DNA from: Kordia sp. TARA_039_SRF
GTDB taxonomy: Bacteria > Bacteroidota > Bacteroidia > Flavobacteriales > Flavobacteriaceae
Assembly (NCBI GenBank): GCA_006383075.2
Contig: SMNH02000012.1
Span: 1-64,000, forward strand
Reading direction: 5' to 3'
Length of the DNA stretch: 64,000 bases
Positions 1-64,000 of this stretch are shown here, piece after piece; the stretch's first letter is position 1; every line of letters starts with the position of its first letter. The notes beneath the pieces were generated by a model. It saw only the letters and a list, made by a program, of their open reading frames with translations, was not told where the DNA came from and did no database searches. A program made the position numbers and the translations under genes.

Positions 1-18
1 CAAATAGAAACGATTTTT

Positions 19-110
19 AGTGGTTCACTTTCATCCGGCAAGCTATGCTCACTTTGAGCCGGCAAGGGTGGCTCAGTTTAACCCGAAGTTAGTGGTTCAC
101 TTTATCCGAA
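19..110. repeat. Four tandem ~24-bp imperfect repeats, possible IS21-type terminal repeats
   Basis: Four copies of a unit resembling GTGGCTCACTTTnAnCCGG start near 19, 44, 67 and 91, a spacing of 23-25 bp. Units 1 and 4 share AGTGGTTCACTTT; units 1 and 2 share CCGGCAA. IS21-family elements carry multiple terminal repeats of about this size, so this may be the right end of an element whose body lies left of the window. No transposase is visible here, so the assignment is inference. Confidence 0.4.
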
Positions 111-290
111 TTTTGCACTCTAGTTTAGACTTCGTTTCTTTGAGTTCTTGCAGTAAAACCTTGTTAAGTTCTTTTTGTGTTTTCATATTTTGTAACATTT
201 AATTGCTATATTTTCAATTCAAATGTAACTATTTAGTGCTAATAAATCAAATAGAATTTAGCATTTTAACACTAATTATTGGTTTTTATG

Positions 291-298
291 TAACTTTG
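291..298 (+). promoter_or_regulatory. Bacteroidota-type -7 element of the XRE gene
   Basis: TAACTTTG matches the TAnnTTTG consensus of Bacteroidota promoters and lies 22 bp before the ATG at 320. No well-spaced -33 TTG is obvious, so only the -7 half is supported. Confidence 0.4.
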
Positions 299-319
299 TA
301 ATGTTAAATATTTAGTTTT

Positions 320-613
320 ATGTTAAGAATAAAAGAAGTTGCTAAAAGTAAAAATATTAGCCTAGAACAATTGGCAGATATTTTAAAAATTAATAGAGTA
401 ACTTTAAGTAGAAATATTAACGGTAATCCAACTGTCGAGACTTTATCGAAAATAGCTACTGCATTGGAAGTTGAAATTAGTGAATTATTCATTTCTTCTA
501 AAGATAATTCACAGCTTCATGGTTTCGTGGAATATCAAAATGAAATACATCGCATCAACTCAAAAGAAGATTTAGAGAACTTGTTAGCTATTGTTAATAA
601 AGATGCAGAATAA
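320..613 (+). CDS. XRE-family helix-turn-helix regulator
   Basis: A 97-residue DNA-binding protein. Residues 5-60 form a Cro/C1-type HTH: the stretch ISLEQLADILKINRVTLSR gives helices 2 and 3, followed by NGNPTVETLSKIATALEV, the usual helices 4-5 of XRE proteins. The remaining ~35 residues form an acidic tail of the kind seen in many small Bacteroidota XRE proteins. It stands alone on the plus strand, convergent with the DUF4297-type gene that ends at 856. It could regulate the neighbouring defence genes or belong to the mobile element suggested at the left edge; the sequence does not decide. The ATG at 320 is well placed behind a TAnnTTTG element. Confidence 0.85.
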   Translation: MLRIKEVAKSKNISLEQLADILKINRVTLSRNINGNPTVETLSKIATALEVEISELFISSKDNSQLHGFVEYQNEIHRINSKEDLENLLAIVNKDAE

Positions 614-855
614 GCTTAAAATGTTTATAAAGTATATTTTCTTCTCCTAATAGAACATACTCCATAATATATAAATATAAGACGATTTTTCTTTGATTTG
701 TTAGTCTGTCCTATTATCTAAAAAAAATAAGAGTTATTGCAAAGTACTTCAATTCCGTTTTTAAGTGTCAATGTATATATTTTGATAAGTTTTGTTCGTC
801 TGATTGGCTTTGAGACACTCGATAATGTGTATGGGTTCTGTAGGTTAGTGTTTCA

Positions 856-3819
856 TTATTGCCTGTCATTAAATGGAGATAGTTCTTCCACTTCGTCCTC
901 TTGGAATCTAAACCTTTCATTCAAAAATGACTTTAATGCTTTAAAATTAGGAAAACGAGATTTGCTTTCAAGCCCAAATGACTTAAGTACATGATGTGCT
1001 ACTTGTTTTAATTGAAGCTCCAAGTTTTGTCCGATTAATTCAGTTATTGGTATCTCAACGTAAGTTTCCTTTTCGTCTTTAAATCTGATTTCATGAAAGA
1101 TTTTTTGAAAATCTTCGAGCCACTCTTCATCATTGGAATATTTTTTGCCATTTTGGCGAAGTAAGTTTTTTGCCTTTAGGTCAACAATGTTGTTGTAAAG
1201 AGCAAGTACTATTTGCCAGTCTAGCCAGCCTTCACCTTTCAATCTATTCAGTTCTGAATTAAACTGGTCAGATTGCTTTAAGCGTTCAAGAGTCAGATGT
1301 ATTACGTCAATACAATTTTTGTAACGACCCCTAATATTTTCAATTGAGGTGTCTCTGTTATAGAGTGGACTATCGTTTTTTTTTGAAGAGAGTGTTTCAG
1401 ATTCATGCTGTTGAATATTCAAAATTTCAGATTGGAATTTGTTTCTCATGGACTCTTTGAATTTGTCTTCAGAAATCAAATCTCTATATGCTCTTTGATA
1501 AGCATTAATAGTTAAAGCTCTATTACCAAGCCCCTTTTTAAATAAGGAGTGAAACTTTTCGTGAAAATCATCAGCAGGAAGGAGACTCAATTCATTTAAT
1601 ATCAATTGAAAGGCAACAGTTATAGCTGCATAATGCATGTTCTTTTCAGTAGGTTCTTTTGAGTTCAAAACAGGTAGAAATACTTTCCAATGATATTCTG
1701 AATTTGATGGAAGTTGTTCTGGTCCTTTTGGATTTTCGACCAATTCAATTATGATATTTATTCGTCCCTCAGTTAAATGAAAGTCAACATCATTCAAAGC
1801 AATTTCGGATTGAATGATTTGAATTAAAGAAGCAAACTCCTCACCAATTGAATTAGATAAAAAATCATTTTGAAACTCTATATTCCACTCACTACCAAAT
1901 GCCTTCCAACTTATGTTTCTTATTGGACCAAGATCATTAATTGGAGGGTTTTCAAGTTTACGGGTAATAAGCTCATTCAGACCAATTGTACTTTGTTCCT
2001 TTCCAATGTACTCAACACCGTCCTCAAGAAAATCTATGAATAATTGCCCCATTATGCTTTTCAAATAAGCAATAAATCCTGATAATTGATTCGAAAGGAT
2101 GGGTGTTAAACCAAGAACAAAGCAACATTCGGCCAGTGTTTTTCCCAAAAGTTCATCGGTCTCTGGATCAAACTCCCTTGGGTCAAATTCGTTTCGTGCA
2201 GAAATATAATTTTCAAATGTTTGTAAATAACTCATCCATGATCCCTGCTTAAAGTCATAATGAAGTAGTAATGCATAGGAATCACTAATACGTTTATACA
2301 ATAGTGAATCTTCTTTTTGGAAACAGAACCAAATGGCAGATAATGAATAGTATTTCGCTGCAAGGTTCATTCCAATAGCTGAATATAGTTGGGATATACC
2401 CATTACAGCCAAAATAAAACCTTCATAAGTAGCTTCATTCTGATAAAGGTCTTTAGCCTTATGAAAAAAGTCTAGGGCTTTTAGGACACCCTTGGTATTT
2501 TTCGAGTGTAGATGTTTCCATCCTTTCTCGGTGTAGCGTTTTGCAGCACTAAAATTACCCTCACGTTCTTGAACAAGTGGCAGTATATCTTCAGAATATT
2601 TCTCAAGCTCAAGAAATTCATCATCCAATCCGAACTTAATGGTTAAATCAACAATGGTATCAACTCTTTTGCCTAATTGAGAAATGGCATATTGTGGAGC
2701 ATTAGGTAATTCAACGATTATTTCATTGAAACATGCTAGGGCGTTTTCTTTGTTATCAGATCCAATGCCAATAGAGCTCTTATTAAGGCTTGAAAATCCT
2801 TCTAACTCTAGAAGACCGCAGTAAATATTTCTATCTGCTGCTAAGGCTTTTTGTTCATCGACTATTGAATCGAAAAGTTCAAACCATTCTAGGATCTGAC
2901 CTTCTTCAATATCAATTATATCTAGCTTTTGTGTTGTTGCTATTACTGACAGTAAATTGAGAGAATCTTCGAGGCTTCCTAAATCAGTAAATTCTCTTAT
3001 ATCAGAAAAGTAATCATTGATAATTCCCTCTAATCCTTTTAAACTGTTCTTTGGTTTTTCATCAACAGATGGCCTTAATGTCAACCATACAATTTCATAT
3101 ATAGCTTCTCTCTTAAGTCTTCTTAATATGCCCGCATGATTTTGGTAGATCGTTAAGAGATTTAGCCATAATTCACTATGGTCTCCTAAGTAGCTGTTTC
3201 TTCTACAATGTTTTGCAGCAAAAAGTACTTGGTAAAACTCGCCAATATTAAAATTTGGAATATCCCTAACATCTTTCCACAACTTATATGAATCCAAGTA
3301 CACCTTGTCGTCCTTACTGCCTAAACTCAACAGCTGATTGTCAAGGAGCTCATTCGTAAGTAAGCGATTTTCAGGGTTAGACTCCATTGATTTATCACCT
3401 ACTACACCTCTAAGTCTATCAAAAACTAAAGACTGCTCATCCTTACTGATAGGAAAAGGTAGCTGACGTATTAATTCAAACGAATTTTCAATTGAGACGT
3501 CAATTGCATTTTCACTTGATATTCCATCAAATACCCATCGAATTGATTTTGCAAAAGTCTCCCAAATATTCTGCGGTAAATTATCATACACCTCTTTTGC
3601 AATCAGCAGCTCTCTATTGTCTCCATCTGTTTTTAAATTCTCATACTGCTCCTGTATGTAAGAATCTATAATTGTCTTTAACTTGACTGCACATTTAGCT
3701 AGTAGCTCGTGAGAAGGCTTGTCTTGATTTGAAGCCCACTCTGATAATAGTTCCGCATCATTGTCCCCTCTTTTAGCCGCAATTGAAGTATTTGTTTCGA
3801 ATACGAAAAAGAGGGTCAT
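856..3819 (-). CDS. Large C-terminal part of a DUF4297 (Cap4-like) nuclease protein, frameshifted from its N-terminus
   Basis: 987 residues, leucine- and glutamate-rich and predicted mostly helical, with no repeat family I can name. Its first residues (FVFETNTSIAAKRGDND) look like the end of a DUF4297 nuclease domain, not like a natural N-terminus, and the rest of that domain is encoded in another frame just upstream at 3773-4135. Removing one T from the five-T run (A run at 3806-3810 on the plus strand) fuses the frames into about 1,100 residues reading DPLFVFETNTSIA across the join. The helical bulk is then likely the target-sensing or regulatory part of a dsDNA nuclease defence protein. 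It is either a recent pseudogene, a sequencing error or, less likely, a +1 slippage site. Its codons and openness over 2.9 kb argue against long decay. Confidence 0.7.
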   Translation of the reverse strand: MTLFFVFETNTSIAAKRGDNDAELLSEWASNQDKPSHELLAKCAVKLKTIIDSYIQEQYENLKTDGDNRELLIAKEVYDNLPQNIWETFAKSIRWVFDGISSENAIDVSIENSFELIRQLPFPISKDEQSLVFDRLRGVVGDKSMESNPENRLLTNELLDNQLLSLGSKDDKVYLDSYKLWKDVRDIPNFNIGEFYQVLFAAKHCRRNSYLGDHSELWLNLLTIYQNHAGILRRLKREAIYEIVWLTLRPSVDEKPKNSLKGLEGIINDYFSDIREFTDLGSLEDSLNLLSVIATTQKLDIIDIEEGQILEWFELFDSIVDEQKALAADRNIYCGLLELEGFSSLNKSSIGIGSDNKENALACFNEIIVELPNAPQYAISQLGKRVDTIVDLTIKFGLDDEFLELEKYSEDILPLVQEREGNFSAAKRYTEKGWKHLHSKNTKGVLKALDFFHKAKDLYQNEATYEGFILAVMGISQLYSAIGMNLAAKYYSLSAIWFCFQKEDSLLYKRISDSYALLLHYDFKQGSWMSYLQTFENYISARNEFDPREFDPETDELLGKTLAECCFVLGLTPILSNQLSGFIAYLKSIMGQLFIDFLEDGVEYIGKEQSTIGLNELITRKLENPPINDLGPIRNISWKAFGSEWNIEFQNDFLSNSIGEEFASLIQIIQSEIALNDVDFHLTEGRINIIIELVENPKGPEQLPSNSEYHWKVFLPVLNSKEPTEKNMHYAAITVAFQLILNELSLLPADDFHEKFHSLFKKGLGNRALTINAYQRAYRDLISEDKFKESMRNKFQSEILNIQQHESETLSSKKNDSPLYNRDTSIENIRGRYKNCIDVIHLTLERLKQSDQFNSELNRLKGEGWLDWQIVLALYNNIVDLKAKNLLRQNGKKYSNDEEWLEDFQKIFHEIRFKDEKETYVEIPITELIGQNLELQLKQVAHHVLKSFGLESKSRFPNFKALKSFLNERFRFQEDEVEELSPFNDRQ

Positions 3820-4135
3820 CCATTAAATACTCTCCCTTTACAAAAAGCATAAAGAAGTGAGCTAATGATTTGGTTATTTCAACACTAGAGAATGAAAATT
3901 TTTTTGATGAATAGAGTTTTAGTTGTTTGAATGTTGATTTAAATGAAGTTAGATCTCTTTGAAAAATATCATCTTCAAAATCACAATAAATATGCTCAGC
4001 AATTCCATGGACTTTGTTGAATAACCAAACCTCCAAAGTTTTGAGCTCTTGATATTTAAACCCTTTAATGACATCCGGGGCATCTGTGTCCTTTGCAAAG
4101 AGATGGAGTTTTGATATGTGTCCTGTTTTAGCCAT
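3773..4135 (-). CDS. N-terminal DUF4297 (Cap4-like) PD-(D/E)XK nuclease fragment
   Basis: 120 residues holding the first half of a DUF4297 endonuclease domain. DAPDVIKGFKYQELKTLEVW gives the helix with the conserved YQ, CDFEDDI supplies the acidic pair, and FKQLKLYSSK supplies the QxK form of the PD-(D/E)XK core. DUF4297 domains cut DNA in Cap4 of CBASS systems and occur in other anti-phage proteins. The frame ends abruptly at NKYFNCG, while the downstream gene in the next frame continues the domain, so the two are one broken gene. The start at 4135 is supported by the short N-terminus MAKTGHISKL, which precedes the domain as usual. No cyclase (CD-NTase) gene lies nearby, so this would not be CBASS; a stand-alone nuclease is more likely. 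Confidence 0.65.
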   Translation of the reverse strand: MAKTGHISKLHLFAKDTDAPDVIKGFKYQELKTLEVWLFNKVHGIAEHIYCDFEDDIFQRDLTSFKSTFKQLKLYSSKKFSFSSVEITKSLAHFFMLFVKGEYLMDDPLFRIRNKYFNCG

Positions 4136-4735
4136 CTTAATTAGTTAAATAAAAATAACTTTTTTGTTTTTAATATTTGATTTCTATTATAGAGTAAAAC
4201 TGTATTAGTGTAAATAGTTGTATAGGTTTACGTTTAATTTTGTCAATAAACTTGTATCTGAAAATTCTAATGGATTTTTAGAAGTAGGCAAGTTGTATTA
4301 ATTATTTGTAGCTATTATACCTGTTGCATAAGTCTAAGATATTGAATAATTGTGTATTGAGTTATATGCAAGGAAAAAATATTAAACAGTTTTTAGTTAA
4401 GTACTCATATTTGCAAGAATATTTTTATCTCTATTTTTAGAAGTTTTAGACTCGGATTATTTGTGAACTTACTAAAGTTTGCTATGAAACTAGAGTTCAA
4501 AAAAAGCATTGCACCTGTAGTATAATTTAAACTCTTTTTAGCTGGCTATTTAGAAAATACAATTGATGATCATCAGTTAATTGCTAATTTTAATTTGTGC
4601 TTGGGTATTTTTATATTTATTTTTCTTTCGCTTTATGTGGAAAACCGTAATTTAAAACTTAAAGGTTTTTATTACATTTATAAAAATTATCTTATTAATA
4701 AATATAAAAATAATTTGAATAAAAGAATCATAACT
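4136..4735. other. Intergenic region between divergent defence genes
   Basis: About 600 bp, very AT-rich, between the divergent DUF4297 and SPARSA-type genes, so it should hold both promoters. A perfect 12-bp palindrome TGATGATCATCA lies at 4564-4575. I see no convincing gene. The hydrophobic, lysine/tyrosine-rich reading from 4595 to 4735 in frame with the next gene looks like translated spacer, not protein. Confidence 0.4.
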
Positions 4736-7700
4736 TTGGATTACGACGCATTTCTAAGGTCTTTTAAACGTAATATAGATGTTCCTCATTCATTTTTACT
4801 GGGAGCGGGAGCTTCTATAACTTCAGGAATCCAGTCAGCTTATGATTGTATTTGGGAATGGAAGAAGGATATATATCTTTCTAAAAATGTAAATGCTTCA
4901 AACTATTATAAAAACTATAAGGATGATTCCGTTAGGAAAAGCATTCAAAAATGGTTAGATAGTCAAGGAGAGTATCCAAGATTAAATTCAAGTGAAGAAT
5001 ATTCCTTTTTTGCTGAAAAAGCATATCCAATAAGTGATGATAGAAGGAAATATTTTCAGAGTTTAATAGAAAATAAAGAACCTTATATTGGATACAAACT
5101 TTTGTGTTTGTTGGCAGAGCATAATATAGTCAAATCAGTTTGGACAACTAATTTTGATAGTCTCATTACTCGCGCAGCTCACCAAAATAAGTTAACACCT
5201 ATTGAAATAAGCTTAGATAATGTAGACAGGATTTATAGAAATCAAAGTAATAAAGAACTTCTTGCAATTTCACTTCATGGAGATTATAAGTTTAGCTCAT
5301 TAAAAAACACTACGGATGAATTAGATTCTCAAAATGAAGTGTTTGTAGAAACTTTATCAAACTATCATATTGATAAAAATTTAATAATTATTGGTTATAG
5401 TGGCAGAGATAAGTCTTTAATGGATGCTTTAAAGAAAGCATTTACTCGTAAAGGTTCAGGACGATTATACTGGTGTGGTTATGGAGATGTAATATCAGAC
5501 GAGATCGAAGAATTACTAACACTTGTACAAGAATCAGGAAGAGAAGCTCATTATATAACAACTGATGGTTTTGATAAAACCTTAATACATTTAACTAAGT
5601 CAGCTTTTGAAGAGAATGTTTTGCTATCTCAAGAAATTCAAGATACTTTAGAAAGCTCACAAGATGAAGAATATCTGAAAACAAAATTTAGATTAAACTA
5701 TTCAAAAACGAGTAAATATATTAAAAGTAATTTACATCCTGTTGTTTTTCCTAAAGAAGTTTTTCAATTTGAAATTGATTATAAGGATGAAAAGCCATGG
5801 CGCTTTTTAAAGGTAATATGTAGAACAAATAATATTTGTGCTGTTCCTTTTAAAAGAAAAGTGTTTGCAATTGGGACATTAACAGATATTTCAAATACTT
5901 TCAAAGGTATTTTAAAAAGCGAAATTAAAAGAGAACCTATCAGTAAGTACGATGTTGAAAACGTTACAGCTTTTAAATCATTAATGCTTCAAGCCATTTT
6001 AAAGTATTTTGAAATTAATGAAAGAATATCGACAAATTATAAAAATAAAATTTGGCTGATTTCTAATGAAAATGAATATCAGAATATTAAAATTCATAAA
6101 GCTTTATATCTCTCTTTTTACTTTGATAGAAACAAAGATTTTGGATACTTAACATTTACGCCAACTTTACATTTGACCTCAGACCAAGAAATATCAAAGA
6201 CACAAAAATTAACAATCAGCAAATACAATTTAGAGAAATTATATAATGACAAGTACGATGAAATATTAAAAAATTGGAACAAAATATTATTCAGTAAGCC
6301 TAGAATCAAATTTGAATACCCTCAAGGTTCTGGGAGTAGTTTTGAATTTCAAATATCTTCAAACACTGCTTTTGGAGAAATAGATGTTTTAGATCCAAAT
6401 TACAGAGGATATAGACCAAGACAATATGATAAGCGAAAAACTCAATTTAAAGGAGTACAGTTTTTAGAACCACAACTTGTATTTAGGAATATATCAACTA
6501 ATATGGATTTTAAAGATTATCATCCAATGAGAGGATTAGTTAATAATCGTCCTTTTGATGTTAATTTAAATGGAGTTGTATTGTCAAATGAAATAAACTT
6601 ATCTGTTATTTGTGGAGAAAAATATTCAAGTAAATTTTATGAGTTTCTTTCTAAATTACAGAATAAACATTCGACAGGTAATGTAAATCCAGATTACTTA
6701 ATTGAATATCCTGGATTTTCTTCTATATATAATTTACCTATAAATATACCATATTTTGAAAGTGATGATAAATGGCTGAATATTGACTTCAAAGGAGAGA
6801 ATGAGCTAGAAACACATGAGAATGCAATTAATCTTGCTAGATTGATTACTTCTAAAATTGAACAAATTGCGAATACTCAAAGTCAAAGTACAATAATAAT
6901 TTTCATCCCCAAAGAGTGGCAGAACTTTGAAAGTTTTGTTAACCAAGAAGAAAGTTTTGATTTACATGATTATATAAAAGCTTTTTCTGCTTCCAAAGGA
7001 ATAGCAACACAACTAATAAGAGAAGAAACACTAGAAGATAAATTAACGTGTCAGATTTATTGGTGGTTATCGTTATCATTTTATGTAAAATCACTTAGGA
7101 CACCATGGATTTTAAATAATCAAGAAAAAGATACAGCTTATGCAGGAATAGGCTACAGTCTTTCAAAAATAAAAGATAGGACAGAAATTGTTATTGGATG
7201 TAGTCATATTTATAATTCTAATGGGCAAGGCTTAAAGTATAAATTGTCTAAGATTGATAACTATATTCTCGATAAGCAAAATAATCCTTATCTATCATTT
7301 AAGGATGCTTTTCAATTTGGTGTTTCTATAAGAGAGTTATTTTATGAATCTCTAAATAAATTACCAGAAAGAGTTGTTATTCATAAAAGAACAAGATTTA
7401 CAGAGGATGAAATAAATGGAATAAAAGCTAGTTTAAATAAGGCTGGAATAAAAAAAATTGATCTTATTGAAATTAGTTTTGAACCTGATGCACGCTTTGT
7501 AGCAATGAGTGTGTACAATAATGAATTACAAGTTGATAAATTTCCTATTTCAAGAGGTACTTGTATCGTTACGAATGAACATACCGCACTTTTGTGGACT
7601 CATGGAATCGTTCCATCGGTTCGCCAACCTAGTTATAAATTTTATTTAGGAGGAAGAAGCATTCCAGCTCCAATAAAAATAACAAAACATTATGGAGAAT

Positions 7701-7876
7701 CGAATATTGACTTGATTTCAACAGAAATTTTGGGGTTAACTAAAATGAATTGGAATTCATTGGATTTATATTCAAAACTTCCATCGACTATTGATTCCTC
7801 AAATAAGATAGCAAGAATTGGAAAGTTGCTATCAAGATTTGAAGGGAGAACGTATGATTATAGATTGTTTATTTAA
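4736..7876 (+). CDS. Single-chain SIR2-APAZ-short Argonaute (SPARSA-type NAD-depleting defence protein)
   Basis: About 1,046 residues. An N-terminal SIR2 domain shows the NAD-binding FLLGAGAS, the WTTNFDSLI motif with the invariant Asn, the catalytic-type His in SLHGDY, and NLIIIGYSGRD. A middle ~300 residues match the expected place of an APAZ (N-L1-L2-like) region. The C-terminus is MID-PIWI: YAGIGYSLSKIKDRTEIVIG, then VVIHKRTRFTEDE, then THGIVPSVRQP, ending IGKLLSRFEGRTYDYRLFI. The catalytic acids are gone (GIDV is GIGY; HRDGR is HKRTR), as in short pAgos, so it binds but should not cut. Family knowledge: guide RNA recognition of invader DNA triggers the SIR2 NADase and abortive death. Sir2-APAZ and pAgo are often two genes; here they are fused. 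The frame is open from a TTG at 4595, but TTG 4736 (or 4715) places the SIR2 fold at the natural N-terminus. Confidence 0.85.
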   Translation: MDYDAFLRSFKRNIDVPHSFLLGAGASITSGIQSAYDCIWEWKKDIYLSKNVNASNYYKNYKDDSVRKSIQKWLDSQGEYPRLNSSEEYSFFAEKAYPISDDRRKYFQSLIENKEPYIGYKLLCLLAEHNIVKSVWTTNFDSLITRAAHQNKLTPIEISLDNVDRIYRNQSNKELLAISLHGDYKFSSLKNTTDELDSQNEVFVETLSNYHIDKNLIIIGYSGRDKSLMDALKKAFTRKGSGRLYWCGYGDVISDEIEELLTLVQESGREAHYITTDGFDKTLIHLTKSAFEENVLLSQEIQDTLESSQDEEYLKTKFRLNYSKTSKYIKSNLHPVVFPKEVFQFEIDYKDEKPWRFLKVICRTNNICAVPFKRKVFAIGTLTDISNTFKGILKSEIKREPISKYDVENVTAFKSLMLQAILKYFEINERISTNYKNKIWLISNENEYQNIKIHKALYLSFYFDRNKDFGYLTFTPTLHLTSDQEISKTQKLTISKYNLEKLYNDKYDEILKNWNKILFSKPRIKFEYPQGSGSSFEFQISSNTAFGEIDVLDPNYRGYRPRQYDKRKTQFKGVQFLEPQLVFRNISTNMDFKDYHPMRGLVNNRPFDVNLNGVVLSNEINLSVICGEKYSSKFYEFLSKLQNKHSTGNVNPDYLIEYPGFSSIYNLPINIPYFESDDKWLNIDFKGENELETHENAINLARLITSKIEQIANTQSQSTIIIFIPKEWQNFESFVNQEESFDLHDYIKAFSASKGIATQLIREETLEDKLTCQIYWWLSLSFYVKSLRTPWILNNQEKDTAYAGIGYSLSKIKDRTEIVIGCSHIYNSNGQGLKYKLSKIDNYILDKQNNPYLSFKDAFQFGVSIRELFYESLNKLPERVVIHKRTRFTEDEINGIKASLNKAGIKKIDLIEISFEPDARFVAMSVYNNELQVDKFPISRGTCIVTNEHTALLWTHGIVPSVRQPSYKFYLGGRSIPAPIKITKHYGESNIDLISTEILGLTKMNWNSLDLYSKLPSTIDSSNKIARIGKLLSRFEGRTYDYRLFI

Positions 7877-8439
7877 ATCAAATCACCCTTAAAAGATAAA
7901 AAAAGGTTAAATTAAGTTTCCAACATATTTTTTAGGTTTTGAAGACTTATCCTTTTTGGATTTGATAAAAGGGAGTTTTTTTTTCCTTATAAAATATTAA
8001 GTCTATGAATTCACTTTAAACCTAATATTGAGTTTGATTCATTACAGACTTGTAAATAAAAAGAGATTTTCAGAGGTAATTATTACCAGAGTTAATTATT
8101 AATTCTTCAATAGAGAATTTATATTGAATTTACATTAGATAGCTTAATGTCAGCAATTGTGTAATTGAAAGTGGATTCATTATTTAATGATGGCAAAAGT
8201 TAATTTTTAATGTGTTAAAATAAAGTACTAATTTTTAAGATTATAAAAAATGAATAAATATGTTGAAGTATAAATAGAGTAGTTTGTAAGTATTTTCTAA
8301 TAAATTTTGTGAATTCATGATAGTTTAGGAATTCTATTAATATAATTCCTTTATTCTGCTATTTTGATTGATAAAAATCAAACGTAAGCTTACTTAAATA
8401 GATCATTTTTAGGCATATGAATCAATAGAATAACATTCA
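7877..8439. other. Intergenic spacer before the nSTAND gene
   Basis: About 560 bp of very AT-rich sequence. Apart from the weak terminator near 7950, it holds a short palindrome GTAATTATTAC at 8076-8086 and no gene I can support. It should contain the promoter of the nSTAND-SapC pair, but I see no clear TAnnTTTG. Confidence 0.3.
7949..7990 (+). terminator. Possible terminator of the SIR2-pAgo gene
   Basis: TCCTTTT and AAAAGGGA can pair around a nine-base loop and are followed by a run of nine T. One base is bulged, so the hairpin is weak. It lies ~75 bp after the stop at 7876. Confidence 0.35.
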
Positions 8440-11400
8440 ATGAAAAGAGAAAACATATATAATCTTGTGGAGCTATTAGTAATAGGCTCAGTTACAACAA
8501 TTGGCTTTCTAATGGGTAAACAGGTTGGTGGTACAATAATGCAAGGATTGGGAATAAACCTTGCATCTAACATCCTTGATAAAGGGAACTCCAAATTAAA
8601 ATCAAAATGGTTAGAAAGCAGAGATGGTATTCTTAATCACGATATTCAGCGCGCCTTGTTAAGAGCTTTTAGCCAAGCCATGGTCAACATTGAGAAAGAA
8701 TATATAAATCAAGAGTATATTAAAGGTCTTTCAGGAGATTATAAAGAAGCTATAAGACTGTTTTTTAAAACAGTAAATGACACTATGAAAATTAACTTTC
8801 GCCCAATTCTAATGGAATTGCTGGACGAAAATCAAATTCAAGTCTATTTATCGAAGAAGCCTCAACTAGCTGAAAGCGAATTATGGTTAAAAATGAAGTT
8901 AGATTCAGCTTTTGAAGACTGCACAAAGCCTGTCCTAAATTACTATGATAATTATGAGTATGATATCAAGCATTTAAAAGACTATCTTCAACAAAATTTA
9001 CATTATAGAATTAAGTATTGGTTTAGTGAGGAACTTAAAAAAGATAGTAAAGAAACAAATAAAGCTTGGCGAGCTTTTCAACGACTTCTGTTAGAAGGAA
9101 TAAAAGAAGACATATATTCTGTCAAAATGAATCAAACAGAAAATCTTGAAAAATTATTGAATGTAGAAGGATTAATTCTTAGTCTTAAAGATACAATAGA
9201 TAAACGCTTATCAAAAGAACCTTTTCTGTTAGAATTAGAAAATGTTTTAAGCTCAAATTTTAAGAGAGTTTCACAAAATTCAGAAATAATAATTAAAAAG
9301 CAAGATGAACATATAGAATTAACCGAAGAAATATTCAAGATTGTTAAAAAGCGTCAATATGGACAAGATAGAGTTCTAACTAATAAATCTGTTAAAGAAT
9401 TATTAATAACAGATATTTTAAAGGAATTACCACTGACTTATGTAAAAGGTCTTACAGATTATGAGATTAAGGATGCCAATAGTTACTATGGGCGTGATGG
9501 TGAAATTAATCTATTGGTTGAGCGCATTATAAAAAATAGTGACCCTTTTCTTCTTCTTTCAGGGCCTTCTGGGGTAGGTAAATCTTCATTCTTAAAAGCT
9601 GGTATATTGCCACGATTACAACAAAAAAATTGGCCTTGCTTAGTAATGCGCCCCACCTCTAATCCTTTTGTAGAATTTGTCAGAACTCTTATCAAATCTG
9701 AGAACTTTTATATGGATGCTGTTGATAAAAAACCCGAAAGATTAGCCTACAGGTACGCAAAACAATATAGTGAAACCCCTGAATTGTTTTCAAAAGATAT
9801 TCTAAGAAGTCTTCATAATCGAAATAAGGATAGTAAAGTTGTTTTGGCTGTTGATCAATTTGAAGAACTATTAGTAGATAACATTCTGTCAGAGGATAAA
9901 GATAATGAGTCTAAACAGATGTCGGTGATGCAGTCAGAAGCCTATAAGTTTATTCAGGCGCTAATACATTTAGTCGATTCTGCACCAGAGAGGGTAGTTA
10001 TAATTATTACCATTCGTGAGGATAGTCGCTCAGTTTTATGGGAACAACCATGGGTTAAAATAGCGAATAAGTTCAACGGATTTCAATATGATATCTACGA
10101 GCCTAGTAGAAATGATCTCCGTAAAATAATTATTACGTCTGCAAATGAAGCAAAGTTTCGTATAAGTAATAATTTAGTTACTAGATTGATTTCTGATCTG
10201 GAAATCGGTAAATTGGGTTATTCGAGTGCACTTCCTATACTTTCTTTAGCTCTAGAAGAGGTTGGTATTAGCTGGGCAAAAGAAGCTCTTAAAAAAGAAG
10301 CTTATGAAAAACAATTTAAACTTAAACACTATCCCAGCGGCTTAGGAACCATTCTTGAGACCAAAATTAAACAGGTAATTCGTGATCTACATCCTGAAGA
10401 ACGTGAAGCACTTCCTCGATTATTTATGAGATTTGTAAGTGTCAATTCTATGGGTAGGGCTATCCGTACTCAAGTCAATAGAACAGCTATACTGGGAGAT
10501 GATGTTTTATTAGTCTTAATTGATGTATTGATTAATTATAGGCTAATAGTGGAACATGATCAAACTTGTGAACTTGTCCATGACATCATAATTAATGCTT
10601 GGTCAGAGTTGAAAATTTGGTTTCAAAAGCACAAGGATCAACTTTTTGAGATTAAAGAACTTTACTCTAAGGCTTTATTTTGGAAAGAGCAAGGATATTC
10701 ACAAAGTCGTTTGATGGCTAAGGATCGCTTTCCTAGAATAGATTTAATGAGAAAAGCCTCTGTTAAGTTTAGTGAAATATATAATTCTTCCGAGACGGAA
10801 CTTATAAATACTTATATCAATGCTTCACGTAAGCAAGTTTTAATTGGAATTATCCAAAATGATGATTTGGATGAAGCTCTAGAAATTTTAAATGTGAAAG
10901 AGTCGATCCCGTCAGGTAAAATTGATGAAGACGAATTACTAATATTGGAAAAGTCATATTATGCTATGTTTCCTAATGAAATTGATCTTGATCAACTTGA
11001 TATTATTTCCTCAAACATAGAGGAAGTATCTGAAATATTGGGTGGCAATCAAACATTATTGGATAGGAGATTAAAATATTTTAATATTTCAGATATTGAA
11101 AAAACAAAAAAGGTCTCACATACTGGTTTAAATCTAGCTCATTATGCAGCAATAGCTGGTCAAATTCCTGTACTTAAAAGGCTTAATACTATTGGTGTAA
11201 ATCTTTTGGCTCCTCATCTTAAAAATAATAAAGGTACATCTCCATGGTTAGCTGCTGTTTCAGCAGGTCAAATCTCTACAGTAGAATGGTTCATAAAACT
11301 TGCACAAGAAGTAGGGGGGGAGATGCAGATTCGAAAACTTATTAACGAACAAAATAATGATAAAAATAATGCATTAATTTGGGCTGCGTATCAATCTTCT

Positions 11401-13881
11401 AGTAAACTTTTGCAAATACTTGTTGAATGGTCAGATGATTTGAATGGTTTAAATGAGTTTGGTTGGGCTGCATTACATTACTCCACTAAAAATGATGCAA
11501 TAAATAAGACCAATATTTTAGTAAATGCTGGTGCCAACATTGCTTTAACTACAAAGTTAGGGGAAAATATTATTCATTTAGCTATTCATCAAGATGACAA
11601 TAAATATCTTGAACATGTTCTAAAGTTAAATGCAAGGATCATAAAAGAAAATGAATTTGCAAAGAAAGAGATCAAAAATGATGAATTGTTATTAAACAAT
11701 ACTGATAATTCCTTACAAATAAAGCAGGTTATAGATATTAATCAGCCAAATAGAGATGGGTTAAGTGCTTTCCTTATTGCTAGCTCTTTAGGGAATATAA
11801 AAGCTGCGCAATTATTATATAAGTATGATGTTAATCTTAATCAGAAAGGACAGAATTACAAGGAAACAGCAATAATGCTTGCGGCTAATCAAGGTAAACT
11901 AAAAATGTTGGATTGGTTATCAGAAAAACAATTAGACTTTAATGCCGTAGACAAAAATAATAACAACGCATTACATTGGGCCCTTCGTGGCGAAGCTGAC
12001 TTAGATATTGTTGAATACTTATTAAGTAAGCATGTAGATATTGAACAAACCAATAATAAAGAAGAGACTCCTACACACATTGCTATTAGACATTCTAAAA
12101 ACACAAGTGCTAAGCTCTTGATAAGCAAATTAGATGTAGCTAATCAAACGAAGTTATTAGAGTCAATATTAAAACTATCAAAGCAAGAACAAAATTCGGA
12201 ATTGATACTTTTTATTTTAGAAAAAATGCCAGAAGAGCCCCTGCCTTTCATGATCCAATCTTTTGATCTTGGTAAAAGTAGAAAATTGAAGCAGCTTTCG
12301 CCAGAGAAACTGAAAGCTAGATTTAAACGAGAACTTGAATTAGATGATGATGGCAATTGGAAGATTCCGTTTCTACTTCAAGATGGTTGGACAAATGTGG
12401 CAAGAGGTCAGGCAAGTAATATATTGAAACAAGTATTTGAGCTTTTACCGATTGAGTTTGGTGTTGGAATTGATAGATTTGATAAATTACTAAGTCGCCC
12501 ACTTTCATTTATGGATGATTCCAGACTATTTACGGCAAGGGCAAAATCTAAGCACGGCATTATTTTGGGGTATCTACAATTTATCCAACACGGTGTCAAA
12601 TATACTATTTTGGATGGGAAATCTTCAATGATACATAAAATGTGTAAAGAGCAACAAATTCAACTTGATGAAGAGCTAAAAGCATTGGAATATTTAAAGT
12701 TGTTTTGTTCAGCAGTTCACGGTGATTCAGGTGCATTCAGAATTTTAGAAAGTAAAGAAGAGATACAGGAAGATTTAAAAAGATTGACTCCACTAGAAGT
12801 TCAACAAATATTAAAACCACCTGTAGGTGAAAAATTATCAGACTCTTTTAAATTTGTAGCTCCTGTTAAATATGGTTCTACCTGTTTTATGGCAACTTTT
12901 ATAGTGACTAGCTCTGGTTCTGTTAACATGATAGAAGATAGGCCTATCCAAATAAAACTAGACTCTCCAAGCCTTATTTTTAAAGGCGGTATATTAAGGC
13001 TTGAAAATAAAATGGTTGAATCAAAATCCCCAGATTCAGAAGAAGTTTATCAGGATGAAGAAGAGAAAAATTTTGATCAGAAGCGATCAATATTATGGGA
13101 ATCTAAATCTTTGTTAGGAACTACTTCAGGGAGGAGACTAGTAGGAGATAAATTGAAATTAAAAATTAAAGAGGACATAACTAGTATTAAAAACTCAATA
13201 TGGACTCAAGAGTTGCCTGGTATTGGTACGTATAAAATGTGTGATTCGAAAGAATCACTAGATGTATTATTAGCATTATCTACTGTTCTGCCTGTAAACC
13301 TAGATCTGAATATTGATCGAATAGAAAGTGTACGCAGTGTAGAACTAATATGTTACCAAAATAGTTGTAAATTATATCAAGCTCATGCTGTTTTTCAAGG
13401 TAATCATGTAGGAGATTTTTTGTTTGTCTATGGGGAATCTGAATGTATTGTTTTGGATGGAAGCCTTAATTCTCTTTCTATGGTAAATAACCATTTTCTC
13501 ACTCAACTAGACACAAAAAAGAAGCTGCTGCAATATGCACATATATACTTTTCAGCGATACAAGCTAAAGGTTCTGTTTTCAAAATTATCGATAACAATG
13601 ACAGTTTGAATTGGCATATTAATACCGAAATTAGGACAAAAAAGACCTTTTCTAGGCTTATTCATTCTCCGATCGTAAATTTTACAAATAGCGTAAAAAA
13701 AGATACGATTTGGGAATTAGATGCAATTGTTCAGCATGGTCAAAAACTATCTCGTATTCTATTTACCATTGATTCTATAGGTAATATATCTGGTAAAGAT
13801 GAAATAGTTCTGATGTATAATCTACCATTATGTTTCCTCCAGTATATTGATAGCTGTCTAGTCAAAAAAATTAATCAATGA
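8440..13881 (+). CDS. Giant membrane-anchored nSTAND-type NTPase with ankyrin repeats and a duplicated C-terminal domain
   Basis: 1,813 residues. A hydrophobic segment at ~10-35 (LVIGSVTTIGFLMG) suggests a membrane anchor. A STAND-type NTPase spans ~345-750: Walker A GPSGVGKSS at ~375 and Walker B VVLAVDQFEELL near 471, with REDSR following, the pattern of the nSTAND1 family. A helical link is followed by ankyrin repeats at ~896-1230 (for example GLNLAHYAAIAGQIPVLKRL). The last ~500 residues contain two diverged copies of one ~140-residue unit (about 1306-1443 and 1590-1723). Both have LP-x-ID, a central LDG followed by leu-rich helix, YLK/YAH-x-F-SA and FxI. STAND proteins sense a trigger through repeats and oligomerise to fire an effector. 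The stop overlaps the start of the SapC gene by 4 bp, so the two are co-translated. The effector may be the N-terminal anchor, the C-terminal repeats or SapC. Confidence 0.75.
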   Translation: MKRENIYNLVELLVIGSVTTIGFLMGKQVGGTIMQGLGINLASNILDKGNSKLKSKWLESRDGILNHDIQRALLRAFSQAMVNIEKEYINQEYIKGLSGDYKEAIRLFFKTVNDTMKINFRPILMELLDENQIQVYLSKKPQLAESELWLKMKLDSAFEDCTKPVLNYYDNYEYDIKHLKDYLQQNLHYRIKYWFSEELKKDSKETNKAWRAFQRLLLEGIKEDIYSVKMNQTENLEKLLNVEGLILSLKDTIDKRLSKEPFLLELENVLSSNFKRVSQNSEIIIKKQDEHIELTEEIFKIVKKRQYGQDRVLTNKSVKELLITDILKELPLTYVKGLTDYEIKDANSYYGRDGEINLLVERIIKNSDPFLLLSGPSGVGKSSFLKAGILPRLQQKNWPCLVMRPTSNPFVEFVRTLIKSENFYMDAVDKKPERLAYRYAKQYSETPELFSKDILRSLHNRNKDSKVVLAVDQFEELLVDNILSEDKDNESKQMSVMQSEAYKFIQALIHLVDSAPERVVIIITIREDSRSVLWEQPWVKIANKFNGFQYDIYEPSRNDLRKIIITSANEAKFRISNNLVTRLISDLEIGKLGYSSALPILSLALEEVGISWAKEALKKEAYEKQFKLKHYPSGLGTILETKIKQVIRDLHPEEREALPRLFMRFVSVNSMGRAIRTQVNRTAILGDDVLLVLIDVLINYRLIVEHDQTCELVHDIIINAWSELKIWFQKHKDQLFEIKELYSKALFWKEQGYSQSRLMAKDRFPRIDLMRKASVKFSEIYNSSETELINTYINASRKQVLIGIIQNDDLDEALEILNVKESIPSGKIDEDELLILEKSYYAMFPNEIDLDQLDIISSNIEEVSEILGGNQTLLDRRLKYFNISDIEKTKKVSHTGLNLAHYAAIAGQIPVLKRLNTIGVNLLAPHLKNNKGTSPWLAAVSAGQISTVEWFIKLAQEVGGEMQIRKLINEQNNDKNNALIWAAYQSSSKLLQILVEWSDDLNGLNEFGWAALHYSTKNDAINKTNILVNAGANIALTTKLGENIIHLAIHQDDNKYLEHVLKLNARIIKENEFAKKEIKNDELLLNNTDNSLQIKQVIDINQPNRDGLSAFLIASSLGNIKAAQLLYKYDVNLNQKGQNYKETAIMLAANQGKLKMLDWLSEKQLDFNAVDKNNNNALHWALRGEADLDIVEYLLSKHVDIEQTNNKEETPTHIAIRHSKNTSAKLLISKLDVANQTKLLESILKLSKQEQNSELILFILEKMPEEPLPFMIQSFDLGKSRKLKQLSPEKLKARFKRELELDDDGNWKIPFLLQDGWTNVARGQASNILKQVFELLPIEFGVGIDRFDKLLSRPLSFMDDSRLFTARAKSKHGIILGYLQFIQHGVKYTILDGKSSMIHKMCKEQQIQLDEELKALEYLKLFCSAVHGDSGAFRILESKEEIQEDLKRLTPLEVQQILKPPVGEKLSDSFKFVAPVKYGSTCFMATFIVTSSGSVNMIEDRPIQIKLDSPSLIFKGGILRLENKMVESKSPDSEEVYQDEEEKNFDQKRSILWESKSLLGTTSGRRLVGDKLKLKIKEDITSIKNSIWTQELPGIGTYKMCDSKESLDVLLALSTVLPVNLDLNIDRIESVRSVELICYQNSCKLYQAHAVFQGNHVGDFLFVYGESECIVLDGSLNSLSMVNNHFLTQLDTKKKLLQYAHIYFSAIQAKGSVFKIIDNNDSLNWHINTEIRTKKTFSRLIHSPIVNFTNSVKKDTIWELDAIVQHGQKLSRILFTIDSIGNISGKDEIVLMYNLPLCFLQYIDSCLVKKINQ

Positions 13882-14726
13882 AAAATAATACAATGCTTCC
13901 TCTTTTTTACCAAAATCCGGTTAGTCTAGATTCCTCTTTACATAGAAATCTTTCTTTAAAGAGAGATTTTGGGTTCAATTTTGCTAAGGGTGTTAATGCC
14001 GTTCCTGTAAATATCTTTGAATTTCCAGAACTATGTCATGTATATCCAATAGCATTTTCACCTGACGAAAATGCATTACCTGTAGCTATTTTAGGGTTAA
14101 GGGACAATGAAAATCTATTTGTAGATACTAAAGGGAGATGGGACCAAGTATACATCCCGGCTTATGTACGGAGATATCCGTTTATATTTGGTGAAATGCC
14201 TGATAGTGAAAAGTTAACACTCTGTGTGGATTTTACAACTGAAATAATTGTTGAGGATAATTCTCAACTTTTTTTTGATGTTGAAGGAAAACCAACTGAA
14301 CTTGCGTCTAACGCACTGGAGTTCTGTAAGTCATATCATAGTGCTGTATCTCAAACTTCGGAATTTTCAAAATTACTTATTGATCTTGATATGCTCACTC
14401 AGCGAGAGGCAAAAATTGATTTAAGTGATGGAAGCAAAATAAATTTTTCTGGATTTAAAATCATCGATGAAGAAAAGTTTGCCTCATTGAATACATCTAC
14501 ATTCAATTATTTGCGAGATCAAGGATATTTAGCTTGGATTTATGCACATTTGTTTAGTGGAAGCAAATGGAGATCATTAGCTAAACGTTTAGATCGCCTT
14601 TCTTCTCATTTTGACAGTAATTTTATATTACCCAAGGAGACAGTTTTAGATGCCTTTGAATCATTAAAGCAGAATAATACTTTAGATAGTAAAGGAATTA
14701 ATAGTGGGAATACTAATATTGGATAG
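13878..14726 (+). CDS. SapC-family protein
   Basis: 282 residues matching the SapC family. The pattern is FYQNPVSLDSSLHRNLSLKR, then FAKGVNAVPVNIFEFPELCHVYPIAF, VAILGLRDNENLFVD, WDQVYIPAYVRRYPF and a C-terminal half with DGSKINFSGFKIIDEEK. SapC was named from Campylobacter S-layer operons, but the biochemical role is not known. Elsewhere family members often sit beside TonB receptors, flavin halogenases and cupin genes; here it is translationally coupled (ATGA overlap) to an nSTAND NTPase. That makes it a partner or target of that protein. No signal peptide or membrane segment is visible, so it should be cytoplasmic. The last ~20 residues (NNTLDSKGINSGNTNIG) look like a free tail. Confidence 0.8.
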   Translation: MKNNTMLPLFYQNPVSLDSSLHRNLSLKRDFGFNFAKGVNAVPVNIFEFPELCHVYPIAFSPDENALPVAILGLRDNENLFVDTKGRWDQVYIPAYVRRYPFIFGEMPDSEKLTLCVDFTTEIIVEDNSQLFFDVEGKPTELASNALEFCKSYHSAVSQTSEFSKLLIDLDMLTQREAKIDLSDGSKINFSGFKIIDEEKFASLNTSTFNYLRDQGYLAWIYAHLFSGSKWRSLAKRLDRLSSHFDSNFILPKETVLDAFESLKQNNTLDSKGINSGNTNIG

Positions 14727-14794
14727 TTGAAACATAATTACTGTGAGTTCGATGTAAGAGTTTAGATATTTTTTATAGAAAAGAGCAAAATTGT

Positions 14795-15169
14795 TTAAAG
14801 AATAATTAAAGCATCTATGAAAAAGAACATAATTGCGGAAATAATTGATAATATTAATCTAATATTAATAATTTTTTTATGAGACTTGTATGAACTTGAA
14901 TATATTTCATCAATAGATTTTGTTGCACGTTCTTTTAAATCTTGATATCCGTAATATTCTTTTTCAGCTTGTGATTGAATCTTTTTTAATTCAACTGCAA
15001 TTCTGTTTAAAGAAAATGCGGAAAAACACAAGAATATAATTTTTACTATAATTAAGAAATCGATTTTATAGGAGAAATTTATCTCCAAGCCAATAAGATA
15101 GTTACCCAACAATGAAAAAATCAGAATTGAGATTATATCAACTATATAAATATTCTCTTTAGATATCAT
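14795..15169 (-). CDS. Small membrane protein, last gene of the adenylation-carrier operon
   Basis: 124 residues with three hydrophobic segments (about 8-28, 38-58 and 102-123) around a soluble, charged loop rich in K, E, Q and Y (SQAEKEYYGYQDLKERATKS). The arrangement recalls small SLATT-like membrane effectors, but I cannot assign it to a family. Its start overlaps the end of the upstream gene by 11 bp, so it is co-transcribed and probably translationally coupled. It converges on the SapC gene with 68 bp between. It could anchor or export the product of the operon, or be a membrane-disrupting effector. Confidence 0.65.
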   Translation of the reverse strand: MISKENIYIVDIISILIFSLLGNYLIGLEINFSYKIDFLIIVKIIFLCFSAFSLNRIAVELKKIQSQAEKEYYGYQDLKERATKSIDEIYSSSYKSHKKIINIRLILSIISAIMFFFIDALIIL

Positions 15170-16163
15170 TATCTTGATTTATTATTTTCGTTATCTTTCT
15201 AATGTTGGCATCGGGAATGGTATGGTTACGAGAGCAAATGTTGTAAACAGATTTAATATTTTCAATATCTTTTATTGTCCAATTCTGAATTAACTCAAAC
15301 AATTTATCTAGTGCAGTTTTCTTGGCATCTGTTTCAGATTCATTAATAGCAAGCTTGATTAGTTGAGCTACTTCTTCTTTTATTTTATTATCATTCACGG
15401 TTAACAATGCAGATTCTTGCAAATTTAGTTTTTCGTTGGCAAATAGACTCCAAATGGATTTAGGATTAATAATTGGACATTCTACTTGTCCATTAGTTAC
15501 ATCAACCTCAAAAATGCTTTCGAATTCAATTTCTTTATTTAAACTCTTAGCAGTTAATATGTCGTTAATGATTTTGAAACTAGCCTGAGAATCAAAGTCG
15601 CCATCAAAAACACGTGCAGCCCCCATAACACCCAAAGTATGAACACCATGTATCAAAACAATACGTGCTCTTTTATAAAAGGGATTTTTAAATGTTGCAA
15701 AATATCCAAAATCTTTGATCAAATAACCTTTAGGATTATAAACAGATTTATATTCTTCTGAATTGAATATCATAGATTCACAATCGTCAGAATATGATAC
15801 TTTTGATCTTATCTTTTCAGAAAAAATTCTACACAACTCATTTCCTTGAAAATATTCAATTTTTTTGGTCTCAGTATCAAAATATCTACCTCCTGGTCCT
15901 CCAATAATAACAAAGTTCCTTGAAAGGCTTGTTTGTTTAATGTCCTCAGATGACATTAAGTGTAACTTCGCTTTTGGATACTTTCTTGACAATAATTTCC
16001 CCATTGTATAAACTGAGTCTCTATCTCCCAACCGATCAAGCAAAGAATAGTTCGGAGATTTAATGTCAGCATCTTTTAAATCATCATATGATGGGGGAGC
16101 AACAATTGTAATTTCTTGAACTCCACGAGGAAACCATATTTGATTAAATAATGTGTTACTCAT
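15159..16163 (-). CDS. Conserved protein with Rossmann-like GGPGG and HGVHTLG motifs, function unknown
   Basis: 334 residues, soluble. The N-terminal half alternates strands and helices (QEITIVAPPSY, KAKLHLMSS) and reaches FVIIGGPGGRYFD at ~84-96, a glycine-rich turn typical of nucleotide-binding folds. A second motif near 148-186 reads DFGYFATFKNPFYKRARIV followed by HGVHTLGVMGAARVF. I recall similar 'pNPF...K.ilLiaG.HgfGTlaAa' stretches in proteins of bacterial conflict and NTPase systems, but I cannot name the family with certainty. The C-terminal ~110 residues are helical. In the operon it follows the acyltransferase gene by 11 bp. Likely a nucleotide- or nucleoside-related enzyme; this is inference only. 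Confidence 0.6.
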   Translation of the reverse strand: MSNTLFNQIWFPRGVQEITIVAPPSYDDLKDADIKSPNYSLLDRLGDRDSVYTMGKLLSRKYPKAKLHLMSSEDIKQTSLSRNFVIIGGPGGRYFDTETKKIEYFQGNELCRIFSEKIRSKVSYSDDCESMIFNSEEYKSVYNPKGYLIKDFGYFATFKNPFYKRARIVLIHGVHTLGVMGAARVFDGDFDSQASFKIINDILTAKSLNKEIEFESIFEVDVTNGQVECPIINPKSIWSLFANEKLNLQESALLTVNDNKIKEEVAQLIKLAINESETDAKKTALDKLFELIQNWTIKDIENIKSVYNICSRNHTIPDANIRKITKIINQDNDI

Positions 16164-16174
16164 TGCTTAAGTAT

Positions 16175-16795
16175 TTATTTGTTTCTAACTTGAATTATTC
16201 CTCTCCAATCTTCCAAATTGCTTATTTTCCCATTGTAAACTACTTTTTTTGATCCAACATCATATTTAACGAATTCTCTTGATCCAATATAGGAATATGG
16301 GCCTATTGATATACCTCCCATTATTGTCGCTCCAACTCCAATTACAGAACCTTTTTTGAAAATAGGAGAGGGTTCGTCTGTTGTATCCCAATCTAGGTTA
16401 GGATTCCTATGATTATGTGCTAACTCACCCATAAAAGTAACATTATCCTCAACGATTACTCTCTCAGATAAGTCGCCACCAATAATACAATTTTTCCCAA
16501 CCTCACAACTGTTAAACAATTGCGTTCCATATAAAATCTTACTATTATCACCTATTTTAACACCTTGTCCAACTCTACAATAATGATCAATTTCAACATT
16601 AGAACCAATAATTGAATCAGAGTGTATTACGCAGAATGCTCCAATTTTAACATTATTTCCAATAATGATAGGGGATTCATCTCCTTTGTCAAAAGAAAAA
16701 CCTATGATAGAATTATGTCCTACGACCAAACGACCTTCATATCTAGTATTCTCGCTTACATGAATGCCTGTTCCTATTTTGTGTAATTCCCTCAT
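16175..16795 (-). CDS. Left-handed beta-helix (hexapeptide-repeat) acyltransferase
   Basis: 206 residues made largely of hexapeptide turns of the [LIV]-G-x4 type: IIGNNVKIGAFCVIHSDSII, VEIDHYCRVGQGVKIGDNSKI, CEVGKNCIIGG, VIVEDN, GVGATIMGGISIGPYSYIGS. A loop with the histidine of GELAHNHRNPNLDWDTTDEPS interrupts the helix where sugar O- and N-acetyltransferases place their catalytic His. Such proteins work as trimers and move an acyl group from CoA or a carrier protein to a sugar or amine. With an adenylation enzyme and a carrier protein in the same operon, the donor may be the acylated carrier. It lies 2 bp after the hydrolase gene. Confidence 0.8.
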   Translation of the reverse strand: MRELHKIGTGIHVSENTRYEGRLVVGHNSIIGFSFDKGDESPIIIGNNVKIGAFCVIHSDSIIGSNVEIDHYCRVGQGVKIGDNSKILYGTQLFNSCEVGKNCIIGGDLSERVIVEDNVTFMGELAHNHRNPNLDWDTTDEPSPIFKKGSVIGVGATIMGGISIGPYSYIGSREFVKYDVGSKKVVYNGKISNLEDWRGIIQVRNK

Positions 16796-16797
16796 AA

Positions 16798-17601
16798 TTA
16801 TATCGATTTAATAGCTTGCATAATAATCTTGTATACTTTAATATGATTTTCTATAGTTACAGGGTCAGTTAATTCATCATCTCCAGGTTTTGCAAAGCCA
16901 TGTTCCGTTCCTTCAATTTCAATTAAATTAACTTTATCAGCTTTTTTACAAAATTTTCTTGAATACTCTAATTTAACAGCTGAATCCATTGTTCCATGAA
17001 TAATTGTAGTCGGAATTTTATTTTCAGTAACAGCATCAAAATACCCCAATTCATTTATGATAGCACGACTGAACGGTCTTCCAGAAGTAATTAGAAAATT
17101 CTTTGCATCAAGTTGATTAATACCAGACGAGTTAAGTAACGAATTATTAAATAATCCTTCATCTTTTAAGTAATCAATTCGATATTCCAAAACAGGTGCT
17201 AATAATATACAGCTTTCAAATTGTTCTTTCCTCTTATTTGCTAAATAATGAGAAACACCTCCTCCAAAACTTGCACCTATCAAAGTTAACTTATTTACAA
17301 CATCATTCTTGTAGAAGGTTTTAATTGCCATTTCGATATCGTTAATAACACCTGACAAAGTCAATAATCTTACAGAGTCATCTATATATTTTTCATTTCC
17401 TCTATGATCAAACCTAAATGATGAAATTCCATTACTACTTAAAAATTCAGCTAATCTTGAATAAAATCCATATTCATCTCTATTTGTTTGGATACCATGT
17501 ACTAGAATCACTGATACATCATTTTTTTTGTCATTTGGTATGTTAAGAGTACCTTCTAACTCTAAACCATCAAAACTTTTAAACTTTAATATTTTTTCCA
17601 T
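16798..17601 (-). CDS. Alpha/beta-hydrolase fold protein
   Basis: 267 residues with a complete serine hydrolase triad: VILVHGIQTNRDEYG (oxyanion strand), the nucleophile elbow GASFGG with Ser111, Asp206 in IHGTMDS and His234 in GTEHGF. The FRFDHRGNE motif is typical of peptidase S9/X-Pro or esterase-like members that start with a KSFDGLELEGTLNIP beta hairpin. It can act as an esterase, thioesterase or transacylase. Gene order (4 bp after the glycosyltransferase gene, 2 bp before the acyltransferase gene) suggests it edits or releases acyl groups in the pathway. Confidence 0.85.
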   Translation of the reverse strand: MEKILKFKSFDGLELEGTLNIPNDKKNDVSVILVHGIQTNRDEYGFYSRLAEFLSSNGISSFRFDHRGNEKYIDDSVRLLTLSGVINDIEMAIKTFYKNDVVNKLTLIGASFGGGVSHYLANKRKEQFESCILLAPVLEYRIDYLKDEGLFNNSLLNSSGINQLDAKNFLITSGRPFSRAIINELGYFDAVTENKIPTTIIHGTMDSAVKLEYSRKFCKKADKVNLIEIEGTEHGFAKPGDDELTDPVTIENHIKVYKIIMQAIKSI

Positions 17602-17605
17602 TTTT

Positions 17606-18661
17606 TTAATTTAATCGATTTATAAAATAATATTTAATCTTTTCTATCCAATCTGTTTGCAGGTAGCTTTTTAGAAATAAATCCCAACTATCTGCACAAA
17701 AATTTTCCCACACTGAATCGAAATTGGCTATTCCCATTTGATTCCTTTTTTTTTGGAGTAACTTAAGTCTAGTTTTAGGGTGTTTCTCAATAATTAAGCT
17801 TTCATAATTATTAACTTGAGAAATATCATTTTTTTTCGAATATTCCTTATCTTTTGAATAAAACAACACACGTTCTAAAAAAACACCTTCCTGCTCAACT
17901 ATTATTTGCTGAGTTGTTTTAAGGGGGACAGAACTTGGCAAATGGTTTACTGGTGAATTGATTTTAAATGACGGAATACCTTTATAATTAGATTTGAGAC
18001 AAAACAACCAACTTTCATTATAGCAATTTGGAAACCAAGGAAATTCGCTAAAATCTCCATGAAGTAATAGTACCCCACCACTTATTCTTGATGTTTGATG
18101 GTCATCTATTTTAGATTTTTCAATTAGCAACGAATTTTTATAATTATTGAAAATATAGTTGGATTTATTGCTCTCAAAATATTCGATAGCTTTTTCTATT
18201 CTACAAATACTATCTCTAGTATCAATCCCATAAATATTAACACCAATAATAAATGTTGAGTAATTTTGGGAATATTTGTTGGCTTGAAAAAAAATTTTTT
18301 TAAAATCAATCTCAATTAAATCATCATCAAGCATTAAACAATCATAATCTGGATAGTTTTCTATATGATAACTTAAAATTACATTCCTTATCCACCCTAT
18401 TTCACAATCATTTGTTTGAAATATTTTTCTGTAATTTTTCTGTATATTTTTAACTACTTCCAGATAATATTTATAAATAATATGTCTCTTATCAGCTGAT
18501 TTATTTACTATATCCATATTGGTTTTTTGCTGTAGAGTGGACTTCGAATTGTCAAAAACAATTATTACAGAATTTTCTAAGGTTTCTTGAGATTCAATTT
18601 CTCTAATTAACCTTTTAAGTTCAAGACATCTATCTTGAGTTATTATATATATAACACCCAT
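17606..18661 (-). CDS. GT-A type glycosyltransferase-like protein
   Basis: 351 residues. The N-terminus MGVIYIITQDRCLELKRLIREI and VIIVFDNSKS follow the opening of family 2-like glycosyltransferases, and YDCLMLDDDLIE at ~106-117 supplies a DDD metal/nucleotide-sugar motif (Asp112-114). SGGVLLLHGDFSEFPWFPNCYNESWLFCL fits the acceptor-side helices of GT-A folds. No transmembrane segment is visible, so it is cytoplasmic or peripheral. It is 5 bp downstream of the carrier protein gene. The donor and acceptor cannot be read from sequence; it could also be a GT-A-like modifying enzyme that no longer transfers sugar. Confidence 0.7.
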   Translation of the reverse strand: MGVIYIITQDRCLELKRLIREIESQETLENSVIIVFDNSKSTLQQKTNMDIVNKSADKRHIIYKYYLEVVKNIQKNYRKIFQTNDCEIGWIRNVILSYHIENYPDYDCLMLDDDLIEIDFKKIFFQANKYSQNYSTFIIGVNIYGIDTRDSICRIEKAIEYFESNKSNYIFNNYKNSLLIEKSKIDDHQTSRISGGVLLLHGDFSEFPWFPNCYNESWLFCLKSNYKGIPSFKINSPVNHLPSSVPLKTTQQIIVEQEGVFLERVLFYSKDKEYSKKNDISQVNNYESLIIEKHPKTRLKLLQKKRNQMGIANFDSVWENFCADSWDLFLKSYLQTDWIEKIKYYFINRLN

Positions 18662-18666
18662 AAATA

Positions 18667-18891
18667 CTAAGTCAAAATTTTAGCAATATTGGATATTTCC
18701 GAGTATTTATTTATAGTTTCGTCATTTATTTCAATATTATAATCTTCTTCAAGTTTAACCATTAATAATAAATGACCAAGACTATCCCACTTATGATGTG
18801 AATGCATTTTTGATTCTTTACATAACTCTGTTTTGTCACATTCTATTATTTTAGCAACGTAATCTATTGCTTTGTTTATATTATCTTCCAT
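18667..18891 (-). CDS. Acyl/peptidyl carrier protein
   Basis: 74 residues, the normal length of a free-standing carrier protein. HHKWDSLGHLLLMVKLEEDYNIEI contains the phosphopantetheine attachment Ser37 in WDSLGH, followed by the conserved helix II/III pattern and a C-terminal I-x-KIL. The gene start overlaps the end of the adenylation gene by 11 bp, so that enzyme almost certainly loads this carrier. The pair resembles DltA-DltC in layout, where an amino acid is activated and carried for transfer to a cell-surface polymer, but no DltB or DltD is present. A phosphopantetheinyl transferase must act from elsewhere in the genome. Confidence 0.9.
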   Translation of the reverse strand: MEDNINKAIDYVAKIIECDKTELCKESKMHSHHKWDSLGHLLLMVKLEEDYNIEINDETINKYSEISNIAKILT

Positions 18892-20296
18892 CCAATATAT
18901 TTTTGTTATAATTCAACATTTTATAATCATCAATTTTTTGATTATCGTTATACACAAATTTGTCTATTGAAATAATCTTAAAAGATATTTCTTTAAATTC
19001 ATCCTTATTAGAAATGGTGTTGATAATATCAATATTAGAAACATCATTTTTAATTTTAAATATTAGAATAATATCATTAAAAAAAATTGATCTGACTTTG
19101 CAGGAAAGTGCTGTAGCTAGAAGTGAATCTAAGCTATCTAGATTTACCTTCATACCTTTGTGCTTAATAATGCGAGATTTTCTGCCAATTATGAAATAAT
19201 TTCCATTTAAAACAATTGCTTCATCTTTCGTATGAAATTCATTTGATTGGAAGTTAATTGGGGCAGTAATGTATCCCAAATTTAAATTTGGTTTGCTAAC
19301 AATTAATTCTGAAGATTCAGTAATTTCAAACTTATTATTATCAAATGGTTTCCCAATTGACACATAATTACCAAAAGTGTATCCATCTATGTTATCTTTA
19401 TTGATTAAAGCTAGTGAATTAAAGCCGCAAGTTTCTGTAGCTCCATATGAATTGTAAACTTGTAAAGAATTGTTAATACTAAACAGATCAAGAACAGCTT
19501 TTATACTTAGTTGATCTCCTCCAAATCCAACTAACTTTAATGATTTTAAGGTTTCGATATCATTTTTTTTACATGATTTTAAAATTATATCTAGATAACG
19601 AGGGACAACTCTGAAGTGTGTTGCCTTGTTAATTTTTATGAAGTTTGAGAAGAAAAGCCTTGAATGTAAATTTAGTGCTGGGATATATTGTATACCATTA
19701 AAAATTGAAATAAAGAAATTAACTAGACCTAAATCATGAAATAGATCTGTTGGATCTACCCATTTGTAATTGTTCTTAGTCTGAAAAAAACTCAATGACC
19801 AATTTAGAAAATGAATGAATCCTTTAGATGATATTCTGACTCCTTTAGGGGTTGAAGTTGTTCCTGATGTCCAAGCAACATAAAGAGTTGGATTTTTTGA
19901 AACATTTGTCAATTCAATTTTTTGAGAACATTCAAAAGAAGCAAGATCATTATAAATTCGACATTTCAAAGAATTAATTTGGAGTGGCTCTTTCTCTTTG
20001 TAGAAAATTATATCTGGTTTGAAAAATAAAAGCTTAGTTTCAATATCTTTATCATTTCTTACAATTGTAAATGTAGTTTTTGACAAAACGGCTCCACAAA
20101 TTAGAAAATAAGTATCTAATGAATGATTCTCTACAATTGCAATTTTACTTATCAGATTCTTTTTAAAATAATATGCACAATAATTTGCTTTAGATAATAA
20201 TTTATTATAAGTGATCTTATTCCCTTCAATATTAAATGCAACTTTTGCTTTATTGCAAGCAAAAGTTGATAGCCTATTATAAAATTGCTTATCCAT
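18881..20296 (-). CDS. Stand-alone adenylation enzyme (AMP-binding superfamily)
   Basis: 471 residues, slightly short for the family. Core motifs are present: LYVAWTSGTTSTPKG (A3, ~138-152), NSYGATETCG (A5, ~280-289), FHTKDEAIVLNGNYFIIGRK (A7/A8) with RIIKHKGMKVN, and a C-terminal NQKIDDYKML that fits the A10 lysine region. The enzyme activates a carboxylic acid as the adenylate and should pass it to the carrier protein encoded immediately after it (11-bp overlap). The substrate cannot be read by eye; the pocket lysine/aspartate that marks amino-acid substrates would need an alignment. It starts 8 bp inside the end of the NRDE gene. Confidence 0.85.
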   Translation of the reverse strand: MDKQFYNRLSTFACNKAKVAFNIEGNKITYNKLLSKANYCAYYFKKNLISKIAIVENHSLDTYFLICGAVLSKTTFTIVRNDKDIETKLLFFKPDIIFYKEKEPLQINSLKCRIYNDLASFECSQKIELTNVSKNPTLYVAWTSGTTSTPKGVRISSKGFIHFLNWSLSFFQTKNNYKWVDPTDLFHDLGLVNFFISIFNGIQYIPALNLHSRLFFSNFIKINKATHFRVVPRYLDIILKSCKKNDIETLKSLKLVGFGGDQLSIKAVLDLFSINNSLQVYNSYGATETCGFNSLALINKDNIDGYTFGNYVSIGKPFDNNKFEITESSELIVSKPNLNLGYITAPINFQSNEFHTKDEAIVLNGNYFIIGRKSRIIKHKGMKVNLDSLDSLLATALSCKVRSIFFNDIILIFKIKNDVSNIDIINTISNKDEFKEISFKIISIDKFVYNDNQKIDDYKMLNYNKNILDGR

Positions 20297-20999
20297 TTAT
20301 TGGTATTTCATCGTATTGGAAATTCATGAGTTTATTAGAATAATTCCACATTATTGTCTTGGAATCTTTATAATTAATAAGTATTGATGAAGTTGTTCCC
20401 CATTCTATATCTTTTAATATCATTCCATTTTTTTTGTCAATTAATTTTTGTTTGATGGTTAATAATATTTTGTGTATTGAAATTTTACAATCGTTAATCC
20501 ATGATGGGAAAACATTACTTCCTCTTTTTATTTCGTTAGAGTTTATTCCATGCTTTGTGATTATTCCGAAGGGTGAATCAATTTTTTCAACACAGATAGA
20601 ACTTGTAATTGCATTATTTCTAACATTAGAAATCTGAACTAATTGATTTTGATCAAATAGATAAAGATTAAATCCCAAATAATTATAAGGCAAAATCTGT
20701 TTTTTTAATTTTGTCAAGGCAGATTTAATGGATTTACAATCATTTATCATCAAAGGTATACTTCCTCTAGATTTTTTCTTTATTGCTTTTACCTCTAGGT
20801 TTATTATGCAAGCTATTAACCCATAATTGTTTATTACGAGCCAACTACCAGAACTTGAGATATCTTTACAGCCAAAAAGACCATTTCCCCAATGATATTT
20901 TGGTTTTTCCCAACTTCTGGAATAAAGCTCATCTCTATTAAAAGATAATATTAATTGAGAGTCTTCTCTTTTGAAAAAATTATAAATTAATATACACAT
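20289..20999 (-). CDS. NRDE (TANGO2-like) Ntn-hydrolase family protein
   Basis: 236 residues starting MCILIYNFF with Cys2 as the candidate N-terminal nucleophile and the family name motif SFNRDELYSRSW at 19-30. GCKDISSSGSWLVINNYGLIACIIN matches the body of the NRDE family. The eukaryotic relative TANGO2 is of debated function; bacterial members occur in peptide and polyketide gene clusters. An Ntn fold would make it an amidase or acyl transferase after removal of Met1. Here it is the first clear gene of the operon, so it probably trims or transfers the activated acyl group. Confidence 0.8.
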   Translation of the reverse strand: MCILIYNFFKREDSQLILSFNRDELYSRSWEKPKYHWGNGLFGCKDISSSGSWLVINNYGLIACIINLEVKAIKKKSRGSIPLMINDCKSIKSALTKLKKQILPYNYLGFNLYLFDQNQLVQISNVRNNAITSSICVEKIDSPFGIITKHGINSNEIKRGSNVFPSWINDCKISIHKILLTIKQKLIDKKNGMILKDIEWGTTSSILINYKDSKTIMWNYSNKLMNFQYDEIPING

Positions 21000-21003
21000 T
21001 TAA

Positions 21004-21189
21004 TCAGTTAAAGGTTTTCAACAGAAAAATTATGCTCTTTTTGCAAATTTTGGTTGTTAGCCTGAAGGATTTGTAAATTTGTGTAATGTTCGTTGACTTC
21101 CTCAACTGACCAAAAGAGCAGGAGCCCCTGTGAAAACTATTTTTTTCTTGCACCAACTTTAAATCAAAGAGGCAATATTTTCTATCCAT
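21004..21189 (-). CDS. Doubtful small gene at the head of the operon, possibly frameshifted
   Basis: A 61-residue frame ends 4 bp before the NRDE start, the same spacing as elsewhere in the operon. Its second half looks poor, whereas the -1 frame from ~21140 down to 21001 reads a convincing protein end: SQGLLLFWSVEEVNEHYTN, then LQILQANNQNLQKEHNFSVE and a TAA. One extra T in the TTTT run near 21133 would join MDRKYCLFDLKLVQEKNSF to that end, giving ~60 residues. Both readings are weak by themselves; no family recognised. Confidence 0.25.
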   Translation of the reverse strand: MDRKYCLFDLKLVQEKNSFHRGSCSFGQLRKSTNITQIYKSFRLTTKICKKSIIFLLKTFN

Positions 21190-21230
21190 CGTTTCAATAT
21201 TGTAGTTTCATTGTTTTACTTGCAACTAAT

Positions 21231-21262
21231 GTATATATGACAGTAATTACTGTTATATATAC
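21231..21262. promoter_or_regulatory. 32-bp near-perfect palindrome upstream of the adenylation operon
   Basis: The core ACAGTAATTACTGT (21240-21253) is a perfect 14-bp palindrome and is extended on both sides by TATATAT arms. Fifteen of sixteen base pairs match; the exception is G21239 with T21254. It lies ~240 bp before the NRDE start and ~50 bp before the doubtful small frame at 21189. It may be an operator for a dimeric repressor of the operon, or a cruciform/terminator-like element. Confidence 0.45.
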
Positions 21263-21982
21263 TATAATAAAATCTACTATATAAGAATTAAATTATATTT
21301 AAAGTTATAAATTTCTTACCAAAAAACCAAAATCATCCAAAGGATTTTTAATATATCATTGCCTATATTATATATCTGTATGTAATATATCAGTGGTTTT
21401 TGAACTTTGATGTTCTAAGATGTATTGAATTTATTGTAAACTTATACCTTTTGCCAATAAATGAGTTGCAATTCTATATCTTGTGTATGCAGTATTACCT
21501 TTTTAGCATTTATGCTATATTTGTATGGTATTATCGTTTGTCTTTCAATAGGGTACTGTTCAGAAGCATTTTTTAAGTAAATAACTTGATGAGTTTCTAG
21601 ATTCTTTCTGTCAAAGTAACATATCAATCTTTTTTACACTTGATAATTATGATAAATTTTACTTTCTTTAGAGTAAATAAAATATGGTCATACATCATAA
21701 GTTAACTAGTTCACTCACTTTAAGTCTAAAACTATAAATAGTAGTAGGTATAGTTTACTTTTTTGATAAGACAACAGAAGGAAATTTTCTTTAGAATGTA
21801 ATCTTTATGATAACTAAACTACCAACTATTATGATCTATTGCTATATAGCTACGATTTTGTAGCACTACAGGTATTTTTAGGAAGTAATTAATAATACGG
21901 TATTTTCATCCACAAACAAACTAATCTCTTTCAAATCCTCAATCAAAAAGTTCGATTTTGGAAACATTGGGGCTACTAAGCA

Positions 21983-22011
21983 AGACACTTCAAAACGAAG
22001 TGTCTTTTTTT
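21983..22011 (+). terminator. Strong orphan Rho-independent terminator
   Basis: AGACACTTC (21983-21991) pairs perfectly with GAAGTGTCT (21997-22005) around AAAAC, followed by seven T. It ends a plus-strand transcript, yet no plus-strand gene precedes it for kilobases, so it may close a small RNA or a deleted gene. Confidence 0.7.
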
Positions 22012-22101
22012 ATGTCAAAAATTTACCTGAAACTGGAAACAAGAAATTTATGCTGAGTGGATAAAATGAAGTCAAAGTGAGCTCTTTTATAATTACAAAA
22101 A

Positions 22102-22145
22102 GCTCAAAATCACTATTTGCAACGGTTTTTGAGCAGCTTAATTTT
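22102..22145 (+). terminator. Possible second terminator
   Basis: GCTCAAAA (22102-22109) and TTTTGAGC (22127-22134) are perfect complements with a 17-base loop; a T-rich stretch follows after ten bases. Weak. Confidence 0.3.
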
Positions 22146-22226
22146 TCTTGTTTAATATCTTGTTGAAAGTAATTGGGTTTTATTGAATAATTTAATGTGT
22201 ATTATTTAGTTGCTACTCCGCATTTA

Positions 22227-25226
22227 CTAGCCTGTTGAATCGTAATTGTCAAATAATGTTTCTTGATATACGCCGCCTTTGAACTTATTTATCAATTCTC
22301 TAATAAACTCGTAGTGTTTTACATATTGATTCGGGATGAACAGTAATTGAATTCCCTTGGTCTTTAAAAGCTCCATTTTGATTTTATCGGACTCGATGGT
22401 GCTTTTTCTGGAATAATGTTCGCGACCATTCAATTCAAAAACAATTTTAGGAACATTTCCTTCGTAAAGTACGCCGTCAAATTCTTTCTTATGTACCAAC
22501 GCATTATTTTTTTCTTCGGGAAAAACATCAATAATCTTAACATTTCTCTTGAAGTTGCTGTTGCTAATAGTACAATAATGATTCATGGTGATATAAAATT
22601 CATTTTCAAATCTGGAATCATTCGAGAAGCCAATAGTAAACTTATTGACGATACTTTGTGACACACTGGTAGTTCCGTTTTTGGCTACGTAATCAATCAA
22701 AGCGTATAAATCGTCATCTTTTCTTGAAAGAATATCAATAGCTTTTCGGTCGGTCACAACGATTAAATTCTCTTTTGCTCTAGTCACGCCAACATTTATC
22801 AATTGGCTGTTATTCTTTATCCAATCAAAGGTTTTGGGAGAGGTGTTTTTTGAAATCGCAGTAGATATAATGATGGTTTTGTTTTCCTGACCTTGTACTT
22901 TATGAATCGTTCCGCAACTCACAGAATCCGCTATTTCTTTTTTGTTTTTAGCAACTTTTAAATAATGATTGATGACTTCTTCCTGATTTCTAAATGGCGT
23001 AATAATAAATACATCTTTTAAATGATTTCTTTTGATATAATCGACAATTGCCTGTGCTTCTTCTATTTGTGAGTTTCTATTTTTATGATTTGTATTGTGT
23101 ACATCTATTAATTTGATTTCTCCTTGTGTTTGAATTGCTTCAAGATCTAATCTGCACTCATAAAATCGCATGTTGGAATAATTGATAATCTTTTTGCCGC
23201 ATCGGTAATGATAGCTCAGTAGGATGTTTCTTGAAATGTTATCGATGTTTTTGTAGACAGAAAGAATTGAATTGTTAAAGTAATCATATACTTCGTCCAC
23301 TCGAAATTTGTTCATTAAATGTTCATTTCGGGTTTCTTCAAAAATTACAATAGGTTTGAGTTGATTGGTATCACCAATTAAAACCATGTTTGCACATTTT
23401 GAAATTGGAATTAAACTCGTAGCAATGTCGCATTGTCCTGCTTCATCAATGGCTAGCAAGTCAAACTTGAATTTTCGTCCCAACTTGCGACAGGAGATAT
23501 TGGTTGTTAAAATGATGGGAAATACTTTGGTAAATCGTTCTAAGTTTTCATCGTCAGCAATCCATCTATTAAATATCTTGACTTGTTCTTTTTCATCTTC
23601 TTCATACAGAATTTCAATCAGGTCACTGTACTTTTTAGTTTTTAAGCGTTTAACATATCGCAAACATTCAAAATAGAAGAATTGTAGCAACTGATAATTA
23701 CCTTTAATAACCTCAAATATTCCTTTTACATTATCATCTGTTGTTCGTGGAATTTCTTCCAATCGCTTTTCAAGTTTAATCTTTTCTTGCTCCAGCAAAT
23801 AATAACTGCCTTTTGACAATAAACTATTGACGAAATCTAGGTTTTGTTCCAAGTCGATTCGGTCTTCGTAATTTTTAAGTTTTTCAAGAAGAATTTTATT
23901 TTTCGCTCTTGATTTTTCTTTTATATTGAACAGCAGTTTTTCTTTTGGAACATCTCTCGTTTCAAACTCATAGAGTTCTTTTATCTTTTTTAAAGCTTTG
24001 GCGACCAGTTTGTTATTTCCAAGTCGGATGATGGGAAATAATATCTCTTTGTTTTTGTAAGTACCTAAGTATAACTTGTCTTTTATTCCATCAATTGGAA
24101 TGTTGTTATTTGAAGAAATGAGCAACGTTTTGCTATTCGTCAAACAATTTACGACAATGTTTAAGATAGTTTGTGTTTTGCCTGTACCTGGCGGACCTTG
24201 CACATAGGTTATGGGAAACTTTAAGGAATTGTAGACTGTTCTTAGTTGGTCAATATTAACGTTATTGTCATAAAGAACAATGTGCGGCTCTTTTCTGTTT
24301 TTTCTATCCAGCAAAGAAAAATTCTGAAAAAACGCTCTCAAAGGCGGATTCATTTCCTTTTTTGTGTACTGTGCGTGTATTTCATCATAAATGCAAGCAA
24401 TATCAATTTGAGCATATCCTAACACTACAATTTCGGGTCTTGTATTCGGTAATTCTCCCGATTTAAAATTACTTCTTAAAAGCTCAATGGTTTCACGTTT
24501 ATTTTCAAGATACAAAGCTTCAAAGTCTGCAGGACTCATATCGGTGTAATAAGACAAAGAATATTTGATATCTTCTATATAAAAACTTGAATTAAAATAT
24601 AGTTTATGCCCTATTTTCAGGGTTCTTTCTACAGGATCAAAAGTGAGTTTTCGGTAAGCTACCACAAATTTTCCTCTTGATGCTATATCGATAGAAAACT
24701 CACAAATTGCTAGTTCATAATCGTGAAATCTATTATAATCATTGGAATAAATTTCTTTGAGTATTTGCTTTTGTTGCGCATCTGATAACTGAAAAGGACT
24801 TTCCTTAACCAGTTCTTCTATGTCAAGGTTTTGAATCAGGTGCTGTTGATGCAGAAAAGGATCAGAATTTGCTTTGTAACATGCCAAATAATAATTGAGA
24901 ATAGTATTATCAAATCGGTCAAATTCATATTGTTGCAAACTTCTATCCTCGTCCAGTTTTCGTATCAGTTTGTCAGCAACTTTATAATGAGAGAATTTTA
25001 AAATTTCAGCACTTTGAATCTTTGAAATAAAAATCTTTGCTTCTAGAATCGGTTCGTCTTTCGTAACATTAAACATATTTACAAAAAGCTCATCTTTGGC
25101 GTTGATGTCTATAATTGAAATCCAAAAACGACTAACATCACCATTTTTATTCTCGTACTTTATATCAAGGTATTTCCCTTCTCGAATGGCTTTCCCTATA
25201 AGTGCTATGGTATTTACTTTTAACAT
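22227..25226 (-). CDS. SF1 (Upf1/Dna2-like) helicase with C-terminal PD-(D/E)XK nuclease domain
   Basis: 999 residues. The helicase core is complete: Walker A QGPPGTGKTQT at ~343-352, motif II DEAGQ near 592, LIGDTNQLKP (motif III), FIITPFRNQEE (IV), TIHKVQGQENKTIIIS (V) and NVGVTRAKENLIV (VI), the AAA_11/AAA_12 arrangement. The last ~120 residues have EFDGVL, IVFELNGREHY and SDKIKMELLK, a PD-(D/E)XK-type nuclease pattern with D, E-x-N/G and K. Such helicase-nuclease proteins occur in DNA repair and in phage defence islands. The ~340-residue N-terminal part has beta-rich stretches and no family I recognise. It stands alone, at the edge of the defence region. The ATG at 25226 gives MLKVNTIALIGKAI, a natural start. 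Confidence 0.85.
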   Translation of the reverse strand: MLKVNTIALIGKAIREGKYLDIKYENKNGDVSRFWISIIDINAKDELFVNMFNVTKDEPILEAKIFISKIQSAEILKFSHYKVADKLIRKLDEDRSLQQYEFDRFDNTILNYYLACYKANSDPFLHQQHLIQNLDIEELVKESPFQLSDAQQKQILKEIYSNDYNRFHDYELAICEFSIDIASRGKFVVAYRKLTFDPVERTLKIGHKLYFNSSFYIEDIKYSLSYYTDMSPADFEALYLENKRETIELLRSNFKSGELPNTRPEIVVLGYAQIDIACIYDEIHAQYTKKEMNPPLRAFFQNFSLLDRKNRKEPHIVLYDNNVNIDQLRTVYNSLKFPITYVQGPPGTGKTQTILNIVVNCLTNSKTLLISSNNNIPIDGIKDKLYLGTYKNKEILFPIIRLGNNKLVAKALKKIKELYEFETRDVPKEKLLFNIKEKSRAKNKILLEKLKNYEDRIDLEQNLDFVNSLLSKGSYYLLEQEKIKLEKRLEEIPRTTDDNVKGIFEVIKGNYQLLQFFYFECLRYVKRLKTKKYSDLIEILYEEDEKEQVKIFNRWIADDENLERFTKVFPIILTTNISCRKLGRKFKFDLLAIDEAGQCDIATSLIPISKCANMVLIGDTNQLKPIVIFEETRNEHLMNKFRVDEVYDYFNNSILSVYKNIDNISRNILLSYHYRCGKKIINYSNMRFYECRLDLEAIQTQGEIKLIDVHNTNHKNRNSQIEEAQAIVDYIKRNHLKDVFIITPFRNQEEVINHYLKVAKNKKEIADSVSCGTIHKVQGQENKTIIISTAISKNTSPKTFDWIKNNSQLINVGVTRAKENLIVVTDRKAIDILSRKDDDLYALIDYVAKNGTTSVSQSIVNKFTIGFSNDSRFENEFYITMNHYCTISNSNFKRNVKIIDVFPEEKNNALVHKKEFDGVLYEGNVPKIVFELNGREHYSRKSTIESDKIKMELLKTKGIQLLFIPNQYVKHYEFIRELINKFKGGVYQETLFDNYDSTG

Positions 25227-25385
25227 GAATTAAGAGTGTTTCTACACCTGTTATTTTTTAAAAATACAAATTTTTCTCACGTATCTCAAGAAGCCTTAAA
25301 AAAGGAAGTGTGGTTTATGAGAGAATGTATGCGTTTGTTTGAAGCTTTTTATTCGTGTCGTACAATAAAAATTCAATAATAGGCA

Positions 25386-25416
25386 CAAAAAAAACCGAAG
25401 TCTAGCGGACTTCGGT
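25386..25416 (-). terminator. Rho-independent terminator of the DUF2383 gene
   Basis: On the minus strand ACCGAAGTC and GACTTCGGT pair perfectly around a five-base loop (25394-25416) and are followed by eight T. It lies 26 bp beyond the stop at 25442. Confidence 0.8.
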
Positions 25417-25441
25417 TCTGCCAATATGCATATATATGATA

Positions 25442-25900
25442 TTAGGCAATCTCTTCTAAAACTTTGGTGTTTTCCAACTCATGCTTAATGATGTTGCGTT
25501 GGCTTTCCAACACAATGCGCATATCTTTTGGAATGTATGGCTCATTTTCTTTACTTAAAATTTCATCATACTCTGATACAGCGGCTTTTTCTCCTGTAAT
25601 GGCAGCTTCTAACATTGCTTCATCAGTATCTGAGGTAAACCATGATTTTACGTCCATCCAAGTTCTATGTGCGGCTCCAGTTACGCTTCCGCCTTTATCT
25701 GGTTTCTGATTGATTTTAGATAATTCAGACTTAATAGCATGTCCAAAATCGTAACGCTCTTTTGATCGGCGCTCAAATAATTTAGTTACATCATCAGATT
25801 TTGCATTCTCAGCTGCTTTCTTATATCCTTTTTCAGCATCGTATGTTTTCTCTAATAAGTTGTTTAATTTCTTTCCTAATTCTTCGTTATAATTGTACAT
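25442..25900 (-). CDS. PA2169-type four-helix-bundle protein (DUF2383)
   Basis: 152 residues, all helical. The pattern LGKKLNNLLEKTYDAEKGYKKAAE, then RRSKERYDFGHAIKSEL, GSVTGAAHRTWMDVKSWFTSDTDEAMLEAAITGEKAAVSEYDEIL is that of the DUF2383 ferritin-like bundles. They are common in stress-induced loci; the function is unknown. It lies 34 bp downstream of the hemerythrin gene and is probably co-transcribed with it. A close paralog sits at 33924-34376. Confidence 0.85.
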   Translation of the reverse strand: MYNYNEELGKKLNNLLEKTYDAEKGYKKAAENAKSDDVTKLFERRSKERYDFGHAIKSELSKINQKPDKGGSVTGAAHRTWMDVKSWFTSDTDEAMLEAAITGEKAAVSEYDEILSKENEPYIPKDMRIVLESQRNIIKHELENTKVLEEIA

Positions 25901-25934
25901 AATTTTTTTGTTTTTAAAGGTTTATAAATAATTT

Positions 25935-26384
25935 TTACTGTGCCACTCCGTTTCTCGCTTCTTCCATAAAATCAACATACTTGGTGGCTAATGATTCTTT
26001 CTCATCTTCTGTTAACGTTTTTCCAGCTAACTGAAAGAAAGTATGTTCTTCATCTTCTAAATGGTGTTCGACTTTGTGTTTTAAGTCTTTAGCATATTTC
26101 AGCCAAGCGGAAGAATCTTGCTTCGTGTTTTCTAATTTTTCCACCAATTCATCAATCTCATGATGTTCTGCAATTCCATGTCGCGCATGTTCTTGCATCA
26201 TATCATCACTAATCAATGGTTTATAAAAATGACGTTCTTCAGCATCTTCATGAATCAATAATTCGTGTTTTAATGCTTCAAAAACATGATCTCTACGTTC
26301 GGTATCACCAGAGGTGTTTAGTAACTCATCTAGCAATTTTCGTTGAATATCATGGTCTTTTCTAATGGCTTCAAAAATTTTCAT
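25935..26384 (-). CDS. Hemerythrin-like HHE domain protein
   Basis: 149 residues with the HHE cation-binding pattern: IRKDHDIQRKLLDEL, ELLIHEDAEERHFYKPL, GIAEHHEIDELVEKL and LKHKVEHHLEDEEHTFF. The His/Glu set should bind a di-iron centre. Such proteins sense or buffer oxygen, NO or iron. Co-located with a DUF2383 protein as part of a stress pair. The N-terminus MKIFEAIRKDHD is the normal family start. Confidence 0.88.
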   Translation of the reverse strand: MKIFEAIRKDHDIQRKLLDELLNTSGDTERRDHVFEALKHELLIHEDAEERHFYKPLISDDMMQEHARHGIAEHHEIDELVEKLENTKQDSSAWLKYAKDLKHKVEHHLEDEEHTFFQLAGKTLTEDEKESLATKYVDFMEEARNGVAQ

Positions 26385-26701
26385 AGCAATTGTTTTTTTG
26401 GTTGATAATTATAAGGTGTTCAAATTATCAGGTTTTTTTTCTTTTTCTTTTTTTTGAGATGATGTCGGATGAAGTATTTTTATCTGTCTGTAATAAATAT
26501 ATTTAAAAGTGCAATATTATTGGTGTAATTCTAAGTGTAGAATGCTTTACCGACATCAACAGTACAAATGTAGGAATCCGTATGTGTTTCAATTGCCGTA
26601 AATAGTTTTCATCTTGACTCAAATGCTAGGAAACAGGATTTTTTGAGTATTTTTAGGAGTTTTAAAGCCCATCACATTTTACAGAAACTAATAAACCGTA
26701 C
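26385..26701. other. Intergenic region between divergent genes
   Basis: About 315 bp between the hemerythrin gene and topoisomerase IB, holding both promoters. It includes a long pyrimidine tract just left of 26460. No gene, hairpin or repeat stands out. Confidence 0.3.
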
Positions 26702-27820
26702 ATGAAGCAACAAATGCTGAGCAAGGAATTTATAGAAGCGTTGCAAAATCAGCCCGAAGAAGTTATTGATATATACAATCTCACGTATACGACACCTGAT
26801 ATTCTAAGTATTCGCCGAAAACGAGTGAATGAAGAATTTATGTATGAATTGCATGGAAAACCCATCACAGCAATTTCTGATTTGCAACGTGTTGAAGCAT
26901 TAGTGATTCCGCCAGCTTGGCAAAACGTTCGCATTGCGCAATTGGATAACGCGCACTTACAAGCCACCGGCAGAGACGAAAAGAAGCGGAAACAATATCG
27001 ATATCATCCCAAATGGCAAAAAATTCGAAATCAAACAAAATTCTTTAAAATGATTGCGTTTGCGGAAGCATTGCCAAAGTTGCGTGCGCGAGTTCGAGAA
27101 GACATTTCGCAACAAAAATGGACACGCACCAAAGTTTTGGCAATTGTCATTCGATTGCTGGAAGAATCACATATCCGCATCGGGAATTCGTATTATGCAA
27201 AAAAGAATCAAACCTACGGATTGTCCACCTTACGAACACGACACGTTGAGGTATTTAAAGATAAGTTCACTTTAGAATATGTCGGAAAGCGCGGTAAAGA
27301 ACACAAAGTCACCATTCGCAATAAAAAATTGACACAATTAATCAACAAATGTGAAGAAATTCCTGGTTGGGAATTGTTTCAATATTATGACGAATATGGA
27401 GAAAAGCATGCCATTGACAGCAGCATGGTCAACGAATATATTCACAGTTTGTGCGGCGATATTTTTTCTGCAAAAGACTTCCGAACGTGGGCAGCGTCCT
27501 TAATTTTCTTTGATGCGCTAAAGAGTTTTCCCAAAACAAGTAGTGTTAAAACGAAAGAAAAACAATTATTGCAAGCCATTGATGTTGCCGCAAATGCACT
27601 TAACAATACACGAAATGTATGTCGCAAATACTACATTCATCCAATCATTTCACAACGCTTTTTGGAAGATAAATTAACACCGTATTTTCAAATGGTAGAT
27701 GATTTGCCCGTTTCTACGGAAGTGGAATTACAACCCAATGAAAAAGCACTGAAAGCATTATTAGAAACTTATCAACCTACTATTGAAGCTTCTAAAATGC
27801 ACACTATTACAAAGAGATAG
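26702..27820 (+). CDS. DNA topoisomerase IB (poxvirus type)
   Basis: 372 residues, the usual size of bacterial TopoIB. Seen: the N-terminal beta domain VIPPAWQNVRIAQLDNAHLQ with ATGRDEKKRKQYRYHPKW, the central RIGNSYYAKKNQTYGLSTLRTRHVE with the first catalytic Arg, KDFRTWAASL with the second Arg, and RNVCRKYYIHP with the nucleophilic Tyr near 310. The enzyme relaxes supercoils through a 3'-phosphotyrosine link. Single gene with its own terminator. The C-terminal ~20 residues are a free basic tail. Confidence 0.93.
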   Translation: MKQQMLSKEFIEALQNQPEEVIDIYNLTYTTPDILSIRRKRVNEEFMYELHGKPITAISDLQRVEALVIPPAWQNVRIAQLDNAHLQATGRDEKKRKQYRYHPKWQKIRNQTKFFKMIAFAEALPKLRARVREDISQQKWTRTKVLAIVIRLLEESHIRIGNSYYAKKNQTYGLSTLRTRHVEVFKDKFTLEYVGKRGKEHKVTIRNKKLTQLINKCEEIPGWELFQYYDEYGEKHAIDSSMVNEYIHSLCGDIFSAKDFRTWAASLIFFDALKSFPKTSSVKTKEKQLLQAIDVAANALNNTRNVCRKYYIHPIISQRFLEDKLTPYFQMVDDLPVSTEVELQPNEKALKALLETYQPTIEASKMHTITKR

Positions 27821-27833
27821 AAGACAGAAAATC

Positions 27834-27855
27834 ACCATATTAATTATGGTTTTTC
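27834..27855 (+). terminator. Terminator of the topoisomerase IB gene
   Basis: ACCATA (27834-27839) pairs with TATGGT (27845-27850) around TTAAT and is followed by five T. It begins 13 bp after the stop codon. Confidence 0.55.
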
Positions 27856-27913
27856 CGTAAGGGAATCACTATTAAAAATGATACTTTAGAGTATAACTTA
27901 AAAAATCTATATC

Positions 27914-28081
27914 ATGCTCAAATCAATTTTAAATTTAGACGGTGTTCAAAAACTAGAAAAAGACGCACAAAAAAGCATTCAAGGTGGTCTTCAATTTCCT
28001 ATTGGATGTGTAGATCGCAGAGATTGTTTTTTCATTGACCGCGCTTCGCAGTGTATCAATAGAATTTGCGTGTTTTTATAA
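27914..28081 (+). CDS. GG-leader precursor peptide (bacteriocin/natural-product type)
   Basis: 55 residues, ATG 27914 to TAA 28079-28081. The N-terminal 25 residues (MLKSILNLDGVQKL and EKDAQKSIQGG) form a Bacteroidota double-glycine leader of the type KxILNLxG...L.K.eQKsI.GG. The predicted core of 30 residues starts after Gly25 and holds four cysteines (C32, C38, C47, C52), suggesting disulfides or thioether rings. Peptides with such leaders are cut and exported by peptidase C39 ABC transporters. No transporter or modifying enzyme is adjacent, so the export machine must be elsewhere. The strong hairpin at 28123-28152 closes this short unit. Confidence 0.8.
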   Translation: MLKSILNLDGVQKLEKDAQKSIQGGLQFPIGCVDRRDCFFIDRASQCINRICVFL

Positions 28082-28122
28082 TAACGAAGAAGATTGTCTG
28101 ATATGACAATTGTATTATAATA

Positions 28123-28155
28123 CAAAAGCTTCACTTTACTGTGAAGCTTTTGTTT
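28123..28155. terminator. Strong bidirectional terminator
   Basis: CAAAAGCTTCAC (28123-28134) and GTGAAGCTTTTG (28141-28152) pair perfectly over 12 bp around TTTACT. It lies between the plus-strand GG-leader gene and the minus-strand T9SS protein gene and can serve both. Confidence 0.8.
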
Positions 28156-28187
28156 GTTTAAATGGTACTAAAGTCATTATAAAAGAC

Positions 28188-29036
28188 TTACTTTTTCACC
28201 ACTTTTTTCATCAACGTTTCTCCGTTTTGCAACTGAAGTTTTAAAATATACATTCCCGCAGGAAGCTGTTCAATGTGTATTTGACCTTGTAATATTTCTT
28301 TGCCATCTGTAGTTTTAGTGGTAGCAACCAACTGCTTTCCGTTTAAATTATAGATAAAAATATTCGCAGTATCTTTTTCCTGTACGTTCAAACTGTAATT
28401 TACAACAGCATTTGCAGGATTTGGATAAATACGCAAAGCTTCGGTTGAATTTTCTATTGCTTGTGGTGTTTTAACAGGTGTTGTAGTACCGATTGCTCTT
28501 TCGATAGTGGTTCCAAGGACTCTAAAGCGACCATTACTGAGCTGAATTTTATTGCACTGACAATCGGGCAATAGATAATCTGACACTTTCAACGTAGAAA
28601 TATAGCCAATAGCAATAGTATTTGTATCTGCTTTGGAACGTTTTGGACCTGTACTTGGCATTCTAAATACTAGTTTGGTTTCCTTTAGTGAATAATCTGT
28701 TACCATTTTTGCTATTCCTTTTGCATTGATGGCAACTAATTTTCCTTGTTGTTTGGCACTGTACAATTGAAACGTTTTACTTTGTATGTTTTCAACAACC
28801 CAAAAATAAAAGCTTTCATCGGTAACGACCATTTTTTCGAGAATGAGTTCTCCTTTTTGTTCTTTAAGATATTTGTTGGAACCATCATCAGCTTGTAATT
28901 GATATAAGCCTTTTATCTGAAATTCTTCAGAAAGTACATGTGACGGTAAACTTTGAATATCTTGTGCTAATGTCAACCAAGGCGCCCAAAAGATGCTGAT
29001 GATTGCGATTAGTTGTAATGTATGAATCTTTTTCAT
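28188..29036 (-). CDS. Secreted protein with type IX secretion C-terminal sorting domain
   Basis: 282 residues. The signal peptide is at 1-24 (IHTLQLIAIISIFWAPWLTLAQ). The last ~85 residues are a Por/T9SS type A sorting domain: LRIYPNPANAVVNYSLN, ANIFIYNLNGKQL, LPAGMYILKLQLQNGE, ending LMKKVVKK. Such cargo is carried over the outer membrane and anchored or released. The middle ~170 residues (LYQLQADDGSNKYLKEQKG, FYFWVVENIQSKTFQLYS) are beta-rich and resemble a ricin-like or other carbohydrate-binding fold, but the family is not certain. It is 49 bp downstream of the fibre-type gene and may be co-transcribed with it. Confidence 0.85.
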   Translation of the reverse strand: MKKIHTLQLIAIISIFWAPWLTLAQDIQSLPSHVLSEEFQIKGLYQLQADDGSNKYLKEQKGELILEKMVVTDESFYFWVVENIQSKTFQLYSAKQQGKLVAINAKGIAKMVTDYSLKETKLVFRMPSTGPKRSKADTNTIAIGYISTLKVSDYLLPDCQCNKIQLSNGRFRVLGTTIERAIGTTTPVKTPQAIENSTEALRIYPNPANAVVNYSLNVQEKDTANIFIYNLNGKQLVATTKTTDGKEILQGQIHIEQLPAGMYILKLQLQNGETLMKKVVKK

Positions 29037-29085
29037 GATTGTGTATGAGTTTAAAGTTTATAATTTGTGATTGAAAAAAGAGTTC

Positions 29086-30120
29086 TTAATGTCTGGCGCG
29101 TCTCAATTCGCTTCGCAACGCTGCATTGTCTTTTTTCAATTGTTGCATTTCTTTTTGCAACGCAATCATGTGTAGATATAACGTTTCAATATTTTCTACG
29201 GAGCGCGTTAGAATATCAGTAACATGCAAGCCATTTTTTACAACTTCTGCTTCTGCTGGCATATTTGGCAAATGCTTATGCTTTTTTACATATTGCTCTA
29301 ATTCTTCCAACGGTAACACTTTGTAGTCATCAGCAAAAACGTAATCTGGAAAACTTACAGCAGAAGTGATAACTTCGTCTGCTCTAGCAGTTCCGTCTAC
29401 GTCTAATTCATAACTAGGATTTGTAAGACCAATACCTACATTACCATTATCTAATATTTTCATTCGAACATCATTTCCAGCTTTGAAATTGATATCACCG
29501 TCTCCACTATTATCATAATCAGCTTGGATATTAACAATTCCGATAGATTTCATGTTTTTATCTTGATCGATTACAAAATCATTTTGCACTCTCATACTTC
29601 CATTAACATGAAATGTTTCCGTTGGATTATTCGTGCCAATACCAACATTTCCATCTTTATCAATGCGCATTCGTTCTCCATTATTGGTGTAGAATCCTAA
29701 TTCTCCATCGCCGTTTTGGTTAAACCCAGTGTCACTATCACCGATGGCTAGGTTGATTAGGGGATCAAAATCTCCAATTCCTAATTTACCGTCGGCTGTT
29801 AATGACATTTTTCTATAACCTAAACTTGAGTGAGTTCCACTGTCATCATAACTCCACTTTAGAATTCCTTCGTTTAACATATTCCATCCATGTACATTCC
29901 CAACTTGCAATCGTAATTGTGACCAATGATTGGAGTTATCGTCGTTAATAGTCCAACGATCTAGGTATTCTCCATCTCCTTGACCACTCCAATAAGGTGT
30001 TTGTGCCATAACTATATTCGTACAAAGAAAGATAAAGAGCATTGTTACTACTACTGTAAAAGAAGTTTTCGCTTTGAAAAACAACTTCACATTTTGTTGG
30101 TTCATGTTTAAATTTTTCAT
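29086..30120 (-). CDS. Secreted fibre-like protein with GIGTxNP repeats
   Basis: 344 residues. A cleavable signal ends near VMAQ (about residue 40). The body contains phage-tail-fibre-like repeats (KLGIGDFDPLINLAIG, NVGIGTNNPTETFHVNG, NVGIGLTNPSYELDVDG). It is followed by the common Bacteroidota C-terminal unit FPDYVFADDYKVLPLEELEQ, KHKHLPNMPAEAEV, then a coiled coil (MIALQKEMQQLKKDNAALRS). These proteins are exported, probably trimeric, and often adhesive. No T9SS sorting domain is present. The downstream gene encodes a T9SS cargo. Confidence 0.8.
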   Translation of the reverse strand: MKNLNMNQQNVKLFFKAKTSFTVVVTMLFIFLCTNIVMAQTPYWSGQGDGEYLDRWTINDDNSNHWSQLRLQVGNVHGWNMLNEGILKWSYDDSGTHSSLGYRKMSLTADGKLGIGDFDPLINLAIGDSDTGFNQNGDGELGFYTNNGERMRIDKDGNVGIGTNNPTETFHVNGSMRVQNDFVIDQDKNMKSIGIVNIQADYDNSGDGDINFKAGNDVRMKILDNGNVGIGLTNPSYELDVDGTARADEVITSAVSFPDYVFADDYKVLPLEELEQYVKKHKHLPNMPAEAEVVKNGLHVTDILTRSVENIETLYLHMIALQKEMQQLKKDNAALRSELRRARH

Positions 30121-30457
30121 GTGTTCTCGTATTTTTGGTTATTTAATTTCTTACTCTATTTACACAGGCTTTTCAGAATTCCGCCTACAATCAAAAACCA
30201 ACGCTGGTAGCTACTCAATCGAATCGTTGTTTTGATGATGATTTAAAGATGAGAAAACAATCAATTCAATAGGAAAAGAAAGGCATAAGCAGCCATTCAA
30301 GAGGAATCAAAGTTTGTTTTTATGGTACGAAATAAGAGTCGATTTCGTTTAAAACATTTAACAGATTTATTATGTATAATGTTGTATTTTATGTCTGTAA
30401 AATGTTATATTTGTGCTGTAGATTTCAATAACCCAAAATATCTCTAGAAACTTTTTC
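30121..30457. other. Intergenic region with divergent promoters
   Basis: About 335 bp between the fibre gene and the radical SAM gene. The right end holds the promoter at 30382-30413. The rest is AT-rich spacer with no gene or repeat I can support. Confidence 0.35.
30382..30413 (+). promoter_or_regulatory. Bacteroidota promoter of the radical SAM operon
   Basis: TTG at 30382-30384 and TATATTTG at 30406-30413 are separated by 21 bp, matching the TTG-N17-23-TAnnTTTG promoter of this phylum. It lies 45 bp before the ATG at 30458. Confidence 0.6.
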
Positions 30458-31720
30458 ATGTCTTTTGAACGAATTAAAGAAAAGCTAAATATTCTGGCAG
30501 ATGCTGCAAAATACGATGTTTCGTGTGCGTCTAGCGGAAGCAATCGTGCGAATAAAAATAAAGGTTTGGGTGATGCTACAGGCATGGGAATTTGTCATAC
30601 GTATACCGAAGACGGACGCTGTGTATCTTTGTTGAAAATTTTACTCACGAATCACTGCATTTTTGATTGTGCGTATTGCGTGACGCGAAAAAGTAACGAT
30701 ATTAAAAGAGCGGCTTTCAAAGTGCAAGAAGTGGTCGATTTGACTATTAATTTCTACCGTAGAAACTATATTGAAGGTTTATTTTTAAGCTCGGGAATTT
30801 TTAAAAATGCAGATTATACGATGGAACGCCTAGTTTCTGTCGCGAAAAAATTACGCTTGGAAGAAAATTTTAACGGTTATATTCACCTAAAATCTATTCC
30901 AGGCGCTTCAGATGAATTGATGCGAGAAGCTGGTTTATATGCTGATAGACTAAGCGTAAATATCGAAATTCCCACACGAGAAGGTCTGAAACGATTGGCG
31001 CCTGACAAGAACCGTGAGGATTTTATCAAGCCGATGAAAAAGGTAAAAAACGAAATCATTCAGTACAAAGCGGAGAAAAAAATCATCAAAAGCACGCCAA
31101 AATATGCGCCTGCAGGACAAAGTACCCAAATGATTATTGGTGCAAGTGGCGAAAATGATTATCAAATCATGACGGCGTCTAATTTTTTCTATAAAAAGTT
31201 TAATCTAAAGCGTGTGTATTATTCGGGTTATGTGCCAATTAGTTACGACAGTCGTTTGCCGCAAATAGGAAGTGAAGTGCCGATGTTACGCGAAAATAGA
31301 TTGTATCAAACCGATTGGTTGATGCGATTTTATGGTTTTCATGTGCATGAAATAGTAAACGAAACGCACCAACATTTAGATTTAGATATTGACCCAAAAC
31401 TATCGTGGGCATTGCGCAATATTCATGAATTTCCTGTAGATGTCAATCGTGCAGACAAACGCATGTTGGCACGTGTTCCAGGATTGGGAATGACGTCGGT
31501 ATATAAAATTTTGCATGCGAGAAAGTTTCGCCACCTTAATTGGGAACATTTAAAACGTTTGGGCGTGGCGTTGAATCGTGCGAAATACTTTTTAATCTGT
31601 AATTCCAACGATTTTGAGCGCCGCGATTTGGAACCTGATAAAATCAAAGGTTTGATTCTTCAAAACTCTAAAAGTAAATTTCGACAAGCGACGAGTAATC
31701 AATTAAATCTATTTGGATGA
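30458..31720 (+). CDS. Putative DNA modification/repair radical SAM protein
   Basis: 420 residues. The radical SAM cluster motif is CIFDCAYCVTRKSN (Cx3CxxC). The N-terminus KLNILADAAKYDVSCASSGS and the C-terminal helix-hairpin-helix (VNRADKRMLARVPGLGMTSV) are diagnostic of the 'putative DNA modification/repair radical SAM' family. The HhH points to DNA binding. The next gene, which overlaps it by 4 bp, encodes its usual DUF4130-containing partner. The exact reaction is not known. The C-terminus is in FRQATSNQLNLFG, similar to short DNA-repair clamp-binding tails, though I would not insist on that. Confidence 0.9.
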   Translation: MSFERIKEKLNILADAAKYDVSCASSGSNRANKNKGLGDATGMGICHTYTEDGRCVSLLKILLTNHCIFDCAYCVTRKSNDIKRAAFKVQEVVDLTINFYRRNYIEGLFLSSGIFKNADYTMERLVSVAKKLRLEENFNGYIHLKSIPGASDELMREAGLYADRLSVNIEIPTREGLKRLAPDKNREDFIKPMKKVKNEIIQYKAEKKIIKSTPKYAPAGQSTQMIIGASGENDYQIMTASNFFYKKFNLKRVYYSGYVPISYDSRLPQIGSEVPMLRENRLYQTDWLMRFYGFHVHEIVNETHQHLDLDIDPKLSWALRNIHEFPVDVNRADKRMLARVPGLGMTSVYKILHARKFRHLNWEHLKRLGVALNRAKYFLICNSNDFERRDLEPDKIKGLILQNSKSKFRQATSNQLNLFG

Positions 31721-32490
31721 TGCAAAAAGTATTGGTGTACGACGGCTCGTTTGAAGGATTTTTATCAGCCGTTTTTAAAGTGTTTGAAGAGAAATTAACG
31801 CACGTTGATATACAACGAGAAGGAAATGTGCAAGCTTCTTTTTTTGGCGAACCAGAAGAAATCATCACCAATAAAATACAAGCAGATCGCGTTTGGAATG
31901 GACTCAAAAAAAAATTGACTTCGTTTGGGCGAAATCAATTGTATTATTCGTTTTTAAGTGAATTGGAATCGGTTGAAAATGTATTGCTCGATTATATTCA
32001 GGAGGTTTTTGCAACACCAGAAAATATTGAAAAGGACTTTTCGAATGCAACAGTTTTAAAATTATCAAAAATTACCAAAAGTGTCGGACGAGAAAAGCAT
32101 CGTATGGAAGCTTTTGTACGATTCCGATTGACCAAAGATGGTTTATATTTTGCCAGTGTTGCGCCCGATTTTAACGTCTTGCCTTTAATCGCGAAACATT
32201 TTAAATCGCGTTACGCAGATCAAAAATGGGTGATTTATGATATTGAGCGAAAATATGGTTTGTACTACAATTTAGAATATGTAGAAACGATTGTAATGGA
32301 CTTTCCAAAGGAATTTGATTTTACAAAAACTTCCGAAGATTTCTTTGCTGAAGAAGAGTTGGCGTTTCAAGAATTGTGGCAAAATTATTTCAAAAGTACC
32401 AATATCGAATCGCGCAAAAATATGGTATTACACGTAAAACATGTGCCGAAAAGGTATTGGAAATATTTAAGCGAAAAACAACCGTTGTAA
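31717..32490 (+). CDS. DUF4130 protein, partner of the repair radical SAM enzyme
   Basis: 257 residues with VYDGSFEGFLSAVFKVFEEK at the start, VGREKHRMEAFVRFRLTKDG in the middle and YAD..W.IYDIERKYGLYYN, the signature of the TIGR03915/DUF4130 family. It overlaps the radical SAM gene by ATGA, so the two are translationally coupled. The DUF4130 region resembles uracil-DNA glycosylase-like folds in family descriptions, which fits a shared nucleic-acid repair task. Start ATG 31717 is fixed by the overlap. Confidence 0.88.
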   Translation: MMQKVLVYDGSFEGFLSAVFKVFEEKLTHVDIQREGNVQASFFGEPEEIITNKIQADRVWNGLKKKLTSFGRNQLYYSFLSELESVENVLLDYIQEVFATPENIEKDFSNATVLKLSKITKSVGREKHRMEAFVRFRLTKDGLYFASVAPDFNVLPLIAKHFKSRYADQKWVIYDIERKYGLYYNLEYVETIVMDFPKEFDFTKTSEDFFAEEELAFQELWQNYFKSTNIESRKNMVLHVKHVPKRYWKYLSEKQPL

Positions 32491-32504
32491 GTTGTAAGGT
32501 TGTT

Positions 32505-32675
32505 TTAGGATAAGGTAAAAGCTGTCGCTACAATAGCTGTGATTAAAGCAATTAATACAGTCGCTACAAAATAAAATGCAGTTTTTGTTTTTTTGTTTTT
32601 CTGAAAAATATAATTGCGTTGTTCAACGTTTTCGGGGTCTTTTACGATTTTAAAATTTTCTTTTCCTTGTTTCAT
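32505..32675 (-). CDS. Small single-pass membrane protein
   Basis: 56 residues, ATG at 32675 and TAA at 32505. A charged N-terminal half (MKQGKENFKIVKDPENVEQR) is followed by KNKKTKTA and one transmembrane helix (FYFVATVLIALITAIVATAF). Convergent with the DUF4130 gene, 14 bp away. The codon pattern, clear topology and lack of overlap with other genes support a real gene. Function unknown. Confidence 0.6.
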   Translation of the reverse strand: MKQGKENFKIVKDPENVEQRNYIFQKNKKTKTAFYFVATVLIALITAIVATAFTLS

Positions 32676-32787
32676 ATCTATAGTTTTTTATTAATAATTT
32701 ATCTACTATAAAGATACAATCTAGAAGAGTTTTGACTTAACGTATTTGCATTTACCATTAACGCAAATAGAAATGGGAGAATATTTT

Positions 32788-33669
32788 TTAAATTTTAAAA
32801 CGGATGCCTGTTCTTAGATAAATTTTCGCTTCATTATCCAACGAAAAAATTGGTTCTCTACTATCGCTTCGCAATTCATTATCGGTAACGAGAATATACG
32901 CTGCACGTGCGTACAATTGAAGTTGTTTGGTAAAATGATATTCGTATTGCAATCCAGAAACAATAAGCGACAAATTGATACTTCCTGCTTCTTCACCATT
33001 GATAATTGGAACTTCACGTTGCAAATTTGACGTAAAACCATCCAATTGCGCAAAAGCTTTTAGTCGGTGTTTTTTGTTGAAATGATATTGCAGATTGGTT
33101 TTCGGAATTCCCAAACTAAAAGACCAATCGGGTTGAAACTTTTTGTAGTAGCTGATAAATGGCAGCGGAAAATTGAATCCTGAGTTTCCTGCGTATGTAA
33201 CTCCTAAAATCAATTTTTGCGATTTGCCATTAAATACTTTTCCTTTTTTGATAAAAACTACCGTTCCCGAAAGGACAATATCTTTAATACTAATAGCATC
33301 GGCAACCAAATTTGTACTGAAACCAGGTTGAAAAACTACGCCCAATCGCCAATTGTTACGCAATGGTGTTGTATAACTTACGCTAAAATCTAACAATTGA
33401 AAATCGTTTAAATCTCTTGTAGAAAAGGGAAATTCTTCTTCCGAGCGTAAATGGATATTGCTATAATCGAGTCCCAAAAAGAGATACGTGTCGTCGTCTT
33501 TTAATTTGATAGGATAATTGAACAAAGCTCGAAATCGTGAATATTCTACATTCGATTTTGCATTTGGAATATAAGTAAAATCAATACGTGCCAAATCGCT
33601 CAATTGCGCATGTGCTTCCATGAAGCAGCAGAGTAAAATGCATAAAAAAAATCGCGTGGTATTTGACAT
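32788..33669 (-). CDS. Outer-membrane beta-barrel protein (DUF6268-like)
   Basis: 293 residues. A signal peptide ends at MEAHAQ (1-22). The rest is a series of amphipathic strands ending in the aromatic/charged pattern of Gram-negative barrels (YLRTGIRFKI). The motif FDYTYIPNAKSNVEYSRFRA-like opening (RIDFTYIPNAKSN) and YEYHFTKQLQLYARAAYILV match the DUF6268 family of Bacteroidota. Function unknown; possibly a small-solute channel. Single gene. Confidence 0.75.
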   Translation of the reverse strand: MSNTTRFFLCILLCCFMEAHAQLSDLARIDFTYIPNAKSNVEYSRFRALFNYPIKLKDDDTYLFLGLDYSNIHLRSEEEFPFSTRDLNDFQLLDFSVSYTTPLRNNWRLGVVFQPGFSTNLVADAISIKDIVLSGTVVFIKKGKVFNGKSQKLILGVTYAGNSGFNFPLPFISYYKKFQPDWSFSLGIPKTNLQYHFNKKHRLKAFAQLDGFTSNLQREVPIINGEEAGSINLSLIVSGLQYEYHFTKQLQLYARAAYILVTDNELRSDSREPIFSLDNEAKIYLRTGIRFKI

Positions 33670-33750
33670 GTAATGTTGTTAAGTTTTTAAGGTGAAAGTT
33701 AAACGATAAAATGAGAAAAATGGTGTATGTGAATTGTTTTTAGGGAAAAA

Positions 33751-33883
33751 AAAGACTGTCTTAAAAGTACAAATTTTGTCAAACCGAACTTGATTCGGTT
33801 TCCCATAACAGTTGAAAGTCAATGTAATGAGATTCTGAGTCAAGCTCAGAATGACGTTAATTAAAACTTTTAAGACAGTCTTT
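33751..33883. repeat. 133-bp MITE-like element with perfect 17-bp terminal inverted repeats
   Basis: AAAGACTGTCTTAAAAG (33751-33767) is the exact reverse complement of 33867-33883. Inside are two smaller hairpins, CCGAACTTGATTCGG near 33783 and GATTCTGAG...CTCAGAAT near 33831-33853, the latter a repeat type common in Flavobacteriaceae. It sits downstream of the minus-strand DUF2383 gene, so it may also stop transcription. Confidence 0.6.
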
Positions 33884-33923
33884 AGTATATCATTTTTCAC
33901 ATGCTATCATAAGTTGTGAATTA

Positions 33924-34376
33924 TTACTGAATATCTTCTAACTTTTTAATGGTGAGTGTATCATAGTTGATGGTGTTTTTTTGATTGGTGAGTATTTTTT
34001 CAATACTTTCTGGCAAAGGCAATTCAGCATCCAATACTTCATTGTAGTCTTCTAACGAAGCTTTTTCTCCTCTGATTGTTTCCTCTAGCATAGCTTCGTC
34101 AGAATTTGTGGTAAACATTGCTTTGGTATTCATCCAAGCTCTGTGTAACGTTCCAGTAACGCTTCCGTCTGTTTCTGGTTCTTGCGCTAAATCTTTCAAT
34201 TCTGCTTTCAATTGCTCTGCAAATCGTTTGCGTTGTTTTGCTTTTCTATCAAAAAAATTTGTCAAAATGATACTGTCTGCATTTTCAGCAGCGGTTTTAT
34301 ATCCTTTCTCAGCATCATAATTTTTTTCTAGTAAGGTGTTTAAATGGTTTCCTATTTCTTCTGTATATACCGTCAT
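33924..34376 (-). CDS. PA2169-type four-helix-bundle protein (DUF2383), second copy
   Basis: 150 residues, a paralog of the protein encoded at 25442-25900. Shared blocks: NTLLEKNYDAEKGYKTAAENA, GSVTGTLHRAWMNTKAMFTT and SDEAMLEETIRGEKASLEDYNEVLD. The C-terminal quarter differs. No hemerythrin gene accompanies this copy. As with its paralog, a role in stress response is likely from the family, but no reaction is known. Confidence 0.85.
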   Translation of the reverse strand: MTVYTEEIGNHLNTLLEKNYDAEKGYKTAAENADSIILTNFFDRKAKQRKRFAEQLKAELKDLAQEPETDGSVTGTLHRAWMNTKAMFTTNSDEAMLEETIRGEKASLEDYNEVLDAELPLPESIEKILTNQKNTINYDTLTIKKLEDIQ

Positions 34377-34462
34377 TATTTCTTTTTCATTTTAGGGTTA
34401 ATAAGTACTAGTTCTTTACTTGTTATTATTGGTAATTTGTTCGTTATTATTGGTTAGATTCG

Positions 34463-34936
34463 TTAGAATTGATATCGAATTCCAATTGCGATATCGAGGT
34501 CTAAGTCATCGCTGTATGTGTCGTCAAAGGACAATTCTGGACGCATATCGAGCGAGATTAATAGTGGAATATCAAAATTATATTCAATTCCGACATTTCC
34601 TGCGGCTAAAGCAAAAGTTCCGTCACCTACGGGCGTGTCATACGAACCAATACCTGCACCAGCACCAAGATACCAGTTAAAATTTCCGTCAAGTGGTTGT
34701 ACCCATTGATACAATCCGACTAATTTAAAGGCTTCTACATCATTACTGTCTCTAAAACCTAAATCGAATTCCAAGCGATTATCTCCACCAATATGTCGTT
34801 GATACGAGATTTCTGCACCGAATCCGTCATTATCTCCAATACGCAAACCGATAGCATTCTTAGAAATTTGTTGTGCACTTAAAGAAGTAGCAATGGCTAA
34901 AAAGCCAATAGTTAAAAGTGTTTTGATGTTTTTCAT
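34463..34936 (-). CDS. Small outer-membrane beta-barrel protein
   Basis: 157 residues from ATG 34936, chosen because it begins a clean signal peptide (MKNIKTLLTIGFLAIATSLS, cut after SAQ); the frame upstream to 35029 is not protein-like. The mature part is a small barrel (GFGAEISYQRHIGGDNRLEF, GIEYNFDIPLLISLDMRPEL) ending IGIRYQF with the terminal Phe expected for BAM recognition. Function unknown. A CAAATGTA (34962-34969) upstream is a minus-strand TACATTTG -7 element. Confidence 0.75.
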   Translation of the reverse strand: MKNIKTLLTIGFLAIATSLSAQQISKNAIGLRIGDNDGFGAEISYQRHIGGDNRLEFDLGFRDSNDVEAFKLVGLYQWVQPLDGNFNWYLGAGAGIGSYDTPVGDGTFALAAGNVGIEYNFDIPLLISLDMRPELSFDDTYSDDLDLDIAIGIRYQF

Positions 34937-34961
34937 TATTCTTGTTCTAAAGTTTGTTATA

Positions 34962-34969
34962 CAAATGTA
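34962..34969 (-). promoter_or_regulatory. -7 element of the small barrel gene
   Basis: Minus-strand TACATTTG matches TAnnTTTG, 25 bp before the ATG at 34936. A -33 TTG is not clear. Confidence 0.4.
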
Positions 34970-35068
34970 ATTTATACAAAAAAAACAGTTTTGCTCATAT
35001 CGTTTAACAATTAACTCATATTCTTTCACAAAAAAAATATAAATTTTAATAATTTTGAATGTATATTT

Positions 35069-35076
35069 ACGTTTGC
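35069..35076 (+). promoter_or_regulatory. -7 element of the AraC gene
   Basis: TACGTTTG matches TAnnTTTG, 15 bp before the ATG at 35092. Only the -7 part is evident. Confidence 0.4.
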
Positions 35077-35091
35077 AATTAACCTTATACT

Positions 35092-36129
35092 ATGATGAGC
35101 ATACGTATTACTGCAGAAGACACCGCTGGAACAGTAGAACAAATTAAAGACGCCATTGGCGGAGAGATTGTTGAACGATGGGGCGAGCACATTCTACGAG
35201 TTGATAACGAAATCGCAAAAGGCTCTATTCACTTTATTACATTTGAATGGGGCGGAAGTTTGCTAGAATATAATATTACTTTTTTTGAAGAAATTGAATT
35301 GGTTATGGATGCTTCCGAATACAACCCGATTCATTTTACCTATTGTTTACAAGGGTATTGTGAACATCGTTTTCACGACGAGAAAAAACGAAGAACAATA
35401 GAGGAATTACAACCTGCGATTATCACATCAAAAAGCGGCGGATTTAATCATGGGTATTTCCCAAAAGATATTTATTTGCATATCAATGTTGTGCAGATAA
35501 ATAGAGTGAAGTTTATTCGTAAGCGTTTGAATGATGCTTCTATTTTGAATAAAAGACTTTATGAAGTTTTCCACGATTCGTATCACGAGAAGCGTTTTGT
35601 GTATTTGGGAACGTATAATTTGAAATTGGCAGAATTGATTGATTCTTTAAATGAGATCAAACAAAAAGGCATGATTCGTATCATGATGATTGAAGGAATT
35701 GTGTATCAGATTTTATCTTTCCACATGATTCATCACACCAAAGATTTAAAAGCTGAAAAAAATAAAGCACCATTGGCAATTGATGAATTGGATGCTATAC
35801 GAACCCTAGCAGAAGAAATTTCAGAAGATGTTTCTAAAGATTATACCTTAGAATATTTGTCGGGAAAGACCATGCTGACACAAGCAAAATTACAGCAAGG
35901 ATTTAAACATTTGTATGCGCGAACCGTTACGGAATACATTCGTCATGCACGTTTGGAAAAAGCGCGCGATTTAATTAATGATAAGGAATTGAATCTGAAT
36001 ATTTCTCAAATTGTATATTCTGTCGGATTGAGCAGTCGAAGCTATTTTTCCAAAATATTTAAACGTAAATACGGAATCAGTCCGAGTGAGTTTTTGAAAA
36101 ATAAGCAAGCATCTAGAGTTTCGGCGTAA
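35092..36129 (+). CDS. AraC-family transcriptional regulator
   Basis: 345 residues. The C-terminal ~100 residues are a double HTH: LEYLSGKTMLTQAKLQQGFKH, then RHARLEKARDLI and LNISQIVYSVGLSSRSYFSK, ending FKRKYGISPSEFLKN, all standard AraC signature positions. The N-terminal ~220 residues are a beta-rich ligand or dimer domain (HFTYCLQGYCEHRFHDEKKR). It probably controls genes outside the window or itself; the divergent neighbour is a small barrel protein. It converges on the SRAP-like gene with 6 bp between stops. Confidence 0.9.
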   Translation: MMSIRITAEDTAGTVEQIKDAIGGEIVERWGEHILRVDNEIAKGSIHFITFEWGGSLLEYNITFFEEIELVMDASEYNPIHFTYCLQGYCEHRFHDEKKRRTIEELQPAIITSKSGGFNHGYFPKDIYLHINVVQINRVKFIRKRLNDASILNKRLYEVFHDSYHEKRFVYLGTYNLKLAELIDSLNEIKQKGMIRIMMIEGIVYQILSFHMIHHTKDLKAEKNKAPLAIDELDAIRTLAEEISEDVSKDYTLEYLSGKTMLTQAKLQQGFKHLYARTVTEYIRHARLEKARDLINDKELNLNISQIVYSVGLSSRSYFSKIFKRKYGISPSEFLKNKQASRVSA

Positions 36130-36135
36130 AAGTAA

Positions 36136-36765
36136 TTATGAAGCTATATTCTGAATTTTAAATTTAGTTAAATATGGTTTGTCAATAATTTTCTTAATAT
36201 CTTCTATGTTTGTTTTTGGATTGAGCCACATGTTTTTAAACAGCGCAGGAATCTCTAACGGCATCTGATTGTATAAGTTTTTTTCAGAAGTCAACAAGTC
36301 GTTACTTTCCGTATTGATAACCGTACACGTTAAAAAACCATCTTCCAATACATTGTAAACTCCTGCAATAGCAAAAGGTTTCGGGGTTTCTTTTTCAACC
36401 AAAAAAGTTTCAATATCATTTTGTACTATATGGTGCATGTAAAAACCTGTCACTAAAATTAGACAGCGTCTTTTTTTGAGTGCTTCTTTATACAAAATGC
36501 TTTGTTGAATTTCTTTTGCATTGGTGTGAAGTGTAATTTTTAATTTTTGAAAACGTTTCCAATCGCCTTCAAAATCTTGGGGTAAAATTCCCCAAATACC
36601 TTCTGAAATATAGTTGGGTTCTTCCATCGTAATAATAGGAATAGATTGTTCTTTGCGACCATCAATCCGAATTTTGGGTCTGTAAATATTTGGATATTTT
36701 ATAGGTAAGCCAAAAGTAAGTTCCAAATGACTCTTACTAGCGGTATTTGATAATTGATAATTCAT
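36136..36765 (-). CDS. SRAP (HMCES/YedK-like) domain protein lacking catalytic residues
   Basis: 209 residues with the SRAP layout: GIWGILPQDF (WGLIP motif), LHTNAKEIQQ (NARAET region), KRRCLILVTGFYMHH (RCLIPADGFYEW region), FAIAGVYNVLEDG and NTESNDLL...LYNQMPLEI (the H.RMP region). Active SRAP proteins crosslink abasic sites through Cys2 with help from a Glu in GFYEW and a His before RMP. Here these are Asn2, Met110 and Tyr165; only Asn82 remains. So it should not crosslink abasic DNA in the known way and may be a regulatory or DNA-binding relic. Another, active SRAP gene may exist elsewhere. Confidence 0.8.
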   Translation of the reverse strand: MNYQLSNTASKSHLELTFGLPIKYPNIYRPKIRIDGRKEQSIPIITMEEPNYISEGIWGILPQDFEGDWKRFQKLKITLHTNAKEIQQSILYKEALKKRRCLILVTGFYMHHIVQNDIETFLVEKETPKPFAIAGVYNVLEDGFLTCTVINTESNDLLTSEKNLYNQMPLEIPALFKNMWLNPKTNIEDIKKIIDKPYLTKFKIQNIAS

Positions 36766-37084
36766 TTAAGTTTTAATTTTTTAACTACTTTACGATGATA
36801 AAGCAGTTCTTGCATATTCATTTTTCATCTTATCAAAACTAATATTTACATTATATATAGCTTAACTCTTTTACAATTCATATTAACACATTTCATCAAA
36901 AAAAAGCACAAAAAACGTCCAAAATGAAGCTTTTTTCTGCTAAAAAGACTCAAAATTACTTAAAAATGATTTTTATATGAGTCAAGATAAAAATTGAAGT
37001 AGCAAAACGAAACATGCGATGCTAACTATCTTTGTATCAAACAATTTCAAAAAATATTTATTAACCTTTAAAACACTATATATT
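36766..37084. other. Intergenic region with DUF1328 promoter
   Basis: About 320 bp between divergent genes. TATCTTTG at 37027-37034 fits the -7 element for the DUF1328 gene. Adenine tracts lie around 36895-36915. No gene seen. Confidence 0.4.
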
Positions 37085-37246
37085 ATGTTACGTTGGTCTA
37101 TCACATTTATTATTATCGCATTAATCGCTGGAGTATTAGGATTCGGAGGAATCGCAGGAGCTGCAGCAGGAATCGCAAAAATATTATTCTTTGTATTCTT
37201 AGTATTATTCATTATTTCCTTAATAACTGGAAGAACAAGAGTCTAA
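37085..37246 (+). CDS. DUF1328 (YtjA-type) small membrane protein
   Basis: 53 residues from ATG 37085: [16 protein letters not shown] then [20 protein letters not shown] and [13 protein letters not shown]. This is the whole DUF1328 family: two hydrophobic helices joined by a Gly/Ala-rich turn. The frame extends upstream to 37019 but that part overlaps the promoter. Family members are stress-induced inner-membrane proteins of unknown function. Followed 54 bp later by a secreted protein gene. Confidence 0.9.
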
Positions 37247-37300
37247 GATTAGAGACAAAGAATTACACAATACATTATTAACCAATAAATAAAAAATAAA

Positions 37301-37843
37301 ATGAAGAAGATATTAACCGTTGCCGTATTATTGGCAACAACCATAGGATTTGCACAAAACGATAAAGTCGTTACTACAGAAGTTAAAAAGCAGAAAGTCA
37401 TGAAAAATGGCGAAATGGTCAATAAGAAAACAAAAATTATTACTGAGAAAAAGCAAAAAGTTGCTTTTGACAAATCTCAACGATACGAGTTGAATCAAGA
37501 TCGTGTTCCTGCGCCTGTAGAAACTACAAAAATCTATATGATTGATAATGATAAAGATCCATTTTATGACAAAATCACGAAAGTGAAATATTATGATATG
37601 GACAATAAAAAGTTTGCGTTGGTCTCAGATGGAAACACTTTGAAAATTAATCAAATTATCAATGATGACGAAATGACTTTAGGAAAAGCAGTACGTTCAA
37701 AATATAATGATTACTATATCATTAATTCAAAAAAAATGAATGGTGTTGGCTATTTCACCAAAGACAATGAATTTGTTATTGAATACTACTCACCAAAAAA
37801 TAAGAAAACCCAAATCTTGATTTTCCAAGACGCAAAATTCTAG
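37301..37843 (+). CDS. Secreted hypothetical protein
   Basis: 180 residues. A signal peptide (MKKILTVAVLLATTIGFAQ) precedes a lysine-rich start (EVKKQKVMKNGEMVNKKTKI) and a globular beta-rich part with DNDKDPFYDKITKVKYYD. No family recognised. It is downstream of DUF1328 and could share its promoter. Likely periplasmic or surface. Confidence 0.7.
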   Translation: MKKILTVAVLLATTIGFAQNDKVVTTEVKKQKVMKNGEMVNKKTKIITEKKQKVAFDKSQRYELNQDRVPAPVETTKIYMIDNDKDPFYDKITKVKYYDMDNKKFALVSDGNTLKINQIINDDEMTLGKAVRSKYNDYYIINSKKMNGVGYFTKDNEFVIEYYSPKNKKTQILIFQDAKF

Positions 37844-38017
37844 AAAATCAACTACAAATTGAGGATATCTTAAAAGTTTTCAGAATTTACTCTGAACTCA
37901 ATTCAACATCTCATATTGCTTGTTTTTAACTATGATGAGAAACTGAAATGTACACTTTTAAGATGCTCTCAATTATTTTTTTAATAACGACAATAACACT
38001 CAAAAAAGCGAAAGAAC

Positions 38018-38917
38018 ATGAAGGAAGAATTAAAATCAACAACAGAAATACTCATCGACAAACTAGAAAGTTGGTGGACTTTATTTATCAGAAACTTGCC
38101 AAATATTGCGGTGGCAATCATCGTATTATTTATAAGTTATTTTGCGTCGCGTTTTGTATTTAAAACGACGTTAAAGCTAATAAAAGGACGTATTCAGCAA
38201 AAATCAGTGGCAAAACTAATTGCACGTGTTGTTTCTGTTGTAACAGTGTTATTGGGATTATTTTTGGCACTTAGTGTTATGAATTTGGGCGATTCTATTT
38301 CAGGATTGTTAGCTGGTGCAGGAATCTCAGGTATTGTAATTGGTTTAGCATTACAGGGCACGCTTTCCAATACCATTTCAGGTATTGTATTATCTTTTAG
38401 AAAAAATATCAGATTGGGTAATTGGGTAGAAACTACAGGGTACGCAGGTGAAGTTATTGACATTGCGTTGAACTACCTAATTTTAAAAGAAGCCGATAAC
38501 AATATTGTCATTATTCCGAATAAAACCATCATGGAAAATCCTATTAAAAACTATTCATTGACAACGCGAATGCGTGTCACGGTAGAATGTGGTGTAGGAT
38601 ATGAATCCGATTTGGAAAAAGTAGAATACATTACCAAAAGTGTTGTGGCTGATTCTTTTGAACAAATTGAAGATGCTGAAAATGTAGAATTTTATTTTAC
38701 CGAATTTGGCGGAAGCTCTATCAATTTCTTGTGTCGTTTTTGGATTGATGCCGAAAATGCTTTGGAAAAATTAAAAGCAAAAAGCAAAGCAATTAAAGAA
38801 ATTAGAAAGGCGTTTGCAGAAGAAGATATCAATATTCCGTTCCCAATTAGAACGTTACAATTAGACGATCAAACGCTCAACATCGCGCAGACTGAAAAAG
38901 AAGCAGTGGAAGCTTAA
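38018..38917 (+). CDS. MscS-family mechanosensitive channel
   Basis: 299 residues. Three hydrophobic segments at ~25-45, 60-85 and 90-115 are followed by the pore helix GLLAGAGISGIVIGLALQGTL and the MscS beta domain (FRKNIRLGNWVETTGYAGEV, IVIIPNKTIMENPIKNYSL). Opens under membrane tension to release solutes after osmotic downshock. The C-terminal tail is short and acidic. Followed by a second, shorter MscS-like gene after a strong terminator. Confidence 0.92.
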   Translation: MKEELKSTTEILIDKLESWWTLFIRNLPNIAVAIIVLFISYFASRFVFKTTLKLIKGRIQQKSVAKLIARVVSVVTVLLGLFLALSVMNLGDSISGLLAGAGISGIVIGLALQGTLSNTISGIVLSFRKNIRLGNWVETTGYAGEVIDIALNYLILKEADNNIVIIPNKTIMENPIKNYSLTTRMRVTVECGVGYESDLEKVEYITKSVVADSFEQIEDAENVEFYFTEFGGSSINFLCRFWIDAENALEKLKAKSKAIKEIRKAFAEEDINIPFPIRTLQLDDQTLNIAQTEKEAVEA

Positions 38918-38937
38918 AAAGCAATGAAAAAAACGAT

Positions 38938-38976
38938 AAAAGTGCAGTTAAATATCTATTTAGCTGTGCTTTTTTT
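38938..38976 (+). terminator. Terminator of the MscS gene
   Basis: AAAGTGCAGTTAAATA and TATTTAGCTGTGCTTT pair over 16 bp with three G-T wobbles and a two-base loop, followed by a T run. It lies 20-60 bp after the stop. Confidence 0.65.
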
Positions 38977-39016
38977 AATTACTTTTGATAGAATATTATA
39001 AATAAAAAATCTTGTA

Positions 39017-39565
39017 ATGGCAGCACATAAAACTGAGTTAATTCTCACGCTTGGACTCATTATTTTCATGGCAATTATCATGTTGCTCATCAAAAAGGCG
39101 ATACGAAAATTCAGCTTCGTTCGCGCTATTGAAATCAACCGAAGAAAAGTGATATTCAATCTTTGTTATTTCGTTATATACGTTATCTCAGGAATCATTC
39201 TCGCAATTATTTGGGGAATACAATTTAAAGATTTCACGGTGTTTATTTCATCAGTATTGGCAGTTTTAGGAATTGGATTTTTTGCGCAATGGTCTATACT
39301 TTCAAGTCTTACATCGTGTATGATTCTATTTTTCTATCATCCAGTGCGTATAGGACATCGTATTCGTATCATAGACAAAGACTACAACTGGATTGGCGAA
39401 GTGAAAAACATCACTGCGTTTTACTTTTTTATCAAAACAGATGACGGAGAATACATTTCGTTGCCAAACTCGCTGGTTATGCAAAAGGGAATTCAAATTC
39501 TCGAAGAAGAGGAACAAAAAGAATTATCGTTAGAAGACGATATTGAACCAGCATCACACGAATAA
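39017..39565 (+). CDS. Short MscS-like membrane protein
   Basis: 182 residues. Two or three hydrophobic helices (LILTLGLIIFMAIIMLLI, LCYFVIYVISGIILAIIWG, FTVFISSVLAVLGIGFFAQW) lead to a truncated MscS beta domain (FYHPVRIGHRIRIIDKDYN, FFIKTDDGEYISLPNSLVMQ). The C-terminal alpha/beta cage of full MscS is missing. An acidic tail ends the protein. Such short forms occur in Bacteroidota beside CorA-type genes; here corA follows after 44 bp. Confidence 0.8.
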   Translation: MAAHKTELILTLGLIIFMAIIMLLIKKAIRKFSFVRAIEINRRKVIFNLCYFVIYVISGIILAIIWGIQFKDFTVFISSVLAVLGIGFFAQWSILSSLTSCMILFFYHPVRIGHRIRIIDKDYNWIGEVKNITAFYFFIKTDDGEYISLPNSLVMQKGIQILEEEEQKELSLEDDIEPASHE

Positions 39566-39609
39566 CGATTTATTTGTATATTTAAAACTTAAGAATTAAA
39601 ACACACAAT

Positions 39610-40698
39610 TTGCGCGCACCGCTAAAAAAACTACGAAAAACAAAAAAAGCAACAGCTTCCAAAAGTCTAGGAAAAGCTCCTGGAGAAGTGGTGTATTTAG
39701 GCGATAAGGAAAACTTAGAAACCTTATTGGAAGTGCACGAGTATACGCATGAGGAATATCATACGTATCAAACCAAGCAAATAAGCAATATTTTTAACGT
39801 AAAAGGAAACGACAGAGTCACGTGGATTAACATCAACGGACTCAACAATGCAACCGATATTACGAAGATTGGCGAATACTTCAGAATTCATCCACTGATT
39901 CTCGAAGACATTGTAAACACCAATCAACGACCAAAAATTGACGAGTTTGAAAACTACATTTTCGTCGTATTAAAAATGTTGTATCACAACAACGAAAATG
40001 ATGTGCTTACAGAGCATATTTCATTCATTATTGGACCCGATTACGTGTTGACATTTCAAGAAACGGAAGAAGATATTTTTGATCCAATCCGAAAGCGTTT
40101 TGAAAACCAAAAAAGCCGATTGCGAAATTCGGGCGCCGATTATTTAGCGTTTTTACTGATGGATGCTATTGTAGACAATTACGCGGTTGTTATTGAAGTT
40201 TTTGGTAGCAAAGTCGAAGTCACTGAAGACGAATTGTTTTTAGAAAGCTCGCGCGAAGGAATTTCGAGAGACATTCAATACTTAAAACATGATTTATTAC
40301 GTTTGCGCAGAAATATTCTTCCTTCCAGAGAAGTGATAAGTAGAGTTGTAAAATCAGAATCGAAACTTATTACGCTAAAAACACACGCCTATTTAAAAGA
40401 TTTGCAAGACCATATTGTGCAAATAAACGATAACATTGATCTCTATCGCGAAATGGTCTGGGGATTGATGGACATGCACATGACCACCATTAGCAACAAA
40501 ATGAACGGCATCATGAAAGTATTGACCATCATTTCCACAATTTTCATTCCGTTAACCTTCATTGTTGGCGTGTATGGAATGAACTTCGACAACATTCCCG
40601 AACTACATTACAAATACGGATACTTCATTTTATGGGGCATCATGATTTTCCTCTTTATCGTCTTACTCATTTACTTCCGTAGAAAAAAATGGCTGTAG
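39610..40698 (+). CDS. corA: CorA-type magnesium/cobalt transporter
   Basis: 362 residues ending in two transmembrane helices with the signature YGMNFDNIPELHYKYGY between them (GMN motif). The N-terminal cytoplasmic funnel has VNINGLNN-like WININGLNNATDITKIGEYF, LILEDIVNTNQRPKIDEFE and the long helix with LKHDLLRLRRNILPSREV, all CorA hallmarks. Imports Mg2+ as a pentamer. The start is a TTG at 39610 (MRAPLKKLRKTKK); no ATG precedes it in frame. Confidence 0.93.
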   Translation: MRAPLKKLRKTKKATASKSLGKAPGEVVYLGDKENLETLLEVHEYTHEEYHTYQTKQISNIFNVKGNDRVTWININGLNNATDITKIGEYFRIHPLILEDIVNTNQRPKIDEFENYIFVVLKMLYHNNENDVLTEHISFIIGPDYVLTFQETEEDIFDPIRKRFENQKSRLRNSGADYLAFLLMDAIVDNYAVVIEVFGSKVEVTEDELFLESSREGISRDIQYLKHDLLRLRRNILPSREVISRVVKSESKLITLKTHAYLKDLQDHIVQINDNIDLYREMVWGLMDMHMTTISNKMNGIMKVLTIISTIFIPLTFIVGVYGMNFDNIPELHYKYGYFILWGIMIFLFIVLLIYFRRKKWL

Positions 40699-41064
40699 TT
40701 TTTTTAGGTGTTAGATGCTAGTAATGAGTATTGAGATGTTTTTTATATTGAAAATCAGCTAATTTTAATGTTAGTTTGACATAAAACTAATAGTTGTTTT
40801 TTCTTTTCCGCAGTGTAGCAGGGATTTTTCGTTAAAAATTTCTGAAACCTTGGAAGAAATTTAGAAAAATTCATGCGGTTTTGGTTTTCTCCCTAAAAGA
40901 GAAAACCAAAAACACCTCTGGAAAAGTGCCTTTTCTTTTGTTTCTTTTCTTTGGGCAAGCAAAGAATAAGAAAATAAACTGCTGATTTTTAATTTTTTAA
41001 AATTTATTTCATTGAGAAGAAATACTTTTGTTTGAATAAAAATCATATCAAACTGACGTTTGTT
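40699..41064. other. Intergenic region between convergent genes with a repeat hairpin
   Basis: About 365 bp. It holds the 13-bp stem at 40879-40911 and, next to it, a purine/pyrimidine-biased stretch (CTTTTCTTTTGTTTCTTTTC near 40930). This hairpin-plus-stretch is a repeat type I recall from many flavobacterial genomes, often mis-annotated as a small protein. No real gene seen. Confidence 0.5.
40879..40911. terminator. Perfect 13-bp hairpin, bidirectional terminator or REP-like repeat
   Basis: TTTTGGTTTTCTC (40879-40891) is exactly complementary to GAGAAAACCAAAA (40899-40911) with a seven-base loop. It lies between the convergent corA and amine oxidase genes and can end both transcripts. Confidence 0.6.
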
Positions 41065-42345
41065 TTACGTATACTCAGATTTCAAATGCTCAGGATTTAC
41101 CACACTTCCCAAAGCTTCAATCACGCCCAAAGCGGCAGCTTCTCCCGCCAACATAGCAGCATTCAATGAACCGTTTAATTGTACATCGCCCGCTAAAAAT
41201 ACTTGAGTCGTTAATCGTGTTTCCGATGGCGACATGCTGTATTGTAGTTGTTGTAAATTTGGCAGCGCTTTCGGAATGGTATATTTTTTCAAAAACGTAC
41301 AATCAGTAATGCCGCAAAATTGTTGCAATTCTTCTTGTACTTTTTGGATTAAAAACGCATCTGACAAATTGTGAGGTTTTACAATGGTAACAGACAACAA
41401 TTCATTGGCGCCTGAAGACGCTGTTGGTAAGCTATTGTGGAAAAAGATATTATTAATCAACAATGTATTGTCCGCAGCCAAGCCAATTAGCGGTTTAGAA
41501 ATCGTTTGTTTTAAAGTCTCAAAAAACAAGGTTTCACACGATTTCCAAGCAATTTCTTGCGATTTCAAATTGGAAATTAACGAACTCGCTTCCGTAGCCA
41601 CAATTGTAAAATGACTTTCCAAAACAGTTCCATCTTCCAGCGTTATTTTTCCATCTTCTACAGCAATTGCTCGTGTATTAAAGTGAAACTTGGTATGTTG
41701 TAAATTTGATTGCAGTTGTTTGGGAATAGCTTCAATTCCTGCTTTGGGTAGCGCGGCATGTCCTTCGCCAAACATCTTATACACAAACTCAAACATACGA
41801 TTGGATGCTTGCAAATTTGGTTCGAGAAAAATTCCGCTAAAAAATGGTTTAAAAAACTTCGCAATCATTTCATCGGAAAAACCCAATTGCTGCAAATGTG
41901 CTAGCGTCGTCGTTTCTGGCTGATTGAAAATTTCGTCTAAAGACTTTTTCTTTAAGCGATTGTTTAATTTCAATATATTCAACTTGTCTGAAAAAGTTCC
42001 AATTCCCGAAAACAGCGTAGGAAACAACAATGAAAAATTTCGCAACGGATCACCGATGATTTTTTGTTTTCCTTTTGTGAAAATAGTTGCTCCTGGCAAG
42101 AATTTTTGCAGCGCTAACAACTCATAATTCAAATATTTATTTGCGGCAGGATAAGAAGTTAACAATACTTGAAATCCGTGGTCTAGCTGATAACCGTTTA
42201 CGATATCTGTTTTTACACGTCCACCAACGCGGTCAGTGGCTTCTACAATCTCTGGATGATATCCATTATCTTCCAAAACTCTTGCAGCGATAAGTCCGCT
42301 AATTCCTGCTCCGACAATATAAATTTTGTACGCTTCTTTTTCCAT
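41065..42345 (-). CDS. FAD-dependent amine oxidase/phytoene desaturase-like protein
   Basis: 426 residues from ATG 42345 ([20 protein letters not shown]), chosen because the dinucleotide-binding GxGxxG begins ~10 residues in; the 15 codons upstream are not needed. Seen: [18 protein letters not shown] with the Glu of [15 protein letters not shown] (FAD ribose site), HGFQVLL, and the C-terminal [21 protein letters not shown] (second FAD motif). The layout is that of the protoporphyrinogen oxidase/amine oxidase superfamily. The substrate is unknown. Single gene, convergent with corA. Confidence 0.85.
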
Positions 42346-42434
42346 GAAAATGTTTATAAAATCCTTGTAAAAATACAACAAAACTCGCACATGAACTGTG
42401 CTGAACGAAGTAAGATTTTAAAAAGAAAAATGAT

Positions 42435-42824
42435 TTATTCTTTCGCGTAGACTCTTAAATTATAACAACCCCAAATCACGAATAAAATTTCTAAAATAGT
42501 GCCAATAGTAAACGCAGTGGAAGGAATACCATCAATAAAAATACTAAGCAAACGACCAGCTGCTAATCCGCCCATAAAAAAGATAACAGAATAAGTAGCA
42601 CTGCGCCAATGTTTTTGAAAAAGTACGCTATAACCCCAATAAATTCCCAACGCAAAATAACAACCCATCATAGCTCTAAATACATGGTTGAGATCGGTAC
42701 TTTCTACGCTAAAGTCAAAAAATAGTGGTAAAAATGTATTTGGATGAAGTCCATACGTAACACCAACCACTAAAATAGCAGCAGTTGATAATGATAAATG
42801 CAGATTTTTGTGTACTTCTTTCAA
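42435..42824 (-). CDS. DUF4345 membrane protein
   Basis: 129 residues with four hydrophobic segments. The pattern LVVGVTYGLHPNTFLP then LNHVFRAMMGCYFALGIYWG and FFMGGLAAGRLLSIFIDG is the DUF4345 family of small inner-membrane proteins, function unknown. It lies 89 bp upstream of the flavoprotein gene on the same strand. Confidence 0.8.
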   Translation of the reverse strand: MKEVHKNLHLSLSTAAILVVGVTYGLHPNTFLPLFFDFSVESTDLNHVFRAMMGCYFALGIYWGYSVLFQKHWRSATYSVIFFMGGLAAGRLLSIFIDGIPSTAFTIGTILEILFVIWGCYNLRVYAKE

Positions 42825-43016
42825 AACAAAAAATAGTTTTTAGTAATTTCGATTTTTGTTAGTATGGAGCGTTTTCGTAATCTTCCTACAAATGTTATAG
42901 ATATGTTAAAATTAGTTAAAAAAATTAACATAAAAGCCTGTTTTTTGGAAAAAAAAGCTTTTCTGTTTATTCAAATATAAAAAATACTGAACAAAAAAAC
43001 ACGAAATTTTAGTCGT

Positions 43017-43961
43017 ATGCATTGGAAAATTAAAGCGAGTTTGCAAAAAATACTGCATTTCACCAACATCGGTGATCGGCTCAATCATATTCCTGCAACA
43101 CTTGTTAAAGATTACCATAAAAATGTTTGTTTGTATCAGTTTTACGAATGTATTCGGAAGTTTGAAGCGTCTCAAATTCAGTTAAATACAGCGCAAAGTA
43201 AAGCTGCGCTAGAAATTGGAACAGGCTATTCGCTTATTTCGCCTGTTGTATTGTATTTGTTGGGTTTTGATACCATTGTTACGGTGGATATTTCCAAAGA
43301 TGTTTCTATAAAAACCTTTCAAAAACAAGTTCGATTTTTACAAGAGGAATCACTGCTTCAAACCATTGCAAAACACAGTAAATTTGAGTTGTCAGACATT
43401 ACACAAAAAGTACAGCAACTTCAAAAGCTTCAAACCCTCGAACATGTTTGCTCGTTTTGCAATATCAAGTACATTCCAAAATACACTTTAGAAGCCATTG
43501 AAAACGTAAGCAATTCGTTTGATTATATCTGTTCACAAGTAGTTTTTGAGCACATTCCGCCAGAATTTTTAGAAAAATTATTCATCAAAATGAAAGCTTG
43601 GCTAACCGAAGATGGTTGTGCTGTGCATACCATAAATTTCATCGATCATTTTGCCAATCCTGGCTTTTTTCAAGATAAAAACATTTCTGAGTTTAACTTT
43701 TTAAAGTATTCAGACAAGCAATGGCATTTTTGGGCAGGAAACGATATTGCGTACACCAATCGCTTGTCGTATGTGTATTATTTAGAATTGTGCAAAACGA
43801 ATAAATTGCAAGTTGTAGATTTCATCGGCGAAAATTACCGAGCGTATCATCCGTTAGCTGCGGAAGAAATTCACCCTGATGTCATCAAAAAATATCAGCA
43901 ACTTTCTAACGTAGAAGACGTGTGTACATACCAACGTGGCACTTTAATTTTTAAAAAATAG
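43017..43961 (+). CDS. SAM-dependent methyltransferase
   Basis: 314 residues. Motif I is ALEIGTGYSLISPVVLYLLGF at ~63-83, followed by VTVDIS (motif II acid). FDYICSQVVFEHIPPEFLEKL is the motif IV/post region, and VHTINFIDHFANPGFF a later strand. This is a class I methyltransferase with an extra ~60-residue N-terminal part. CSFCNIKY may be a partial zinc site but lacks a full set of ligands. The substrate is unknown; the nearby genes give no clue. Confidence 0.8.
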   Translation: MHWKIKASLQKILHFTNIGDRLNHIPATLVKDYHKNVCLYQFYECIRKFEASQIQLNTAQSKAALEIGTGYSLISPVVLYLLGFDTIVTVDISKDVSIKTFQKQVRFLQEESLLQTIAKHSKFELSDITQKVQQLQKLQTLEHVCSFCNIKYIPKYTLEAIENVSNSFDYICSQVVFEHIPPEFLEKLFIKMKAWLTEDGCAVHTINFIDHFANPGFFQDKNISEFNFLKYSDKQWHFWAGNDIAYTNRLSYVYYLELCKTNKLQVVDFIGENYRAYHPLAAEEIHPDVIKKYQQLSNVEDVCTYQRGTLIFKK

Positions 43962-43999
43962 CGTAAAACCAAGTCGTTTTCTCAGAAAGTACAACAATA

Positions 44000-44019
44000 A
44001 ATACGCAATTATTCGTATT
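44000..44019. promoter_or_regulatory. AATACG-N8-CGTATT dyad, copy 1
   Basis: AATACG (44000-44005) and CGTATT (44014-44019) flank CAATTATT. It lies 46 bp before the TPR protein gene. Two other copies share the same spacing and CAA at the start of the spacer. Confidence 0.6.
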
Positions 44020-44065
44020 GTTTACTGTATATAAATCACTGAACTTGTGCTGAAAATTTAGAGAC

Positions 44066-44704
44066 ATGAAACGTTTTTGCTTACTTTTAACTATATTTCT
44101 ACATGTTTTCGCGCATGCGCAGTCTGCTCAAGAATTATTGGATAGTGCTTTGGTGAAAAAAGAACAACTAAAATTTACAGAAGGGATTCAACTCTGTGAA
44201 CAAGCAATTGCACTCGATAGTACTTTGACAAAAGCGTATTTTTACAAAGCTGGTTTTCATACAGCGCTAATTCAAAAGCAAGATGCACGAGCCGATTACA
44301 AACATTACAAAGCTGCTGTGGCAAATTACACAAAAGTAATTAGCAAAGAGTCAAAAAATGTAAAAGCGTATCTATTTCGTGGCGGCGCGCATGATGCTAT
44401 GGGCTTTTTAGATGCTGCTATTTTAGATTATAAATATGCGATTTCTATCAACAACAATCAGCCAGAAGTTTACAATAGTTTGGGTGTTTGTTATGCGAAA
44501 AAAGGAAACATTGATATGGCTGTAAGTTATTTACAAAAAGCAATCACAGTAAATCCGTCGTATGCTAAAGCGTATGCCAATATTGGAAACGTGTACGACA
44601 TGAAACAAGACATAAAAAATGCTTGTAAAAACTGGAAACAGGCACTATTGTTAGGATATACAGGAAACAAACGGCGTTATGAAGCAAAGTGCACAAAAAA
44701 CTAA
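44066..44704 (+). CDS. Secreted TPR protein
   Basis: 212 residues. A signal peptide (MKRFCLLLTIFLHVFAHAQ) is followed by about four TPR units, for example KAYLFRGGAHDAMGFLDAA, PEVYNSLGVCYAKKGNIDM and AKAYANIGNVYDMKQDIKNA. TPR arrays bind other proteins; being exported, it should work in the periplasm. It begins after the first AATACG-N8-CGTATT dyad. Confidence 0.85.
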   Translation: MKRFCLLLTIFLHVFAHAQSAQELLDSALVKKEQLKFTEGIQLCEQAIALDSTLTKAYFYKAGFHTALIQKQDARADYKHYKAAVANYTKVISKESKNVKAYLFRGGAHDAMGFLDAAILDYKYAISINNNQPEVYNSLGVCYAKKGNIDMAVSYLQKAITVNPSYAKAYANIGNVYDMKQDIKNACKNWKQALLLGYTGNKRRYEAKCTKN

Positions 44705-44715
44705 TTACGTAGAAA

Positions 44716-44735
44716 AATACGCAATTCTTCGTATT
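44716..44735. promoter_or_regulatory. AATACG-N8-CGTATT dyad, copy 2
   Basis: AATACG (44716-44721) and CGTATT (44730-44735) flank CAATTCTT, 56 bp before the lipoprotein gene at 44792. Confidence 0.6.
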
Positions 44736-44791
44736 TCATAAACCGTTGAAAAATAGCAATTTTGGATATAACCAAAATATCATAAATACAC

Positions 44792-45484
44792 GTGAAAAAA
44801 CTCAGCATTTTACTCTTTATAGCTGCATTTGTTACTTCTTGTACCAATTTTGGGGAAAAGAAAGTTTTTGACGGTACTGAAATCTATTACAAAGATGGAG
44901 TTACCGAAGCAGAAATAGACAAATTAGGCGAAAATCTCATAGAATCAGGATTTACGAATGGGGAATTAAAATCGGTTCAGTTTGTAAAAGAAGGTGAATC
45001 GTATATCTTCAAGATGGTGATTAACGAAGAAAATATAAACGATGAATCGCTGGAAAATGTCTTTACTTATTTCCCAAAAGAGCTTTCTCAATATATGGAT
45101 TTGCCAGTTGATTTGCATTTATGTGATAACTATTTTAACACCTTACGAGTGTATAAACTCAATGATGCGCCTAAATTGATGATGGCAAACGCCACTGAAA
45201 TCCGCTACACAAATAAAGTCATGCCCGATGATGCCGAGAAACTAAAAAAGTTTTTAATTGACAATGGTTTTGCGACTCACGAAACAAGAAAAACGGTAGT
45301 ATTAGACAGAGAAAACATGACATACATCTTTAAAATGGTCATTGACAAATACAGAATAAATGACAAAGCAACGCTAGGCATGGTAACAATGTTTAAAAGA
45401 GAACTGTCTAAAAATGTGTTTAGCAATTTGCCTGTAAAAGTACATTTGTGCGACGATTTAATGAACACACTCAAAATAATCTAG
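44792..45484 (+). CDS. Lipoprotein with two copies of one ~95-residue domain
   Basis: 230 residues, starting at a GTG (44792). The N-terminus is a lipoprotein signal with the lipobox FVTSC (Cys17). The rest is a tandem duplication: copy 1 at ~29-125 has GTEIYYKDGV, ESYIFKMVIN, NDESLENV and VDLHLCDNYFNTLRV. Copy 2 at ~134-230 has ATEIRYTNKV, MTYIFKMVID, NDKATLGMV and VKVHLCDDLMNTLKI. The paired VHLCDD...NTL ends are nearly the same. No family recognised. It probably heads an operon continuing through the MORN protein. Confidence 0.75.
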   Translation: MKKLSILLFIAAFVTSCTNFGEKKVFDGTEIYYKDGVTEAEIDKLGENLIESGFTNGELKSVQFVKEGESYIFKMVINEENINDESLENVFTYFPKELSQYMDLPVDLHLCDNYFNTLRVYKLNDAPKLMMANATEIRYTNKVMPDDAEKLKKFLIDNGFATHETRKTVVLDRENMTYIFKMVIDKYRINDKATLGMVTMFKRELSKNVFSNLPVKVHLCDDLMNTLKII

Positions 45485-45510
45485 AAATAAATAATATCAA
45501 TACATACACA

Positions 45511-47637
45511 ATGAAAAATATAGTATTTAGCATTCTTTTTGGTTTTATATGTCAATTCACAATAGCGCAAACCATTGATATGGAAAATGCACCGCGAAAC
45601 CCAATTGGCTTTAAGCATAAAAAAGAGCATTTCTTTTTACGTGGTGATATTTATGCTTCCGCTGGAAAGATTTTCGACGCACGAGGAAATTTAACGTACA
45701 ATTACGGAACACGTTATTATTATGACACCAACGGCAAAATTACAGGAAATAACTATGATGATAGGTTTGAATACGATTCACAAGGAAACATCATAAAATT
45801 TCAATACAAAAGCGGAAGTACAACCAACTATAGATTCAACAATAAAAACTTATTGGTATATGAAAAAAGCTCGTACGGAGATGAAAAAACATATACGTAT
45901 GACAATCGCAATCGAATCATAAAAACAGTCATCAAAAAGAAAGGGAAATTTGACCAAGAACGAAACTTTACATACAGCAAAAAAGGAGATACGTTAGTGG
46001 TAAAAATGGAATATACCTATGCTAACAATCGAAAAGGTTTTAGCGGTACTTCCTACTATCTCAATGGTTTTTTGGTGAAAGAAGAAGTTTCTTCAGGAAC
46101 GTATCGCTACATTGTAAAAGTTGATGACAAAGGAAATAAAGTCGATTTTTACGATGCTGACAAGTCAGATGCAAGACATTTTGAAACGGTAAATCGTTAC
46201 TACAGCGACGCTAATAAACCACAAAAAATAGAGTTTGGATATTATAGAATTTCTTCATCAAATTCTAAAAAAACGGAAACGGTTTATGTAAACGGAAAAC
46301 GCTGTACAGATATTGCGATAAGCAAAGGCGTTGAGCCGAACGAAAAAGTAGTGTATGACGGATTGACGCAAACGTACTACTCGGTAAAAAATGTCATTCC
46401 AGAAAATCATACGTTAGCTACTAAAATTCCAGTTACAAATGTGCTTCAAAAAGGACATCCGTACATGAATTATGTATATGATGGTAAATTTATCAATTAC
46501 ATTCATGGATATAACCGTGTAAAATCGCGCGACTTTGCTTTCTTAGGACCACACATGATTGATTATCGTATAGACAAATCTCTAGGAAGAACTTACATCA
46601 TTCGCAATTATAAAAACATCAAAGATCAAAACATAAAGCAAATTGAGTTACTTTCTTCTGATACGCCATCTATATACTATACGCGTGAATTGCAAAAAGA
46701 AAACTTCTTTATTGTAGTCAAAGGAAAACACATCGATTACAAAAAAGCACGCTTTGAATACCTTACCAATGGCGACCCTGTAATTTTCATCGAAGACAAG
46801 CCTACGTATGTATTGCTAGGATTCCGAATGGCAGGAAACAATGAAGTACTCAAAGGAAAACTTTATGAAGGTGAATTAGATGGTAATTCTTCATCAACAA
46901 ATACTACGACTACGACCACTACTACAAACAGCAGTGTAAATTCTGGAGGGCAAAATACATCTAGCAGTTTAGACTGTATTGATGGCGATTGCAAAAATGG
47001 TTGGGGAAAAGTAAAAGTAGGCAATATTTTAACGGAAGCTACCTTTAAAAACTCTGCAATTGATGGTGTGGCGTACATTACGTATCCAAATGGTTCGTAC
47101 TATCATGGAGAATACAAAAACAACCGCCGCGATGGTACAGGATATTACAAATGGTCAAGTGGAAATGCCTATGTCGGACAATGGAAAGACGGAAAACAAG
47201 AAGGCTATGGTTATACACTAAACAGCAACAATCAAATAGTATCGGCGGGAATTTTTAAAGATGGAAAATTAGTCACCAAGCTCGATACGGATTATTTGGC
47301 TGGAAAACGCATGCAAAAATGTATTGGGAATTGCTCTAACGGATTTGGGAAGTTTACCTATAACAACGGAGATGTCTACTTAGGATTTTTCAAAAATGGA
47401 CGTCGTAGCAAGATTGGAACCTATACATGGAAAAACAATAGCTCTTACACAGGGACGTATACTTCCGATGGAAAACGTAATGGCTACGGTCTGTATACCT
47501 ATGTAGATGGTTCTGTATTTAAAGGAATGTTTGTAAATGATCGTATTGACGGACTCGGAATCATGAAATATAAAAAATCAGGAAATGTCGTACGCGGTGT
47601 ATTCAACAACAAAGGCTCAAAAGTTAAAGATTACTAA
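45511..47637 (+). CDS. Secreted protein with C-terminal MORN repeats
   Basis: 708 residues from ATG 45511 (MKNIVFSILFGFICQFTIAQ, signal peptide); the frame open from 45448 overlaps the previous gene. Residues ~50-250 hold loose YD-type units (YDTNGKITG, YDSQGNIIKF, YDNRNRIIK). A Ser/Thr-rich linker near 460-490 (NSSSTNTTTTTTTTNS) leads to ~8 MORN repeats (YPNGSYYHGEYKNNRRDGTG, YVGQWKDGKQEGYGY, YLGFFKNGRRSK). MORN repeats bind membranes or proteins. It is exported and probably anchored or periplasmic. It is 26 bp after the lipoprotein gene. Confidence 0.8.
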   Translation: MKNIVFSILFGFICQFTIAQTIDMENAPRNPIGFKHKKEHFFLRGDIYASAGKIFDARGNLTYNYGTRYYYDTNGKITGNNYDDRFEYDSQGNIIKFQYKSGSTTNYRFNNKNLLVYEKSSYGDEKTYTYDNRNRIIKTVIKKKGKFDQERNFTYSKKGDTLVVKMEYTYANNRKGFSGTSYYLNGFLVKEEVSSGTYRYIVKVDDKGNKVDFYDADKSDARHFETVNRYYSDANKPQKIEFGYYRISSSNSKKTETVYVNGKRCTDIAISKGVEPNEKVVYDGLTQTYYSVKNVIPENHTLATKIPVTNVLQKGHPYMNYVYDGKFINYIHGYNRVKSRDFAFLGPHMIDYRIDKSLGRTYIIRNYKNIKDQNIKQIELLSSDTPSIYYTRELQKENFFIVVKGKHIDYKKARFEYLTNGDPVIFIEDKPTYVLLGFRMAGNNEVLKGKLYEGELDGNSSSTNTTTTTTTTNSSVNSGGQNTSSSLDCIDGDCKNGWGKVKVGNILTEATFKNSAIDGVAYITYPNGSYYHGEYKNNRRDGTGYYKWSSGNAYVGQWKDGKQEGYGYTLNSNNQIVSAGIFKDGKLVTKLDTDYLAGKRMQKCIGNCSNGFGKFTYNNGDVYLGFFKNGRRSKIGTYTWKNNSSYTGTYTSDGKRNGYGLYTYVDGSVFKGMFVNDRIDGLGIMKYKKSGNVVRGVFNNKGSKVKDY

Positions 47638-47664
47638 AACCAACCTATAAAAAAACAATAATAA

Positions 47665-48282
47665 ATGAAGAAAACTACAAAAATTGTCGTGGCATTGTGT
47701 ATGCTTTTAAGCCTGACCAATTGTAAAGAAAAAGTTCCCGTAGAAACCTATGAAATGACACCTGAATTTGCTGAAAAAATAGACAAACCAGAAGTACATT
47801 TCAAAGTAGACATTCCTAAAAATCTAAAAATAGACAAACCAGAAGAAGGCAAGAAAAATTCCTCTTACGGAATGGTTCAAAAAGTGGGAGATGATGGAGT
47901 TGTTACAGAAATGTGCTCATTTGGCTATATTTCCTTAGACGGAATGAATTTAGAAGAAAGTGGAAAATCATTCCTAAAACAAATTCGCGACATGCTCAAA
48001 AGAGGTGGTTATACTATTGAAAAAGACGAAATAGGCGCCTTTCAGTTCGATGGTGAAGAATACTTTTCTTTACGAACTATGGGAATGATGAAAGAAGGCA
48101 TCTCAAAAGAATTTGTGGGCAACTATTTATTTAACATCGTCGTCAAACCCAATCCGTATGGAAATACTCATATCATCATGTTGATGGCAGCGCGCGATGA
48201 CCAAGCGGCAAAAACCTATGATGACTTTAAAGACAAGCTCGATATATCAACCGTTTGGAATACGTTTACATATCTCAAATAA
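47665..48282 (+). CDS. Putative lipoprotein
   Basis: 205 residues with a lipoprotein-type signal (MLLSLTNCKEK; lipobox Cys20). The mature part has VHFKVDIPKNLKIDKPEEG and a long alpha/beta stretch with LEESGKSFLKQIRDMLKRGG, which resembles proteins that handle oxidative or surface stress, but the family is not recognised. It lies 27 bp after the MORN gene and is closed by the terminator at 48298. Confidence 0.7.
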   Translation: MKKTTKIVVALCMLLSLTNCKEKVPVETYEMTPEFAEKIDKPEVHFKVDIPKNLKIDKPEEGKKNSSYGMVQKVGDDGVVTEMCSFGYISLDGMNLEESGKSFLKQIRDMLKRGGYTIEKDEIGAFQFDGEEYFSLRTMGMMKEGISKEFVGNYLFNIVVKPNPYGNTHIIMLMAARDDQAAKTYDDFKDKLDISTVWNTFTYLK

Positions 48283-48297
48283 ATCAGTTAGTCGTTG

Positions 48298-48345
48298 AAA
48301 GAGGTTGCTCAAAACTCCGTTTTTGGCAGCCTCTTTATTTTTAAA
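48298..48345 (+). terminator. Rho-independent terminator
   Basis: AAAGAGGTTGC (48298-48308) pairs with GCAGCCTCTTT (48326-48336) with one G-T pair, loop 17, followed by a T-rich run. It divides the lipoprotein operon from the gene at 48369. Confidence 0.7.
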
Positions 48346-48368
48346 ATAACGAGAAACAAAGTATCATC

Positions 48369-49472
48369 ATGAAAACAAAACTCTTACTAATATGTCTTTT
48401 AAATGTAATGTTGCTTCGCGCGAATATGGCTTCGCCTGTACAAGAAGGAACATTGGGAACACGTCCGTTTATCAGCGAACACGTGCACATTCAGCATGAA
48501 AATTTACGTATTACACTTGGTGAAAACTTTGAATATGCTGTCTTTGAAATTGAATATTATATCAAAGCAGAAAAAAGCGGTACGCAAATTCCGTTATTGT
48601 TCTATGCGTCAGAATACTATCAAGATTTTGAAGTGACTATTGACGGCAAAAAAATAACACTGCAATCGCAAGAAGACTTTTGGGATTTGTATGGTGCAGA
48701 CAAAGAAAAACTCACCAACTTTCATTATCTCTACAGCACAGACAAAAAAGCAATTCGCCATCTCGAGAATCAATTTCACTATGGCAGAACTGACCGAATT
48801 TCCTTAGATGATTTCTTATATTTTGAAACAGACATTGCAGAAGGAGTTCACAAAATAAAAGTACGTTACAAGGCAACCAATTGGCGTTACAAACACAACC
48901 GACTCAACGAAGACAGTTTCCGTTATGCATTAGCACCAGCCAAATACTGGAAATCGTTCGGAACGTTGAACGTCACAATTGATGCTAGCAAAGTAAAAGA
49001 TAAAATGACCACCAATTTGGGCGACGACAACAGTGAAACTATCAACGGAATCACTAATTTCCGATTTGAAGAAATGCCTGTCGATATCATTCGTATCACG
49101 CGCATTCCGACATTGAGTAGTTTTGCCAAACTCTTACTCAAACTCGAATCGTTTTGGTTGGCAATTCTCATGATCAGTATTTTTGTATTATTTCATGTAT
49201 GGAAAATGGTGCGCTTCCGCAGAAAACATCCTGAAAAACGCATCTCAGTAGTAGCTATTTTTGGTGCTATTGCCATTCCGATTGCATTTCTTTTCATGCT
49301 ATTACTCGCTACCTTTTGGATTGATGCTGCCATTGGAAAACCCTATGCGAGCGGACGCGAAAGTTACGGCGCTTTCTATGGTTTTATGGAATTACCAAAA
49401 TATTTAATCATCTACATTGTGTTTTCAATCATCATAGACTTTATCTTTAAAAAAGTTTATACAAAAACATAA
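48369..49472 (+). CDS. Membrane-anchored secreted-type protein, function unknown
   Basis: 367 residues. A signal peptide (MKTKLLLICLLNVMLLRANM) is followed by a ~220-residue beta-rich extracytoplasmic part (HIQHENLRITLGENFEYAVF, KIKVRYKATNWRYKHNRLN). Three hydrophobic helices follow near 260-285, 300-325 and 340-360. The layout resembles sensor-like or DUF4424-type proteins but I cannot name the family. The next gene, 13 bp on, encodes a HExxH membrane protein; the two are probably one unit. Confidence 0.65.
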   Translation: MKTKLLLICLLNVMLLRANMASPVQEGTLGTRPFISEHVHIQHENLRITLGENFEYAVFEIEYYIKAEKSGTQIPLLFYASEYYQDFEVTIDGKKITLQSQEDFWDLYGADKEKLTNFHYLYSTDKKAIRHLENQFHYGRTDRISLDDFLYFETDIAEGVHKIKVRYKATNWRYKHNRLNEDSFRYALAPAKYWKSFGTLNVTIDASKVKDKMTTNLGDDNSETINGITNFRFEEMPVDIIRITRIPTLSSFAKLLLKLESFWLAILMISIFVLFHVWKMVRFRRKHPEKRISVVAIFGAIAIPIAFLFMLLLATFWIDAAIGKPYASGRESYGAFYGFMELPKYLIIYIVFSIIIDFIFKKVYTKT

Positions 49473-49485
49473 ACGATTCCAAAAA

Positions 49486-50031
49486 ATGAACAACCAAAAA
49501 ATCACATTCAAATACATTGCAAACGTATTATTTGCAGTCCTTATGACGTGGTTTGTTCATGAATTTGCACATTGGCTTACAAGTGAATTGCTAGGTTATG
49601 AAGCTGTGATGCAACTCAACGGTGTACGACCGCAATATGGTGTGTATCCAACAGAACATCATCAAGTTATTATTTCTATTTCGGGACCTATCATTACCAT
49701 TTTGCAAGGCATACTGTTTTATTTTCTGCTCAAAAAACGCTGGAATAAATACCTATATCCGTTATTATTCACGCCATTTTATATGCGGTTTTTTGCTGGA
49801 GCGATGAACTTTTTAAATCCAAATGACGAAGCGCGTGTAGGACAGTATTTAGGCATCGGAACGCATACCTTGTCTGTCATTGTGAGTATTTTTCTGTTTG
49901 CATTGGTCTACATCATCAGTAAAAAATACAAACTCGCATGGAAATTTCAACTTTGGACAATTGTAACAATTATAGTCATGAGTTGGCTCATCATTTTAAC
50001 GGATCAATACTTTCGAATTCAGATTTTATAA
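49486..50031 (+). CDS. Putative membrane zinc metalloprotease (HExxH)
   Basis: 181 residues with four or five hydrophobic helices. The first holds VLFAVLMTWFVHEFAHWLTS, an HExxH zinc site placed inside a membrane helix as in M50 (site-2) proteases. ISISGPIITILQGILFYFLL recalls the second M50 core helix, and NFLNPNDEARVGQY supplies acids that could be the third ligand. M50 enzymes cut substrates in the membrane to send signals across it. The protein is short and the third ligand uncertain, so confidence in activity is moderate. It is coupled to the gene at 48369. Confidence 0.6.
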   Translation: MNNQKITFKYIANVLFAVLMTWFVHEFAHWLTSELLGYEAVMQLNGVRPQYGVYPTEHHQVIISISGPIITILQGILFYFLLKKRWNKYLYPLLFTPFYMRFFAGAMNFLNPNDEARVGQYLGIGTHTLSVIVSIFLFALVYIISKKYKLAWKFQLWTIVTIIVMSWLIILTDQYFRIQIL

Positions 50032-50080
50032 AAAAACAATCTTTCAATTCTTAAATCATTCAATATTTCAATTAAAAAAA

Positions 50081-50100
50081 TATACGCAACTCATCGTATT
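50081..50100. promoter_or_regulatory. AATACG-N8-CGTATT dyad, copy 3
   Basis: TATACG (50081-50086) and CGTATT (50095-50100) flank CAACTCAT. It lies between the protease gene and the histidine kinase gene, ~260 bp before the latter. Confidence 0.5.
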
Positions 50101-50198
50101 GGAAAATCAGTAAAAAAATGAGAATATTGTAATATAAAGGTGAGTTCGATTTTAGAAAACACACTATTAATGTATAGTGTATTCAAAAATTATAACTT

Positions 50199-50272
50199 GT
50201 CAGTTCGAGCGCAGTCGAGAACACTAACAAAACAAAAGTTTACATAGAATCTCGACTGCGCTCGATTTGACA
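50199..50272. repeat. REP-like inverted repeat
   Basis: A left arm at 50199-50220 (core TTCGAGCGCAGTCGAGA) and a right arm at 50250-50272 (core TCTCGACTGCGCTCGA) pair over ~22 bp with two mismatches near the base. This GAGCGCAGTCGAGA palindrome is a widespread intergenic repeat in Flavobacteriaceae. Confidence 0.65.
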
Positions 50273-50358
50273 TGACGTCTAGCATAAGCTATTATCATTT
50301 GTATATCATAATATCACGCAACAACAAAACCAACCAAAACTTTTCTATCTTTATAAAG

Positions 50359-52173
50359 ATGAAATTACGCGTATTCATATTTTTTCTTCTATTCTCAACA
50401 ATTGCAATGGCGCAAGAAGCCACTATGACAGTTGAAGAAGCCAAAGTATTATTTGAAACCTACGAACACAAAAGTGAAATCTTCAATAAAAAACGCGAGT
50501 TAGATTCCATGCAAGTGTATTTGCAAAAGCTGGACGACTTGCTGCCAAAAATTCAAGATTCTTCATATTATTATAGAGCTGACTTAATTCGCGGTTCTGT
50601 GTTGACGCGCAGTACACAATCAGATGAAGCTATGAAAGTATTGCTAAAAGCAACGGAATTTTTCAAACTGCAAGAAGACTATAAAAACTATTATCGCGGG
50701 CGCTACAAAGTAGGAATATGTTACTATTACGGAAATCGACGAAACAGAGCAAAAGAAGCCATGACAGATGTGTACAACAACAAACAATATGTTGGGGAAG
50801 ATATGGCAACAAGCGCATTGGCAAATATTGGAGCAGCCAACATAGAAATTGGCATGATTCAAAAAGATACGTCTTATTTCTACGATGCAATCAAAAAATT
50901 TAAGACGACCATTTCTATCAATCAAAAAAATAAAAACTACACAAAACTAGCGTCTAATTATAGTTTATTAGCAGAAAGCTATAATCAATTAAAGAATCGA
51001 GAAAAGGCGTTACAACTTTTAGACAGTGCGCTGTATTTTGCTAAAAAAGATAAAAATCTGGGACAAGAAGGTTTTGCATTTATCAAGAAAGCAAATATTT
51101 ACATGTATAAAAAACAATACAAGCGGGCGCAAAAAATGCTAGATGCTGCTGTGAAAATTTACAGAAATGCTGACGATGATCCGTCATTGCGATATGCGTA
51201 TCTTGAAAAGAAACGTGTGTATATGAAAATGGGCGCTTACAAAGAAGCTAGTCTTACAGGAGATTCTATTGTGTCGCTTTTTGTTAAAACGTACGATAAA
51301 CGTTTTGCAGATGGTATTTCCAAAATGGAAACTAAATATAAAACAGCCGAAAAAGAACGTGAAATTTTAAAACAACGCGCTGATATTGCCGAAAAAGAAT
51401 TACTGCTTCAAAAACGCCAATATCAAATCTACGCCGTGTTAGGATTGGCGCTACTAATCTTGATTTTAGGCTATGTATTTTACAATCAGCAGAAGCTTAA
51501 AAATGCGCAGTTAATCAAAGAAAACAAACTCAAAGTAGCACTCAAAGAAGTGGAAACGCAAAACAAATTGCAAGAACAACGCTTACGAATTTCGCGCGAT
51601 TTACACGATAATATTGGCGCACAATTATCGTTTATCATTTCCTCTATCGATAATTTAAAATACGCTTCCAAAGATACTTCGGATGAATTTAAAGACAAAC
51701 TAAGTTACATCAGTGAATTCACATCTGCTACAATTGATCAGTTGCGCGATACGATTTGGGCAATGAACAAAGATGAAATTTTGCTGACCGATTTGCAAAG
51801 TAGAACGCTTGCCTTTATTGAAAAAGCAAAGGTTGCCAAACAACAGATAAAATTCAAGTTTAATAATGAAGTGACGTCAGAAGTGCAATTTTCGGCGCTT
51901 CAGGGAATGCATTTGTTTAGAGTGATTCAAGAAGCGATTAATAACTCGTTAAAATATGCAAATGCAAGTTTGGTGACAATCGATTTTAAAGAAGAAAACA
52001 AACAACTCATCATCAACATTAAAGACGACGGTATCGGATTTGAAAAAGAAACAGTACAGCTAGGAAACGGACTCTACAATATGCAAAAACGCATGGATGA
52101 AATTGACGCTGAAATTCAAGTGAATTCTAAACCGTCAGCAGGCACTGAAATTGTGGTGAAGTATACTATTTAG
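50359..52173 (+). CDS. Sensor histidine kinase with periplasmic TPR domain (HisKA_3 type)
   Basis: 604 residues from ATG 50359, chosen because a signal peptide (MKLRVFIFFLLFSTIAMAQ) starts there. Residues ~25-330 are TPR-like repeats. One transmembrane helix follows (YAVLGLALLILILGYVFY, near 365), then a coiled coil, the HisKA_3 box LRISRDLHDNIGAQLSFI with the phospho-His, and a HATPase with RVIQEAINNSLKYA (N box) and IKDDGIGFEK (G1). It pairs with the NarL-type regulator at 52334. The periplasmic TPR input is the usual Bacteroidota form. Confidence 0.9.
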   Translation: MKLRVFIFFLLFSTIAMAQEATMTVEEAKVLFETYEHKSEIFNKKRELDSMQVYLQKLDDLLPKIQDSSYYYRADLIRGSVLTRSTQSDEAMKVLLKATEFFKLQEDYKNYYRGRYKVGICYYYGNRRNRAKEAMTDVYNNKQYVGEDMATSALANIGAANIEIGMIQKDTSYFYDAIKKFKTTISINQKNKNYTKLASNYSLLAESYNQLKNREKALQLLDSALYFAKKDKNLGQEGFAFIKKANIYMYKKQYKRAQKMLDAAVKIYRNADDDPSLRYAYLEKKRVYMKMGAYKEASLTGDSIVSLFVKTYDKRFADGISKMETKYKTAEKEREILKQRADIAEKELLLQKRQYQIYAVLGLALLILILGYVFYNQQKLKNAQLIKENKLKVALKEVETQNKLQEQRLRISRDLHDNIGAQLSFIISSIDNLKYASKDTSDEFKDKLSYISEFTSATIDQLRDTIWAMNKDEILLTDLQSRTLAFIEKAKVAKQQIKFKFNNEVTSEVQFSALQGMHLFRVIQEAINNSLKYANASLVTIDFKEENKQLIINIKDDGIGFEKETVQLGNGLYNMQKRMDEIDAEIQVNSKPSAGTEIVVKYTI

Positions 52174-52218
52174 AATCAAGAATCAAGAATCAGGAATCAG
52201 GAATCAGGAATCAAGATT
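52173..52218. repeat. 7-bp tandem repeat
   Basis: Six copies of AATCA(A/G)G in a row, starting right after the kinase stop codon and ending in AATCAAGATTC. Such tracts vary in length by slippage. A REP-like CTTCGACAAGCTCAGTG follows at 52247-52263. Confidence 0.65.
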
Positions 52219-52333
52219 CTAGATTTAGACAATATAACAAACAACACTTCGACAAGCTCAGTGTAAACAAAAGACGAAAAACAAACAACGAATACCTAAA
52301 ACCAAAGACCCAACACCAAAAACCCATAAAACA

Positions 52334-52987
52334 ATGAAACTCAAAATTGCCATAGCGGAAGACAACCATTTTTTAGCAAAAGCTGTGATTGAAAAGCTAT
52401 CGTTTTTTGACGATTTTGTGTTTAAATTTAAAGCGGCGAATGGTGCAGAAATGGTGGGAAAACTGGAAGCCAATCATAATATTGACGTGATTTTAATGGA
52501 CATTCAAATGCCTGAAATGGATGGAATTAAAGCTACGGAAATCATCAAAGAAAAACATCCGCAAATAAAAATCATCATGTTAACGGTTTTTGATGATGAA
52601 GAAAATATTTTTAGAGCGATTCAAGCGGGCGCTGATGGTTATTTGCTGAAAGAAATTAACGCGGAAAACATTCACAAATCCATTTTAGAAGTCATCAACA
52701 ACGGCGCACCAATGTCGCCAAGTATTGCTCTGAAAGCATTGAATTTACTTCGAAATCCGTTGCAAATCACGGAAAGTGAAGAAGAAATTGAAAAGGTAAA
52801 ACTCACCAAACGTGAAACGGATGTGTTATTACAGTTAAGCAAAGGATTGAACTACAACGAAATTGCAGAAAATCTATTTATTTCTTCAGGAACTATTCGA
52901 AAACACATTGAAAACATTTACCGAAAACTTCAAGTGCACAACAAAATGGAAGCGGTACAAAAGGCAAAATCACAAAAACTTATCTAA
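52334..52987 (+). CDS. NarL/LuxR-family response regulator
   Basis: 217 residues. The receiver domain has AEDNHF (acidic pocket), the phospho-acceptor Asp in DVILMDIQMPEMDG and the Lys of LLKEINAENI. The C-terminal LuxR HTH is complete: LTKRETDVLLQLSKGLNYNE, IAENLFISSGTIRKHIENIY and RKLQVHNKMEAVQ. NarL-type proteins bind short inverted repeats, which makes it a candidate reader of the AATACG-N8-CGTATT dyads nearby. It lies 160 bp after the kinase gene. Confidence 0.92.
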   Translation: MKLKIAIAEDNHFLAKAVIEKLSFFDDFVFKFKAANGAEMVGKLEANHNIDVILMDIQMPEMDGIKATEIIKEKHPQIKIIMLTVFDDEENIFRAIQAGADGYLLKEINAENIHKSILEVINNGAPMSPSIALKALNLLRNPLQITESEEEIEKVKLTKRETDVLLQLSKGLNYNEIAENLFISSGTIRKHIENIYRKLQVHNKMEAVQKAKSQKLI

Positions 52988-52990
52988 CTA

Positions 52991-53554
52991 TTAACGACTT
53001 TTCAATTCGAGTTCCAATTCAGTTATTTTTTTCCGAATCAGGCGTTTTCCTTTTTCGTATGGTGAATTTATCTCTGCTTTTGTCAGTTCTTCTATCAAAA
53101 ACAGTAACTCTTTTGACGTAAGTTCTTGTGGCGTTTTTTGATAAATTCCAGCATCAATCTCAGAAGGTGTTAGCTTTTCATTTTCAAGTTCACGAATGCG
53201 CGCTTTCGGAATGCTTACATCTACTTCAACGAGTTGATGCGTGGTTTTTGGGAGTGCTGTTTTACCAATTAGCTGTAAATAATCTGCCAAAATTCGTTTC
53301 TCAACACCAATAGAGCCACTTCCAAAAGGATGTCGGTCAGTCATGTCTTTTTTCGGATTAGAAATCCAATACTCATCACGGGTTTCTATATCCATGTAAT
53401 TTCCAGCAATTCCATTACCGCCGATACTTTTAAAAGCTTTATTATTGAAGTAAATGGTTTTCCCACTTTTAGAAAACGAAACCAATCCTATCCACGCTGG
53501 ACCGTTGTCGTTATATCCACTTTTTAGTTCAATATATTTAATTTCTGGTGTCAT
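52991..53554 (-). CDS. Conserved hypothetical protein
   Basis: 187 residues, soluble. The first ~110 residues are beta-rich with IELKSGYNDNGPAWIGLVSF and NYMDIETRDEYWISNPKKD. The C-terminal ~75 residues form helices rich in Glu/Lys (IPKARIRELENEKLTPSEID, YEKGKRLIRKKITELELEL). I do not recognise a named family. It converges on the response regulator gene with 3 bp between the stops. Confidence 0.65.
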   Translation of the reverse strand: MTPEIKYIELKSGYNDNGPAWIGLVSFSKSGKTIYFNNKAFKSIGGNGIAGNYMDIETRDEYWISNPKKDMTDRHPFGSGSIGVEKRILADYLQLIGKTALPKTTHQLVEVDVSIPKARIRELENEKLTPSEIDAGIYQKTPQELTSKELLFLIEELTKAEINSPYEKGKRLIRKKITELELELKSR

Positions 53555-53689
53555 AATTACTTCGTTTGGTAACTAAAAGTAATTATTTTACCGAAATTAG
53601 TTGGTTTATGAGTTTATAATCTAAAGAAAAACTCAAAATTCAACATCCAACATTTAAAATTAAAGAGCCAACACCAAACACCTAGAAAA

Positions 53690-54103
53690 CTAATGCGGTA
53701 ACTTATTCTTTAACAAGCCATACACAAATGTTCCAAGCAACGCTGAAGCAATGACAACCAGAATAGGAGCAAATCCTGCGCCTACAAGTGTAAACATTGG
53801 TCCTGGGCAAGCACCAGCCAACGCCCAACCCAATCCGAATAAAATTCCGCCGAATAAATAGCGTTTTACTTTTTTCTCTTTTGGATAAAATTTAATAGGT
53901 TCTCCATAAAACGAACGCACGTTAAATCGCTTGATAAGAAAGGTGCCAATCACACCGGTAATTACAGCCACACCAATAATTCCGTACATGTGAAACGCTT
54001 CAAATTTGAACATTTCATAAATGCGAAACCAAGAAGCCGCTTCCGATTTAAACATGGTAATTCCGAAGACAATACCGATAAGTAGATATATTATAGTTCT
54101 CAT
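53690..54103 (-). CDS. YeeE/YedE-type (DUF6691) membrane protein
   Basis: 137 residues with four hydrophobic helices. GIVFGITMFKSEAASWFRIYEM and FGGILFGLGWALAGACPGPMF are the half-transporter signature, with the key Cys in GACPGPM. Together with the gene just upstream it forms a split YeeE/YedE thiosulfate/sulfur transporter; Cys residues in the pore pass the substrate on. The stop/start gap to its partner is 4 bp. Confidence 0.88.
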   Translation of the reverse strand: MRTIIYLLIGIVFGITMFKSEAASWFRIYEMFKFEAFHMYGIIGVAVITGVIGTFLIKRFNVRSFYGEPIKFYPKEKKVKRYLFGGILFGLGWALAGACPGPMFTLVGAGFAPILVVIASALLGTFVYGLLKNKLPH

Positions 54104-54107
54104 AATT

Positions 54108-54665
54108 TTAAAAAAGTAAAGGGAAAATAAAATGAATCATGATGAGTCCGCCAATAAAGAAGCCAATAACAGCAATTAATGATGGTATTTGCAAGTCGCT
54201 CAATCCAGAAATGGCGTGTCCGGAAGTACAGCCGCCAGCGTAGCGCGCACCTAAACCAACTAAAAATCCACCAATAATTAAAAGAGAAAGACTTTTGATG
54301 TCTGTAAACACAGAGGTATCAAACAATTCGTTTGGCAAATAGGCTTTTCCAGCACTTTCAAATCCTAGCGCTTGCAAATCGGCAACAGTATTCGGATTGA
54401 TGGCTACAGCTTCTTCAACCGTTAAAAACTCATGCGCAATAAAACCTCCAATAATAGCGCCTAATACAACAACCAAATTCCAGCGTTGTGCTTTCCAATC
54501 AAAACGAAAAAAATCTGCCTTATTGCCTGCACCACAAATGGTACACATGGTTCGCAGGTTTCCAGACATTCCAAAGTTTTTTCCGACCATAATCAGCAAA
54601 AACATAATTAAAGCAATCATAAACCCAGAAACGTACCAAGGCCATGGTTCATATATCCAATTCAT
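54108..54665 (-). CDS. YeeE/YedE-type thiosulfate transporter half
   Basis: 185 residues, five hydrophobic helices. LVGLGARYAGGCTSGHAISG carries the conserved Cys of the YeeE/YedE family, and CTICGAGNKADFFRFDWK is the family's cytoplasmic loop. It should import thiosulfate or related sulfane sulfur with the downstream half. A GTAAC-N4-GTTAC operator lies 48 bp before the start. Confidence 0.9.
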   Translation of the reverse strand: MNWIYEPWPWYVSGFMIALIMFLLIMVGKNFGMSGNLRTMCTICGAGNKADFFRFDWKAQRWNLVVVLGAIIGGFIAHEFLTVEEAVAINPNTVADLQALGFESAGKAYLPNELFDTSVFTDIKSLSLLIIGGFLVGLGARYAGGCTSGHAISGLSDLQIPSLIAVIGFFIGGLIMIHFIFPLLF

Positions 54666-54712
54666 AACGTATTATTTTTTAACAAAAGAAAGAAAATCAT
54701 TTGACGTTCTAA

Positions 54713-54726
54713 GTAACTTTAGTTAC
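54713..54726. promoter_or_regulatory. GTAAC-N4-GTTAC operator, site 1 (YeeE operon)
   Basis: GTAAC TTTA GTTAC. It lies between the YeeE pair (start 54665) and the divergent methyltransferase gene (54795), so it may serve both. Confidence 0.75.
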
Positions 54727-54794
54727 AATATTTAAAAATAGGGAAACTTTTTGAAGCATATAGGTTATCACAAACTTATCGCGTATTTTTAAGC

Positions 54795-55397
54795 ATGAAA
54801 CAGCAGCTTTTAACAGAAATCATAGGAAATACCGATATTTATTTAATCGATCAAATTTTAAAAGGTCGCTATCAGCAAAATGATTTTGTGTTAGATGCTG
54901 GTTGCGGAAGCGGTCGAAATTTATCGTATTTTGATACAAGTGCTATTTCTTTTTGTGCGATTGATACGAACGAAGCATACATACAACAGCTTCAAGAAAA
55001 ATATCCACAACATTCCGAGCGTATACAAGTAGCTTCCTTAGAAAATATTCCGTTTTCAGTAGCTACTTTTGACCATATTATTTGCAACGCAGTGTTGCAT
55101 TTTGCGCAAAGTGAAACACATTTTAAAACGATGTTTGCAGAATTGGTTCGTGTGTTGAAAAAAGGCGGAAGTTTGTTTGTTAGAATGACTTCCAATATTG
55201 GCATTGAAGGAAAACCAACTCCTTTAAAAAACGAAGTTTATTTTTTACCAGACGCTACAGAACGATTTTTGTTAACACGCGAGTTGTTAAGTGAATTGCT
55301 CAACACTCACCAACTTTCCTTGCTAGAACCTGTAAAAAGTACCAATGTGCAGGATTTGCGAAGCATGACAACCTTAGTGTTGTCAAAACAAGCTTAG
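54795..55397 (+). CDS. SAM-dependent methyltransferase (TehB-like size)
   Basis: 200 residues. Motif I VLDAGCGSGRNLSYFD is at ~34-49, then FCAIDTNEAYI (acid loop), FDHIICNAVLHFAQSE (motif IV) and VRVLKKGGSLFVRMTS. A simple class I methyltransferase fold similar in size to TehB. It is divergent from the YeeE operon, shares its intergenic operator and overlaps the rhodanese gene tail to tail by 4 bp; this suggests a role in sulfur or metalloid detoxification, which is inference. Confidence 0.82.
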   Translation: MKQQLLTEIIGNTDIYLIDQILKGRYQQNDFVLDAGCGSGRNLSYFDTSAISFCAIDTNEAYIQQLQEKYPQHSERIQVASLENIPFSVATFDHIICNAVLHFAQSETHFKTMFAELVRVLKKGGSLFVRMTSNIGIEGKPTPLKNEVYFLPDATERFLLTRELLSELLNTHQLSLLEPVKSTNVQDLRSMTTLVLSKQA

Positions 55398-55738
55398 CTC
55401 CACGCTTTGTAACCGCCTTTTAAATCGTATATTTTTTTAAAACCTATTTCGAGTAATTTTTTTGCAGCACGCTGACTTCGGTTTCCTGAGCGACAATATA
55501 AATACATTGGCTTTTCGCGATTGAAACCTGCAAAATTTTCATTAAAATTTGCTTGGTCAAAAAAGTCAATATTGATAGCGTTTTCTATGTGTCCGGCGTT
55601 GTATTCTTCAATGGTACGTACATCTACCAATTGCACATCATTCGCAGCGATTGCTTTTTTATATGCATTAAGATCAAGAATTTCGATAGCATCTGTAGAC
55701 GCACTTTTTTTCCTGAATAAAGAATTTATAAAAGACAT
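55394..55738 (-). CDS. Single-domain rhodanese
   Basis: 114 residues. The rhodanese fold is complete, with VQLVDVRTIEEYNAGHIENA and the active loop YLYCRSGNRSQRAA (Cys near 82), then GFKKIYDLKGGYKAW. The enzyme moves sulfane sulfur between thiols. A GTAAC-N4-GTTAC site lies 59 bp upstream, placing it in the sulfur regulon. Confidence 0.92.
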   Translation of the reverse strand: MSFINSLFRKKSASTDAIEILDLNAYKKAIAANDVQLVDVRTIEEYNAGHIENAINIDFFDQANFNENFAGFNREKPMYLYCRSGNRSQRAAKKLLEIGFKKIYDLKGGYKAWS

Positions 55739-55796
55739 AAAATTCGGGTTTAAGATTTTCTCGCTGTAAAAATAATAGAGTGCGTATGTATGGGCA

Positions 55797-55810
55797 GTAA
55801 CTAAGGTTAC
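55797..55810. promoter_or_regulatory. GTAAC-N4-GTTAC operator, site 2 (rhodanese)
   Basis: GTAAC TAAG GTTAC, 59 bp before the rhodanese start at 55738. Confidence 0.75.
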
Positions 55811-55889
55811 ACAGGAAGTTTTTCTTGAAGCAATAAGTAACTTTTAATAATCACTGTAAAATAAAAAATACATTACTTCAAAACAAAAT

Positions 55890-55960
55890 ATCGAGTACAG
55901 TTGATCGGTTTTTTATTACACCAAACTTTACAAACACTTTTATGTTCAACTGCACTCGAT
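55890..55960. repeat. Inverted repeat after the MBL-rhodanese gene
   Basis: ATCGAGTACAGTTGA (55890-55904) and TCAACTGCACTCGAT (55946-55960) pair over 14 of 15 bases. The TCGAGTGCAGTTGA core is a common REP-type unit in flavobacteria. It lies just beyond the stop at 55969 and may end that transcript. Confidence 0.6.
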
Positions 55961-55968
55961 TGTATATT

Positions 55969-57375
55969 TTATAAGGTAGAAGGGCACACAAAATCGGACA
56001 CAGGAATATCCGTTTCTTTGATGGCTTTAAATCCGCCTTCTACATTGATGAGGTTGTGAATGCCTCTACTTTTTAATATGGAAGCTGCAATAACGCTTCT
56101 GTAGCCACCTGCACAATGCACATAGAATGTTTCTCCTTGTGGAAACTCAGCTAAGTGCGAATTGATATAGTCTAACGGTGTATTTTTTGCTTCTAACACA
56201 TGCTCTGATGCAAATTCACTTTCGCGGCGAACGTCAAAAACAGGAAGTGTTTCATCGTAGGCTTCTTGAAAGGTTTTTGTGGAAATTGAACTCATAGTAT
56301 CGTATTCCTTTGAAGCTTTTTTCCATGCATCAAATCCGCCTTTTAAATATCCTAAAGTATGGTCAAAACCAACTCTTGATAAACGAGTTACAGCTTCTTC
56401 CTCACGTCCTTCTGGTGCAACTAATAAAATTGGTTGTTGAATGTCTGCAATCAACGCGCCAACCCACGGAGCAAAACTTCCGTCCAAGCCAATAAAGATA
56501 GAACGCGGAATGTGTCCTTTTACAAATTCATCTTGATGGCGTACATCCAATACTATGGCATTTGTTTCATTAGCAACTACTTCAAATTCTGTTGGAAGTA
56601 ATGGTGTAGTTCCTCTTTTTAATACTTCTGAAACATCGTCGTATCCTTCTTTATTGAGTTTTACGTTTTCTGGGAAATAATTTGGCGGCGGCAACAAACC
56701 ATCAGTTACTTCTTCAATAAATTCTGCTCGCGTCATATCTTCGCGCAAAGCGTAATTCATTTGCTTCTGATTGCCCAGCGTATCCATCGTTTCTTTCATC
56801 ATATTCTTTCCGCAAGCAGAACCCGCGCCATGCGCAGGATATACCATAATGTCATCAGACAACGGCATGATTTTTTCGCGTAAGCTATCAAATAAATGAC
56901 TCGCCAAGTCTTCCACTGTAATAGAACCTGATTTTTGGGCTAAGTCTGGTCGTCCAACATCTCCTAAGAAAAGTGTATCTCCACTAAACAACGCATGGTC
57001 TTTTCCGTTTTCGTCACGTAGAAGATAGCAGGTACTTTCCATTGTATGTCCTGGCGTATGCAGCGCAATAATGGTAATGTTTCCTAGCTTAAATTCTTGA
57101 TAATCTTCTGCAATCACTGCGTCAAACGTCGGATTTGCGTTTGGTCCGTAAATGATAGGCGCACCCGTTTTTTTGGCTAGCGTTACGTGTCCGCTGACAA
57201 AATCGGCATGGAAATGCGTTTCAAAAATATATTTAATAGTAGCGTTCTGTTGCTTTGCTTTGTCAATGTACGGTTGTACTTCGCGTAAAGGATCAATAAT
57301 AGCAACTTCGCCATTACTTTCTATGTAGTAAGCACCTTGTGAAAGGCAGCCTGTATATATTTGTTCTATATTCAT
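55969..57375 (-). CDS. Persulfide dioxygenase-rhodanese fusion (CstB-like)
   Basis: 468 residues. An N-terminal metallo-beta-lactamase domain shows ETHFHADFVSGH (HxHxDH iron site), HTPGHTMES and FSGDTLFLGDVGRPDL, typical of ETHE1-type persulfide dioxygenases. A pseudo-rhodanese follows (~265-350; no active Cys, ILLVAPEGREEEA), then an active rhodanese at the C-terminus (FYVHCAGGYRSVIA). This MBL-RHD-rhodanese order equals CstB, which turns persulfides into thiosulfate. The MBL step uses Fe(II) and oxygen. A GTAAC-N4-GTTAC site is 55 bp upstream. Confidence 0.93.
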   Translation of the reverse strand: MNIEQIYTGCLSQGAYYIESNGEVAIIDPLREVQPYIDKAKQQNATIKYIFETHFHADFVSGHVTLAKKTGAPIIYGPNANPTFDAVIAEDYQEFKLGNITIIALHTPGHTMESTCYLLRDENGKDHALFSGDTLFLGDVGRPDLAQKSGSITVEDLASHLFDSLREKIMPLSDDIMVYPAHGAGSACGKNMMKETMDTLGNQKQMNYALREDMTRAEFIEEVTDGLLPPPNYFPENVKLNKEGYDDVSEVLKRGTTPLLPTEFEVVANETNAIVLDVRHQDEFVKGHIPRSIFIGLDGSFAPWVGALIADIQQPILLVAPEGREEEAVTRLSRVGFDHTLGYLKGGFDAWKKASKEYDTMSSISTKTFQEAYDETLPVFDVRRESEFASEHVLEAKNTPLDYINSHLAEFPQGETFYVHCAGGYRSVIAASILKSRGIHNLINVEGGFKAIKETDIPVSDFVCPSTL

Positions 57376-57429
57376 AAAGAGTATTTTTTATTTTTTTTGT
57401 AAAAATACGTTGTTAAGAGTTAATTTACA

Positions 57430-57443
57430 GTAACTTGTGTTAC
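57430..57443. promoter_or_regulatory. GTAAC-N4-GTTAC operator, site 3 (MBL-rhodanese)
   Basis: GTAAC TTGT GTTAC, 55 bp before the start at 57375. Confidence 0.75.
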
Positions 57444-57504
57444 AGAATTGTGTTTCTAAATTGTACACAATAGTATTTTTTTGTGATATATGTCTTCGTG
57501 TAAT

Positions 57505-58302
57505 TTACTGTTTTACGAAAAATTCCATGTAAAAGATAAAAATTGCCATCACAAAGATGAAATAGCCAAATCCTTTTTTGAGTTTTTTTCCGTCAATAAA
57601 ATTACCTAAATAGCTTCCAATAAAGATTCCAGCTAGTGATATTGCGGTAAATATAGCTAAAAATTGCCAATCGATTTCCATGGTTAATGCATCGCCTAAA
57701 AAGAAGCCTAACAGCGATTTAAACGCAATGATTACTAAGGAAGTTCCGACAGCAACTTTCATTTCTACATTTGCCAATAATACCAACGCAGGAATAATTA
57801 AAAATCCGCCGCCAGCACCAATCATCCCCGTAATGGCACCTACTACCAAACCTTCTGCCAAAATCAGCGGATAGTTATAGGATACTTGTCCGCTATTGTC
57901 TTTTTCTTTTCGTTCTTTGAGCATTGAGAACGCTGCGGGAAACATAAGCATTGCAAATAAACCAAACATGCCCATTCTACGCGTAAATTCGAAATCGCCA
58001 ACCGTAAATAAAGTATCTGGAAGTGCAGGAACTACATAATACCGAATAAGCGTTACTCCGATAATGGCAGGAATTCCAAAAACAATCGCAGTGCGCCAAT
58101 CTACATAGCCTTTAAAGTGTTGTTTTAATCCACCAACCAATGCGCTGGTTCCTACAATAAATAATGAATAAGCTGTGGCTACTTTTTCATTTACAGAGAA
58201 AAGATATGCCAACACGGGTACAGCTAAAATAGAGCCGCCGCCGCCAATAAGTCCGAGAGAAATTCCAATCACCAAGGCACTGATATAGCCAAGTATTTCC
58301 AT
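57505..58302 (-). CDS. TauE/SafE-family sulfite/organosulfur exporter
   Basis: 265 residues with seven or eight hydrophobic helices. GLIGGGGSILAVPVLAYLF and GMIGAGGGFLIIPALVLLA are the two family repeats. Exports sulfite or related anions, which are products of persulfide dioxygenases. A GTAAC-N4-GTTAC site lies 55 bp upstream of the start, within the gap to the regulator gene. Confidence 0.9.
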   Translation of the reverse strand: MEILGYISALVIGISLGLIGGGGSILAVPVLAYLFSVNEKVATAYSLFIVGTSALVGGLKQHFKGYVDWRTAIVFGIPAIIGVTLIRYYVVPALPDTLFTVGDFEFTRRMGMFGLFAMLMFPAAFSMLKERKEKDNSGQVSYNYPLILAEGLVVGAITGMIGAGGGFLIIPALVLLANVEMKVAVGTSLVIIAFKSLLGFFLGDALTMEIDWQFLAIFTAISLAGIFIGSYLGNFIDGKKLKKGFGYFIFVMAIFIFYMEFFVKQ

Positions 58303-58356
58303 AGTTTTTTAAGGTATTTGTTGATACAAAGAACCGTAATGTGTTTCTGTCTCGCA

Positions 58357-58370
58357 GTAACAAAAGTTAC
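58357..58370. promoter_or_regulatory. GTAAC-N4-GTTAC operator, site 4 (TauE)
   Basis: GTAAC AAAA GTTAC, 55 bp before the TauE start at 58302 and directly after the regulator gene, which ends at 58375. Confidence 0.75.
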
Positions 58371-58374
58371 ATAT

Positions 58375-59010
58375 TTACTCTAAATCGATGATTTTGATAT
58401 GATTTCGATGCAATTCAATCGCGCCCATTTGCTCTAGTTTTTTTAAGAGTCGTGATATGACAACTCTGGAGCTGTGCAAGTCATAAGCGATTTCTTGATG
58501 TGTATTTTGAATAGTGTTTGAGTTGTTGATGCGTACTTTTTCTTTGAGATAATTCACCAAACGCTGATCCATTTTTTCAAAAGCGACACTGTCTAAAATA
58601 TGCAATACTTCATTGAGTCGGTTGTGATAACTTTGGAATACAAAATCACGCCAAGATTTGTATTTGGTTGTCCATTCTTCCATTTTCTGGACAGGTATCA
58701 TGATGAGTATCGTATCTTGTTCGGCAACCGCTTTTATTTCACTTTTGGTATGTCCCATGCAACAATTCATCGTCATGGAACAGGTTTCGCCACTTTCCAA
58801 ATAATAGAGTAGGAGTTCGTCGCCTTCTTTATCTTCTCGCATTACTTTGATAGCGCCAGAAATCAAGAGTGGAACGCCGCGGATATAATCGCCAATCGCC
58901 ATCATGGTAAAGCCAGCAGGAACTTCTTTAAAAGTGCCTACTTGCGCAATTTCATTGATGAGTTCTTTTTCAAAAAGATGTCCGTAATTGTCTTTAAGTT
59001 CTTGAATCAT
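58375..59010 (-). CDS. Crp/Fnr-family regulator of the sulfur genes
   Basis: 211 residues: a cyclic-nucleotide-binding-type beta barrel (GFTMMAIGDYIRGVPLLISGAI, ELLLYYLESGETCSM) and a C-terminal winged helix (YDLHSSRVVISRLLKKLEQMG is the recognition helix). The barrel carries CSMTMNCCMGH (Cys77, Cys83, Cys84). This Cys-x5-CysCys group sits where cNMP ligands would bind, so the protein may sense persulfide, redox or NO. It is encoded amid genes that each carry the GTAAC-N4-GTTAC palindrome, including its own, so autoregulation is likely. Confidence 0.9.
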   Translation of the reverse strand: MIQELKDNYGHLFEKELINEIAQVGTFKEVPAGFTMMAIGDYIRGVPLLISGAIKVMREDKEGDELLLYYLESGETCSMTMNCCMGHTKSEIKAVAEQDTILIMIPVQKMEEWTTKYKSWRDFVFQSYHNRLNEVLHILDSVAFEKMDQRLVNYLKEKVRINNSNTIQNTHQEIAYDLHSSRVVISRLLKKLEQMGAIELHRNHIKIIDLE

Positions 59011-59097
59011 GGAGTGTAATTTGGATGTGATTTAGCGTTTTAAAAAGTACTGAAATTTTTTCACATCCAAAATTAGGGCTTTTAAAATTGTTATGGT

Positions 59098-59111
59098 GTA
59101 ACAAAGGTTAC
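59098..59111. promoter_or_regulatory. GTAAC-N4-GTTAC operator, site 5 (Crp/Fnr gene)
   Basis: GTAAC AAAG GTTAC, 88 bp before the regulator start at 59010 and 71 bp before the divergent gene at 59182. Confidence 0.75.
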
Positions 59112-59181
59112 ACTATTGACTTGTAAGAAATATCTTTTTTTTGAAAAAAATTTGTATTTTTAGAAGACAAAATATAGTATT

Positions 59182-59730
59182 ATGAGTACGCTTGAAATTC
59201 CCAAAGAATGGAAGAAGATATCTGTTAAATCGGCTGAGTTTATTTTAAACGAAACAAAAGATTATGTAGATTATACATTGAAAGAAGCTGAAAAAATAAC
59301 AAATAGGACGTATGCGCTACTATTGTTGCTAATCACCATTTTATCCGCATTGATTGGTTTTACATATACTACAATACTTGAGGGCAATTATAATGGAATT
59401 ATTTATGTCAACTTTTTTATTATAATGACTATTGCTGCATTTATTATGTATTTGTCAAGCGTCATTCGTTCAAGAGGTATGAAAGTTAAAGGAAGAAGAC
59501 CTGAAAAATTAATGAAAACGACACACCTGATTAATCCTGCTCTTAAAGACGAAGAAAATTATTTGGCTTTTATCTTGCGAGAAATCATTAACTGTGAGGA
59601 TAAAATAGCCTATAATTTAAGCCAAAACAAACTCAGAAGAAACAAGCTAAATATGACTTTAAAAGCAATTGCTGTATTATTTCCTTTATATATTGTAATT
59701 GCATTTTTTGCTATTACTCAGGTTCATTAA
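59182..59730 (+). CDS. Membrane protein of unknown function
   Basis: 182 residues. Two adjacent hydrophobic helices at ~43-65 (YALLLLLITILSALIGFTYT) and ~72-95 (IYVNFFIIMTIAAFIMYLSS), and a third at the C-terminus (AVLFPLYIVIAFFAIT). A cytoplasmic part with DEENYLAFILREIINCEDKI lies between. This topology resembles small SLATT-type or Pycsar-like membrane effectors, but I cannot assign it. It shares its upstream region, with the GTAAC site, with the Crp/Fnr gene. Confidence 0.65.
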   Translation: MSTLEIPKEWKKISVKSAEFILNETKDYVDYTLKEAEKITNRTYALLLLLITILSALIGFTYTTILEGNYNGIIYVNFFIIMTIAAFIMYLSSVIRSRGMKVKGRRPEKLMKTTHLINPALKDEENYLAFILREIINCEDKIAYNLSQNKLRRNKLNMTLKAIAVLFPLYIVIAFFAITQVH

Positions 59731-59827
59731 AATGTTCAGATGTATCTGGTGACGGATCTGATTTGTCTACGTCAAAAATGTCTACATCATTATCATCATC
59801 TTCTGGATCAAAATTCGATAGATTCAT
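59714..59827 (-). CDS. Small acidic protein
   Basis: 37 residues, ATG at 59827 and TAA at 59714-59716: MNLSNFDPEDDDNDVDIFDV followed by DKSDPSPDTSEHFNEPE. Very acidic (many Asp/Glu), with no hydrophobic segment. It overlaps the end of the convergent membrane protein gene by 17 bp. The spaced D/E pattern is unlikely to come from antisense of non-coding DNA, but evidence is modest. Confidence 0.4.
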   Translation of the reverse strand: MNLSNFDPEDDDNDVDIFDVDKSDPSPDTSEHFNEPE

Positions 59828-59898
59828 AATTAATTTTTTTCTTACATAAATATAAGATTTTTTCGATAAAAAATCAGGATATTTATGGAAATTATATG

Positions 59899-60060
59899 TT
59901 ACAACGCTTCTATCCGTTTCATAATTTCTTCAACTTCCGCCGTTTTTTGGTCGCTGAGTTTTCTGTTGGATGTTAAAAGGTCAAAGGCTTCTTGGGTAAG
60001 CTTGTTGTACTTTTCGTAGAGTTTTTCTTTTTCGGTTTTCTTTTTGAAGATTCCAAACAT
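59899..60060 (-). CDS. Lacal_2735-family small protein
   Basis: 53 residues, ATG at 60060: MFGIFKKKTEKEKLYEKYNK then LTQEAFDLLTSNRKLSDQKT and AEVEEIMKRIEAL. This matches the Lacal_2735-type family of Flavobacteriaceae: a MFG(I/L)FKKK start and a helical hairpin. No function is known; the basic start may touch the membrane. It lies upstream of the small acidic frame on the same strand. Confidence 0.8.
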   Translation of the reverse strand: MFGIFKKKTEKEKLYEKYNKLTQEAFDLLTSNRKLSDQKTAEVEEIMKRIEAL

Positions 60061-60116
60061 GTTTTTTTCTTTTTCTTAATTTGTATAGCCTTGTAAAGAT
60101 ACAACTTATATCAAAG

Positions 60117-60153
60117 AAAAGCCAAAGTACTTTTTTAAGTTACTTTGGCTTTT
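60117..60153. terminator. Strong bidirectional terminator
   Basis: AAAAGCCAAAGTA (60117-60129) is exactly complementary to TACTTTGGCTTTT (60141-60153) with an 11-base loop. It lies 25 bp beyond the carbonic anhydrase stop at 60178. Confidence 0.75.
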
Positions 60154-60177
60154 GTAATTTTTATGTAAAAATTCTTC

Positions 60178-60804
60178 TTACAAGAAGGTCACTTTTCCAT
60201 TGCTAATATCATACATGGCGCCTACGATTTTGATGTCTTCATCACGTTCCATGTCTGCCAATATTGGACTCTGCGTTCGAATGTTTTCAATAGTCATTTC
60301 CACATTTTTAACCGCTACTTCGTTGACAAAATCTAAATTTTTTGAGTTTCGAAGATTTTCGTCTGCTGGTTTTTTAACAGCATCTACAGCAGGCTCAATT
60401 TTTTTGATGAGTGTGGTTAAATTACCAAGTCGCGCATGGTCACAAGCTCCTTTTACCGCACCACAACTAGTATGTCCTAATACGACAACAATTTTAGTTC
60501 CTGCAAGCTTGCAAGCAAATTCCATACTTCCTAAAATGTCTTCATTTACAAAATTTCCAGCAATACGAATGCTAAATATATCGCCCAACCCTTGATCAAA
60601 AACAAGTTCAGCAGATACTCTAGAATCAATACAGCTCAAAATGGTAGCAAACGGAAATTGTCCATTTCGGGTATCGTTAACTTGTTGCAAAAGATTTCTA
60701 TTTGCTTTTAAGTTTTGCTGAAATCGCCGGTTTCCCTCTTTTAAAAATTGTAGCGATTTTTCAGGAGTCATGGAAGCTTGTGTTTCTTTCGTATGTGCTT
60801 TCAT
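60178..60804 (-). CDS. Beta-class carbonic anhydrase
   Basis: 208 residues. The zinc ligands are visible: Cys in LSCIDSRV (with the Asp-Arg dyad) and HTSCGAVKGACDH (His and Cys). FSIRIAGNFVNEDILGSMEF and IVVVLGHTSCG are family core strands. Interconverts CO2 and bicarbonate. It is immediately downstream of a SulP transporter, a pairing typical of bicarbonate uptake. Confidence 0.93.
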   Translation of the reverse strand: MKAHTKETQASMTPEKSLQFLKEGNRRFQQNLKANRNLLQQVNDTRNGQFPFATILSCIDSRVSAELVFDQGLGDIFSIRIAGNFVNEDILGSMEFACKLAGTKIVVVLGHTSCGAVKGACDHARLGNLTTLIKKIEPAVDAVKKPADENLRNSKNLDFVNEVAVKNVEMTIENIRTQSPILADMERDEDIKIVGAMYDISNGKVTFL

Positions 60805-60859
60805 ATAGTATTTTTTAGTGTTATAGAAGTTTTGATGTGTGTGTAATTAGTGTTGAAAT

Positions 60860-62449
60860 TTACGCTGTTTTTTCTAACTTAAAAAATTTGATAAAACTCG
60901 GTGGATTTTCCACAACGCCGCGTTCAGAAATCAATTTAATATCAATATTTCTGTTGCGTGCTTTTTCCGAGAAATCTTCTAAAATTTCAATAATGTCATT
61001 GTCTAAAAATCGTGTTTTACGAACATCGAGTTCCAAAAAAGTATCTTCAGGAATACTGTCTAATTCCTTTAAAATTGCTCCTTTGTTAAAGAAAGTAACT
61101 TCTTCTGCAAATGTCATTTTGATTTTGCCTTTTCCTTCATTTTTATCTTCAATGTGTAAAAAGTGTGAGTTTTGGAAACTTTTGTATAAAATTACCACGA
61201 TTCCCACGGCAAGTCCGAGTCCAATTCCCCAAAGTAAATCAATAAAAACAATTCCTAAAACAGTTACAATAAAAGGAACAAACTGTTTCCAACCAGCTTC
61301 AAACATTTGCTTGAATAGTTTTGGTTTTGCCAATTTATATCCTACAATCAGTAGTATTGCTGCCAATACAGAAAGCGGAATCATATTTAACAAATTCGGA
61401 ATTAAAATCACCGAAATTAATAATAAGAAACCGTGAATAATTGCAGACATTTTAGTACGTCCGCCCGATTGAATATTGGCAGAACTTCGTACGATTACTT
61501 GCGTAATTGGCAATCCGCCAATCAATCCAGAAACCACGTTTCCTGTTCCTTGCGCGAGTAATTCTCTATTCGTTGGTGTCACACGTTTGAGTGGATCTAA
61601 TTTGTCCGTTGCTTCCACACACAACAACGTTTCTAAACTCGCTACTAACGCCATTGTAAAGGCTGCAAGAAGTACTTCAGGATTCTTAATAGCAGCAAAA
61701 TTTGGAAATGTAAATTGTCCTAAAAACGAATCGAAATCGTTAGGAACAGGTACTTTTACCATGTGTTCTGCAGAAATGCCAAGTGTAGCGTGTCCTTGTG
61801 TCAACACAAAATAGACAATTCCTAAAGCGACTACAACTAAAGGTCCTTGAATCAACTGAAAAACCTTTCCTTTTTTAGATAAAACCGTATTCCATAAAAT
61901 TAAAATTGCCAATCCAATCACAGCGATAAGCGTAGCGCCCAAACTGATATGATTGATAGAATTTAAAATTTCAGAAAAAGTATTTTCCCCATCTACTTGA
62001 AAAAAAGCAAAATCTCCTTGCGGGTCTTTGTCATATCCGAAAAAATGTGGAATTTCTTTTAAAATGATAATAATACCAATTCCTGTAAGCATTCCTTTAA
62101 TGACGGATGAAGGGAAAAAATAGCCAATAATTCCAAATTTTAAAACGCCAAAAACAATTTGAATGACACCTGCCAAAACAACCGCAACCAAAAAATCTTT
62201 GAACCCGAGTGAGGCAATCGCTGCAATTACAATCGCTGTTAAACCAGCAGCAGGACCACTTACGCCAATTTGAGAACCACTCATGATTCCGACAACAATT
62301 CCTCCTACAATACCGGCAATTAAACCAGCAAAAGGTTCAGCTCCACTCGCAACGGCAATACCTAAACAGAGTGGAAGTGCAACAAAGAATACAATAATAC
62401 TTGCGGGAAAATCCGCTTTGAGGTGTTTAAATGGATTAGAATTAGACAT
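60860..62449 (-). CDS. SulP-family anion transporter, probably bicarbonate
   Basis: 529 residues from ATG 62449 (MSNSNPFKHLKADFPASIIV), which fits the family start; the frame upstream is not protein-like. About ten to twelve helices with FFVALPLCLGIAVASGAEP, SGPAAGLTAIVIAAIASLGF and LVASLETLLCVEATDKLDPL are SulP hallmarks. A C-terminal STAS domain follows (FLELDVRKTRFLDNDIIEIL). SulP proteins carry sulfate or bicarbonate; the carbonic anhydrase next door favours bicarbonate. The gap to that gene is 55 bp. Confidence 0.92.
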   Translation of the reverse strand: MSNSNPFKHLKADFPASIIVFFVALPLCLGIAVASGAEPFAGLIAGIVGGIVVGIMSGSQIGVSGPAAGLTAIVIAAIASLGFKDFLVAVVLAGVIQIVFGVLKFGIIGYFFPSSVIKGMLTGIGIIIILKEIPHFFGYDKDPQGDFAFFQVDGENTFSEILNSINHISLGATLIAVIGLAILILWNTVLSKKGKVFQLIQGPLVVVALGIVYFVLTQGHATLGISAEHMVKVPVPNDFDSFLGQFTFPNFAAIKNPEVLLAAFTMALVASLETLLCVEATDKLDPLKRVTPTNRELLAQGTGNVVSGLIGGLPITQVIVRSSANIQSGGRTKMSAIIHGFLLLISVILIPNLLNMIPLSVLAAILLIVGYKLAKPKLFKQMFEAGWKQFVPFIVTVLGIVFIDLLWGIGLGLAVGIVVILYKSFQNSHFLHIEDKNEGKGKIKMTFAEEVTFFNKGAILKELDSIPEDTFLELDVRKTRFLDNDIIEILEDFSEKARNRNIDIKLISERGVVENPPSFIKFFKLEKTA

Positions 62450-62608
62450 GATAGTAAATGTTTTGTGAATTGAAAATGATGCGTACAAAACGCATATTTT
62501 TCGTTTGTTGTTAGCGTTATTTTTTTTTGAGAATTGGAACGATTCACTTAAAAGTATGAGAATCAAAGAGAAACGTTCAAGTTTATCTATTTATGGGATA
62601 TAAATATA

Positions 62609-62935
62609 TTATCCTATTTCTGGTGGTGGAATCAGTATTTCAATATTATGTGACAAACCAAATCGCTGTATGTAAAAGTGCGTATCTAATACAGATAAAT
62701 CACTGTCATCCAACATAAAAGGGGTAGCGTAGTGTGTTACTTTTTCGTCTTTTTCAGAAGTATCTTTGGTTTCCTTTTCAGTATCATCATCAAAATCACA
62801 ATCGACAAGTTCGTACGAAGTATCCACTAAAAAAGTATATGTTTTAATAATTGGCTGTAAAAAAAATGCACAAAGCACCAATACAAAAGCGAATTGCCTT
62901 ACTAGTAGGAACTTGTATTTGCGCGTTTGTTGCAT
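62609..62935 (-). CDS. Small exported/anchored hypothetical protein
   Basis: 108 residues. An N-terminal hydrophobic segment (FAFVLVLCAFFLQPIIKTYT) acts as a signal anchor. It is followed by an acidic part (DCDFDDDTEKETKDTSEKDE) and a C-terminal ILIPPPEIG. I do not recognise a family, though this general form is common in flavobacteria beside transport or two-component genes. It is 1 bp downstream of the TetR gene, so it is co-transcribed and probably controlled by it. Confidence 0.65.
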   Translation of the reverse strand: MQQTRKYKFLLVRQFAFVLVLCAFFLQPIIKTYTFLVDTSYELVDCDFDDDTEKETKDTSEKDEKVTHYATPFMLDDSDLSVLDTHFYIQRFGLSHNIEILIPPPEIG

Positions 62936-62936
62936 G

Positions 62937-63605
62937 TCAGTTAATTACTTTAAAAACCAAATCTGTATAAAATTTCACAATGGCGTCTTTTCCTTTTTTT
63001 ACATCAGTTAATGATGGCAAATGTTTTGAAAAATAACGCTGCTGATGTGCGCCTTCTATCACAGTAGAAATTAGCATATTTGGATATTCAAATGAAGGAT
63101 TAATATCAGTTACCATATTGCTTACACGTTGTACAACGCGCTTATACACTTGATAATATCCTTTTTCATTTTCGGTGTCAATATCCTTGGTATGATATGC
63201 CTTTGACGACTCAGCAATGATAATTCTATTCAGAATAATTTCGTCAATATAAGAAAATGAATTGTCAACGTCAACTTTGCGTGTTAAAATTTCGACGGCA
63301 GCTTTTAATTTGTCTTTCTTAGATGGAATATTGGTTGTAGCAAACACTAATCTATACTCAATCCAACTCCAATACCAGCAAATTAAATAGACCAATAGCA
63401 TGTGCTTACTCTCAAAATATCGGTAGATTGAACTCTCGTTAGAGCCAATAGATTGCCCTAATTTTTTAAAGGTAAATGCTTCAAAACCTAGTTCGTCAAT
63501 CATTTCAATACTACGGGAAACAATCTTTTTTCCCAATTCAGAAGATTCAGGATTTTTAGTGTATAATTCTTCACTAATGACGATATGTACTTGCAGATTT
63601 TCCAT
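62937..63605 (-). CDS. TetR-family transcriptional regulator
   Basis: 222 residues. The N-terminal HTH spans ~22-70: SRSIEMIDELGFEAFTFKKL with GQSIGSNESSIYRYFESKHM (recognition helix and the YRYF mark of TetR). The rest is a helical ligand/dimer domain with LLVYLICWYWSWIEYRLVF, likely a hydrophobic pocket. The palindrome at 63622-63638, 17 bp before the ATG, overlaps the -7 element and is its probable operator. Confidence 0.9.
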   Translation of the reverse strand: MENLQVHIVISEELYTKNPESSELGKKIVSRSIEMIDELGFEAFTFKKLGQSIGSNESSIYRYFESKHMLLVYLICWYWSWIEYRLVFATTNIPSKKDKLKAAVEILTRKVDVDNSFSYIDEIILNRIIIAESSKAYHTKDIDTENEKGYYQVYKRVVQRVSNMVTDINPSFEYPNMLISTVIEGAHQQRYFSKHLPSLTDVKKGKDAIVKFYTDLVFKVIN

Positions 63606-63929
63606 ACAAATAACACAAATATAATAGTATTACTATTAAAAACTAGAAGTTTAACTATTTTTTTTGACAAAAGAGAAAAATAAGTTGTGTAAATAGCTGT
63701 TTTGCAATAGGTAATGATTTGAAAATCAGATTTGTGAAAAACACCATAAAGTATCGGTTTCGGATTAGTGTATGATTTCGTTGCGTGTTTAAGCACTAAA
63801 GTTAGCAAATAATCACAGATAGAAAATTTCAGCGGAATTTTCGTAAGTAAGCCTTTACCAGCAATGAATTATACATCGTGTTGGCTGTAGTTTTTACTTA
63901 TTAAATCTGTCATTCAAATATCAGATACT
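63606..63929. other. Intergenic region upstream of the TetR gene
   Basis: About 325 bp. It holds the TetR operator/promoter at 63616-63638. The rest is AT-rich without a gene I can support. Confidence 0.4.
63616..63638 (-). promoter_or_regulatory. TetR promoter with overlapping palindromic operator
   Basis: TAATAGTATTACTATTA (63622-63638) is a perfect palindrome about a central T. The minus-strand -7 element TATATTTG (63616-63623) overlaps it by two bases, so binding would block transcription: classic TetR autorepression. Confidence 0.65.
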
Positions 63930-64000
63930 TTATTTTTCTAATGTCCATGGAACGAACGCCATTGCTATAATTCCTCCTAATCCCAAAAGAGGAAGAACAA
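63930..64000 (-). CDS. C-terminal end of a gene running off the window
   Basis: Twenty-two codons to a TAA at 63930-63932, ending PLLGLGGIIAMAFVPWTLEK. The hydrophobic, glycine-rich text suggests the end of a membrane protein; too short to name. Confidence 0.35.
   Translation of the reverse strand, partial: VLPLLGLGGIIAMAFVPWTLEK

What the first reader, a model, noticed from the sequence alone, without database searches (positions are those of the whole stretch)
54713..59111. Five identical-architecture operators (GTAAC-N4-GTTAC) define a persulfide regulon
Seen: perfect GTAAC-N4-GTTAC palindromes at 54713, 55797, 57430, 58357 and 59098, 48-88 bp before the YeeE pair, rhodanese, MBL-rhodanese, TauE and the Crp/Fnr gene. 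Each of the five units has one. Known: palindromic sites with a 4-bp spacer suit Crp/Fnr dimers. Inference: the Crp/Fnr protein encoded at 58375 controls the set and itself. The divergent genes at 54795 and 59182 may also respond.
Basis: partly seen in the sequence, partly recalled or inferred. Interest (0 to 1): 0.75.

Follow-up and report, generated by a model that had tools for sequence, protein, structure and literature searches.

The report
Crp-type activator regulon for sulfide oxidation
In a bacterium that is most likely a Kordia, five identical DNA switches sit at the exact distance from gene starts where Crp-type proteins turn genes on, and the same switch recurs at sulfide-handling genes elsewhere in this genome and in many relatives, which suggests that the neighbouring Crp-like protein is the activator of sulfide oxidation in this group.

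Summary
In detail: five exact GTAAC-N4-GTTAC palindromes (0.02 expected in the window). The genome holds ten: these five, three in a second locus (SQR, a metal-binding protein with cytochrome c, cydAB), and two inside ORFs.

Each window palindrome lies exactly 22 bp before a TAnnTTTG-like -7 box that faces its gene. This puts its centre at -41.5, the class II activator position; half-site (GTA-N8-TAC) and position are those of cyanobacterial NtcA. The divergent sides lack a good box at that distance, so the two divergent genes are probably not targets.

In 80 named relatives, 74 loci keep palindrome plus -7 geometry; no other 5-base arm comes near. Targets recur: MBL-rhodanese (probable persulfide dioxygenase), rhodanese, TauE, YeeE, SQR, cytochrome bd, peroxiredoxin, DUF983; in other genera also sulfite oxidase and a TolC-RND pump. 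Within one genus, species with a close regulator carry the sites (6 of 6 against 1 of 19).

Best reading: the encoded Crp/Fnr protein is a class II activator of a sulfide/persulfide-oxidation regulon, and activates itself in this genus. Binding and activation are inferred. Persulfide as signal, perhaps through Cys77, is plausible but unproven. Ten searches of the open library listed no description of it.

The parts
54713..54726 (-). operator 1 (GTAACTAAAGTTAC), YeeE pair
   Evidence: exact palindrome; -7 box 22 bp downstream on the minus strand
54683..54690 (-). predicted -7 box TTCTTTTG of YeeE1 promoter
   Evidence: 5 of 6 fixed positions of TAnnTTTG at offset 22
55797..55810 (-). operator 2 (GTAACCTTAGTTAC), rhodanese
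55767..55774 (-). predicted -7 box TATTTTTA of rhodanese promoter
   Evidence: 5 of 6 at offset 22
57430..57443 (-). operator 3 (GTAACACAAGTTAC), MBL-rhodanese
57400..57407 (-). predicted -7 box TATTTTTA of MBL-rhodanese promoter
   Evidence: 5 of 6 at offset 22
58357..58370 (-). operator 4 (GTAACTTTTGTTAC), TauE
58327..58334 (-). predicted -7 box GTTCTTTG of TauE promoter (weakest)
   Evidence: 4 of 6 at offset 22, tied with two other offsets
59098..59111 (-). operator 5 (GTAACCTTTGTTAC), autoregulation of the Crp/Fnr gene
   Evidence: kept with geometry in 9 of 10 congeners but in 1 of 24 regulator genes outside the genus
59068..59075 (-). predicted -7 box TAATTTTG of regulator promoter
   Evidence: 6 of 6 at offset 22
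58375..59010 (-). Crp/Fnr regulator, 211 aa; only Cys at 77, 83, 84; recognition helix SSRVVISRLLKKLE
   Evidence: PF00027, PF13545, PF00325 over cut-off; Cys positions; AlphaFold2 mean pLDDT 89.7 and Crp/NtcA fold matches
57505..58302 (-). TauE/SafE sulfite-exporter-family protein
   Evidence: PF01925 4.3e-40
55969..57375 (-). metallo-beta-lactamase + two rhodanese domains, probable persulfide dioxygenase
   Evidence: PF00753, PF00581 in two stretches; enzyme activity inferred from architecture
55394..55738 (-). single-domain rhodanese
   Evidence: PF00581
54108..54665 (-). YeeE/TsuA-like sulfur transport half 1
   Evidence: PF04143; TsuA model NF052577 far below cut-off, 43 of 400 bits
53690..54103 (-). 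YeeE/DUF6691 sulfur transport half 2
   Evidence: PF20398, PF04143
54795..55397 (+). SAM methyltransferase inside the cluster, divergent from operator 1; probably not a target
   Evidence: PF08241; 2 of 6 at offset 22 on its side
59182..59730 (+). divergent hypothetical protein; probably not a target
   Evidence: no Pfam family; 3 of 6 at offset 22

Best explanation
The Crp/Fnr protein at 58375-59010 is a dimeric class II transcription activator. It binds GTAAC-N4-GTTAC centred at -41.5 and recruits RNA polymerase (sigma-A, -7 box TAnnTTTG) at five promoters of the window (YeeE pair, rhodanese, MBL-rhodanese probable persulfide dioxygenase, TauE, itself). It probably also acts at seven promoters elsewhere in the genome: a second MBL-rhodanese, a heavy-metal-associated (HMA) protein followed by a cytochrome c/Tll0287 gene, SQR, peroxiredoxin, cydAB, a small ORF followed by a TonB copper-receptor-like gene, and DUF983. 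Output: sulfide to persulfide (SQR), persulfide to sulfite (dioxygenase, rhodanese), export of sulfite or thiosulfate, and a switch to cytochrome bd. The inducer is probably a persulfide or polysulfide that modifies Cys77, with or without the Cys83-Cys84 pair. Shown by sequence: sites, geometry, conservation, co-occurrence. Inferred: binding, activation, signal.
For: Five of five window sites have the -7 box at exactly offset 22, summed score 25 of 30; the next best offset scores 16; the other side at 22 scores 11 of 30. In F. psychrophilum the sigma-A box spans -12 to -5 (PMC9723704, passages), so the centre is -41.5; canonical NtcA sites GTAN8TAC are centred at about -41.5 (PMC3898017, abstract). 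Own-genome composite scan: of 7 exact hits, 6 face YeeE1, rhodanese, MBL-rhodanese, the regulator, SQR and cydA, and 1 is the reverse face of the cydA site. 80 named relatives: 74 loci with site plus geometry; 168 palindromes against at most 7 for any of the 59 other arm permutations and 47 for the next of all 1024 arms; 157 of 334 orientations with a strong box at offset 22 against 10 at the next offset. 149 of 183 correctly facing sites precede a gene like one of the reference set, against 8 of 150 other orientations. Order sample: 101 composite sites against 9 for the reversed control; all 44 positive genomes (own included) carry a regulator homologue. One genus: 6 of 6 with a close regulator against 1 of 19 (Fisher 4e-5). 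Sites precede SQR also where SQR lies far from the regulator (L147-L149).
Against: No binding, transcript or sulfide data. Start sites are predicted, not mapped; the TauE box is weak (4 of 6). Of 11 one-mismatch composite hits in the own genome, 6 face candidate targets, 1 is the face of the regulator site towards the 59182 gene, and 4 do not face a candidate target (contexts). Regulator genes outside the genus mostly lack the site (1 of 24; 13 facing sites in 80 named loci), so autoregulation is not general. Five of 34 genomes with a V183+CC regulator had no exact composite site, and 4 of 24 without that combination had one. Cys77 is also kept in homologues without sites, and G038 and G219 lack the CC pair yet have sites, so the sensing step is weak. 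Most window targets are linked to the regulator, so linkage adds to their association.
Confidence: 0.82

Rival explanations
1. Same protein and sites, but it represses: it sits over the -33 region and leaves when persulfidated, as BigR or CstR do.
For: The palindrome (-48 to -35) touches the -33 region, and the known BigR system of an overlapping gene set is a persulfide-sensing repressor (PMC7315123, passages).
Against: Fixed 22-bp phasing to the -7 box across many genomes is what an activator needs and a blocker does not; it equals the NtcA activator position.
Confidence: 0.1
2. The protein is the activator, but the signal is not persulfide: e.g. redox state, NO, copper or oxygen; sulfur genes are only part of a wider respiratory or metal response.
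For: Candidate targets include cytochrome bd, an HMA-domain protein, a TonB copper-receptor-like gene (best model TIGR01778, 262 of 472 bits, below cut-off), peroxiredoxin, DUF983, and TolC-type genes in relatives (17 of 30 unassigned ORFs downstream of composite sites). Cys77 is kept also in homologues without sites.
Against: The most frequent targets handle sulfane sulfur or its products; bd oxidase induction fits sulfide exposure, and copper effects were seen with sulfide in A. baumannii (PMC7315123, passages).
Confidence: 0.3
3. Another Crp/Fnr protein of the genome reads the palindromes.
For: Three more HTH_Crp_2 proteins exist.
Against: Two of them have another helix (TATESVIRIL, IATETLIRTL); the third, partly masked, has TSRPTLNIL. 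Sites follow the presence of the close regulator within one genus (6 of 6 against 1 of 19), and the cluster encodes the regulator.
Confidence: 0.05
4. The five sites are copies of one promoter spread by local duplication, not a kept regulatory code.
For: Five alike architectures in 4.4 kb.
Against: The spacer bases and 22-bp gaps differ between units; the same code occurs at unlinked SQR, cydA and DUF983 genes and in other families.
Confidence: 0.02

Closest known systems
NtcA of cyanobacteria (Crp family, 2-oxoglutarate)
   Same: GTA-N8-TAC site centred at about -41.5 at activated promoters (PMC3898017, abstract); recognition helix with R-V....R, here SRVVISRLL against TRVTVTRLL; same fold
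   Different: Far below the NtcA model cut-off (44 of 245 bits); no nitrogen genes among the targets named here; different phylum and promoter; ligand unknown
FisR regulon (sigma-54 activator; Acinetobacter, Cupriavidus)
   Same: An activator of SQR, persulfide dioxygenase and TauE genes; cytochrome bd also raised by sulfide in A. baumannii (PMC7315123, passages)
   Different: Regulator of another family (AAA+/sigma-54); here Crp/Fnr and a sigma-A-type -7 box
BigR/SqrR/PigS (ArsR repressors)
   Same: BigR controls yeeE-yedE-pdo2, the same transport and dioxygenase modules (PMC7315123, passages)
   Different: ArsR-family repressor; the window protein is Crp/Fnr with activator geometry
CstR of Staphylococcus (CsoR family; recalled, not from a call)
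   Same: Operon with rhodanese, dioxygenase, TauE, SQR (recalled)
   Different: All-alpha CsoR-type repressor (recalled)
E. coli CRP / FNR
   Same: Fold, HTH, class II position (recalled)
   Different: The CRP residue E of SRETVGR is V183 here; only C77, C83, C84, no N-terminal Fe-S cysteines; CRP model score 45 of 266 bits
PDB 3dv8, Crp/Fnr protein of Eubacterium rectale
   Same: Best sequence and fold match (1e-17; TM 0.81), Cys at the C77 and C83 positions
   Different: 24% identity over the fold alignment; the records give no function

Membership tests
Crp/Fnr superfamily | cNMP-binding-like beta-roll plus Crp-type winged helix | tested here: met
   PF00027, PF13545, PF00325 over cut-off; model matches CRP, NtcA, FNR structures
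Crp/Fnr class II activator | palindromic site centred at -41.5 | tested here: met
   offset 22 to the -7 box in 5 of 5 window sites and in relatives; start sites predicted, not mapped
Crp/Fnr class II activator | loss of transcription without the protein | not testable with these tools
   needs a mutant
NtcA | NtcA equivalog model (TIGR03697) | tested here: not met
   44.4 bits, cut-off 244.95
NtcA | GTAN8TAC site at about -41.5 | tested here: met
cAMP-CRP | CRP equivalog model (NF008732) | tested here: not met
   44.8 bits, cut-off 266
FNR (Fe-S) | N-terminal cysteine cluster plus a central Cys (recalled) | tested here: not met
   only Cys77, 83, 84
Persulfide-sensing regulators (BigR/SqrR, CstR, FisR) | ArsR, CsoR or AAA+/sigma-54 domains | tested here: not met
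   only Crp/Fnr families in the Pfam scan
Sulfide-oxidation regulon (functional kind) | shared operator at SQR, persulfide dioxygenase, rhodanese and sulfite/thiosulfate transport genes | tested here: met
Sulfide-oxidation regulon (functional kind) | induction by sulfide or persulfide | not testable with these tools
   no expression data

The most novel reading that the evidence does not exclude
A widespread family in Bacteroidia of Crp/Fnr proteins that sense persulfide directly through Cys77 and Cys83-Cys84. To my knowledge it would be a further architecture for dedicated persulfide sensing besides ArsR/CsoR repressors and FisR, activating at NtcA-like sites. It would couple sulfide oxidation to a bd-oxidase switch, to copper handling under sulfide (HMA protein before cytochrome c, TonB copper-receptor-like operon beside cydAB) and, in many genera, to a TolC-HlyD-RND pump.
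Probability: 0.42. Interest if true: 0.8.

Novelty: new variant of a known kind. Interest (0 to 1): 0.63.

Why it matters
Bacteroidota are among the phyla whose sqr and pdo transcripts rise when sulfide is added to marine sediment; that paper's main text does not contain the word 'regulator' (PMC12345210, passages). This work gives a candidate regulator, its operator, the promoter geometry and a target list, so sulfide control in this group becomes testable with one mutant and one EMSA. It also gives a sharp operator code (palindrome, 22 bp, TAnnTTTG) with which genes of unknown role (DUF983, DUF2202, FA-hydroxylase, HMA protein, RND pump) can be tied to sulfide stress.

Tried and rejected
Considered and rejected. 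Chance. Local promoter duplication. Control of the two divergent genes: (a looser box misses by one base towards 59182). The two C3 palindromes as targets: they lie inside ORFs. An Rfam RNA element: none at gathering scores in the window. E. coli-type sigma-70 promoters and terminators in 53500-59800: not above the shuffles. A TolC orthologue under this operator in the own genome: only matches of 21 and 23% identity, whose loci hold no exact composite site.

Against a simple V183 code: G222 and G037 carry E183 and still have composite sites. That table holds 58 of the 152 regulator-positive genomes, those whose regulator I had fetched; 33 of the 44 composite-positive genomes are in it. Eleven positives with more distant homologues (G111, G143, G299, G114, G182, G211, G265, G266, G285, G295, G305) are not, so its p-values are too favourable. 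The 6-of-6 against 1-of-19 comparison uses all 25 members of that genus; the cut (E below 1e-60 against 1e-49 to 1e-53) was set after seeing the values, but no value lies between; G143 is the one exception.

In one search (78 of the 101 composite sites; the rest were in loci already held or not fetched) 9 sites have no downstream ORF; some look like start-codon miscalls or back faces of divergent sites (read, not resolved one by one). Downstream names are best BLAST hits to my reference set, some at 33-41% identity. In the phylum sample, 11 sites lay outside the order; reading with Pfam, 7 precede TauE (2), YeeE, thioredoxin, TolC-type, DUF983-regulator, or stand at the end of a distant regulator homologue before a small ORF and a thioredoxin gene; 4 look like chance; the control had 3 outside the order. 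One row (G078) is a wrongly picked ORF and is ignored.

Literature: ten searches of the open library; no listed paper describes this regulator or operator, as far as titles and abstract starts show. Subscription papers and RegPrecise were not searchable. Papers: passages of PMC9723704, PMC7315123, PMC12345210, PMC9774590; abstract and outline of PMC3898017; the rest search listings only.
Full report
1. The observation. The five palindromes are real, exact and at the stated places (0.02 expected). No other inverted repeat of 5-base arms is shared by more than two of the five 150-bp upstream regions. In the whole genome the exact palindrome occurs ten times. Five are these. Three lie in an 8.6-kb stretch of contig C2. 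Two lie inside ORFs in C3.

2. A second locus in the same genome. The exact C2 sites lie 50 bp before an 88-aa HMA-domain protein that is followed by a cytochrome c/Tll0287 gene, 55 bp before an SQR-like gene (best model type III SQR NF049943, 236 of 525 bits, below cut-off) and 49 bp before cydAB. One-mismatch sites there precede a second MBL-rhodanese and a 1-Cys peroxiredoxin. A third faces away from cydA with a 6-of-6 box towards a small ORF without Pfam family and a TonB receptor, whose best NCBIfam model is the copper receptor TIGR01778, below cut-off. A further one-mismatch site with the box at offset 22 precedes a DUF983 gene in C3. With the window that makes twelve candidate promoters.

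3. Geometry. On the side of the target gene each window palindrome is followed, after exactly 22 bp, by a TAnnTTTG-like octamer (5, 5, 5, 4 and 6 of 6 fixed positions); on the other side the scores are 2, 1, 3, 2 and 3. In F. psychrophilum the sigma-A box TAnnTTTG spans -12 to -5 (PMC9723704, passages). The palindrome therefore spans -48 to -35 with centre -41.5. This is the class II position, and the site is a GTAN8TAC site, as in NtcA-activated promoters (PMC3898017, abstract). The regulator's recognition helix SRVVISRLL aligns with NtcA TRVTVTRLL and with CRP SRETVGRIL; the CRP glutamate is valine in both NtcA and here.

4. Conservation in the genus. All ten congeners searched have the regulator (86-98% identity) and loci with TauE, MBL-rhodanese, MTase and YeeE1; rhodanese is seen in nine. 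Site and facing -7 box together: TauE 10 of 10, YeeE1 10 of 10, MBL-rhodanese 10 of 11 (one gene counted as two ORFs), regulator 9 of 10, rhodanese 8 of 9, SQR 2 of 2, cydA 1 of 4; YeeE2 (0 of 9), carbonic anhydrase (0 of 10), SulP (0 of 10) and cydB (0 of 4) have none. One congener contig has the length of a named Kordia jejudonensis contig (143,894 bases), so the genus is most likely Kordia. In other genera, with geometry: TauE 5 of 10, MBL-rhodanese 7 of 12, YeeE1 4 of 10, SQR 3 of 4, regulator 1 of 24; a sulfate-permease-family gene near the regulator has the site in 5 of 5, with geometry in 4 (two of the five checked with Pfam). SQR keeps the site where it is unlinked to the regulator (L147, L148, L149).

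5. A second collection. In the 80 best named loci (partly the same genomes) the palindrome occurs 168 times, against at most 7 for any of the 59 other arm permutations and 47 for the next of all 1024 arms. 74 of 80 loci have it with the -7 geometry, and it ranks first of all arms with 186 facing sites against 17 for the next. 157 of 334 orientations have a strong box at offset 22, against 10 at the next best offset. All 80 regulators keep C77, C83, C84 and V183; these are the closest relatives by construction. Of 183 facing sites, 149 precede a gene like one of the reference set (TauE 30, MBL-rhodanese 38, rhodanese 16, regulator 13, YeeE1 11, DUF983 11, sulfate-permease-like 7, peroxiredoxin 7, cytochrome c 6, SQR 4, cydA 3, TolC 2, sulfite oxidase 1), 21 another ORF, 13 none; of 150 other orientations 8 do, MTase and the 59182-like gene once each among them. 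The loci are centred on the regulator, so genes near it are over-represented. HMA proteins and FA-hydroxylases are among the unassigned ORFs (three checked).

6. Order and phylum. The composite pattern (palindrome, 22 bp, TAnnTTT) has 101 exact hits in 44 of 296 genomes, own included, against 9 for the control. All 44 carry a regulator homologue at E of 1e-20 or better, which 152 of 296 do. Genome size confounds that comparison. In one genus of 25 sampled species, those with a close regulator have sites (6 of 6) and those with only a distant homologue do not (1 of 19; Fisher 4e-5). Of 78 composite sites fetched in 60 loci, downstream genes by best hit were MBL or rhodanese 24, cytochrome c 5, SQR 3, TauE 2, sulfate permease 2, cydA 2, peroxiredoxin 1; 30 were unassigned ORFs and 9 had none. 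Of the 30, 17 are TolC-type (OEP), 2 molybdopterin oxidoreductases (one scanned: best NCBIfam model SorA sulfite dehydrogenase, 226 of 600 bits, below cut-off), and the rest include thioredoxins, DUF983, DUF2202, FA-hydroxylase and a methyltransferase. TolC-HlyD-RND operons stand next to the regulator in L127 and L247. Outside the order, 11 sites were found in the phylum sample against 3 for the control; 7 precede genes of this kind, one of them in a DUF983-regulator operon.

7. The protein. Pfam finds only Crp/Fnr domains. AlphaFold2 gives a confident Crp fold (mean pLDDT 89.7) with 3dv8, CRP, Vfr and NtcA among its neighbours. Its only cysteines are 77, 83 and 84, in the stretch that lies at the effector pocket in CRP (that placement is recalled). 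C77 is invariant in 45 aligned regulators, as are R182, V184, S186 and R187. C77 is also kept in homologues without sites, so it is not a marker of sulfur sensing by itself. In A. baumannii a Crp-like protein is among persulfidated regulators, with unknown effect (PMC7315123, passages).

8. Mechanism. Shown by sequence: operators, promoter geometry, target set, co-occurrence with the regulator. Inferred: binding by this protein, activation, autoregulation. Weakest: the signal. The set fits one physiological story: SQR feeds electrons to quinone, persulfide dioxygenase and rhodanese yield sulfite, sulfite is exported or oxidised, cytochrome bd takes over from sulfide-sensitive oxidases, and copper handling is adjusted because sulfide changes copper availability; the last clause is my inference from the HMA and TonB genes.

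9. Verdict. A real, strongly conserved regulon of a Crp/Fnr protein with class II geometry. It works like NtcA in site and position but is not NtcA; it serves the function of FisR, BigR or CstR but with another protein family. The ten literature searches listed no description of it, and I call it a new variant of a known kind.

Noticed in passing
own genome C2:5000-24000 (L011): Second sulfide locus: MBL-rhodanese, HMA protein, cytochrome c/Tll0287, DUF2490, SQR-like, PEMT-like, peroxiredoxin, TonB copper-receptor-like gene and cydAB, with three exact and three one-mismatch operators, two of them facing apart between TonB and cydA.
   Followed up: yes
L011 3840-4106; L146 5778-6044; L386 9285-9554; L390, L391: Small HMA-domain (metal-chaperone-like) proteins directly follow operators in this genome and other genera; Pfam-confirmed in L011, L146 and L386, by eye in L390 and L391.
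   Followed up: partly
L127 2478-8175; L247 607-6443: TolC-HlyD-RND efflux operon next to the regulator, with the operator; TolC-type genes follow 17 of 78 composite sites of the order. Substrate unknown; no orthologue with a site in the own genome.
   Followed up: partly
own genome C3:402488 (L163 1581-1973); L277; L321 1549-1938: DUF983 small membrane-type protein is a repeated target (11 of 183 facing sites), just before the regulator gene in another order; function unknown.
   Followed up: partly
L297-L308 (one genus, unnamed): A sister group of the regulator with E183 and no CC pair; the 12 genomes have no composite GTAAC site, so it probably reads another operator, not determined.
   Followed up: no
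window 54795-55397: A SAM methyltransferase is kept inside the cluster in all ten congeners (a short ORF in L118) although the operator mostly faces away from it.
   Followed up: partly
L349 8949-9824; L410 11623-12504; L361, L406: FA-hydroxylase genes follow facing operators in several genera; Pfam-confirmed in L349 and L410, by eye in L361 and L406.
   Followed up: partly
window 60178-62566: Carbonic anhydrase and SulP transporter pair is a constant neighbour of the cluster in ten congeners but has no operator (0 of 10 each).
   Followed up: partly
L116 10517-11923: In one congener the MBL-rhodanese gene is split into two ORFs.
   Followed up: no
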